Below are positions 1-32,982 of a stretch of DNA of 32,982 nt, piece by piece. The notes under the pieces were generated by a model. It searched no databases and was not told where the DNA came from. It saw only the letters and a program-made list of their open reading frames with translations. Origin of the DNA: a virus. The position numbers and the translations under genes were made by a program. Every line of letters begins with the position of its first letter. The stretch's first letter is position 1. The stretch spans positions 1 to 32,982 of the IMG/VR virus record IMGVR_UViG_3300035666_000105. One strand, 5' to 3'.

Positions 1-136
1 AGAAGTAAATCCCACTCATAATAACCCTTTCAGTTTCTCCAGTAACTCCAGCTCTGTGCCAAAGTTTGTTTCAAATGCTATGCGCCCAGCATGGATAGCA
101 ACACCATGACCACCGTTGCGATGATGATTAGGACAT
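1..136. repeat. Terminal direct repeat, left copy (circular overlap)
   Basis: These 136 bases recur at 32847-32982 with two mismatches (positions 127 and 130 of this copy). Joining the ends makes a circle of about 32,846 bp and keeps the gene order intact: the AP2-like gene starting at 32865 then overlaps the stop of the HNH gene at 16-18 as ATGA. It is best read as an assembly overlap of a circularly permuted genome, as headful-packaging P22-like phages produce. A true fixed terminal repeat cannot be excluded. Confidence 0.9.
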
Positions 137-270
137 AGCGGTATAACGTCTTTGCTTTTCATGCCCATACCAGCACCAGTTCTTAAGTGATGTATCTCGG
201 CAGGTGATTGACAAACAATACAACCCAGCTCCACCACCTTGTTAAAGTAAGCACGTTCAGCCTTGGTCAT
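16..270 (-). CDS. Ref-like HNH nuclease
   Basis: A small HNH-type nuclease of about 84 residues, resembling the RecA-dependent Ref family of phage P1. The visible metal and active-site pattern is CIVC, then an IHH pair seven residues later, then CPNHH, and finally a FETNFG-x-ELELL tail typical of Ref-like proteins. Family members cut DNA or assist recombination; which applies here is inference. The frame is open up to a GTG at 324, but that start lies 68 bases inside ninB. The ATG at 270 overlaps ninB by only 14 bases and is preferred, although no strong ribosome site is visible. The stop overlaps the start of the AP2-like gene (ATGA) across the circle junction. It lies in a lambda nin-like block of recombination genes. 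Confidence 0.75.
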   Translation of the reverse strand: MTKAERAYFNKVVELGCIVCQSPAEIHHLRTGAGMGMKSKDVIPLCPNHHRNGGHGVAIHAGRIAFETNFGTELELLEKLKGLL

Positions 271-622
271 CAAATACAAACCCATTATCTGCTGCGTATC
301 GTATGCAGTTGTCCAGATACTCACTCATTGCTTTGGTGTCCTGCTTGGTGGTTGATAGTAACTGTTTCGCTTCCTCACCATCGTAGTTCACCACCTTGAA
401 TAGAAACTTGTAGCGCAGCATATCGTGTGCAAAGTCTTTATCGTAGCCGAAGTGCTTGCCAAACTCGGTGACAAACTTCCAATATAAGTCATTCTGCGAG
501 TGTGATCGTGTTGACTTTCTTGGCTTGGCAGTCACAACATAACCAAGCGATAGGTCTAGCTGCTGGAGTTTAGCAACAAGGTTAGGCAGATTGCCTGGCG
601 ATAACGAGAAGTTATTAATCAT
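257..622 (-). CDS. ninB: NinB/Orf-like recombination mediator
   Basis: A 121-residue protein of the lambda NinB (Orf) family, which helps load recombinase on SSB-coated single-stranded DNA. The recognisable part is the basic stretch PRKSTRSHSQNDLYW at about residues 34-48, followed by a helical segment with HFGYDKDFAHDMLRYKFL, matching the family's R-x-x-QN-x-x-W and later His signature. It is a little shorter than lambda NinB (about 146 residues). The start ATG at 622 has GAGG ten bases upstream and overlaps the stop of the preceding 44-residue gene as ATGA. Its partners are probably the ERF annealing protein on the other strand and the Ref-like nuclease just downstream. Confidence 0.75.
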   Translation of the reverse strand: MINNFSLSPGNLPNLVAKLQQLDLSLGYVVTAKPRKSTRSHSQNDLYWKFVTEFGKHFGYDKDFAHDMLRYKFLFKVVNYDGEEAKQLLSTTKQDTKAMSEYLDNCIRYAADNGFVFDDQG

Positions 623-753
623 TGTGGTTTTTCCTCGTCGTCAAATGTCATATTATTGGGATGTGTAATGTCATCATGCACAATCAATCCATCCTCATCA
701 GCCTCAATAAAGCGTTGGCATATTACGCACCAGTAGCCATTGTCATTTATCAT
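619..753 (-). CDS. 44-aa zinc-finger-like protein
   Basis: A tiny ORF of 44 residues with a plausible C2H2 zinc site: CVIC at residues 9-12 and His at 26 and 31 (C-x2-C-x13-H-x4-H). The C-terminal third is acidic (FDDEEKPQ). It overlaps the stop of the upstream 54-residue gene by 11 bases and the start of ninB by ATGA, so it is translationally linked on both sides. The ribosome site is weak (AAGG about 11 bases away). Similar short single-finger proteins are common in phage nin-like regions. Function unknown; it may bind DNA or a host protein. Confidence 0.6.
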   Translation of the reverse strand: MINDNGYWCVICQRFIEADEDGLIVHDDITHPNNMTFDDEEKPQ

Positions 754-907
754 TTGCTTGCGCCTTTGCTTCATCTGCTGTGGCAAAGAACCCTTTACTT
801 TCGTTTAAACGGTATAAACCGTATTTGACTTTACCATCGTTGATGTATTTAGCAATAAGATAATCACCACACTTAATGCAGTAATCAGAAACTTTAGTCC
901 AGATCAT
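743..907 (-). CDS. 54-aa small protein with CxxC
   Basis: A 54-residue protein. The start at 907 overlaps the stop of the upstream 167-residue gene as ATGA, which supports coupled translation. It carries one CIKC pair at residues 10-13, then a short basic and aromatic segment (KYINDGKVKYGLYRL) and an acidic/alanine-rich end. The single CxxC could be half a zinc site completed by dimerisation, or a remnant. No family is recognised. It sits between a zinc-site protein and ninB in a run of short overlapping genes, so a role in DNA metabolism or host takeover is only a contextual guess. Confidence 0.55.
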   Translation of the reverse strand: MIWTKVSDYCIKCGDYLIAKYINDGKVKYGLYRLNESKGFFATADEAKAQANDK

Positions 908-1407
908 CGTCTGCCGATCTCTTTCAATACTAAATCAGCTAGGTTCATAATCTCAATGCTGTTTGATACAGATGGCCCATCATCTTTAACCACGTTTGTA
1001 ATGCCATGCGTTACAAGTTCATATAATCTCTTTTCCAACCTAACACCCCACTTCCTCATGCTTAAACTGTTATCAAGCCTACGATCTAAGTCATTGGGTA
1101 AGTATTCAGCATCACCGCTATTATGCAAAGATATTAACCAGCCTTTAATATCAAATGGTTGTCCATGAAATGATTTGCGTATGGTTAGTATTAGATTAAC
1201 TAATTGCTCATGCTGGCGATAACGATGCGTTATGGTTGCCCAGTTACCAGAATCAGCCCTAAAGTGTGCAGCACACATCCAATCATTGACTGGCCCACTG
1301 GTTGAGTTATTTAACGAGCCTGGCATGATGCAGCCGTAACACATACACATTCCATCGACTGATTTAGGACTGCTATCAACGTCTTGTTCTTTTTTTGCCC
1401 ATTTCAT
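904..1407 (-). CDS. Hypothetical zinc-site protein in replication block
   Basis: A 167-residue protein of unknown function. Its N-terminal part has a likely zinc site: Cys 21, 23 and 26 (MCMCYGC) and, after about 19 residues, C45-x2-H48 (WMCAAHF). The rest is helical and charged with no motif I recognise. The start at 1407 overlaps the stop of the DnaT-like gene (ATGA), and its stop overlaps the next gene the same way, so it belongs to the replication and recombination operon. Its N-terminal residues MKWAKK resemble the start of its neighbour (MKWFKH), but the rest does not, so I do not infer duplication. Confidence 0.65.
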   Translation of the reverse strand: MKWAKKEQDVDSSPKSVDGMCMCYGCIMPGSLNNSTSGPVNDWMCAAHFRADSGNWATITHRYRQHEQLVNLILTIRKSFHGQPFDIKGWLISLHNSGDAEYLPNDLDRRLDNSLSMRKWGVRLEKRLYELVTHGITNVVKDDGPSVSNSIEIMNLADLVLKEIGRR

Positions 1408-2129
1408 TTTTTAGTTCCTTTGAGTTGCTTAATCTTATAGCTTTTAATAAAGGCGTGTTCCCATTCACCTTGGGTGCGCTGCATATTAGGTTGCGTTACC
1501 CAGTATGTCCTAAACTCTAGGAACTCATCAACTGGATAATCATCACCCAGCTTCATGCCAGCAATCTTAGCTAATGTTTCAAAGCTATCAGAAGGTGTCC
1601 AATCACCATACATTGAAAACTTTTGACTTGAATATGTAAAATTGGTGGGTGGTGGTGGTTCTGGTATTTCATACTCAATAACTTTGCTAACCTCTCCTAC
1701 TTCTGTTCTTATCTCTTCTGTTCTGTTCTCTTCTCTTCTTATACCTCGGACTTTATCGGTAGTGTCTAGGGACATTCTAGGGAGAGTATCGGGAGAGTTC
1801 TTATTACTTCTGATTAACTGTTGCGTGTATTCATCTGTTCTAGTTGCCATTTTTAAGCAGGTAATAACACCAGTTGAGTTTTCAAAAAGCCCTAATTCAA
1901 CCATGTAAGTCATAATATGCTGGACTAAATCACTTGATAACTTAAAATCATCTGCAATCAATTCAGCATCATGTTCTAATTCAAAAGTTAAGTTATGCTT
2001 TTCTACGTTACGAGCAATCAACTCTAAGCAATACCAGTAAATTCCATAACCTTGTGCGCCATACTTTAATCTTAATTTTTTTAACTTTGAATCATTGCTT
2101 GCATCTGAATCATGTTTAAACCATTTCAT
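1404..2129 (-). CDS. Replication initiation protein, DUF4373-like plus DnaT-like domain
   Basis: A two-domain, 241-residue protein likely to start phage replication or help load the host helicase. Residues 1-105 resemble the winged-helix N-terminal domain of phage Lin1244/DUF4373-type proteins (WFKHDSDASNDSKLKKLRLKYG, read in two parts). Residues 170-235 resemble the DnaT primosome domain: DWTP at about 176-179, then EFRTYW and a W-x2-AFIKSYK ending. The linker (about 106-165) is low complexity and Glu/Arg-rich, and its DNA is a purine-rich repeat tract. GGGAG lies eight bases before the start. A hairpin with a U-run and a promoter-like site precede it, so its expression is probably controlled separately from the methylase and nuclease upstream. 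Confidence 0.75.
   Translation of the reverse strand: MKWFKHDSDASNDSKLKKLRLKYGAQGYGIYWYCLELIARNVEKHNLTFELEHDAELIADDFKLSSDLVQHIMTYMVELGLFENSTGVITCLKMATRTDEYTQQLIRSNKNSPDTLPRMSLDTTDKVRGIRREENRTEEIRTEVGEVSKVIEYEIPEPPPPTNFTYSSQKFSMYGDWTPSDSFETLAKIAGMKLGDDYPVDEFLEFRTYWVTQPNMQRTQGEWEHAFIKSYKIKQLKGTKK
1691..1740. other. Pyrimidine/purine-rich repeat tract, possible origin
   Basis: Fifty bases almost purely pyrimidine on the plus strand (purine on the coding strand) inside the initiator-like gene. CTTCTGTTCT occurs at 1700-1709 and again at 1715-1724, a 15-base step, followed by CTTCTCTTCTT. It encodes the Glu/Arg-rich linker between the two protein domains. In lambda the origin iterons also lie inside the initiator gene O, in its interdomain linker. 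Origin function here is inference only. Confidence 0.3.
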
Positions 2130-2143
2130 TACTTACTCCCATG

Positions 2144-2223
2144 AAAAAGGCTTCACCTGCTAACTCCACTTTTTAGGTGGTTGGAAGAACGGTCTTAGTA
2201 ACCGCCAGTTAGCATGTGAAGCC
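2144..2223 (-). terminator. Long hairpin plus U-run, terminator or attenuator
   Basis: Seventeen-base arms at 2149-2165 and 2207-2223 pair with one mismatch. Read on the minus strand, the stem ends in GTGAAGCC followed at once by five U (2148-2144), the form of an intrinsic terminator. The 41-base interior also folds: GGTGGTT with AACCGCC (plus-strand reading, one wobble), capped by AAGA-ACGG-TCTT. GTGG can instead pair with the nearby CCAC, so two inner folds exclude each other. It lies in the leader of the DnaT-like gene, the place of tR1 in lambda. Confidence 0.6.
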
Positions 2224-2235
2224 CTACTAAAGTTA

Positions 2236-2251
2236 ATCACTTCCAAGTGAT
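2236..2251. promoter_or_regulatory. 16-bp palindrome, possible operator
   Basis: ATCACTTCCAAGTGAT is a 16-base inverted repeat: seven-base arms around CC. A two-base loop is too short for a good RNA hairpin, so a protein-binding palindrome is likelier. It would cover the first transcribed bases of the promoter-like site at 2259-2287. The cognate regulator is unknown. Confidence 0.35.
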
Positions 2252-2258
2252 AACAACA

Positions 2259-2287
2259 ATCTTAATTTAAATACTTTTAATTGTAAA
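2259..2287 (-). promoter_or_regulatory. Candidate promoter for replication gene
   Basis: On the minus strand TTTACA (2287-2282, five of six consensus) is separated by 17 bases from TAAGAT (2264-2259, four of six). It lies at the 3' end of the VRR-NUC gene and points at the palindrome, hairpin and DnaT-like gene. The same TAAGAT hexamer is in the capsid promoter candidate near 27393. The region is AT-rich, so chance matches are possible. Confidence 0.35.
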
Positions 2288-2620
2288 GTAATCATTTATT
2301 GCTTGTTTAGCTTCATCGAACCCATAACAAACCACAGCTTTATAACCCATAGCAGTTGCCACAGTCATAAACTCTTTCTGGCTGCTAGACACCTTACCGC
2401 CCTTAACCTTCATCTCAATGAATAAGCCATGATACTCGGCTGCAGGGATCATTAAGAATAAGTCAGGCACTCCAGCCATGCCACCCTCTGCCTTTAACTT
2501 AACTGCTGTGCCTATATGTCGGACACCACCATTAGGGATCGCCCACAAGCATTTAGCAAACTTTGGGTATTGGTAGCGAAACCATTGGATTGTTGCAACC
2601 TGCTCTGCGTGTTCTGTCAT
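2267..2620 (-). CDS. VRR-NUC domain nuclease
   Basis: A 117-residue single-domain nuclease of the VRR-NUC (PD-(D/E)XK) family. Visible catalytic elements are an N-terminal Glu (E3 or E6 in MTEHAEQ), GVPDLFL with D53, and IEMKVKGGKVSSSQKEF with E69 and K71, then a Gly-Tyr strand (MGYKAVVCYG). Stand-alone VRR-NUC proteins in phages are thought to act on branched or structured DNA during replication and recombination. The start overlaps the methyltransferase stop as ATGA, so the two are co-translated, which also permits a modification-dependent role (inference). It is complete at the usual length for this compact family. Confidence 0.88.
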   Translation of the reverse strand: MTEHAEQVATIQWFRYQYPKFAKCLWAIPNGGVRHIGTAVKLKAEGGMAGVPDLFLMIPAAEYHGLFIEMKVKGGKVSSSQKEFMTVATAMGYKAVVCYGFDEAKQAINDYFTIKSI

Positions 2621-3606
2621 ACAAAATCCATTGATTGTTGAGCCGTTCGTTTATCTTGAATTTTTATATACTCTGGATTTAGTTCTGCACCTAACCATTT
2701 TCTACCAAGTTTTTGCGCCACCTTACCAACTGTTCCACTTCCCATGAATGGGTCAAAAACAATATCGCCAGTTTTAGAGCCAGCTAATATGCAATATGTT
2801 GGCAGCTCCTCTGGGAATGTAGCAAAGTGTCCACCGCTTTCTTGACTGTTGGAGTTTGCAGGAATAAACCATACATCTCTTTTATTGCGTGTTTCAGTAT
2901 ATGCTCTAAATCCAGATTCTGATTGCGTTCCATCCATATTATGCCGTCTGCCACTATTTGCAGCTTCAACACCTTTACTGCCTCTAGGTGAACTTCCATC
3001 ATTACTTACTGATTTTTCTTTAATTGCTTCATTATCAAAATAATATTTTTCATTTTTACTTAACAAAAATATATATTCATGGGATTTAGTGCATCTGTCT
3101 TTTACACTTTCAGGCATTACATTTGGCTTTGCCCAGATAATATCTTGTCTTAAATACCAACCATCAGCTCGTAATGCAAATGCAAGCATCCACGGTATGC
3201 CGATTAAATCTTTATTCTTTAATCCTTGCGATTTAAGCATTTTTGTATCACGCACTCTGCTTAATCCTAAATCCATAACGTGAGCATCTTCTCTTGTTGT
3301 GCCTTTAGCTAAAGTTTGTCCAACACTTTTGCAGTCTTTATGACTTGAATAACTATCGCCAATGTTTAACCATAGCGTTCCATCATCATCAAGTAAATCC
3401 CATAAGCATCTAAAGACTTCAACCATTGCATCAATATATGCTTGCGGTGTTTGCTCTAATCCTATTTGTCCATCCATTCCATAGTTACGCAATCCATAGT
3501 ATGGCGGACTGGTTACGCAGGTTTGAACTTTTACACCATCAGCTATTAACTGGCGCATTACATCACGACAATCACCTACAATCGATTGGTTTATTATCAT
3601 ATTCAT
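2617..3606 (-). CDS. DNA methyltransferase, N4-cytosine/N6-adenine type
   Basis: A 329-residue SAM-dependent DNA methyltransferase with motifs in the circularly permuted (beta) order: catalytic motif IV TSPPYYGLR at residues 32-40 and SAM-binding motif I FDPFMGSGTV at about 284-293, followed by LGAELNPEY. SPPY is more typical of N4-cytosine enzymes, but N6-adenine activity is possible. The variable stretch at about 165-260 should contain target recognition. No restriction enzyme with a matching gene pair is present, so self-protection against host restriction is the simplest role. It starts at 3606, overlapping the stop of the Cro-like gene (ATGA), and is thus the second gene of the leftward operon; the ATG at 3600 is an alternative start. 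Confidence 0.9.
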   Translation of the reverse strand: MNMIINQSIVGDCRDVMRQLIADGVKVQTCVTSPPYYGLRNYGMDGQIGLEQTPQAYIDAMVEVFRCLWDLLDDDGTLWLNIGDSYSSHKDCKSVGQTLAKGTTREDAHVMDLGLSRVRDTKMLKSQGLKNKDLIGIPWMLAFALRADGWYLRQDIIWAKPNVMPESVKDRCTKSHEYIFLLSKNEKYYFDNEAIKEKSVSNDGSSPRGSKGVEAANSGRRHNMDGTQSESGFRAYTETRNKRDVWFIPANSNSQESGGHFATFPEELPTYCILAGSKTGDIVFDPFMGSGTVGKVAQKLGRKWLGAELNPEYIKIQDKRTAQQSMDFV

Positions 3607-3782
3607 TCTGCACTCGCCTTAAAGAATACATATAGCGATTCAACCAAAGCATAGCTGCTATCACCGCCACTAGCTATCTTGTCTAGGCGATAACGATTAA
3701 TGCCAATCTCTGCTGCCACCGCCTTGATGTTTATCTTAGGGTCTTTCAGCTTGCGTCTTACATACTCTAATTGTGTTTCCAT
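3603..3782 (-). CDS. Cro-like small HTH regulator
   Basis: A 59-residue DNA-binding protein. Residues 17-40 (INIKAVAAEIGINRY, then RLDKIASGG) form a helix-turn-helix of the phage Cro/CI type, with the A-x3-G-I pattern in the turn. It is the first gene of the leftward operon. Its start at 3782 has AGGAG seven bases upstream, and its stop overlaps the methyltransferase start as ATGA. It faces the early rightward operon across an AT-rich divergent promoter region with inverted repeats, its probable operators. It lacks any cleavage or oligomerisation domain, so it corresponds to Cro rather than CI. I see no CI partner anywhere in the genome. Confidence 0.75.
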   Translation of the reverse strand: METQLEYVRRKLKDPKINIKAVAAEIGINRYRLDKIASGGDSSYALVESLYVFFKASAE

Positions 3783-3801
3783 ATTGCTCTCCTAAAACCG
3801 C

Positions 3802-3830
3802 ATTATAATTTAAATTAAAAATAAATGTAA
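3802..3830 (-). promoter_or_regulatory. Leftward promoter of the Cro-like operon
   Basis: On the minus strand a perfect TATAAT (3807-3802) lies 17 bases from TTACAT (3830-3825). Transcription would begin about 20 bases before the Cro-like start. The -35 match is weak, and the surroundings are very AT-rich, so activation or partial chance similarity is possible. Confidence 0.5.
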
Positions 3831-3865
3831 TATATTTATAAAATAGGTTGCATTTTATTTTTAAT
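3814..3865. promoter_or_regulatory. Inverted repeat in the divergent switch, likely operators
   Basis: ATTAAAAATAAATG at 3814-3827 is mirrored by CATTTTATTTTTAAT at 3851-3865 (one extra base). One arm lies in the spacer of the leftward promoter and the other in the spacer of the rightward promoter, so a bound repressor would touch both. The Cro-like protein is the natural ligand by position. Low complexity lowers confidence. Confidence 0.4.
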
Positions 3866-3876
3866 GGGATTATAGT
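3848..3876 (+). promoter_or_regulatory. Rightward early promoter
   Basis: TTGCAT (3848-3853), a 17-base spacer, then TATAGT (3871-3876, five of six). It stands about 42 bases ahead of the first early gene, whose start has GGAG at good distance. It is the only sensible source of transcription for the plus-strand operon 3918-6908. Confidence 0.5.
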
Positions 3877-3917
3877 TATTCCACGTACCAAGCAGGTGCG
3901 CTTTACTGGAGATACAA

Positions 3918-4211
3918 ATGAAATACGTTAGAGCAAAATTTGATGATGATTTTTCTGAAACCATACCCAGCAACATTCCCGATCTAGTTGAGCAGTTCTT
4001 AATCAACTCACCAAACTTATCAGACTACGTTGAGGAACTAGACATCATCACCGACCAGGTGCTGGTAATTCTTTACGATGCTAATGACGATAAGCTGGGT
4101 CGTATTCGTGACCTTTACAATAAACGCATAAGCGAAATAGCATACTTTGTTGATGCAAACTACGACACCAACAAACACGCAGCTTGGCTTTTAGAACTAG
4201 CGATGGAGTAA
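3918..4211 (+). CDS. Hypothetical early protein, first gene of rightward operon
   Basis: A 97-residue acidic protein, not recognised. It has no membrane segment or signal peptide; it looks like a compact mixed alpha/beta domain (MKYVRAKFDDDF opening, LVEQFLINSPNLSDYVEEL helix region, VLVILYDANDDK strand). The start has GGAG seven bases upstream. As the first gene behind the early promoter it would be made in quantity right after infection, a position often held by inhibitors of host functions or by antitermination factors. That role is inferred from position alone. It is followed after three bases by a small membrane protein gene. Confidence 0.7.
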   Translation: MKYVRAKFDDDFSETIPSNIPDLVEQFLINSPNLSDYVEELDIITDQVLVILYDANDDKLGRIRDLYNKRISEIAYFVDANYDTNKHAAWLLELAME

Positions 4212-4214
4212 ATC

Positions 4215-4331
4215 ATGATTGACTATAAAAACCACAAACCTAAAACAAACTGGACACCAATAATAGAAAATGTTTGCTTTGTCCTTAGCATGGCTATGCT
4301 GGCTTTTCTTTACTTATTGATAGGAGCTTAA
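4215..4331 (+). CDS. 38-aa single-pass membrane protein
   Basis: A 38-residue ORF with a basic N-terminal part (MIDYKNHKPKTNW) and one hydrophobic segment at about residues 16-37 (VCFVLSMAMLAFLYLL), ending right after it. Positive-inside logic would put the N-terminus in the cytoplasm. GGAG lies six bases before the start, and the last codons contain the TAGGAG ribosome site of the next gene. Family unknown; a role in superinfection exclusion or lysis timing would be guesswork. Confidence 0.6.
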   Translation: MIDYKNHKPKTNWTPIIENVCFVLSMAMLAFLYLLIGA

Positions 4332-4333
4332 TC

Positions 4334-4585
4334 ATGGCTAATGATGCTTACATTGATGATGATAGTTATCAACAACAGCAAGACCAAGAGTATGAGTTAT
4401 GGGTTTATGAACAGGAAAGAAAAGAACACATTGCCGATCTACAAAAACAGTTTACAGAGTTTTTATATAACAACTACACGATAGGCAACGGTGAACAGCT
4501 TATCCACATACTTGAGCAAGGTGATGCACTAGAGGCTTTTTTAGAGCTTAAAGGCTTACCAGAAGACACTGAAATTGAAATCTAA
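4334..4585 (+). CDS. Hypothetical acidic early protein
   Basis: An 83-residue, Glu/Gln/Asp-rich protein with no recognised family. Residues 10-45 are likely helical and may form a coiled coil (SYQQQQDQEYELWVYEQERK onwards), followed by a second helix region (EQLIHILEQGDALEAFLELKG). TAGGAG precedes the start at good distance. It sits just upstream of the ERF gene, with an 11-base gap holding the ERF ribosome site, so it may accompany the recombination function, as small accessory proteins in such operons often do. No direct evidence. Confidence 0.65.
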   Translation: MANDAYIDDDSYQQQQDQEYELWVYEQERKEHIADLQKQFTEFLYNNYTIGNGEQLIHILEQGDALEAFLELKGLPEDTEIEI

Positions 4586-4596
4586 GGAGAATAAAA

Positions 4597-5199
4597 ATGT
4601 CAGTTTACAAAAAATTAAATAATGCACGACTAGAGTTACAAAATACTAAACTAAGTAAGTCAGGTCACAACAAGTTTGCTGGCTATAAATACTTTGAGCT
4701 TGGTGACTTCTTGCCAACCATCAACAATATATTCAGCAATGCTGGTTTATGTGGTGTGGTTAGCTTTACAGCAGACCTAGCAACATTGACCATCACAGAC
4801 ATTGATGACAACTCACAGATAGTTATCACCAGCCCTATGGGTAGCGCAGCGTTAAAGGGCTGCCATGAGGTGCAAAACGTAGGGGCGGTAGAAACCTATC
4901 AACGCAGGTACTTGTGGGTCACAGCAATGGAAATTGTAGAGCATGACGCACTTGATGCCACTACTGGAGCAGAAAAGCCAGCAATCCCAGAACTCAAGTC
5001 ACCAGAATACAGTAAAGAGGAAATGGATATTCTGCACAGCTTGGCTGAAGGCTTTACTGCGTTTGTGGCTGATAACAATCATGATGAAGCCAAAGTAACA
5101 TGGGATGCGTTAGACAATGAGCAGAAGTCTGTAATGTGGGGTTTGTTAGATAGCAAGACTAGGTCATCTTATAAAAAATACTCTAGTACAAATAAATAG
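4597..5199 (+). CDS. erf: ERF family single-strand annealing protein
   Basis: A 200-residue ERF superfamily recombinase, which coats single-stranded DNA and anneals complementary strands. In P22 this function circularises the terminally redundant genome after injection, and the terminal redundancy of this window fits that need. The diagnostic stretch GAVETYQRRYLW is at residues 96-107. Upstream lie KFAGYKYFELGDFLP (about 26-40) and a beta-rich core. The C-terminal 60 residues are helical and poorly conserved, as usual. AAGGAG stands a few bases before the start. It lies in the early operon, separate from NinB and the Ref-like nuclease, which act in the same pathway. Confidence 0.9.
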   Translation: MSVYKKLNNARLELQNTKLSKSGHNKFAGYKYFELGDFLPTINNIFSNAGLCGVVSFTADLATLTITDIDDNSQIVITSPMGSAALKGCHEVQNVGAVETYQRRYLWVTAMEIVEHDALDATTGAEKPAIPELKSPEYSKEEMDILHSLAEGFTAFVADNNHDEAKVTWDALDNEQKSVMWGLLDSKTRSSYKKYSSTNK

Positions 5200-5208
5200 G
5201 AGCTAATC

Positions 5209-5400
5209 ATGTCACAAAAAGCAAAAATACTTGAATGTCTAAGCAGGGGATGGAAGTCCCCACTTGATGCACTTAACGAAGCTGGCACGATGAAGCTGGC
5301 CACTAGGGTTGGTGAACTGCGCCACCAGGGTTACAAGATTAATGACATCTGGCATGAGTCTGGCAAATACAAACTTTATAAATTAGAGCAGTTAGTATGA
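5209..5400 (+). CDS. Small helix-turn-helix protein
   Basis: A 63-residue protein with the pattern of the phage 'helix-turn-helix domain' family: SQKAKILECLSRGWKSPLDA, then LATRVGELRHQGYKIND, and a wing-like end IWHESGKYKLYKL. This winged-helix form recurs in phage early regions, usually annotated without known function. It probably binds DNA and may regulate its own operon. AGGAG precedes the start. Its stop overlaps the next start (ATGA at 5397-5400), so translation is coupled. Confidence 0.7.
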   Translation: MSQKAKILECLSRGWKSPLDALNEAGTMKLATRVGELRHQGYKINDIWHESGKYKLYKLEQLV

Positions 5401-5585
5401 TGAACTTCATTAGCGATTTCATTGATGAATATGGTCATGCCTTGATGTTTAAAAGCGTTTATGGGTTAAAGGTTGAGCCAGACCCTAATCGTGAGAAACG
5501 AGTTCAAGCTGTGATTGCATTGATGGGTGATAAGTATTTGCTGGCAAAGCCAGTACAGAGGAAACAAAATGACAGAGTTAAATAA
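5397..5585 (+). CDS. Hypothetical 62-aa early protein
   Basis: A 62-residue protein, no family recognised. It opens with MMNFISDFIDEYGHALMFKS, probably helical, and ends basic (RKQNDRVK). The first ATG overlaps the upstream stop; the next codon is also ATG, so the exact start is uncertain by one residue. It overlaps the following gene by 17 bases. Similar short proteins fill many phage early operons. Confidence 0.55.
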   Translation: MMNFISDFIDEYGHALMFKSVYGLKVEPDPNREKRVQAVIALMGDKYLLAKPVQRKQNDRVK

Positions 5586-5799
5586 TAAAATAGGCACGTT
5601 ATTATGTGAGCTGCGTGAAACCCAGAACACAGTAAAAGAAGTCAGAGCTGATTTAGTACGAGCAGCCTTTGAAGCTGGGCTAGATCAAAACACAGCATTA
5701 AAGATAAACGTAGCAGATTGGCTTGATGGGTATTTGGTGGCACAAGGTATCGTGCCTGATTATCGTAAGATTGAAGCAGCAGAATTTAACAATTACTAG
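5569..5799 (+). CDS. Hypothetical 76-aa early protein
   Basis: A 76-residue protein of unknown function, mostly helical: a possible coiled coil near the start (LCELRETQNTVKEVRADLVR) then WLDGYLVAQGIVPDYRKIE. The frame is open further upstream to 5527, but AGAGGAAAC just before the ATG at 5569 is the credible ribosome site, so the shorter start is chosen. It overlaps the previous gene by 17 bases, and an AGGAG site for the next gene follows its stop. Confidence 0.6.
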   Translation: MTELNNKIGTLLCELRETQNTVKEVRADLVRAAFEAGLDQNTALKINVADWLDGYLVAQGIVPDYRKIEAAEFNNY

Positions 5800-5809
5800 G
5801 AGTTATAAA

Positions 5810-6061
5810 ATGGCACAATATGAGCAACGTGATAACAGTGGCGCACTATTTAGGAATGAAAAAAAGACTGAAAGCAAGCACCCAGACTATCAAGGTGACT
5901 GCTTGGTCAATGGAGTTAAGATGCGTATGTCAGCATGGCTTAAAGAATCTAACGGCAAAAAGTTTATGAGCCTAGCGTTCAGTGAGCCGTTTGTCCCACA
6001 AGGTCAGCCAGTTAAAAAAGCTGATCCTATGGATGATTTGGAATCGGATTTTCCGTTTTAA
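5810..6061 (+). CDS. Small ssDNA-binding-like protein with SSB-type tail
   Basis: An 83-residue protein. The core (NSGALFRNEKKTESKHPDYQ, then GDCLVNGVKMRMSAWLKESNGKKFMSL) is the compact beta domain of a widespread phage/DUF736-like group, in which GALF-x-NEK and a W-x-K-x(n)-G-K-F segment recur. The C-terminus is acidic and ends DDLESDFPF, close to the DDDIPF tip through which bacterial SSB recruits partner enzymes. With ERF upstream, a role in single-strand DNA binding or partner recruitment is reasonable but inferred. The frame extends to 5723, yet GGAG before the ATG at 5810 decides the start. Confidence 0.65.
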   Translation: MAQYEQRDNSGALFRNEKKTESKHPDYQGDCLVNGVKMRMSAWLKESNGKKFMSLAFSEPFVPQGQPVKKADPMDDLESDFPF

Positions 6062-6063
6062 TC

Positions 6064-6234
6064 ATGGCTACTAAAAACCCAATTACTGGTGACTTAATCA
6101 AAAGCAAATACAGCGACAGCTATGCTGATAAGTTTGATGCTATCTTTCGTAAGCCTAAAGACAAGCCAAAAGTTAATTGGGTTGATGCTTTTTCTGATAA
6201 AGATTTAGAGGAGTTAAAAGATGATGAAACGTAA
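6064..6234 (+). CDS. 56-aa conserved-looking phage protein
   Basis: A 56-residue charged protein starting two bases after the previous stop. The opening TKNPITGDLIKSK and the following SYADKFDAIFRK resemble a short protein I have seen repeatedly in phages of proteobacteria, but no function is known to me. It has no membrane segment. Its 3' end contains the GAGGAG ribosome site and first codons of the next gene (14-base overlap). Confidence 0.6.
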   Translation: MATKNPITGDLIKSKYSDSYADKFDAIFRKPKDKPKVNWVDAFSDKDLEELKDDET

Positions 6235-6508
6235 TCTAATAGCATTAACCCTACTGTTTTGCACTACCGCTAATGCTGAAGCTATAATGTGGTGTTTAAA
6301 CGAGAATGGCAATAAGATAGTTTTAACCGATGAATTATGCGCCAACAAAAAATCAATGATTGCCTATGTTTTAAGCAATAACTCGGAAACAATGATGGGC
6401 TGCTGGACTAATGATTCATTAGCAGTTCATGTTCTATGGTCTGGTCAACACTTTAGGTCTTATGACTATAATGGCTGGACAATAGTTAAAAAAGACTCAA
6501 CGATGTGA
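6221..6508 (+). CDS. Small secreted periplasmic protein
   Basis: A 95-residue protein with a clear signal peptide: basic start (MMKRN), hydrophobic core (LIALTLLF), and a likely signal peptidase site after TANA at about residue 19. The mature part, about 76 residues, has three cysteines (MWC, ELC, GCW) and aromatic strands (HVLWSGQHFRSYDYNGW), suggesting a small disulfide-bonded beta domain in the periplasm. GAGGAG lies a good distance before the start. Similar secreted phage proteins exist without known role. In an early operon, alteration of the envelope or exclusion of rival phages is a reasonable guess. Confidence 0.65.
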   Translation: MMKRNLIALTLLFCTTANAEAIMWCLNENGNKIVLTDELCANKKSMIAYVLSNNSETMMGCWTNDSLAVHVLWSGQHFRSYDYNGWTIVKKDSTM

Positions 6509-6516
6509 GGTGTATT

Positions 6517-6732
6517 ATGACTTGCTACAAACAGTGCAACCAGGGTCGTGACTGTGACTGCGATAGAAGTGGTGATCGAGCAGCAGTGGTCATTAGTGGA
6601 TTAATACTTATAGCTGTTCTGGCTATGGGCTTTGGTATATACAAGCTGGTTAAACCCAGCACAGGCTCACCATGCAGCGTTGAGGTTAAGTTTAAAGACA
6701 GCACTGCCACCTACATAGGTCGCAGCGTATGA
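6517..6732 (+). CDS. Cys-rich single-pass membrane protein
   Basis: A 71-residue membrane protein. The N-terminal segment is strikingly Cys-rich (MTCYKQCNQGRDCDCDRS, four Cys in 15 residues), followed by one membrane helix at about 25-46 (VVISGLILIAVLAMGFGIY) and a 20-residue tail with another Cys. The ATG at 6517 with GAGG eight bases upstream is preferred over the in-frame GTG at 6505. The Cys cluster could bind metal or form disulfides, depending on topology. Together with the secreted protein just upstream it forms an envelope-directed pair; role unknown. Confidence 0.6.
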   Translation: MTCYKQCNQGRDCDCDRSGDRAAVVISGLILIAVLAMGFGIYKLVKPSTGSPCSVEVKFKDSTATYIGRSV

Positions 6733-6908
6733 ATGAAGTATGGCAACTTACAGAACACATCCGCTTTCTGACAGAAGGCATGAAATCAGACCATGATATT
6801 ATTATTGATTTAAAAACTGAATTAAAACTAGCGAGAGAACTTATGACTGAAGCACAACTAAAAGAACTAAGAGAATTATTATTAAAAGCCCAACGCAAGA
6901 CCTCATAG
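6729..6908 (+). CDS. 59-aa coiled-coil protein, last gene of early operon
   Basis: A 59-residue, strongly charged and helical protein (IIIDLKTELKLARELMTEAQ, then LKELRELLLKAQRK), probably a short coiled coil. It starts by ATGA overlap with the preceding membrane protein gene and has no clear ribosome site of its own, so it relies on coupling. Its stop is followed within six bases by a GC-rich hairpin. No family recognised. Confidence 0.55.
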   Translation: MNEVWQLTEHIRFLTEGMKSDHDIIIDLKTELKLARELMTEAQLKELRELLLKAQRKTS

Positions 6909-6913
6909 ACGAT

Positions 6914-6937
6914 TGCCGCATGGTCGGCATTGTCTTT
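6914..6937 (+). terminator. Probable terminator of the early operon
   Basis: TGCCG (6914-6918) and CGGCA (6925-6929) form a perfect five-base stem with a six-base loop, followed by TTGTCTTT. It lies just after the last plus-strand gene, where the two transcription directions meet. The stem is short and the T-run broken, so it may be leaky. Confidence 0.4.
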
Positions 6938-6969
6938 CCAGAGATACTAGAGCCTGTGGATCATGAACT

Positions 6970-6986
6970 GCTTAATGCTTTTAAGC
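6970..6986. terminator. AT-rich hairpin at the convergence point
   Basis: GCTTAA (6970-6975) pairs with TTAAGC (6981-6986) around a five-base loop, between the last early gene and the end of the spanin gene. It is symmetric and could end transcription weakly from either side, but no long T-run follows on either strand. Confidence 0.25.
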
Positions 6987-6989
6987 TGC

Positions 6990-7460
6990 TTATTTATTTG
7001 CAGAACTCTCGTACCAATCAATCAAAGCATTTAACTGGTCACGTATCTGCTTTGCTTGCTCAAAATTCTCTATGACGTTGGTGAGGACTTCTGTGTCTGT
7101 AGCGGTATTGGTGCTGGTGGTCGTTTGAGTAGTTCCTGCGGTGGCTGTGGGCAAACCTGTAAGGGCTGCGTTCCACAACTGCAAAGCATCATTGTCAGCA
7201 AAACAAATCCTGTTATCCGTAACATTTTTAACTTTACCTTTCAAAGCTCGATAAACAACAACCTGCTCGATCTGCTTGTTTTGAAACTTAAGCACAGCCT
7301 CTCTAGCATAATCGTCATAGGCTTGTTGCAGTTCTATGGTTGCTTGTAATGACTTCTTTAGTGCTGCATCGTGTCGCCAACCATTGACAGTCCACCCTGC
7401 TATAAAAGCAACCAGCACACCGCCAGCAATCAACGCATACTTTAAATTAAACGGTATCAC
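6990..7460 (-). CDS. Rz: Rz-like i-spanin
   Basis: The inner-membrane spanin subunit, 156 residues. Residues 8-27 form one N-terminal membrane anchor (YALIAGGVLVAFIAGW), followed by a long periplasmic coiled coil, then the Rz-like element RICFADNDALQLWNAALTG at about 83-101 and a Thr-rich linker. Spanins fuse inner and outer membranes in the last step of lysis. A second gene, the outer-membrane partner, is read in the +1 frame inside it, as in lambda. Its start overlaps the stop of the 62-residue holin candidate as ATGA. It is the last gene of the late operon. Confidence 0.85.
   Translation of the reverse strand: MIPFNLKYALIAGGVLVAFIAGWTVNGWRHDAALKKSLQATIELQQAYDDYAREAVLKFQNKQIEQVVVYRALKGKVKNVTDNRICFADNDALQLWNAALTGLPTATAGTTQTTTSTNTATDTEVLTNVIENFEQAKQIRDQLNALIDWYESSANK
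7070..7225 (-). CDS. Rz1: Rz1-like o-spanin lipoprotein, embedded in Rz
   Basis: A 51-residue ORF wholly inside the Rz gene in the +1 frame. It has the features of Rz1: a short signal sequence (MLRITGFVLLTMM), a lipobox L-C-S-C ending at Cys17, and a mature part rich in proline (QVCPQPPQELL, KRPPAPIP). The lipoprotein would sit in the outer membrane and pair with the Rz protein across the periplasm. The mature form is only about 35 residues, close to the short lambda Rz1. AAGG lies about 11 bases before the start. Embedded organisation, lipobox and proline content together make this convincing, although it is too short for routine gene calling. Confidence 0.8.
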   Translation of the reverse strand: MLRITGFVLLTMMLCSCGTQPLQVCPQPPQELLKRPPAPIPLQTQKSSPTS

Positions 7461-7645
7461 TTGGACACGCCAGTGGTAGTTAAGAACCGTAAGACCACAT
7501 TAACCCCTGCAGCAAGCCCGATTAATGCTAGGAATACCCTTGGGTCAAAGTAACCTTGAACTAGCGTTAGAGATGCCTCTACTGCTGCGCCAACGGCAAC
7601 TGCTACGTTAAACCAAAGTGTCTTTGACTTATACCACTTTTTCAT
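7457..7645 (-). CDS. Small two-helix membrane protein, holin candidate
   Basis: A 62-residue protein with a basic start (MKKWYKSKTLWFN), two hydrophobic segments at about 13-30 and 36-53, and a short basic end. The WFN start and the NVVLRFLTT end match small membrane proteins commonly placed next to phage endolysins. It sits exactly between endolysin and spanins, overlapping the endolysin stop and the Rz start by four bases each. A pinholin or class II holin is the likely role. The 95- and 74-residue membrane proteins upstream are rivals for it. Confidence 0.65.
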   Translation of the reverse strand: MKKWYKSKTLWFNVAVAVGAAVEASLTLVQGYFDPRVFLALIGLAAGVNVVLRFLTTTGVSK

Positions 7646-8082
7646 GCAATGCCTTTGGTGTATTTTGTTTTGCCTTTGCCAAAGTGTGCAGTAAGCACTT
7701 CTCTACGGTTACGAGGATCAACACTTAAATGAATCCATGTGCCTTCATAGATAATCTGGTCAAATTTAATCGGTGACTCAGCTATCTTGTTTGCTACTTC
7801 TTTAGGCGTACCAAACTTAGGACACGTGAAATCAACGGCATAACCCAGTACGTGCGCAGATAGATCACCGCTTCCAATAGCACGATTAAGAGCAAGGCAA
7901 CGATAACCACTAGATATGCGGATGCTATTATTGCCCAGTAAACTACGAACCTGCTCCAGCGTTGCAGCCAGCATACGCAGTTTTTCAGTAACGACTGCTG
8001 GTGGCGTGTTGTCGATGCCTTTGCGTGTTGCTGTCTCTGATGCGGTAAACTCATTTAGATTAAAATGCTCTGAAAGCATCAT
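7642..8082 (-). CDS. Endolysin, M15-type L,D/D,D-peptidase
   Basis: A 146-residue peptidoglycan peptidase of the M15 (VanY/DacA-like, M15A) group, which cuts peptide crosslinks rather than glycan strands. The zinc ligands are visible: H77 and D84 in SAHVLGYAVDF, and H118 in TWIHLSV. SSGYRCLALNRAIG (about 57-70) is the usual preceding loop with the substrate-binding Arg. The family length is about 140 residues, so it is complete. No signal peptide, so it needs a holin. It overlaps membrane-protein genes on both sides by four bases, which defines the lysis cassette. The N-terminal LSEHFNLNEFTASETA is typical of this group. Confidence 0.9.
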   Translation of the reverse strand: MMLSEHFNLNEFTASETATRKGIDNTPPAVVTEKLRMLAATLEQVRSLLGNNSIRISSGYRCLALNRAIGSGDLSAHVLGYAVDFTCPKFGTPKEVANKIAESPIKFDQIIYEGTWIHLSVDPRNRREVLTAHFGKGKTKYTKGIA

Positions 8083-8303
8083 CTACGTTTTTCCATAAGG
8101 TCAAATAATTTGCCAATCATGTCTTTTAACTCTTTAACGTCCTGCCGATAATCGTCTTTAGATACGTAATCTTTAGGCAATTCCTCACGCAGTTTAGCTA
8201 AGTCAGCTTTAAGTTCTTGTGATGCAGTCCATAACATACGCAAAACCCAGCCAAAGACTGAGCCTATTGTCATAATGACAATGTTTAATAAGCCCTGATC
8301 CAT
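8079..8303 (-). CDS. Membrane-anchored coiled-coil protein in lysis cassette
   Basis: A 74-residue protein with one N-terminal membrane helix (about 5-26, LNIVIMTIGSVFGWVLRMLW) and a charged helical remainder (LKADLAKLREEL, DVKELKDMIGKLFDLMEKRR) likely to form a coiled coil. Similar one-helix proteins occur beside phage endolysins and are often called holin accessory or antiholin, without proof. The start at 8303 has AAGG at a rather long distance. The stop overlaps the endolysin start (ATGA), so both are expressed together. A role in timing lysis is inference. Confidence 0.6.
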   Translation of the reverse strand: MDQGLLNIVIMTIGSVFGWVLRMLWTASQELKADLAKLREELPKDYVSKDDYRQDVKELKDMIGKLFDLMEKRR

Positions 8304-8307
8304 GACA

Positions 8308-8661
8308 TTAGATACCTTGACCTGGCACGATATAAACAGTAGCAGCTACTGATGCCAAGCCACTAAAGAATGTTCCTGTAGCAAAGCGTAGTATCTCGAT
8401 TGCGCCTGGCAATAATACGATGGCTGCCGATGGAGTTCCTGCTATTGGTGCTACGGCATTGGCTGTGGCCTCTGCTGCAGTTGAGCCAGCACCTAAAAAA
8501 ACAGTAACGGTGCCAGAATTAACTACACGATATTGACCAGTGCTTTGGCCATCAAATTTTGCTAACACAGGTGCTTGTAAACCTGCTGGTGCTACGGCTG
8601 CTGCCGCAACAACAAGCGTGTTGCCAAGTGGTGCAAATGCTATTTGTGAATTACTTGCCAT
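8308..8661 (-). CDS. Small beta-rich virion-type protein
   Basis: A 117-residue Ala/Val/Gly-rich protein, mostly short beta strands (YRVVNSGTVTVFLGAG, AIVLLPGAIEILRFATG). The frame is open to 8715, but AGGAG eight bases before the ATG at 8661 (MASNSQIAF) decides the start. The composition resembles its virion neighbours, so a minor structural or decoration protein is the best guess, despite its place between membrane-protein genes. It overlaps the 95-residue gene by 22 bases. Confidence 0.6.
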   Translation of the reverse strand: MASNSQIAFAPLGNTLVVAAAAVAPAGLQAPVLAKFDGQSTGQYRVVNSGTVTVFLGAGSTAAEATANAVAPIAGTPSAAIVLLPGAIEILRFATGTFFSGLASVAATVYIVPGQGI

Positions 8662-8927
8662 AATACTTCTCCTAAAATTAAACCTACTACGCCACCTAAA
8701 ACAGTTGCCACCCAATCTAAAACATCAGCAGTGTGGTTTGGATGTTTGTAATCATACACTTCTTTAAGAAGTGCTATCAATGCTACAGCTACAATAGACC
8801 ATGATCCAATAACAACATTAAACCCTATGCCAAGAATTAAACCACACCAAAAATGTGCTTGTAGATCAGCACGTACTGGAATTTTAGGACTTGATAGTTT
8901 AGATAATAGTGAGAATAGTTTTTTCAT
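8640..8927 (-). CDS. Membrane protein, holin or antiholin candidate
   Basis: A 95-residue protein with a basic N-terminal part (LLSKLSSPKIPVRADLQAHF) and hydrophobic segments at about 28-40, 43-55 and 71-90, between which lies the polar loop KEVYDYKHPNHTADVLDW. The loop pattern (E-x2-YD-x(n)-AD-x-LDW-x-A-x2-GG) recurs in phage membrane proteins near lysis genes. It is the first gene of the lysis block, directly after the large adhesin. Two to three membrane passes would suit a class I or II holin. Which of the three membrane proteins is the true holin cannot be decided here. Confidence 0.6.
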   Translation of the reverse strand: MKKLFSLLSKLSSPKIPVRADLQAHFWCGLILGIGFNVVIGSWSIVAVALIALLKEVYDYKHPNHTADVLDWVATVLGGVVGLILGEVLWQVIHK

Positions 8928-8938
8928 ATATTTAACCT

Positions 8939-11320
8939 CTAATAGTTAATTAGTAAGCGTTTATTTTTACGTCTGGTGTACATATACTGACCGAGTTGTA
9001 CAAAAAAGTCCCAGCCATCATTGTTGCCAGCATCTACGTTAAATTGTGAAATAGGTGCAAACCATGTTGCACCACCAATAGCATTAATGTCTTGTATTGT
9101 TAAGTATGATGCGTTCACCGTACCAGATGCTTGTGTCAATGTAGCTTGTGTGCCAGGCGTAGTTGATTGTAAAAACTTCTGATTTGAACCTGATGTAGCA
9201 AATGCGCCTGTGGTCGATGTTGCGCTGGCTTTTAATTGCACCGTTCCAGCAGTAATTGTAAAGGCTCTTGTTGAACCTTGAGTTAAAGCATCTTGAAAAG
9301 CAAATGTGCCACCAAGGCCAAAAAATGTAATTGGGAAATCTAAAGTTTTTGCAGCAGTAGTAATGTTATTTGTCCCACTAGTGGCAGCAAAAGTAGTTAC
9401 GTTTGCTCCAGCAGTTAAAGTCATACCTGCACTAAAAGTTGCACCACCATATATTGTTCTTGTTGAGTTAGGTATTGTTCCGCTAAAGCCAGTAAAGTTT
9501 ACAGTTTTATACACAGCAGATGTATCTGTAAGTGTATAAGTACCAGTTGTATAATTAAAGTTTAATGCTTGCGCTTCAGTCATTGACCCTGTAGATACAG
9601 TAGTTGCAGTAGCAGAGTTATTAGATATATTTACTGTAGGAGTACCTGTGTAACTAAAACCAGTAGTTGACGCAGTATTCCAAACAGTACCTGATCCTCT
9701 AGTCGTTATATTTCCTGTACCAAACGCAATAACTCTAGTATTGGTATTAGTCGAGTTAAACAATCCTGTGCTTAATACATTATTATTAATGTCTAAAATG
9801 CCTGATGTTAATGTACTTGTAGCTGTTAAACCTGTTGTCAAATTATCCGCAAGTTTTATAGTCCCATTATTAACGCTTGAAAAATTAAACGATTGTGTAA
9901 ATGCAACGGCAGCAGAAGTAATAGTTTGGGTTATGCCATACCCAACAAAAGTTATTGTACCCGTACCTGTAGTTGTTATAGCTGAACTTAAAGTAAAGTC
10001 ACCATAATATGGTGTTGATATTGTACCTGTTGCAAGTGTCATTGCATTTGATCGCGTTGACGCATTTAATGTACCGGTAGCAAAAGCGGTATCAATTGTG
10101 ATTGTGGCAGATGTATTTAACCCTGTATTTTCAATAATTACGGTATCTTGTGCTAAAGGAAAGTTATTTACGTTTACCGCACCGCCTGAAGTTAAAGCCC
10201 AAGCTATAGAAGTCCAGTTTCCACCTGCTGCAAGATTCCAATACTTATTTGCGCCAGCAACAAAAGTAATGCCTGAATTATTAGTGTTATTTCCTAATCT
10301 TGTACCTGATAAAGTACCTACAGATCCTGTAATTGCAATGTCTCTAAAATCAACATCAGCTAATGTTGCTACAGATCCATTTAAAGTTAGAGTTCTTTGT
10401 GTACCTAGCACATCACTTCTTACGTTACATCTACGTGTTGGTGCATTAGCAGTTCCTAAAGTTAATACACCATTTACAGTTTGGTTTGCGCTTAAAGCTA
10501 AATTCCTGTACCCATTTCCTGCTGGACTACCAATACTTAAATTATTAAATGTATTAACACCTGTAATAATTCCCGTTGTACCAGTTCCAGCAGCAAAAGA
10601 TAAATTATAAAATGTTATACCACCACCAGCAACAGTGTTAGTACCACCAGACGTACAAGAAATAGTAGATGTACCAGCGTTAAATGTAAGACCACCAGTA
10701 GAACTATTAGTAAAGGTAGTAGATACAGTTACTATTGATGAGCCTAAAGTTACAGCTTTTGTATTTGAGTTTGAATTTATCCCAAAAGTTGTGCATGTAA
10801 CATTGTAGTTATTAGTTACTAATGACCCATTGAGTATAGATATAGTATTTGTTGTTGATAATGCACTACCTAATGTCCACTCCCCTCCACCACCATTAAA
10901 AAGCAAGCCTATATTGCTTAAACTAACACCATTAGATGTAAGCGTTTTACCCGTTGTCGTTGCCACAAAAGATATGGATGCGCCTGTTGTTGCTGAACAA
11001 GTAAAATTACTTGCCGGTAATGTCATTGAACCATAGCAATGTAATGCTGCTGTAGCGCCCATAGTAAGTGTCATTACAGCATCTAAAGCACCCCCAGCAC
11101 CGCCTGTACTAAAGTCTTGGCATACAGCAGGTGCAGCAGATGTACCTGTTACGGTAACAGCAAAAGGAGCTAAAAGTGTATTAGAGTTAGCGTCAAAGAT
11201 TACATCATCTACAGCCGTAGGTGCACTTGCACCACTAGCACCGCCTGAAGTTGCTGCCCAGTTTGTTGTTGATGTGGCATTCCAGTTGCCCGAACCACCT
11301 ACCCAATATCTAGTTGCCAT
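8939..11320 (-). CDS. Large repetitive adhesin-like fibre protein
   Basis: A 793-residue protein very rich in Thr, Ser, Gly, Asn and Ala, made of many short beta strands, most likely a beta-helix or beta-solenoid fibre. Two copies of a module are visible: YWVGGSGNW near residue 5 with DDVIFD at 39-44, and KYWNLAAGGNW near 359 with AQDTVIIEN at 390-398. The last part (IGGATWFAPISQFNVDAGNN, then DGWDFF) ends in a basic tail YTRRKNKRLLINY. Such modules occur in phage and bacterial surface adhesins. It lies downstream of the tailspike, so a second host-contacting fibre is likely. There is no virion-binding domain that I recognise. Confidence 0.7.
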   Translation of the reverse strand: MATRYWVGGSGNWNATSTTNWAATSGGASGASAPTAVDDVIFDANSNTLLAPFAVTVTGTSAAPAVCQDFSTGGAGGALDAVMTLTMGATAALHCYGSMTLPASNFTCSATTGASISFVATTTGKTLTSNGVSLSNIGLLFNGGGGEWTLGSALSTTNTISILNGSLVTNNYNVTCTTFGINSNSNTKAVTLGSSIVTVSTTFTNSSTGGLTFNAGTSTISCTSGGTNTVAGGGITFYNLSFAAGTGTTGIITGVNTFNNLSIGSPAGNGYRNLALSANQTVNGVLTLGTANAPTRRCNVRSDVLGTQRTLTLNGSVATLADVDFRDIAITGSVGTLSGTRLGNNTNNSGITFVAGANKYWNLAAGGNWTSIAWALTSGGAVNVNNFPLAQDTVIIENTGLNTSATITIDTAFATGTLNASTRSNAMTLATGTISTPYYGDFTLSSAITTTGTGTITFVGYGITQTITSAAVAFTQSFNFSSVNNGTIKLADNLTTGLTATSTLTSGILDINNNVLSTGLFNSTNTNTRVIAFGTGNITTRGSGTVWNTASTTGFSYTGTPTVNISNNSATATTVSTGSMTEAQALNFNYTTGTYTLTDTSAVYKTVNFTGFSGTIPNSTRTIYGGATFSAGMTLTAGANVTTFAATSGTNNITTAAKTLDFPITFFGLGGTFAFQDALTQGSTRAFTITAGTVQLKASATSTTGAFATSGSNQKFLQSTTPGTQATLTQASGTVNASYLTIQDINAIGGATWFAPISQFNVDAGNNDGWDFFVQLGQYMYTRRKNKRLLINY

Positions 11321-11323
11321 TTA

Positions 11324-11494
11324 TTAATCCTCTACAGTTGGGGCAGTAACAATTGCATACCAATCATCAAATCTTGCTTGTTTCATTGCATCAATTTGCT
11401 CATCTGACAAACCATGATTTTCTTCTAGGACAATAGCATCCTTAAAGGTATGTCCATTTTTAATAAATTCAAATTCTATTGATTGAAAAGCCAT
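11324..11494 (-). CDS. 56-aa protein between tailspike and adhesin
   Basis: A 56-residue acidic protein with AAGGA six bases before its start. The sequence (FEFIKNGHTFKDAIVLEENH, then GLSDEQIDAMKQARFDDW) looks like a small conserved phage protein often found near receptor-binding genes. No function is known to me. Position between the tailspike and the large fibre suggests an assembly helper or small fibre-attachment protein; this is inference only. Confidence 0.65.
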   Translation of the reverse strand: MAFQSIEFEFIKNGHTFKDAIVLEENHGLSDEQIDAMKQARFDDWYAIVTAPTVED

Positions 11495-11525
11495 GTTGCG
11501 TCCTTAAGCTAAAAAGCGTAATTTT

Positions 11526-13442
11526 TTATATTACAGCGTATGTTATTTCGCCAGATAAAACAGAGCCAACAGCTAACGTAGTTGCGTTCATGTTTTGATT
11601 AGCCTTTGTAGAGCCTTGTTCTCTAAAATAAAAATAGTTAAAGTTTGATTGAGGCATAAGAGCTAAAGAAGCCGTATAGTCTGCTGTATGCGTAACCAAA
11701 GATTCATAAACTAGAGAACTTGCAAAAGGAATCGTAGCATCAGTTACTGAAGGATATTTAATAGTTGCGCCTAGCCCAGGCAAAGCTAAATTTATGCCAT
11801 CTGATCCAGCTAACCCAATTAACCCGGTAGCTCCATTTAAGTTAGATACAGTTACACTAAATTTAATCTTAACTTCTTTTTGGTTTACTCTTTCAAACGA
11901 AGCTAAAGCTGAAGATAAAGTAATTTCAGTTGAGCCGCCATAAAGTCTAGGCGTGAACGTACCGTATATGCAAGTAGTACCACGTTTAGCTGCACACGCT
12001 ACATCACCATAAACTTTTGGTTGCGCGGCTACAACAACATCTAAATATTTTCCTGATATAGCTGGGGGAGAAGGATTATTTCCTACGTACACAAACCCAT
12101 TACTTACAGCATTAATTTTAATATCAAAAAAAGTTGATTGTAACGCCCATGTATTGCCATCAATAACTGCACCATTTATGCTATTTAATATAATACCCCA
12201 AGGGTTTGACGAAAATAAATTATCTCTAATAGTTACGTCTAAAGCATTATCGTTTGCATAAACACCTGCGCCTAAAAATCCTAGACTAGGGTTAAAACCA
12301 TTAAACTCAATGTAATTTCTACTAATATTCATTGCATACGAATTACCTGTTATATGAACACCGTATCTAGGAGTAACTCCTTCGAAATAGCCTGAATATT
12401 CTATGCCGTTGTCTATAATTGACCAGCGTTGTATAGACCATGTAGCTGTACCTTCTAGCTTAATAGAATCTTTTTTAATGCGCCAAAATATATTTTGCGA
12501 TACAGTTACTTGATTGCATGATCCTATAGCGTATATACCAAACCCTTTAATTAAAGTTGTATCGCTTCCAGAGCTAAAATCTGAAGGATTGCCAAAAACG
12601 CATTGTTGGATAGTGTTGTAATATCCACCGTAACCTGTATTAGCATCTATATAGAGCGCATCTCCTCCGCAAGAAAAGAACCACACGCGGCTAATTGTTG
12701 TTCGATGAAAACCATATTCTAAACGAATTAAATCGTTAGTTGCGCTGGCAGTATTACCAACTAGCTTAAATTGTTCTATCGTTGCATCTCGCAAGCCTTG
12801 ATTTGCTGCACCTATGCCGTATCTATTTAACTCAGTAGCAAAAATAGGTGTAACCATTGCTGACCCATCAATAATGCAGTCATACATATCCGCACCATAT
12901 AAATGCAAACCTCTACGTAAGTAAATTGTAGATGTTACTTTATATGTTCCTGAAGGAATATACACTGAATAAGAAGCGTCAATAGCATCTTGAATAGCTG
13001 CCGTATCATCAGTTGCCCCATCACCTACAGCACCAAAGTCTTTAACACTAACTGTTTCACGAAGTTTAGCTTGTACTGTAGTTTGTACTGCTCCTGTTCC
13101 TGCTGGGTCATATATTACTATGGAAGCATTAGGAGATGGACTTACTCCTGTTCCATCAGCAAAGCTATAAACTGTTGATCCTTTGCTATCTTGTACCAAA
13201 ATAGAAAAACTAACTCCATCAACATAAACTTGTGCAGGAGTGCCAGCATTAGATATGTAGCCATTAATTGTTCGCATTGGTTGAACTGCTTGAATAGTCA
13301 GGGCAGCATCATAGTAAGCAACAACTGGATTAGTCTGCGGATTAAGATTAGCCACGCCTATCCATACATAACCATTATCTAATGGCTGTCCATCACGATC
13401 TTGAAAGACTGGGAATGGAACTTGAATTGAAAGTGCTGACAT
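11526..13442 (-). CDS. Tailspike, P22 head-binding domain plus beta-helix
   Basis: The receptor-binding tailspike, 638 residues (P22 gp9 has 666). Residues 1-105 match the P22 trimeric head-binding domain (IQVPFPVFQDRDGQPLDNGY, then VWIGVANLNPQTNP and VAYYDAALTI). Residues 131-156 are the classic entry to a pectate-lyase-type right-handed beta-helix (VSVKDFGAVGDGATDDTAAI). The helix runs to about 470, followed by a beta-rich C-terminal part. The tailspike probably binds and may cut a surface polysaccharide; catalytic residues cannot be assigned by eye. It follows directly after the gp16-like gene, as in P22. The C-terminal part should be the host-specific region. Confidence 0.88.
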   Translation of the reverse strand: MSALSIQVPFPVFQDRDGQPLDNGYVWIGVANLNPQTNPVVAYYDAALTIQAVQPMRTINGYISNAGTPAQVYVDGVSFSILVQDSKGSTVYSFADGTGVSPSPNASIVIYDPAGTGAVQTTVQAKLRETVSVKDFGAVGDGATDDTAAIQDAIDASYSVYIPSGTYKVTSTIYLRRGLHLYGADMYDCIIDGSAMVTPIFATELNRYGIGAANQGLRDATIEQFKLVGNTASATNDLIRLEYGFHRTTISRVWFFSCGGDALYIDANTGYGGYYNTIQQCVFGNPSDFSSGSDTTLIKGFGIYAIGSCNQVTVSQNIFWRIKKDSIKLEGTATWSIQRWSIIDNGIEYSGYFEGVTPRYGVHITGNSYAMNISRNYIEFNGFNPSLGFLGAGVYANDNALDVTIRDNLFSSNPWGIILNSINGAVIDGNTWALQSTFFDIKINAVSNGFVYVGNNPSPPAISGKYLDVVVAAQPKVYGDVACAAKRGTTCIYGTFTPRLYGGSTEITLSSALASFERVNQKEVKIKFSVTVSNLNGATGLIGLAGSDGINLALPGLGATIKYPSVTDATIPFASSLVYESLVTHTADYTASLALMPQSNFNYFYFREQGSTKANQNMNATTLAVGSVLSGEITYAVI

Positions 13443-15437
13443 TTATTTATTCTCCTGTATTGTCGCTAATGGCAATGCGTTTAGAGCATCATTAATCTGC
13501 GCTTTGGTGCGACCTTCTTTTCTCATTTTAATAATTTGACGCACACCAGTTGCAATCGGTACAGGTAACCCTGTAAGCGCACCAGTAGCCCCAGCTTCAG
13601 CTATAGCAGCCATTAATGTACCAGCAGTGCCAGAACTGTTTACTAACGTGCCTGGTGGTACAGTAGATACATAACGAACTGTATCATTTAAGTCACGGAC
13701 AATAGCTGCATTTTGTTTTCCAAGCATTAAATCAAGTCTGCCATTAGAATCTAATGCACGTATTGTTTGATGAAGTTTAGCAGGTGATACTAATGGATTA
13801 TCATTTGAATCCATGCCCATGCCTTTTGTAGCTTCATCACGAATATGTCGTACAGTTGCACCTTGTAACTCTTTAAATGCTTGTTTTCCATCAGCACCAC
13901 TTGTTAATAGCACACGCTTTAAGAAAGTAATTTCCTCTGGTGATGAGTTTAAAATAGATTTAGCAAACACTTGGTCTGCTGCTACTTGTGGATCATCCAT
14001 CCCTTTACGATTTTTTACTAGCCTAGCAACAATTGCACGATTCTCATACTTTCTAGCTTGCTGTGTTCTTAATGCTCTAGCTTTCTTATATAAATCGCCA
14101 GCAAGTGGTTCTGTTTGCAAATCAATTAGTTTTTTAAGTATTGTTTCATCTCTAATACCAGCGGCATCATCAAACTTAGCTATGCCACTAATCTCACGCC
14201 TGAAGTCCTCCATCTTGCCAACGGTTGCTGGTATTGCACTAAGGTTACCGTTGGCATCCTCTGATGCTATTCCGCTTTTTATCATAATGCCACGAACTGA
14301 ATCTGTTACAGCAGCAGACGGTACTGCTTTAGGTTTGCTGTTTAAATAATCAATTACAGATAACTGAGTAGGTGTGCCATCAATCTCAAAATCAACACGT
14401 GTGCTAGGATTAACTTCTACACTAGCCTCTGGTGATTTTCTAGCTTGCTGATAAGCCACTCTAGTTTTAGCTTTAGCATTTGATAAGCCTTCAGAAAGTG
14501 CTTTAACAACTGAACTGCCGGTTGCAGACATATCCATAAGCTGCGCATCAGTCATCTCGGCTATTGCATCAAAGTTCTGTAATGCTTGTAGATTGTTTTC
14601 CTCGGCACGTGATCGTAATGGCTCACCTAGTGGGCCTTTCATTTGCTCTTTTTCAAAAGCTAATTGACCAGCCTCTCTCGTTGCTGCACCTCTAGTTAAT
14701 GTTACCGGTACAGGTAATGCCTCTGCCGTAGCAACACGCCTTTGCGCCTCTGGTGTGGCTGCAGCACCTACTGATACTCTTGGTGCAGTAGGTGTTGTTG
14801 GTTCAATGCCAAGTGTTTCACGCACTGCCGTAGCTGCTGTTTTAATAGGTTGAGCCATAGCTTGCACTGGTTTAGCAATAGCTTGACCAGTTGCCCTACC
14901 TGCTTGCTGTACTGCGGCTGCACCACGTTGCGCTGTGGCTTGTGTAATAGGTGCTGCTGACCTTAATGCTTGTGTTACTGCTCTAGGTGCTGCAATCATT
15001 GGTAAAACTGGTGGCAATGTTTCAGCTAAGAACTCCCCAGTTTCCTGCACCATCTCTTGTCCAGCTTGGGTGCGAGGTGCGTATGTTAATGATCGACCAC
15101 CTGCTGCGGCAGCTTCCTCTATAGCTCTAACTGCTTGTGGTGTGCCATATTCACCAGATAGGATTTGTTTAGTTAATTCATTACCAGTGCCAACAATAGT
15201 GCCAAACGTGCCACCAGTTGCTCCTGTAAGCAACGTAAGCGCAGTTTCACCAGCACCAACAAGTTGTTCACCAAGTGTTGGCTCTTGTGGCAATGGTGCA
15301 GCCTGTTGTTGAAATGTGGCGGTTGATTCCTCTTGCTTTGCAAGCTGATAAGCCTGTGCCACCGTATCAAATTCAGGCGTTCCACGTTTAGCAGAATTTT
15401 TTACAATCCATGCTGCGTAATCATCAGCCGTTGCCAT
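13443..15437 (-). CDS. DNA ejection protein (P22 gp16 position)
   Basis: An internal virion protein of 664 residues (P22 gp16 has 609), ejected with the DNA to form a path across the envelope. The start ADDYAAWIVKNSAKRGTPEF is a motif shared by ejection proteins of podoviruses. There follow a hydrophobic/Gly-rich part (about 60-105, LTLLTGATGGTFGTIVGTG), long Ala-rich helices, and a second Gly/Ala segment near the end (AGTLMAAIAEAGATGALTG). Assignment to gp16 rests mainly on gene order gp7-gp20-gp16-gp9, plus size and composition. The start ATG overlaps the upstream stop as TAATG. Confidence 0.7.
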   Translation of the reverse strand: MATADDYAAWIVKNSAKRGTPEFDTVAQAYQLAKQEESTATFQQQAAPLPQEPTLGEQLVGAGETALTLLTGATGGTFGTIVGTGNELTKQILSGEYGTPQAVRAIEEAAAAGGRSLTYAPRTQAGQEMVQETGEFLAETLPPVLPMIAAPRAVTQALRSAAPITQATAQRGAAAVQQAGRATGQAIAKPVQAMAQPIKTAATAVRETLGIEPTTPTAPRVSVGAAATPEAQRRVATAEALPVPVTLTRGAATREAGQLAFEKEQMKGPLGEPLRSRAEENNLQALQNFDAIAEMTDAQLMDMSATGSSVVKALSEGLSNAKAKTRVAYQQARKSPEASVEVNPSTRVDFEIDGTPTQLSVIDYLNSKPKAVPSAAVTDSVRGIMIKSGIASEDANGNLSAIPATVGKMEDFRREISGIAKFDDAAGIRDETILKKLIDLQTEPLAGDLYKKARALRTQQARKYENRAIVARLVKNRKGMDDPQVAADQVFAKSILNSSPEEITFLKRVLLTSGADGKQAFKELQGATVRHIRDEATKGMGMDSNDNPLVSPAKLHQTIRALDSNGRLDLMLGKQNAAIVRDLNDTVRYVSTVPPGTLVNSSGTAGTLMAAIAEAGATGALTGLPVPIATGVRQIIKMRKEGRTKAQINDALNALPLATIQENK

Positions 15438-16942
15438 TATCTGCCCTCTAAGATTCTATCTGCTGCTGATCTAACATCATTAACAGCACGACCAATAGTA
15501 TTTACTGGTGGAGTTGGTGCAAACTCATTAGGAATTTGTTGCCCTGCTGGTGTAGCCCTTTGTGCAGGGGCTTTATAGCGTTCATTAACATCAGTAACTA
15601 TTCTTTGAGTAAAGTCATTAAATGATTCATTAGGTTTTGTTGCATAATCACCAGCAATAAATGTATCTCTTGCACGTGTTAAAACACCATTATTGTTTGC
15701 AAGCCAGTCTGTTTTAGCATTAGCTACAGATGCGTCAATGTCTTGTAATTTAGCCATACCACGTAGGAAATTAGCTAAGTCAGTAGCAGATGCAGTTTCA
15801 CTTGGAAAGCCTTTTAAAGCTAATTGAATATCACGATCAGTCGCTGGTCCTGGTGGTAGAGATTTAATTGCTGCTGAATTTCGCAACCGAGTGTACTCTT
15901 GTTTAAGTTGCGTCATGCCACCTTGGAAACCACCAAGTTTTTTCAAGTAATCAGATGCGCTTGATGCCACACCATAGTTACCACCTTGGGCTGTTATGCG
16001 TTGAGCTAAATCATTAAATTGATTTGCTGATTGTTTAGATGCTGCTGCATTAACGGCAGATGTATTAATTGCTGTGCGTACATCAGGAGGTAGGTTTCTC
16101 TCTGCAGCTTTTATTTGTGCAAGTTTTTCATTAACCGTTGCGGCAGTAGTTTGTTTATCTAAAGCAAGTTTGGCAGCTCTATCATTAATCTGACTTTTAA
16201 GATTATTTACATTCCATTTTTTTGCATCAAGATCAGCAAATTCTTGTTGTAGTGCAAATTGCGCCTTGACATCTGCTGCCTTAGCATCAGCCTGTGCTTT
16301 CAGTAAATCAGCAGCCGCTTTATCTTTCGCTGTGACAGCAGTTGCTTGAGCTGAAGTTGCTTTTGCTACAGCCTCATCTGCATCAGCTATTGCTTTAGTT
16401 AAAACACTAGGTGCTTGTTTGCTTGCTGATAGTGCATCAACTGTTTTCTTAAAGCGGTCTGGGTCAATCATTGTCAATGCAGCATTAACCCCAGCTTGTG
16501 CAGCAGTTTTATCACCACGATCTACCGCATCAAAAATCTGCTGATAAACAAGTGGCGATTCACCAGAGTTTGTTTTTGCTGTTACAAGTGTTTGTAGTAA
16601 ATTCTTAGCTACATCTATATTGTTATTTTCAAGTGCGGTTGATATCTCAAAGCCTTGGTTAAAGTCATTCTTTAACTTTTCCTCACCATAACTTTTACGA
16701 GCAGTATCAAATGCCTGATATTGTTTTGGATACTTAGCAATCATCTGATTCCATTTGGTTTGAGATGGGTCTGCTAATGTAGCTTCTAAGTCAGTTCTAT
16801 ATGCTGCAGCCTGTTCCTCTAAAGCAACACGTTCTTGGCGTTTAGCAAATGCAGCACCTAAGTCCTCGATGCCTTGACTAATGTTTACCTGCGGCACCAT
16901 GCCAGCATAATCAATCGGTTTTTGTAGTGGATTAATGGCCAT
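15437..16942 (-). CDS. DNA ejection protein (P22 gp20 position)
   Basis: A 501-residue, almost wholly helical protein rich in Ala, Lys, Asp and Gln, with a long coiled-coil region at about 180-285 (KAAADLLKAQADAKAADVKA and similar). Size and position match P22 gp20 (471 residues), the second ejection protein. The start has AAGGT six bases upstream and lies nine bases after the gp7-like stop. Its own stop shares bases with the gp16-like start (TAATG). Direct sequence similarity to P22 gp20 cannot be judged by eye, so this is a synteny-led call. Confidence 0.65.
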   Translation of the reverse strand: MAINPLQKPIDYAGMVPQVNISQGIEDLGAAFAKRQERVALEEQAAAYRTDLEATLADPSQTKWNQMIAKYPKQYQAFDTARKSYGEEKLKNDFNQGFEISTALENNNIDVAKNLLQTLVTAKTNSGESPLVYQQIFDAVDRGDKTAAQAGVNAALTMIDPDRFKKTVDALSASKQAPSVLTKAIADADEAVAKATSAQATAVTAKDKAAADLLKAQADAKAADVKAQFALQQEFADLDAKKWNVNNLKSQINDRAAKLALDKQTTAATVNEKLAQIKAAERNLPPDVRTAINTSAVNAAASKQSANQFNDLAQRITAQGGNYGVASSASDYLKKLGGFQGGMTQLKQEYTRLRNSAAIKSLPPGPATDRDIQLALKGFPSETASATDLANFLRGMAKLQDIDASVANAKTDWLANNNGVLTRARDTFIAGDYATKPNESFNDFTQRIVTDVNERYKAPAQRATPAGQQIPNEFAPTPPVNTIGRAVNDVRSAADRILEGR

Positions 16943-16951
16943 ATCGTTACC

Positions 16952-17575
16952 TTAAAAGAATCCTGCTGATGCTTTACCAATACTTAATAAATCACCAAAT
17001 GCTTGACGATTTACATTGCCTCTAGCTATTTGACCACCTGCTGTGGCTGCGCCTTGGTTTGCAAGTAAGTTAGCTATTGAATCTGCTGAAGCCATGCCTT
17101 GTTCAGCTTGACCTGCTGCCGATGCTTGACCTAGTTTAGTAAAGCCACCAAGCCTACCGTATTGCTGCTCAATTAGTGAGTTAAGTATTTGCGGTCTGAA
17201 TTGACTTAATGCTGCCTGAACATTACCACCACGCAAGCCACCAGTAGCAGCAGCGTTTTGCAATATGGCACTCTCGCCTTGTTGGATTAATGATTGAAAG
17301 ATAGGGGATTGCTCTTGTTTTGCTATTGCAGCACGTTCAGCCTCTGGGCCAGCTAACCCAATCAATGCTTTTTGAGCAGCCATTGATTCAGTACCAGCAG
17401 TCACATACGGTGACATCAGCTCGACTAGCTTGTCAAACTGCCTACGTTGCTCATCAATGCCAGCCTGTGCAGCAGCAGCTTGCGTAGCAGCCCCAGCTTG
17501 TGCAGCCTTACCAGCCGCCTTAGCACCAGTAATACCGCCAACTACATCACCAATTAAATCGCCAACAAAACTCAT
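16952..17575 (-). CDS. DNA ejection protein (P22 gp7-like)
   Basis: An ejection protein of about 207 residues, the first of the gp7-gp20-gp16 set. It opens with MSFVGDLIGDVVGGITGAKA, a Gly/Ala amphipathic or membrane-active segment typical of gp7-like proteins. Then comes an Ala-rich helical part and a region with SPIFQSLIQQGESAI and NAAATGGLRGGN, which recurs in podovirus DNA-transfer proteins. The ATG at 17575 overlaps the gp14-like stop (ATGA) and has GGAG six bases upstream; an ATG at 17587 is possible but lacks spacing. P22 gp7 is 229 residues and is processed at its N-terminus. Confidence 0.75.
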   Translation of the reverse strand: MSFVGDLIGDVVGGITGAKAAGKAAQAGAATQAAAAQAGIDEQRRQFDKLVELMSPYVTAGTESMAAQKALIGLAGPEAERAAIAKQEQSPIFQSLIQQGESAILQNAAATGGLRGGNVQAALSQFRPQILNSLIEQQYGRLGGFTKLGQASAAGQAEQGMASADSIANLLANQGAATAGGQIARGNVNRQAFGDLLSIGKASAGFF

Positions 17576-18030
17576 GCTGTTCTCCATTCCTGCCGAGTCA
17601 TACCCAGCATATAAACGTCTTTAACTATGCCACCTTGTACACACGCACAACGTCTGCAACCTTCTTGTTTAAAGCCTAGCTTCAAGCAATAATTCTTTGC
17701 TTCCTCTAAGCCTTCAATAATATAAGCAGTAACACGCAATACAACTGGATGTGAAAAAGCCCACTCTATGCAAGCTAATCCAAGTTCACGTGATTCTTTA
17801 AGTGATGATTTTTTAAGCAATGCGTGAAGCTCTAATTCAACTGCACTTTGTTTAATAACCATAAATGCGCCAGCAAAGGTTTTACCTATCCATGCAGACA
17901 AGTAAGTAACATTAGGGTGGGTGATGGGTGCAGCAGGGCGATGATCGTGACCAATCTTATTGATATAAGGGTCAGCGTACACTTCCAGCAAATGCTCGTC
18001 TGTAATGGATTCTGTAACAGATACTAGCAT
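17572..18030 (-). CDS. GNAT-fold protein, P22 gp14-like (DUF2824)
   Basis: A 152-residue protein with the GNAT acetyltransferase fold as judged from its pattern: an N-terminal helix/strand part, YLSAWIGKTFAGAFMVIKQS as the beta4 hairpin, ELGLACIEWAFSHP as the cofactor-side helix, and AKNYCLKLGFKQEG as the usual C-terminal helix-strand. It resembles the DUF2824 family that includes P22 gp14, a head-assembly protein encoded between the needle and gp7, as here. No acetyl-CoA signature R/Q-x-x-G-x-G/A is clear, so it may be non-enzymatic. It begins after an 81-base gap and has AGGAG before the start. Confidence 0.7.
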   Translation of the reverse strand: MLVSVTESITDEHLLEVYADPYINKIGHDHRPAAPITHPNVTYLSAWIGKTFAGAFMVIKQSAVELELHALLKKSSLKESRELGLACIEWAFSHPVVLRVTAYIIEGLEEAKNYCLKLGFKQEGCRRCACVQGGIVKDVYMLGMTRQEWRTA

Positions 18031-18111
18031 TATGTCTCCTAATAGGGCATTGGGAGCTGCTGGTTGCTCAATAAACTCAGCGCACTTATTTTCTCACACT
18101 GACGCATTTTG

Positions 18112-18504
18112 TCAATCATCCTCTTTTTCTTCCCATGCCTGGCATACTCGCATATCATTACAAATGAAGTTTAGCTTTTCACAATGACCTCTAAAGCCAT
18201 AACCCTCATCATATGCAGCCATTGGTATGCGTTCAATCTTAATCTGTGTCATTACGCTATTGTCATAATACTCACAGTTAGAACAGTGCTTACGTCTAGC
18301 GTCTTTTTCATCGCATTGCATAGCTTCAGCTAAAGCAGCATAAAACTCTTTATTTTCTTTTGGGTCGTTGCTTGGCATTTCAGGGCCATAGTTCCAATCC
18401 TGTACTGCAATAGCAAAGTTCTTTTTATTCTCTGCGGTGGTTACAAACTCCTCCTCAGATGGCAAACCCATAAAGCCTTTAGGCATCATTAGAAAATCTT
18501 TCAT
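18112..18504 (-). CDS. Cys-rich hypothetical protein
   Basis: A 130-residue acidic protein of unknown function with a dense Cys pattern in its second half: C64, HCSNC at 73-77, GHCEKLNFIC at 107-115 and VCQAWE at 120-125. The spacing (C-x2-C ... C-x6-C-x5-C) resembles small Fe-S or zinc modules, and HiPIP-like domains show a similar order, but I cannot choose. AAGGAG precedes the start. It is an addition to the P22 plan, inserted between the needle region and the gp14-like gene. Confidence 0.6.
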   Translation of the reverse strand: MKDFLMMPKGFMGLPSEEEFVTTAENKKNFAIAVQDWNYGPEMPSNDPKENKEFYAALAEAMQCDEKDARRKHCSNCEYYDNSVMTQIKIERIPMAAYDEGYGFRGHCEKLNFICNDMRVCQAWEEKEDD

Positions 18505-18513
18505 ACTAACTCC

Positions 18514-18849
18514 TTAAGTAATTTCACGGCCTGTGGCACGAATAGTCAAAGATGTGGCTGCACTTGCTATGGTTGATATAAACCCATTTGCCTCAAGACC
18601 CTGTCCTACCAATTCAGGGAATGTGTAAGTTTCATCTGGCACAAGACTTCTAGCATCAACAATTAAATTTGATACGCCAGCAGCACCCCCAGAAGTTACT
18701 AGATTGACGCTGATAGTAATGTTATTTGCAGATGTATTAGTAGCAGTAAATTTATCTATAATAGTTCTGCAATTAGTAGCTGTATATTGTGTTGTCTGGG
18801 CGTTTTCTGCTTGTTTTGATGGTATTAATACTTTTACGGTAACGGTCAT
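18514..18849 (-). CDS. Small beta-sandwich virion-type protein
   Basis: A 111-residue beta-rich protein (TVTVKVLIPSKQAENAQTTQ, KFTATNTSANNITISVNLV, SLTIRATGREIT). Such short Thr/Ser/Asn-rich proteins next to tail-fibre or needle genes are usually minor virion components. It overlaps the needle candidate by four bases (ATGA), so the two are co-produced, and could bind to it. No family named. Confidence 0.6.
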   Translation of the reverse strand: MTVTVKVLIPSKQAENAQTTQYTATNCRTIIDKFTATNTSANNITISVNLVTSGGAAGVSNLIVDARSLVPDETYTFPELVGQGLEANGFISTIASAATSLTIRATGREIT

Positions 18850-19706
18850 TGGATGCCTCCTATATTATTTGAAACAGTTAGAATTATAGATGGTATTGAA
18901 GGAACTGGAGCAGCAGCTGCAAAAGCCTTTAGTTCCACACTAAGATCACTAACAGAAAAAATTAACTCTACATAATCGCCAGATTTTAAATCAAAAAAAT
19001 AGTTTAATGAACTAAATATCTCAGCATTGTTACCTTGTATTCTAATTTGACTTGCACTGTCTGGAACATCAACACCATTTAATCTAAACCAAAAGTAAAA
19101 TTCTGCAGTACCACCACTTGTTTTATCAAGCTGAAATGAAGTGTCAAAGTTATAAACCCCTTCAGTATCAACATAAATGCGTGATGTTGGTGTTCCTAAA
19201 TAAACCCCACTACTTAAATCTGTATTATTAAATGTAATAGAAGTTGCTGTATTAATTACAGTTGCAAGTTGCGTTGTTGTATCATAAAACGATCCATAAC
19301 GTGACCGCTTAAATTCTCTTGGAGGCGGTTGTACTTGTAATCCTTGAATCGCTTTGCTTAAATTATCAATTAATTCCAATGCCTGATTAGCTCTGTTTTC
19401 AGCAAGCGCACAAGTAATTGCTGTCTCTTGTGAAAGTGAAGCTAATTGACTTAATGCTTGATGCACTTTTGCATTAAGTACAGCATCATTAACTGAAGTG
19501 CTTTGCAATAATGCTACTATTTGAGCCAATGCGTCATTAGCAGTTGCGCTGGCAATACCAGCCTCAATGCTGATACCGTTGGTGTCACTAGCATCTTGAA
19601 CTTGGTCAACTGCTGCAAACAATCTTTCAAATTGTTTTATCTGCTCAAAGTCTTGTAAAAAACTAGCAAGTTGGTCACGTGTAAGATTTAATTTTTGTGC
19701 GGCCAT
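18846..19706 (-). CDS. Tail-needle candidate with knob domain (P22 gp26 / Sf6 type)
   Basis: A 286-residue protein in the gp26 position, between gp10- and gp14-like genes; the Sf6 needle has 282 residues. Residues 1-125 are helical, with heptad-like repeats suited to a trimeric coiled coil. Residues 138-265 form a beta-rich module (RYGSFYDTTTQ, VYLGTPTSRIYVDTEGVYNF, FYFWFRLNGVDVPDS, SGDYVELIFSVSD) with the strand rhythm of a C1q/TNF-like jelly roll, as in the Sf6 needle knob. The needle plugs the portal and pierces the outer membrane. The N-terminal LTRDQLASFLQDFEQIKQFE also occurs in other phage fibre proteins, so a short fibre is an alternative. Confidence 0.6.
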   Translation of the reverse strand: MAAQKLNLTRDQLASFLQDFEQIKQFERLFAAVDQVQDASDTNGISIEAGIASATANDALAQIVALLQSTSVNDAVLNAKVHQALSQLASLSQETAITCALAENRANQALELIDNLSKAIQGLQVQPPPREFKRSRYGSFYDTTTQLATVINTATSITFNNTDLSSGVYLGTPTSRIYVDTEGVYNFDTSFQLDKTSGGTAEFYFWFRLNGVDVPDSASQIRIQGNNAEIFSSLNYFFDLKSGDYVELIFSVSDLSVELKAFAAAAPVPSIPSIILTVSNNIGGIQ

Positions 19707-19707
19707 A

Positions 19708-21114
19708 TCAATACGCTAACGGCTCTAGCTGCGCCTCTAATCTTACATAGGACACATGGGCATCACTGTCACCATTAAATCGTTGTATGCGCCAGTTTCT
19801 CATGTGTCCTTGCTGAAACCATGCAATGCGCTTTGTGGTGTTGCCTATCATGCCTACTGATATAAACTTCTCTTGGCTGTATGATTTTCCATCTACTGTG
19901 TAGCTGGTGCTTATCTTAGGGCTTTTACCTAATGCAATGTTGCCTGTTAAGCTAACAAGCTCAAGCTGCTGCATCAATGCGCCTTTGCCTTCATTATAGA
20001 CAATCAATGTGCCAAACTCCCACCGCACTTGCTGTCCCCAGTGACTGCCAATGTCCTGAACAAAATAACCAATGTTATTTGTTTGCGGATCACCAATGTT
20101 CCACTTGTCATAAGCCCAGACTATATTCCTAGCACGATACTGCTCAAAGCCTACAATGGTGCTTGTTAGCGTAAACCACACAGGCGTTCCTAATACTGCT
20201 GTGGCACTGGCATCAAAGACAATCGTTTTGTTTGGCAAATGAACATACAGGTGCTGGTGATTCTTATCGTTCCTAGCCTCTAACTTAACAGTAGCTAGTT
20301 CAAGTTCGGTATATTCAAGCAATAAATTATCAATCTCTTGTGTGCTTATTTTATTAGCAGTTGCATTTGCTCCAAGGTATATGCCTGGTGCTTCATTACG
20401 CCCACTGCCTAAGTAAGCTATGTTCTCTACAAACACACAGCAACCAAACGTGCCAATCACGCCCTTTTGTATTTGTGCGCCCTCAATACGCTGAAATGGA
20501 AAGAACTCACCGCCTACGTTATCAAACACCTCGATAGTGTTACGGTTTAACGCATACACTTCATTACGCAGTTTAAGCAAAGCAACTACAGGGTCTGGGT
20601 CAACTTCAGATGAGCCATACTTCAATGGATTAACTTGTGTAGGGTTGTTAAGTTCAGTAACAATTAAAAACTCGCCATCGGTGGTCATGAAATAGCCATC
20701 AACCCAAACCACATCTAGCACCAACCCTAAGTCAGGGTCGGTTACTTGGACAAGGGTTGTGCCATTCCAATAATACAAATGACCACCAGATGCAATGGCT
20801 AGTAAGTCAAAGCTATAATCAAATGTTACATATTCTGATATAGGGCCACCAACATCACCTAATATGGTAACTGTCCCTGCGCTGTCAATCTCTACCAGCT
20901 TAGTTCCCATAACACGATACAAACTACCCTGCCAGTTTACGCCACCACGATCAATGCCTGGGCCAGTTCCATTTGCTACCAAGCCATCGCCTGGGCGTAA
21001 GAATCCACCACTAATGCCAGAGTCTTTAGGAACTGGTACTAGATTGACTGGATAACTGGTGCGTAACTCTGGTGTGTTATCAACAAAGATGCCATTTAGG
21101 ATAGGGATTTGCAT
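19708..21114 (-). CDS. Packaged DNA stabilization protein gp10-like
   Basis: A 468-residue tail hub protein like P22 gp10 (472 residues), which with gp4 closes the portal after packaging and carries the needle. The opening PILNGIFVDNTPELRTSYPV, then LVPVPKDSGISGGFLRPGDG, is characteristic of the family. The rest is a string of beta-propeller-like strands (DSAGTVTILGDVGG, YLGSGRNEAPGIYLG). It follows the 117-residue gene by a one-base TAATG-type overlap and precedes the needle candidate by one base. Length and synteny both fit. Confidence 0.88.
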   Translation of the reverse strand: MQIPILNGIFVDNTPELRTSYPVNLVPVPKDSGISGGFLRPGDGLVANGTGPGIDRGGVNWQGSLYRVMGTKLVEIDSAGTVTILGDVGGPISEYVTFDYSFDLLAIASGGHLYYWNGTTLVQVTDPDLGLVLDVVWVDGYFMTTDGEFLIVTELNNPTQVNPLKYGSSEVDPDPVVALLKLRNEVYALNRNTIEVFDNVGGEFFPFQRIEGAQIQKGVIGTFGCCVFVENIAYLGSGRNEAPGIYLGANATANKISTQEIDNLLLEYTELELATVKLEARNDKNHQHLYVHLPNKTIVFDASATAVLGTPVWFTLTSTIVGFEQYRARNIVWAYDKWNIGDPQTNNIGYFVQDIGSHWGQQVRWEFGTLIVYNEGKGALMQQLELVSLTGNIALGKSPKISTSYTVDGKSYSQEKFISVGMIGNTTKRIAWFQQGHMRNWRIQRFNGDSDAHVSYVRLEAQLEPLAY

Positions 21115-21467
21115 TATTCATTTCCTGCTGCTGGCAAAACCTTTTTCTCTCTATCCCAATACTCTTTGTAGTTCTTTGAAAAGTCTGCTGCGTCTTTTTC
21201 ATTATCAAATGTAATGTAGTCTTTGCTTTTCAATGCTCTATCAAATGCACCATCACCATAGTTTTTAAGCTCTTTATTCTCATAAGCAATTCTAGGGTAA
21301 ACAATAAACTTGCTTGGGCCAGCTTCAGAGTATTCCATCTGATGCGTAGCAACCACGCCTTTACCCAAATTCATCACAGGATAAGCCTCTGGGTTAAGAA
21401 TTCTGCGGACAAAGTTCTTACCTTGATTTTCGTTTAAAACACTTTTAAGTTTTTCGTAGTCCATCAC
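21114..21467 (-). CDS. Hypothetical virion-region protein
   Basis: A 117-residue charged protein. Recognisable is a pattern seen in several phage structural-region proteins: NFVRRILNPEAYPVMNLGKG, then ATHQMEYSEAG, a KFIVYPRIAY strand, and a closing KDAADFSKNYKEYWDREK. Comparable stretches also occur in unrelated tailed phages, sometimes fused to ejected enzymes. No known activity. The double Met start leaves one residue of doubt. It sits between small basic proteins and the gp10-like gene and shares one base with the latter. Confidence 0.65.
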   Translation of the reverse strand: MMDYEKLKSVLNENQGKNFVRRILNPEAYPVMNLGKGVVATHQMEYSEAGPSKFIVYPRIAYENKELKNYGDGAFDRALKSKDYITFDNEKDAADFSKNYKEYWDREKKVLPAAGNE

Positions 21468-21471
21468 AACC

Positions 21472-21771
21472 TCATTTTTTAGCTTTATTACGTGTGGTTA
21501 TTGCTTTGGCTTTAGCTTTAGCATCGGCTTTAGATGACGCACCCCAAGCTTTTAAAGATAGCAGCAATCGAGTAGGCTCACCATCTTTATACTCAGGGCC
21601 AGCATTGCCAGCCATACGTGCTAGAAAAGATGCTCTGCGAGGATTGTCACCAGACTTAACAGGTGGCTTTAGATTGCCACCAGTCTCTTTGTTATACGAT
21701 GCTCTGCCCTTAGCGTTCAATCCACCTTTAGGGTTTTGTCCAGCTTTAGTTTGCCATACAGGTGATTTCAT
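21472..21771 (-). CDS. Small basic phage protein (KGGLNAKGRASYN type)
   Basis: A 99-residue, very basic protein. The N-terminal half carries a motif I know from many aquatic phage contigs: AGQNPKGGLNAKGRASYNKE, then NPRRASFLARMAG; the end is Ala/Lys repeats (KADAKAKAKAITTRNKAKK). The charge suggests DNA binding inside the capsid, but no function is established. It is linked by ATGA overlap to the next basic protein upstream. Four such small basic ORFs stand in a row here. Confidence 0.7.
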   Translation of the reverse strand: MKSPVWQTKAGQNPKGGLNAKGRASYNKETGGNLKPPVKSGDNPRRASFLARMAGNAGPEYKDGEPTRLLLSLKAWGASSKADAKAKAKAITTRNKAKK

Positions 21772-22001
21772 CTGAACCTCGCTACTTTCTTAGCAACCTT
21801 CTTAGGCTGTGCTACCGTTTGCTTACCAGCCTTTGTGCCTTCACGCTTGGCTCTAGTTGTGGCTGCATACTCGGCAGCAGTCAATGCTTTGATGGCTTTC
21901 TCAGGCAAATACCGTTCACCAGTCTCAGACGATGGCTTGCCTGACTTAGTGCGCCAGTTTTGCTTGCCCCAATCTTTTAGACTTTGTTGTGATGGTTTCA
22001 T
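21768..22001 (-). CDS. Small basic phage protein (WRTKSGKPS type)
   Basis: A 77-residue basic protein with WGKQNWRTKSGKPSSETGER, then YLPEKAIKALTAAEYAATTR, ending in Lys-rich QPKKVAKKVARFR. The same motif set is common in aquatic phages, frequently beside the KGGLNAKGRASYN-type protein, as here. It might be a DNA-associated minor virion protein. Start and stop both overlap neighbouring genes by four bases. Confidence 0.68.
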   Translation of the reverse strand: MKPSQQSLKDWGKQNWRTKSGKPSSETGERYLPEKAIKALTAAEYAATTRAKREGTKAGKQTVAQPKKVAKKVARFR

Positions 22002-22096
22002 TTTTTCCTAGCCTTGAGTGGAACTTTAGCTAACCTGCTTTTATTTGGTTGCTGTTTGACTGGGATGCTTGGCTTACCATTAGGTAAAAAACGCAT
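21998..22096 (-). CDS. 32-aa basic peptide
   Basis: A 32-residue ORF with GAGG six bases before its ATG and an ATGA overlap with the next gene. It is Lys/Arg/Pro-rich (PSIPVKQQPNKSRLAKVPLK) and ends KARKK. The ribosome site and coupling make expression likely. It resembles its basic neighbours only in composition. Confidence 0.5.
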   Translation of the reverse strand: MRFLPNGKPSIPVKQQPNKSRLAKVPLKARKK

Positions 22097-22108
22097 GATG
22101 CACCTCAG

Positions 22109-22291
22109 CTATGATTTATAACCACCACCCTTAGCTTTATATTCCCTAGCTAAGAGTTGCGCTTTTCTAGCTGACCATTCGTTTGGCTCACCGCCAGAAG
22201 TGCCAGCCTTAATTTTCTCAAACAATGCTTTACGCATGGTTGGCTTAGTATAAACCCCAGCTTTATTAACTGTGGATTTTTTAGCTGGCAT
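22109..22291 (-). CDS. Small basic protein, DUF5872-like
   Basis: A 60-residue protein matching a compact family that I know as DUF5872-like: VNKAGVYTKPTMRKALFEKI, then NEWSARKAQLLAREYKAKGG and a GGGYKS end. It is common in marine and freshwater phages and of unknown function. Strongly basic, so contact with DNA or RNA is likely. AGGAG precedes the start. Confidence 0.7.
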   Translation of the reverse strand: MPAKKSTVNKAGVYTKPTMRKALFEKIKAGTSGGEPNEWSARKAQLLAREYKAKGGGYKS

Positions 22292-22300
22292 TATGATCTC

Positions 22301-23590
22301 CTAAGCTAACACTGCGCCTCTAAGTGATACAGCCCACCAATCAGTGCCAATGTATTGCAATTGACAGCTATCACCCACAGCATTGAATGTAATGGTCGTG
22401 CCAGCACCTAAGTTTGTTGGAGTTAAAACACCAGTATCACCACCAGCCGCTTCAGCAACATAAACTATGTTCTTAATTTGACCTTGTGCGCCATTAGCAA
22501 GCGTTAAAGCATTACCAGCAGCCGTTGATGTAAAAGCCGTTGTATATGTTGTCAAATTAACTGCACCTGGGCCACTTAATGCTTGAACAGAACCATTGAT
22601 GTTATCAAATGTTGGGCCAGTAGCAAATACATTAGCACCAGTTCCAGTTTCATCTGTAAGAGCCGCAGCAAGGTTAGCAGATGATGGAGTAGCTAGGAAA
22701 GTTGCTACGTTAGCAGCTAGACCAGACACGCCAGTCGCAATAGGTAAGCCAGTACAACTTGTAAGCACACCTGATGCTGGTGTTCCTAATGCAGGTGTTA
22801 CCAATACCGGTGATGTTATTGTCGGAGCTGTACCAAACACCAATGCGCCAGAACCTGTTTCACCAGTTACCGCAGATGCTAGATTTGCACTTGATGGCGT
22901 TGCTAGGAATGTTGCTACGTTAGCACCCAATCCACTAATACCAGTCGCTACTGGCAAACCAGTACAGTTAGTCAATGTACCTGACGTTGGTGTGCCTAAT
23001 ATAGGCGTTACAAGGGTCGGGCTAGTATTAAATACTAATAAGCCAGTGCCTGTTTCATCAGTCATTGCAGCACGTAAGTTTGCACTCGTTGGTGTTGATA
23101 AAAATACTTGCATATTTGCAGCGAATGTTGTTTCAGCATTGATTTGATACCATGAGTTTGTAGGCTGATAGAATCTAATGGCTGTTGCCGTACCTGCTGC
23201 TAAGAATGTTGCGCCACCATAAAGAGCAGATGCACCATTTAATGCAATGGTTAGTGATGTGATCTCTTGTGTGGTTGTTATAAGCACCGTAGTACCATCA
23301 GGCACTCCAGTGTTAAGCGGTAAGGTAATAGTGCCAGCAGCAAGCGTTCCAGCAGGTTGCAGAAGCATCCATTGGTCATTGCTTACTGGTGTAGGTACTG
23401 TGATATTAAAACCAGTGCCAGGCACATATAAATTAGTTGATAGCGTAGGCGATGCAAAGGTCTGCTGAAAGAATGTCAGCAAGCTACCGATGGAAGTTCT
23501 ACGTGCATCGCCATTGTTTGGTGAGTAAACAGGTAACTGGTCACCACTTGAGATTGTGTTAAGAACTGGTAATTGATTAATGGTTGGCAT
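22301..23590 (-). CDS. Repeat-containing virion or fibre protein
   Basis: A 429-residue Thr/Ala/Gly/Pro-rich protein. Residues 1-45 (MPTINQLPVLNTISSGDQLP, then VYSPNNGDARRTSIGSLLTF) form an attachment-type N-terminus found in phage fibre proteins. Residues 163-330 contain about two and a half copies of a 65-70-residue unit, each with FL-(S/A)-TP-x-SANL, ETG-x-G, LGTP-x-SG and C-T-GLP. The last 100 residues are beta-rich (LGAGTTITFNAVGDSCQLQY). Such proteins are thought to be capsid or tail fibres. It lies between gp4-like and the basic proteins, where P22 has no counterpart. Confidence 0.65.
   Translation of the reverse strand: MPTINQLPVLNTISSGDQLPVYSPNNGDARRTSIGSLLTFFQQTFASPTLSTNLYVPGTGFNITVPTPVSNDQWMLLQPAGTLAAGTITLPLNTGVPDGTTVLITTTQEITSLTIALNGASALYGGATFLAAGTATAIRFYQPTNSWYQINAETTFAANMQVFLSTPTSANLRAAMTDETGTGLLVFNTSPTLVTPILGTPTSGTLTNCTGLPVATGISGLGANVATFLATPSSANLASAVTGETGSGALVFGTAPTITSPVLVTPALGTPASGVLTSCTGLPIATGVSGLAANVATFLATPSSANLAAALTDETGTGANVFATGPTFDNINGSVQALSGPGAVNLTTYTTAFTSTAAGNALTLANGAQGQIKNIVYVAEAAGGDTGVLTPTNLGAGTTITFNAVGDSCQLQYIGTDWWAVSLRGAVLA
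22601..23104 (-). repeat. Tandem coding repeat, about 200-bp unit
   Basis: DNA encoding residues 163-330 of the virion protein repeats with a 195-210-base period about 2.5 times. Segments such as GTTGCTACGTTAGCA and CCAGTACA recur, while many third positions differ, so the duplication is not recent. A shared protein pattern (ETG-x-G, LGTP-x-SG, GLP) is kept. Confidence 0.7.
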
Positions 23591-23598
23591 GATAATCC

Positions 23599-24081
23599 TT
23601 AATTATATTCAAGTGGGCCGTCTGGGCCAGCATCAACTGGATTGTATGGCGGTCTGATAAACGGATCGTCATATACTCTCCAAGGTTTATTACCTGAACC
23701 TGCTGGCATGGTTGCTGGTAGTTGTTGTTCAAGTGGGAATGTTGCACGTTGTAGCAAGATGTCATAACCTTGTTTGGCAGTGGTCTTAGTTTCAATCATC
23801 ACTGTTTTGCCATAACTTGGTGCTAGACGTATAGCTAGACTGCAAATAATAGCTTCATAAGCTGAATCAGGTACGTTAGTTTCCTCATCGAGGTCACTAT
23901 CTTGTGGGCTGGATGGTATTGGGTAGGCAAGTCTTATCCCTTTAGCGTTCCAGTCAGCCATCATTGCATCAAGTCTGCGTAAGGCAGATTCAAGTTGCTC
24001 TGGCTGCATATCAAAGACATAAGATGCTAGACCAATTTCCTCTAGCGCAGCACTTATAAATTGTCTTTTCGTATATCCCAT
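23599..24081 (-). CDS. Head completion/tail adaptor gp4-like
   Basis: A 160-residue adaptor like P22 gp4 (166 residues), which binds under the portal after packaging. Family features are seen: YTKRQFISAALEEIGLASYV, then LESALRRLDAMMADWNAKGI with LAYPIPSS, and PDSAYEAIICSLAIRLAPSY. In P22 gp4 also shows lytic activity; I cannot see evidence for that here. The start overlaps the upstream stop as TAATG. Position between the coat genes and the gp10-like gene agrees with P22, apart from inserted genes. Confidence 0.85.
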   Translation of the reverse strand: MGYTKRQFISAALEEIGLASYVFDMQPEQLESALRRLDAMMADWNAKGIRLAYPIPSSPQDSDLDEETNVPDSAYEAIICSLAIRLAPSYGKTVMIETKTTAKQGYDILLQRATFPLEQQLPATMPAGSGNKPWRVYDDPFIRPPYNPVDAGPDGPLEYN

Positions 24082-24377
24082 TATATCCCCATCGCTTCAT
24101 TAATATGCTTTAGTAATGTGGCGTTTGACCAGTGCTTATTTACAGTTAAACCTATTTTATCAGATTGCTGTAACATTTCCTCACGGGTTAATTCATTTAA
24201 TTCAATGTCCGGTACTTCATTTATAACTTCTTTGACGTAACCAATAGGCGATGGGCGATGCACTTTAGTTGCCTTACGTTCTATGGCTTCCTGCTTTTTC
24301 AAGCGTCTCTTTTGTTGACGCAGCTCCTTCATCGGTGAAAGAGCCTTGTCTTTAATTATTGCGGCTGATCTAATCAT
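24081..24377 (-). CDS. Basic protein with SAP/HeH-like C-terminus
   Basis: A 98-residue protein with a very basic N-terminal half (MKELRQQKRRLKKQEAIERK) and a C-terminal helix-extension-helix-like part: LTREEMLQQSDKIGLTVNKH, then WSNATLLKHINEAMG. Such small HeH/SAP-like modules bind DNA or act at capsid vertices in other phages. It stands between the capsid terminator and gp4-like gene and overlaps both neighbours. Role unknown. Confidence 0.6.
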   Translation of the reverse strand: MIRSAAIIKDKALSPMKELRQQKRRLKKQEAIERKATKVHRPSPIGYVKEVINEVPDIELNELTREEMLQQSDKIGLTVNKHWSNATLLKHINEAMGI

Positions 24378-24541
24378 TTCTTTTTCATTGGTGCTTTGTT
24401 AGGTTTACCTGCAGCTTTGGCTGCTTTGCTTGCTACGCTTAATGAAATAGCGACAGCTTGCTTTTGTGGCTTACCTGATTTCATTTCCATCGCTATGTTC
24501 TTACCGATGGTTTTCTTAGAATAACCTTTTGACATTGGCAT
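24374..24541 (-). CDS. Small basic protein, DUF6496-like
   Basis: A 55-residue Lys/Ala-rich protein. GYSKKTIGKNIAMEMKSGKP, then QKQAVAISLSVASKAAKAAG, is a pattern widely seen in short phage and bacterial proteins (DUF6496-like). GGAG six bases before the ATG supports the start. Its stop overlaps the next start (ATGA). It is the first gene after the capsid terminator. Confidence 0.65.
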   Translation of the reverse strand: MPMSKGYSKKTIGKNIAMEMKSGKPQKQAVAISLSVASKAAKAAGKPNKAPMKKK

Positions 24542-24551
24542 AATATACTCC

Positions 24552-24585
24552 AAAAAGAACAGGCCAGTATCTCTACTGACCTGTT
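24552..24585 (-). terminator. Intrinsic terminator after capsid genes
   Basis: Twelve-base arms at 24558-24569 and 24574-24585 pair with one G-U position around a four-base loop. On the minus strand the stem is followed by C and five U (24556-24552). It lies just after the decoration-protein candidate, so it would end capsid transcripts or reduce flow into the tail genes. Confidence 0.75.
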
Positions 24586-24592
24586 TATTACA

Positions 24593-25195
24593 TTAAGACA
24601 AACGGTAAGACACAAATGTGTCCGCAGCAGTCTTACGAGTGCGCCAAGCGGCAGATGTTACAGTTGCCACAGCACCAACACCAACAATTGTATGGCCAGA
24701 TGCAGCAGCCGTTACAGTGAATGTGTTAGGGCCAGTGTTAATAACAGACCAGTCAAATGAATCGCCAATGGCAAACTCACTTGCTGCTTCTACTATTGCA
24801 CCAGTATCAAGCGTAGCCACTACACCAGCAGCAGAGGTTGATGTCACGATACCTGAAAGGATCGCAGCAGCAGTCAATGTGCCTGTAGCGTTTAATGCTG
24901 TAGGTGCGTCTTGCACTTGATACTTACCACTGTCAGATACGACAGGGCTTGTGCCAACTGCATAAGCAGCACCAGATGCACCAGCTTGGATAACGATGGT
25001 AGCACCAGCAGCAAATGGGCCAAAGACTGTGGTTTCGCTATCAACTACACCCAACAAGTCTTGTGATTCTACGAAGTTAGGAAAACCAACTTCTTGAAAC
25101 ACGCTAGTTGCTGAGTAAGATTGAACAGCGATTGATTCGGCTGCAGGAACTGTTACGGTTGCTGTGCCTTGGGTAAAAACAATGTTATAGCTCAT
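24593..25195 (-). CDS. Probable head decoration protein
   Basis: A 200-residue Ala/Thr/Val/Gly-rich, beta-rich protein directly after the coat gene. The C-terminal half (EFAIGDSFDWSVINTGPNTF, then TVTAAASGHTIVGVGAVATV) is like a domain widely encoded next to coat proteins in tailed phages and taken for a decoration or head-fibre protein. The N-terminal half has separate strands (ETTVFGPFAAGATIVIQAG). It is not part of the P22 set. A strong terminator follows, so it is expressed together with the coat, consistent with high copy number. Confidence 0.65.
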   Translation of the reverse strand: MSYNIVFTQGTATVTVPAAESIAVQSYSATSVFQEVGFPNFVESQDLLGVVDSETTVFGPFAAGATIVIQAGASGAAYAVGTSPVVSDSGKYQVQDAPTALNATGTLTAAAILSGIVTSTSAAGVVATLDTGAIVEAASEFAIGDSFDWSVINTGPNTFTVTAAASGHTIVGVGAVATVTSAAWRTRKTAADTFVSYRLS

Positions 25196-25209
25196 GGTAT
25201 TGCTCCTAA

Positions 25210-26496
25210 TTAGGCTTGGTTAAATAACAAGATGCCAGACATTTCAGGCTGTTTGTTTACTACACCAAACAATGTATCTAAACGATACTTAGTTTTCATA
25301 GTATTCACATCGTATTGTTTTTGCATAACCAATTCGATACCTTGGTCAGTTGATGCACGCATTACTGCAACACCAGCGTCTGAAGGAACTGAATAACGAC
25401 CAGGCAGAATTTCTAAAGCATCTTTTTGCCAGAAGCAGTTTACAGGTGCAGTAGTAGTATTCAAACGGTTGATTGTGCGACCAGCAGCAGCAGTTACGAT
25501 ACAATTTTGGTATTGCAACTCAGCATCAGTACCGCCTTGGGCAGAGATGATTGGAGGTGTAATAACGCAAGTAGTAGCGTTGGTTACTGAAACAACACGG
25601 AAGGTTTTAGAAAAACCAGTACCTTGTTTAGTGATGTGATGCACAGCTTCCACACCTTGAATTTCAATAGCAGTGCCAACTGGTAAGTCAGTAGTGCTTG
25701 AAACAGTGATGGTTTGGAAACGGTTGTCCACGTTTTGTGTTTCGCCAGTTACAGCAGTTTGAGTTGCTTGTGGCACGTAGAAGTTATTAGCAGCAGCCAA
25801 TGTACTCATTGTAGGATCAGCACCAGTAGCACCAGCCAAGCGGTTAGCATAGTCTAGTTTGTATGTTTCAAAACCTGCAACCATACCTACAAAGCTACGT
25901 TCAAACGCATTGTTTGATTTGTTGCCAGCGAAACTACGGCTAACAGAAGCACCACCTGCACCACCAGCGATGTTACCAGCAAGACCATTATAGTCACGGC
26001 TAGACAAAGCTAAGTAGCGGTCAAATGATTGAACACCTTGCTCGTTCATAACTGAATCACATAATGCGATGTCATCGTAGTCACCAGCAGCCGTGCTTGT
26101 AGTAACAACTAAAGAGCCTTGTGTTGCAGCCACGTTCATAATAGCAAGGTTGATGTCAGATGCTAATTTTTGTTTAGCAGCATCACCTAAACGGCCTTCT
26201 TGTAATGCGTCACGTAACTCTAAAGCATCCAAGATGAATGGCACTGACTTTTGAAAGCCAAGTGTCGCTGGAACTGAAAGTTGTGTGTAAGCAGTGAAGT
26301 TACCTGTTTGATCCATACCATCATAAGATTGTGAAATATATGGTTGTGGGCGATAGATTACGTTGTTAGTACGTTCCATCATTGAACTATCTGTATTATA
26401 GATAGATACGTTACGTGATAAAACTAGGGCATCGTTAAAGCCTTCGAGGATGTCCTCAAATGCTACCCGTTCCTCTTTACTGAATGAATTGCTCAT
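25210..26496 (-). CDS. Major coat protein, P22 gp5-like
   Basis: A 428-residue coat protein; P22 gp5 has 430. It follows the scaffold and carries features of that family: an N-terminal helical part with DILEGFNDALVLSRNVSIYN, then IYRPQPYISQSYDG, a long spine-helix region, an inserted beta domain around residues 230-345 (FQTITVSSTTDLPVGTAIEI), and TKYRLDTLFGVVNKQPEMSG near the end. It forms the icosahedral shell with the HK97 fold. AGGAG stands before the start. It is the most highly expressed gene, and it lies between a candidate promoter and a terminator. Confidence 0.88.
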   Translation of the reverse strand: MSNSFSKEERVAFEDILEGFNDALVLSRNVSIYNTDSSMMERTNNVIYRPQPYISQSYDGMDQTGNFTAYTQLSVPATLGFQKSVPFILDALELRDALQEGRLGDAAKQKLASDINLAIMNVAATQGSLVVTTSTAAGDYDDIALCDSVMNEQGVQSFDRYLALSSRDYNGLAGNIAGGAGGASVSRSFAGNKSNNAFERSFVGMVAGFETYKLDYANRLAGATGADPTMSTLAAANNFYVPQATQTAVTGETQNVDNRFQTITVSSTTDLPVGTAIEIQGVEAVHHITKQGTGFSKTFRVVSVTNATTCVITPPIISAQGGTDAELQYQNCIVTAAAGRTINRLNTTTAPVNCFWQKDALEILPGRYSVPSDAGVAVMRASTDQGIELVMQKQYDVNTMKTKYRLDTLFGVVNKQPEMSGILLFNQA

Positions 26497-26512
26497 AATA
26501 AGCTCCTAAAAA

Positions 26513-27340
26513 TTATTTGTTTGCTGATCGTTTCTGCGCTTTATAAGCAATGATTTTAGTCATATTGCCTGTTCTTGACGCTTCCTCTCTCAGCCGTTCA
26601 AGGGTTGAGTCCACTGCACCAGATGATCGTCCTGTACCTGACACGATACGTTCTGGTGAAGGTGCTGCTGTGCGATTGGTAACTCTCAATTCTTTCTCCA
26701 GTTTTGCAACCGCAAAAGCAAACTTTACGGGGTCTTTGATTTCAGCTAACTCTTTAGCCTTGGATGGGTTCTTACCGAGTGCGTAAACAACCAGCGCAGG
26801 ATTATCCGCACCTTGAAGCATTACGCCTTGTTGGGTGGTCGAAAAGAGTTCTTGGACTGCTGATTCAGCATCCTCATAATCTCTTACTCGTAGTTCAGCT
26901 TTCGCTTTACCATAACCATCTAACTTAGCTTGCCAGGCTTGTTGCTGAGTCATAATCTCGGCCTCTTGCTTGGCAGCGATTTCATCGGCTTGACGTTTAC
27001 GTTCAAACCAATTAGTCAGAGCTTCCTCGTACTTATCAGCGTCATAGTCGTGATCCTCTAGCTTTGGCTTTGTACCAACAACAACTGGATTGGGCTCAGT
27101 CGGTGCAGTTTGTAGCTTGCTTTGCAGTTCACGGTTCTGTCGTTGCAGTTCCCGATTTGTTTTACGCAACTCTCGTACCCATTCAGGTGCTTGAGTATGT
27201 TCTTCTGGAGGTGGCGCATCCTCACCTATGCTGACAATTACATCATCATCCTCTGGCGGTTCATCGTTGATAACTTCCTCTACGATTTCCTCATCAATAA
27301 CAATATCCTCGTCCTCAAATTCAGCCATTTCACTCATCAT
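26513..27340 (-). CDS. Scaffolding protein, P22 gp8-like
   Basis: A 275-residue scaffold protein (P22 gp8 has 303) placed, as in P22, between portal and coat. The N-terminal 65 residues are extremely acidic (EDEDIVIDEEIVEEVINDEP), then a helical coiled-coil part (VRELRKTNRELQRQNRELQS). The C-terminal segment is basic (LREEASRTGNMTKIIAYKAQ then KRSANK), matching the coat-binding basic helix-loop-helix end of scaffolds. Two Met codons start the frame, so 27340 or 27337 are equally possible. A candidate promoter and hairpin precede it. Confidence 0.82.
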   Translation of the reverse strand: MMSEMAEFEDEDIVIDEEIVEEVINDEPPEDDDVIVSIGEDAPPPEEHTQAPEWVRELRKTNRELQRQNRELQSKLQTAPTEPNPVVVGTKPKLEDHDYDADKYEEALTNWFERKRQADEIAAKQEAEIMTQQQAWQAKLDGYGKAKAELRVRDYEDAESAVQELFSTTQQGVMLQGADNPALVVYALGKNPSKAKELAEIKDPVKFAFAVAKLEKELRVTNRTAAPSPERIVSGTGRSSGAVDSTLERLREEASRTGNMTKIIAYKAQKRSANK

Positions 27341-27356
27341 AGTACCCCACTAAACT

Positions 27357-27377
27357 CACCCAAAATTCGGCTGGGTG
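27357..27377. other. Leader hairpin before scaffold gene
   Basis: CACCCA and TGGGTG make a perfect six-base stem with a nine-base loop, 17-37 bases upstream of the scaffold start. The upper part can also pair differently (CGGC with GCCG at 27368-27384), so the leader may switch or limit translation. No T-run follows. Confidence 0.3.
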
Positions 27378-27392
27378 GCTGCCGTTAAATAT

Positions 27393-27421
27393 ATCTTAGT
27401 CTTTTTTCTATTCGTTTACAA
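27393..27421 (-). promoter_or_regulatory. Candidate promoter for scaffold-coat genes
   Basis: On the minus strand TTGTAA (27421-27416), a 17-base spacer and TAAGAT (27398-27393), spanning the portal stop. The start would lie about 45 bases before the scaffold gene. The -10 is identical to that of the replication-gene promoter candidate. Both boxes match four of six bases, so it needs a direct test. Confidence 0.3.
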
Positions 27422-29468
27422 CAGGTTGCACTATCTGACTCTGTAGGATTTCCTGCACAGCCTTAGCGTTTGTCATAGCCATTTCCTGCGATGTCTGGTC
27501 AACCTTGCCTAATGTCTCTAAAGTCTGCGCACGTTTAAGTTCAGCACTCGCTACCGTTTCAACAGTATCAGCCCTAGCTTTAGCTGCTTTAGCTGTAGCT
27601 TCCTCGGCTGCAGCTTGTAGGTAGATAGAGTTAGGGTCTTGTGGTGCGCCTTGTAATTCAGCCATCAACTCTTGCATCTCATCATCGGTAGGTTTCATCA
27701 CACCCATGCGTAATAGTTTCTTACGGAAGTAAGCATTAGCATCACCAATACCCTCGCCTTCCATGTTCATCATTGCCATAGCTGTTAATACTTGCGATGT
27801 TTCTGGATCGGTAGTGATTTGTAGCATACCGGTCAAAGCCCTTACAGTCGCAGCACGTTTGCTTGATGATGATGGGCCAACATCAGCAACCACATCAAAT
27901 GATGCGCTAGACAAGTCATTAGACATTTTGATAGCACCAGTCTCTTGATCAATCACAGGCTGCATCAACTCAATCACACCAGCATCGCCAGTGGGTGAGA
28001 TTGTTTTCATCTTACGGTTGTCTTCGGTATAAATCTCTTTAGCCATTGATAACCATATCTCGCCACAGCGTTTCATGCCTTTAGCAAAGTTACTCATGTA
28101 AATGAATGTCTGCATATCAATGCGAGTTTGAATCATCTCTACGGCTTTGCCAGATATATTGGACACCATTTTGTCAGCACCAGCTTGGTTGCCGAGAATG
28201 TCTTGCATATCAGATTCAGTAATTTGCAGTAACGCTGCCATCGCTGGTGGAATGGATGGGCTTTTAGTATAAGCAACTGGGCCACTGATTGTAGTGCCAC
28301 CATCTGCACTTGTAATAGGATTAACAAGTAGGTATGGATAATCACGTAGATTGTCCTCTGCCCACATAACTTGATGACCTGCTACTTGCTCTGGAACTAG
28401 AATAGGCTTCTCAACACTTGATAATGCGCTTATCTCACCGAGCTTAGATAGCTGCATATTTTTTAAGCGTTGTGCATCTTTAGCTAAACGCACCGCACCC
28501 ATACAGCGTTCAATGTTATCAACGAACCAGCGTTTGCCATAAACAACCACGATTGGTATGCACTTGCCAGCAATGTAGCCAGCATCCTCTAAGACCTTAC
28601 CACCAGACATGATGTACTTACGCACACGCATACGCTTAACACGTTTCTGTCTTATCTCGGTATGACCAATGGCTAGTAATGTTTCCTCTAGCGTTTCATC
28701 GTTCTTAAAGTCGCTAGTTGTGTAGCGTTCCTCAGTACCATCGATTGCTTTAAAGATACGGATAGTTTCGGTCTTTTCCTCAATCTTGTAATACTCAGCA
28801 ACAAAGACTACATCAGGCGTTGACCAGTCAAACTCATATTGGTGAATGACCTTAGGCCAGTCGGTTGGGTCATCGTTGTAGGTTTCTTTATAGCTTTCAC
28901 GTGTCATCGATGTGACAACAAAGCAATACTTAGCGTCTGACTTGTCCTGGCGTTTAGCGTTTAGGTCAAAGAATACAGAGCTGTCAGCATCAAAGATTGG
29001 CTCAAAGCGGATGCGTTGGCGATCATCCTCATCATTTTCCTCATCCTCGTACACCGTTCTTAATCGCCATGCACCAATGCCACCGCCTACAGCTTCCTCA
29101 AATGCGTTGTCATAAGCCTCATCAGCTACCGACGCTTGCTCATCTGCACGATAAAGACCATCGCAGACCTCTGCCATCTTTTCGTTTTGAGTGCCATCTT
29201 TGCTTACATAATCTACAGTAATGCGGTTGTTTCGGTATTCATTGACAATGCGAATGACTGCCAGCATGATTTTATTGACTTCAAACTTGGGCTTGTTTTC
29301 GTACTGATCCCACAGTGGGCCTTCCCATTGTGCGCCACAAATTGAGTAGAAACGTCTGTCTTGTAAGCATTGTAAGCGTTCATCACGCAGCGCAGTCTGT
29401 ATATCGTTGAACTGACGCAACGCTTCAGAATGTAGGTTTGAAAGTCTTTGGTCGTTAGTGATAGCCAT
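27408..29468 (-). CDS. Portal protein, P22 gp1-like
   Basis: The dodecameric DNA-entry ring, 686 residues (P22 gp1 has 725). Family features: LRDERLQCLQDRRFYSICGA, QWEGPLWDQ, KPKFEVNKIMLAVIRIVNEY and RNNRITVDY in the first 110 residues; GYIAGKCIPIVVVYGKRWFV at about 300; PSIPPAMAALLQITESDMQD and GNQAGADKM in the crown-side part. The end (590-686) is a helical barrel-like stretch rich in Ala and Gln (EATAKAAKARADTVETVASA). AAGGA precedes the start. It lies 15 bases after TerL. A P22-type barrel explains the long C-terminus. Confidence 0.92.
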   Translation of the reverse strand: MAITNDQRLSNLHSEALRQFNDIQTALRDERLQCLQDRRFYSICGAQWEGPLWDQYENKPKFEVNKIMLAVIRIVNEYRNNRITVDYVSKDGTQNEKMAEVCDGLYRADEQASVADEAYDNAFEEAVGGGIGAWRLRTVYEDEENDEDDRQRIRFEPIFDADSSVFFDLNAKRQDKSDAKYCFVVTSMTRESYKETYNDDPTDWPKVIHQYEFDWSTPDVVFVAEYYKIEEKTETIRIFKAIDGTEERYTTSDFKNDETLEETLLAIGHTEIRQKRVKRMRVRKYIMSGGKVLEDAGYIAGKCIPIVVVYGKRWFVDNIERCMGAVRLAKDAQRLKNMQLSKLGEISALSSVEKPILVPEQVAGHQVMWAEDNLRDYPYLLVNPITSADGGTTISGPVAYTKSPSIPPAMAALLQITESDMQDILGNQAGADKMVSNISGKAVEMIQTRIDMQTFIYMSNFAKGMKRCGEIWLSMAKEIYTEDNRKMKTISPTGDAGVIELMQPVIDQETGAIKMSNDLSSASFDVVADVGPSSSSKRAATVRALTGMLQITTDPETSQVLTAMAMMNMEGEGIGDANAYFRKKLLRMGVMKPTDDEMQELMAELQGAPQDPNSIYLQAAAEEATAKAAKARADTVETVASAELKRAQTLETLGKVDQTSQEMAMTNAKAVQEILQSQIVQPVVNE

Positions 29469-29483
29469 AATTGTCCTTATTAT

Positions 29484-30710
29484 CTACCAGTGTTTTACGT
29501 TTGGCAATGGTGTAAAAGATACAGGTTTAGTGACCGCAGCACGCCTCACTCCTTCACACGCATACCTCAAAGCATCAATGACATGGTTCTTTTTGTCCTC
29601 AAGCAACGGCAGTATTCTACCAGTCAAAGGGTCTGATTTGTAAGAGTATAAACTTAATTCATCAATCGTGTGCTTACATCTAGGATGCACAACAATATCG
29701 TAGTTCTTTAAAAACTCGATGCCTTCCTCTACAGACTTAGGGCCTTTGACCGCAGTCATCACTTTAGGAAAGCCATTCTTTCTCATGTGGCTGATTGTTT
29801 CAGGTCTTGCAGAGTCAGCAACGATAGGCCACTTCTCTGCGTCTGGCACTTGCATAAACAGTTCAGGCGTGTTGACAATCTCGCAACCAACCATGTAAGC
29901 CTCGTAATCAATGTATAAAGTTCTGCCAATAATGTGGCAGCGCACTAGCACAGTCGGGTCAATAGCAAATCCCCAGTCAGCACCAAGCCTATGAATTGCC
30001 TCTGCTGGTGCTTCAAAGTCATCAACAATCCAGTTCCTAAATACCCTAGCATTGCTGTTACGCAGATACTCGCCTTGCCATACGTGCTGATACTTGTCAG
30101 GGTCACGCTTTAGATCGTAATACATTTCCTCTTTTAAGACATCAGGAAACCAAGGGTTGTCGCTGTAGTTTACTTTGATAACGGTTGCATCACCAGGCGG
30201 CTCTGGGCCACGCAGTAAAAAATCCACAGGATCAGATTGTTGCCGAGGATTCCAAGTAAACCAGAGTTCAGAGTTTGGCTTACGGATTGTTGGTCTAAGC
30301 AAGTCTAAGCTGGATTGACTAAGGCTCTGCGCTTCCTCTACCCATGCACAGTCATAGCCCTCTAGCGATTTAATACTGTCGGCTGTATGGTTCTGCATAC
30401 CTTGAAAGATAATTGCGCCATCGCCCTTACGTGATTTGATGACAGAGTCCTGCACCTCAAAGTAAGCACCAGCGTTCATAGCTTCAATCTTAGTTTCTAG
30501 CAGCCGCTTTACCGATTGGTTGAGTGACTTCTGAATCTCACGCACACAAACGCTGCGCCTCTTTTGGTCTAGGATGTGGGCTTCAATCATCAGCTCGGCA
30601 AACATATGCGACTTGCCAGAGCCTCGACCACCCCATGCGCCTTTGTATCGTGATGGTTGCAGTAATGGCAAAGCCCACTCTGGTGTGGACAGTTGCAGGG
30701 TTTTACTCAT
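29484..30710 (-). CDS. terL: Terminase large subunit
   Basis: The packaging motor, 408 residues. The ATPase domain has a clear Walker A GGRGSGKS (27-34) and Walker B CAWVEEA (121-127), with motif III-like WFTWNP at 150-155. The nuclease domain shows the RNase H-like acidic triad: D245 in GADWGFA, D299 in VADSARP and D379 in HVIDALRY. It fits the PBSX/Sf6-type TerL (Terminase_3) group and is shorter than P22 gp2 (499) and Sf6 gp2 (470). It overlaps TerS by eight bases. Headful cutting is expected from the circular permutation implied by the end overlap. Confidence 0.95.
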   Translation of the reverse strand: MSKTLQLSTPEWALPLLQPSRYKGAWGGRGSGKSHMFAELMIEAHILDQKRRSVCVREIQKSLNQSVKRLLETKIEAMNAGAYFEVQDSVIKSRKGDGAIIFQGMQNHTADSIKSLEGYDCAWVEEAQSLSQSSLDLLRPTIRKPNSELWFTWNPRQQSDPVDFLLRGPEPPGDATVIKVNYSDNPWFPDVLKEEMYYDLKRDPDKYQHVWQGEYLRNSNARVFRNWIVDDFEAPAEAIHRLGADWGFAIDPTVLVRCHIIGRTLYIDYEAYMVGCEIVNTPELFMQVPDAEKWPIVADSARPETISHMRKNGFPKVMTAVKGPKSVEEGIEFLKNYDIVVHPRCKHTIDELSLYSYKSDPLTGRILPLLEDKKNHVIDALRYACEGVRRAAVTKPVSFTPLPNVKHW

Positions 30711-31128
30711 TCTTGATAATAACTCGTTCTATCTTGGTAAACTCTAGCGCAGCACCATCAGCACCAGTAAGCTCATGCTTTTGGGTTTCTGCCCAGCGCA
30801 TCTGCGTCTTACTCCACCAAATAGCAGCAGTAGTATCGCCAGCCATTACCTTGCTGAATAAAGTCTTACCCACTTGAGCATTGGCTTTAGCTTTGCCTGA
30901 CTGTAACTCTGAGCTGAAGTGCGCCCTTAGTGTGTCAATGTGAATACCATCTCTTACTAGTGATCCAATTTGGTCAATTGGTAATCCGTAACCTGACAAG
31001 GCTTCTACCTGTTTACGTTCTGCATCTGTTGGCTCAAATGCTGGTCTGCCAGCACCTTCTCTAGCTCCACCGTTCTGCTTTTTCTTTTCTAGCACCGATT
31101 TTTCAGTTGTTTTCTTTTTTGTTTCCAT
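30703..31128 (-). CDS. terS: Terminase small subunit
   Basis: A 141-residue TerS, close in size to Sf6 gp1 (140). Basic start with GGAREGAGRP at about residues 20-29, a motif often seen in TerS; then a helix-turn-helix-like part (GLPIDQIGSLVRDGIHIDTL) for recognition of the pac site, and a helical oligomerisation core with AIWWSKTQMRWAE. It overlaps TerL by 8 bases, and its start lies 26 bases inside the ParB-methyltransferase gene. In P22-like phages the pac site lies within this gene; I cannot recognise one by eye. Confidence 0.85.
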   Translation of the reverse strand: METKKKTTEKSVLEKKKQNGGAREGAGRPAFEPTDAERKQVEALSGYGLPIDQIGSLVRDGIHIDTLRAHFSSELQSGKAKANAQVGKTLFSKVMAGDTTAAIWWSKTQMRWAETQKHELTGADGAALEFTKIERVIIKNE

Positions 31129-32281
31129 GTGTAACCTCCGCGAAAGGTTTATTAGTGTCTGCGTGAACTGCTATCTTACCTGTAAATTCCTGCCAGCGTT
31201 TAATTATTACATCGCAATATTTAGGTGACATCTCCATCCCGAAACAGTTGCGCCTTGTCTTTTCTGAGGCAATGAGGGTAGTTCCTGACCCACAAAAGGG
31301 TTCAAAAATATTTTTTGATGATAGTTTGAACCGTTTAATAATCCATTCCATTAGCGAAACTGGCTTTTGTGTTGGATGAACACGATTAGTTTTTTCAGAT
31401 GCTTGTGTAAATTGTCTAACAACACTTCTAAAATTTGCCCACGCTAACTCACAATCTGTTTGGTCTGATTGTCCATTATTTTTATCCCACACCAACCAAC
31501 ACTCACTGTCAGGCAATACTGAACAATAATAATTAGCACCCCACCATATCTGCTTTGCGTTTGGATATAATCCAATAATTAACTGAAAAGCATCTTTAGC
31601 AATATTAGGGTTGTCATCACCCATAATATCTGTCTTATAATTCTTAGATAAAACTCCGCTTTTTGTAACTGCGTTCATTCCATAAGGTGGATCTGTATGA
31701 ATTAAATCAGGATAAACTCCATCCATCAGTTTCTCTACTGCATCAATACTTGTACTATCCCCGCACATCAACCGATGGTTGCCTAACAACCATACATCAC
31801 CCAATACGGTAACTGGATTGATTGGCACTTCTGGAACATCATCCTCATCGGTTAAGCCTGGATCAATCTGCTCAGGCATCAAGGCTGCAATCTCGTCAGC
31901 AGTAAAGCCTGTGAGGTCTAGGTCAAAGTCCAAGTCTTTCAGTTCACCTAACTCTAGTGCCAGCATCTCGTTATCCCACCCAGCATTAAGCGCAAGTTTA
32001 TTGTCGGCAATAATATAAGCACGTTTCTTTGCATCACTCCATCCAGCAGCCACCATCACAGGTACTTCAGTCATCTTTAACCTTTGCGCTGCGAGTGTTC
32101 TGCCATGACCTGCAATAATACCGCCTTGCTCATCAACCAATACTGCGGTAGTAAATCCCCACTCTTTGATGCTTGCAGCTATCTGGGCTACTTGTTCATC
32201 GCTATGCGTTCTTGAGTTACGTGCATACGGCACTAGCCTGTTAATATCCCACTGCTCTACTTTGTCTGCTGGATTTTTCAT
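31103..32281 (-). CDS. ParB-like domain fused to DNA methyltransferase
   Basis: A 392-residue two-domain protein. Residues 5-110 are a ParB/Srx-like nuclease or binding fold with IIAGHGR (55-61) and the VPVMVAAGWSDAKKRAYIIA strand-helix. Residues 155-375 are a beta-order methyltransferase with TDPPYG (196-201), HPTQKP (302-307) and the SAM loop EPFCGSGTT (327-335). DPPY suggests N6-adenine methylation. Such fusions often precede TerS in phages, and may mark DNA for protection or influence packaging. It is the second methylase of the genome. ATGA overlap with the AP2-like gene upstream; 26-base overlap with TerS downstream. Confidence 0.9.
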   Translation of the reverse strand: MKNPADKVEQWDINRLVPYARNSRTHSDEQVAQIAASIKEWGFTTAVLVDEQGGIIAGHGRTLAAQRLKMTEVPVMVAAGWSDAKKRAYIIADNKLALNAGWDNEMLALELGELKDLDFDLDLTGFTADEIAALMPEQIDPGLTDEDDVPEVPINPVTVLGDVWLLGNHRLMCGDSTSIDAVEKLMDGVYPDLIHTDPPYGMNAVTKSGVLSKNYKTDIMGDDNPNIAKDAFQLIIGLYPNAKQIWWGANYYCSVLPDSECWLVWDKNNGQSDQTDCELAWANFRSVVRQFTQASEKTNRVHPTQKPVSLMEWIIKRFKLSSKNIFEPFCGSGTTLIASEKTRRNCFGMEMSPKYCDVIIKRWQEFTGKIAVHADTNKPFAEVTHGNKKENN

Positions 32282-32865
32282 AATAGATTTAAACTTCCCC
32301 CACTTACATAAGTTTTAGATGTCTTAGCAGATAACCTGTCTGCTATGCGTTGTTGCGTATATTTTTCCCTTAGCACTCCACTGTCAAAGCAAATCACCTT
32401 TGCGCCTGGTATCTTTTCTTTTTCAGGTTCAACTTCAGCTTTAACCTTAACTTGATAGCTACGATCAAGGGGCTTTAAATCAGCTTTGGTAAAGTTTTTA
32501 ATGGTCTGATAATGATATTTGTCCTTTGCATTGGTTTTACTGTCCCTAATTGTTTTGCTAACAAAGCCATTATTGCTTAGGTATTCAGCCAGTGATCTAA
32601 TTGAACTAGTGTTAGCTTTGTAAAAGTAAGCAAACAATTCAGAGATTGTTCTAGGTATATGGCAATAAGCACAAAACTCTTTGTAGCGTTCTAAGCGTTT
32701 TAAATCGCTGGGTGATGGCTCACTCTGCTGTTTCAATTTAAACTCGCTATAGCCCTTCACAGCATCCTCTGGTGTGTCGTATGCACCAATCTGAACCATC
32801 CTGCCATGCACTCTTGTTTGCGCTGCCCACTTTCCCTTAGCTTTAGAGAAGTAAATCCCACTCAT
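32278..32865 (-). CDS. AP2-like DNA-binding protein
   Basis: A 195-residue protein. Residues 1-45 look like an AP2/integrase-type three-stranded DNA-binding domain (GIYFSKAKGKWAAQTRVHGR, then MVQIGAYDTPEDAVKGYSEF). The middle (IPRTISELFAYFYKANTSSI, RSLAEYLSNNGFVSKT) resembles a winged helix; the end is charged, with no nuclease motif visible. AP2 domains in phages usually belong to HNH homing nucleases; here the neighbouring ORF is the Ref-like HNH protein, but it is separate. The position before the late genes recalls that of lambda Q, so a late regulator is possible (inference). It starts by ATGA overlap across the circle junction. Confidence 0.6.
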   Translation of the reverse strand: MSGIYFSKAKGKWAAQTRVHGRMVQIGAYDTPEDAVKGYSEFKLKQQSEPSPSDLKRLERYKEFCAYCHIPRTISELFAYFYKANTSSIRSLAEYLSNNGFVSKTIRDSKTNAKDKYHYQTIKNFTKADLKPLDRSYQVKVKAEVEPEKEKIPGAKVICFDSGVLREKYTQQRIADRLSAKTSKTYVSGGSLNLL

Positions 32866-32982
32866 AATAACCCTTTCAGTTTCTCCAGTAACTCCAGCTC
32901 TGTGCCAAAGTTTGTTTCAAATGCTATGCGCCCAGCATGGATAGCAACACCATGACCACCGTTGCGATGATGGTTTGGACAT
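32847..32982. repeat. Terminal direct repeat, right copy
   Basis: Identical to 1-136 except at 32973 (G for A) and 32976 (T for A). Both differences fall in the last ten bases of the window. See the left copy for interpretation. Confidence 0.9.
32862..32982 (-). CDS. Second copy of the HNH gene 3' end (window overlap)
   Basis: This is the C-terminal part of the Ref-like HNH gene read again because the window runs past its circular start; it is cut by the window edge. The coded protein matches copy one: the two base changes alter CCT to CCA (Pro) and AAT to AAC (Asn) in the CPNHH motif, both silent. It should not be counted as another gene. Confidence 0.85.
   Translation of the reverse strand, partial: CPNHHRNGGHGVAIHAGRIAFETNFGTELELLEKLKGLL

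Follow-up and report, generated by a model that had tools for sequence, protein, structure and literature searches.

The 32,982-nucleotide stretch of viral DNA analysed here (IMG/VR record IMGVR_UViG_3300035666_000105; hereafter the window) carries, on the minus strand at positions 2251 to 2144, what its sequence indicates to be one copy of an RNA family of fixed anatomy. As read from the alignments, this anatomy comprises a sigma70-type promoter, a hairpin (P0) at the RNA start, a three-way junction closed by a 17-bp helix (P1), two predicted pseudoknots (PKa and PKb), and a U-run. The family is real and strongly conserved, and is apparently undescribed. Since the RNA sits just before genes that initiate DNA replication, it probably acts as a switch controlling this process in the phage.

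Anatomy of the element in the window

The element, of approximately 108 nt (2144–2251), is delimited by a covariance model match of 113.7 bits and by two alignments (A1 and A2), which place its predicted 5′ end near position 2251 and its predicted 3′ end within the U-run. The RNA, its promoter, and the two genes that flank it all lie on the minus strand. Upstream is a VRR-NUC nuclease gene (2267–2620) and downstream a replication gene (1404–2129), the DnaT-like gene of the initial annotation, in which Pfam identified Lin1244_N and DnaT domains. The annotated promoter, TTTACA-17-TAAGAT, is present at 2287–2259. Its −35 box (TTTACA, 2282–2287) lies within the 3′ end of the VRR-NUC gene, and its −10 box (TAAGAT, 2259–2264), separated from it by a 17-base spacer, ends 7 nt before the first RNA hairpin; this spacing is kept in relatives. 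A lone promoter-like match is not unusual in this region of the window, where 8 were found against 10.3 expected.

The RNA is predicted to begin with P0, a hairpin of five base pairs and a 6-nt loop throughout the family, which in the window corresponds to the 16-base palindrome ATCACTTGGAAGTGAT (2236–2251; stem ATCAC/GTGAT, loop TTGGAA). Four of its five stem pairs covary in A2. The loop itself (2241–2246) forms the 5′ strand of PKa, and covariation pairs it with the junction strand TTCCAA (2186–2181). The second pseudoknot, PKb, joins the leader immediately 5′ of P1 (TTAGTA, 2225–2230) to the loop of P2 (TACTAA, 2200–2195), with two-sided changes in five of six pairs. Thus the 5′ leader is predicted to be tied back at two places, by PKa to the junction strand and by PKb to the P2 loop. 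The palindrome had been noticed for its position at the presumed start point; it does lie at the predicted start of the promoter's transcript, and what relatives keep there is an RNA hairpin with a pairing loop. We rejected its reading as an operator because the P0 loop covaries with the junction.

The 75-base inverted repeat described in the initial annotation was likewise found in full, with its 17-base arms and its U-run. The arms GGCTTCACATGCTAACT (2207–2223) and AGTTAGCAGGTGAAGCC (2149–2165) constitute P1, in which 16 of 17 positions are complementary and one A·G mismatch is present on the sense strand; the family as a whole displays the same 16 pairs and mismatch. Two-sided changes occur in 15 of the 16 pairs in A2, which also supports the 3′ arm by covariation, so that the arms are both conserved and compensated in relatives. 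P1 encloses the hairpins P2 (GGCGGT/ACCGTT, 2188–2206), whose G·U pairs covary in loci L214, L216, L229, and L230, and P3 (CCAC…GTGG, 2166–2180), with two-sided changes in three of four pairs. Together with the TTTTT run that follows it (2144–2148), P1 forms a predicted intrinsic terminator, a layout (a G+C-containing P1 stem followed by 5–9 T) that is also seen in the members listed. Thermodynamic folding of the sense strand at 2225–2143 (83 nt) yielded −36.4 kcal/mol (z = −5.6), and none of 200 shuffled sequences folded as well. The window therefore displays each feature that defines membership in the family model: P0, P1, P2, P3, PKa, PKb, promoter, and U-run.

Covariation supports both pseudoknots

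Across the 47 sequences of A2, standard pairs filled 97.2% of cells, compared with 34–50% in slid controls. Two-sided changes were observed at 31 of 43 pairs, and none of 500 shuffles reached any of these measures. A larger alignment (A6) of 66 distinct sequences was made by a model blind to pseudoknots, and in it 96% of the cells of the whole structure were paired, against 32–47% in slid controls, a level that none of 500 shuffles attained. Within PKa the share was 100%, and within PKb 85%. Both pseudoknots are kept in divergent members that were retrieved by a pseudoknot-free model.

In PKa, a P0 loop of the form UUGGNN (sometimes GUGGNN) pairs with a junction strand of the form NNCCAA, and more than 12 sequence combinations were seen. 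The combinations UUGACG/CGUCAA in L262 and UUGCAG/CUGCAA in L267 alter pairs that are invariant in A2. PKb takes the form CCAACA/UGUUGG in L245. Cells with G-U outnumbered those with A-C in two counts (146 against 9, and 204 against 36), suggesting that the functional strand is the RNA in the sense of the gene. The conserved positions, inspected for an unpaired seed like that of Hfq-type sRNAs, lie nearly all within helices. A short open reading frame within the RNA (ATG CTA ACT GGC GGT TAC TAA) was also considered and dismissed, as it is not conserved: its ATG becomes ATA in several members, and its frame is altered by changes in P2 loop length.

Size and distribution of the family

An exact pattern for the 17-base arm retrieved 31 viral contigs, nearly all with the two arms approximately 59 bases apart. 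Once aligned, 27 sequences, that of the window included, have the whole element and the palindrome, while their flanking genes differ. Relaxed patterns extended the set to 69 loci with 53 distinct sequences, and blastn added the GenBank metagenome phage MW202462. A covariance model built without pseudoknots (R1) identified further members. Its scan of 14 phages, isolate or metagenome, added MW202520 (L245) as the one real new member, and three divergent ones came from loci that had been fetched solely by their VRR-NUC gene. A scan for one divergent subtype yielded at least 120 contigs; among the 80 listed, 79 match the model at E ≤ 4e-11. In total, the family comprises at least approximately 150 IMG/VR contigs, along with three metagenome-assembled phage records of GenBank. 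As many of the contigs are nearly the same, the loci counted here do not represent independent events. Each of the 22 records searched whole has a single copy, the second match in one of them being the opposite strand of the same place.

The search patterns fixed parts of P2 and of J2/3, so the invariance of both is partly an artefact of selection; both vary in L214, L216, L229, L230, L245, L261, L262, and L267. Most matches to patterns of 14–16 bases were chance. The lone GTDB genome matching a subtype-specific pattern (L211) has neither P1 nor terminator and was also judged to be chance, and a weak match in Vibrio phage 1.134 (20 bits, no U-run), from the scan of 14 phages, was rejected. A blastn search of INPHARED and plasmids with the window element returned nothing above chance. 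No covariance model of Rfam (4227 families) matched at two thresholds, riboswitches included, and no published description of the RNA family was found in the literature searched (open-licence papers).

Transcription signals and genomic context

The promoter is a feature of the family. A promoter-like pair matching at least 8 of 12 positions occurs at the same distance from the hairpin in 84% of 50 members; among 5951 control positions the share is 4.9%. In a second subtype, 56 of 83 members have such a pair, compared with 2.9% of controls. The −10 box mostly ends 5–8 nt before P0. Likewise, at least five T directly follow P1 at all loci in the first listing and in 81 of the 83 second-subtype members. 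From the end of the U-run to the next start codon there are mostly 8–16 nt; in the window there are 14, within which lies a Shine-Dalgarno-like GGGAG (2136–2140). Meanwhile, half of the same-strand gaps between genes in these loci exceed 20 nt by rough ORF calls. The distance from terminator to gene thus seems to be under constraint and is too short for a second promoter to fit, although the compactness of phage genomes could partly explain such tight spacing. Upstream ORFs appear divergent in L010, L018, L365, L210, and L230, which makes the RNA the operon's 5′ leader and first transcribed feature at these loci.

The window phage encodes a P22-type portal and Terminase_3, and its early region is ordered as cro-like gene, DNA methylase, VRR-NUC, the RNA, Lin1244/DnaT, NinB-like gene, and DUF968/RecA-dependent nuclease, the cro-like and NinB-like labels being assigned by eye without a Pfam match. 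The gene at 2617–3606 is N6_N4_Mtase by Pfam, and the one at 31103–32281, beside the terminase genes, has by eye the look of a ParB-methylase fusion. Across the family, the genes downstream of the RNA fall into 63 distinct protein groups. The commonest encode DUF1376 or primosomal proteins, DnaD-like loaders, and other replication proteins. HNH and GIY-YIG genes and a family of 60–70-aa ORFs are also found there, often with a replication gene next. The endonuclease genes directly follow the RNA at the usual short spacing in L006, L177, L190, L206, L356, and L395. The 60–70-aa ORFs come directly after the RNA in L002, L008, L341, L394, and L402, and often stand between the RNA and the replication gene. 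In L206, the RNA (3793–3897) is located between erf and HNH/ssb-like genes.

Some relatives display other elements in this position. L265 (approximately 3327–3570) and L266 (approximately 383–630) do not have the RNA and carry DnaA-box-like clusters of TTATCCACA in the slot behind VRR-NUC; the motif suggests an origin region. A different block of approximately 160 nt, common to L255 (2545–2740) and L259 (3340–3535), precedes a DUF1376 gene and may be another structured RNA. In L269–L272, a conserved block TAGGGCTAGGTTATGCAGACCGAAAAG…CTGCCC lies just after VRR-NUC and before a DUF1376-like gene, and is possibly a further RNA type.

Comparison with known systems

The phage-encoded RCd22-AbiF system of C. 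difficile has the order promoter, ncRNA, terminator, gene, with read-through; as is predicted here, a structured ncRNA of 100–130 nt ends in a Rho-independent terminator ahead of a gene, and most transcription stops there (PMC12373285). There the RNA neutralises a toxin that the gene encodes, whereas replication initiators, endonucleases, and others follow the RNA described here, which has no Rfam match. Type III toxin-antitoxin systems (ToxIN) also place a pseudoknotted RNA and a terminator before a gene, but the window RNA is a single unit and not a set of tandem repeats. No ToxN-, AbiQ-, or AbiF-type gene was found downstream among 37 distinct proteins (N-terminal parts; 25 commonest families with PHROG).

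The pO-oop-tO unit of lambda likewise carries its own promoter and terminator and yields a short RNA in the replication region of a lambda-like phage, as a leftward transcript antisense to cII (PMC5869508). The window RNA, in contrast, is pseudoknotted and shares its strand with the replication gene; the G-U counts favour this sense strand. Lambda tR1/nutR is similar in that a terminator separating the cro side from the replication genes acts on the whole distal operon. However, tR1 is not known to lie within a pseudoknotted RNA having its own promoter. A role as a lysogeny-immunity RNA was judged unlikely, since none of 22 records, most of them not known to be complete, displayed a tyrosine integrase.

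Possible roles of the RNA

The initial annotation had read this region as a regulated promoter plus an attenuator. A promoter and a terminator-ended structured RNA are indeed predicted, but the element is more than this: a discrete double-pseudoknot RNA. Our favoured proposal, to which we give an even chance, is that this RNA serves the replication operon as its leader and gatekeeper, producing mostly terminated RNA with metered read-through. Under this proposal, the promoter would yield mostly a short, compact, terminated RNA, while a metered share of polymerases would read through into the replication-initiator operon. The pseudoknots would form before P1 is complete and would govern how well the base of this stem closes against the U-run. 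PKb ends where P1 starts, so by geometric reasoning its formation could strain the base of that stem. Such a short RNA would be expected to build up and may also serve a second function in trans. The gatekeeper proposal is supported by the close spacing of terminator and gene, by the RNA's leader position, and by the fact that the next gene is mostly a replication initiator; RCd22-AbiF provides a precedent. Against it, P1 is so stable that constitutive termination would be expected, and no antiterminator pairing proved to be conserved. Nearly the same RNA stands ahead of unrelated genes, which gives no sign of gene-specific control, and the RNA of L206 does not precede an initiator gene.

The main rival is a role in trans, in which a stand-alone RNA would use its pseudoknotted fold to bind a host or phage protein or to mimic another RNA, with the replication gene behind it by chance in a compact early region. 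The annotation had offered an RNA in its own right as an alternative, and this gains support from the predicted promoter and terminator, the single copy in each of the 22 records, and the same RNA ahead of so many unrelated genes. In addition, almost every nucleotide is paired and the shape is kept by compensation, as for a structural scaffold. The spacing from U-run to start codon, much tighter than that between genes, and the persistent association with the replication slot speak against it, and we regard this reading as tentative. The same tentative standing applies to its broader form, a new class of compact phage RNA, with two crossing interactions and a three-way junction at its core, that would act in trans on a cellular target such as polymerase, ribosome, ribonuclease, or defence machinery and would travel as a cassette next to the replication gene.

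Other roles are less probable. The RNA, or transcription from its promoter, might help to start replication at a nearby origin, by priming or by transcriptional activation, as its location at the replication gene and the TTATCCACA clusters in the same slot of L265 and L266 would allow. We consider this improbable: the conserved terminator argues against a primer that needs extension, and origins of such phages usually lie within the initiator gene. As for precedent, lambda pO/oop was once proposed as a primer, an idea later rejected, and pO still affects replication (PMC12197685). A cis-acting antiterminator that modifies RNA polymerase leaving the early promoter would suit a structured RNA near such a promoter in a lambda-like early region. 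HK022 put is likewise a structured RNA of early phage transcripts, but it consists of approximately 70 nt with two stem-loops and two copies per genome, placed in both early operons (PMC9378689), whereas our element has a different fold, one copy per record, and a terminator-like U-run at its end, which makes such a role very unlikely. A two-state attenuator or riboswitch, with P3 giving way to a P2/J2-3 helix, is equally unlikely. The competing pairing that the initial annotation noted, of GTGG with either CCAC or part of AACCGCC, exists in the window but is not kept in relatives: of 28 distinct sequence combinations, only 8 reach six of the seven pairs and none reaches all seven. Furthermore, P2 and P3 are both maintained by compensation, and Rfam returned no riboswitch.

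These findings suggest that a layer of early or replication control has been overlooked, in the form of a strongly covarying double-pseudoknot RNA, absent from Rfam, in at least approximately 150 environmental phage contigs. The phages concerned are small and apparently integrase-less. The pairings are precise enough for immediate tests by swap mutation. Furthermore, the comparison of replication slots suggests that these phages keep swapping different control elements at one place.
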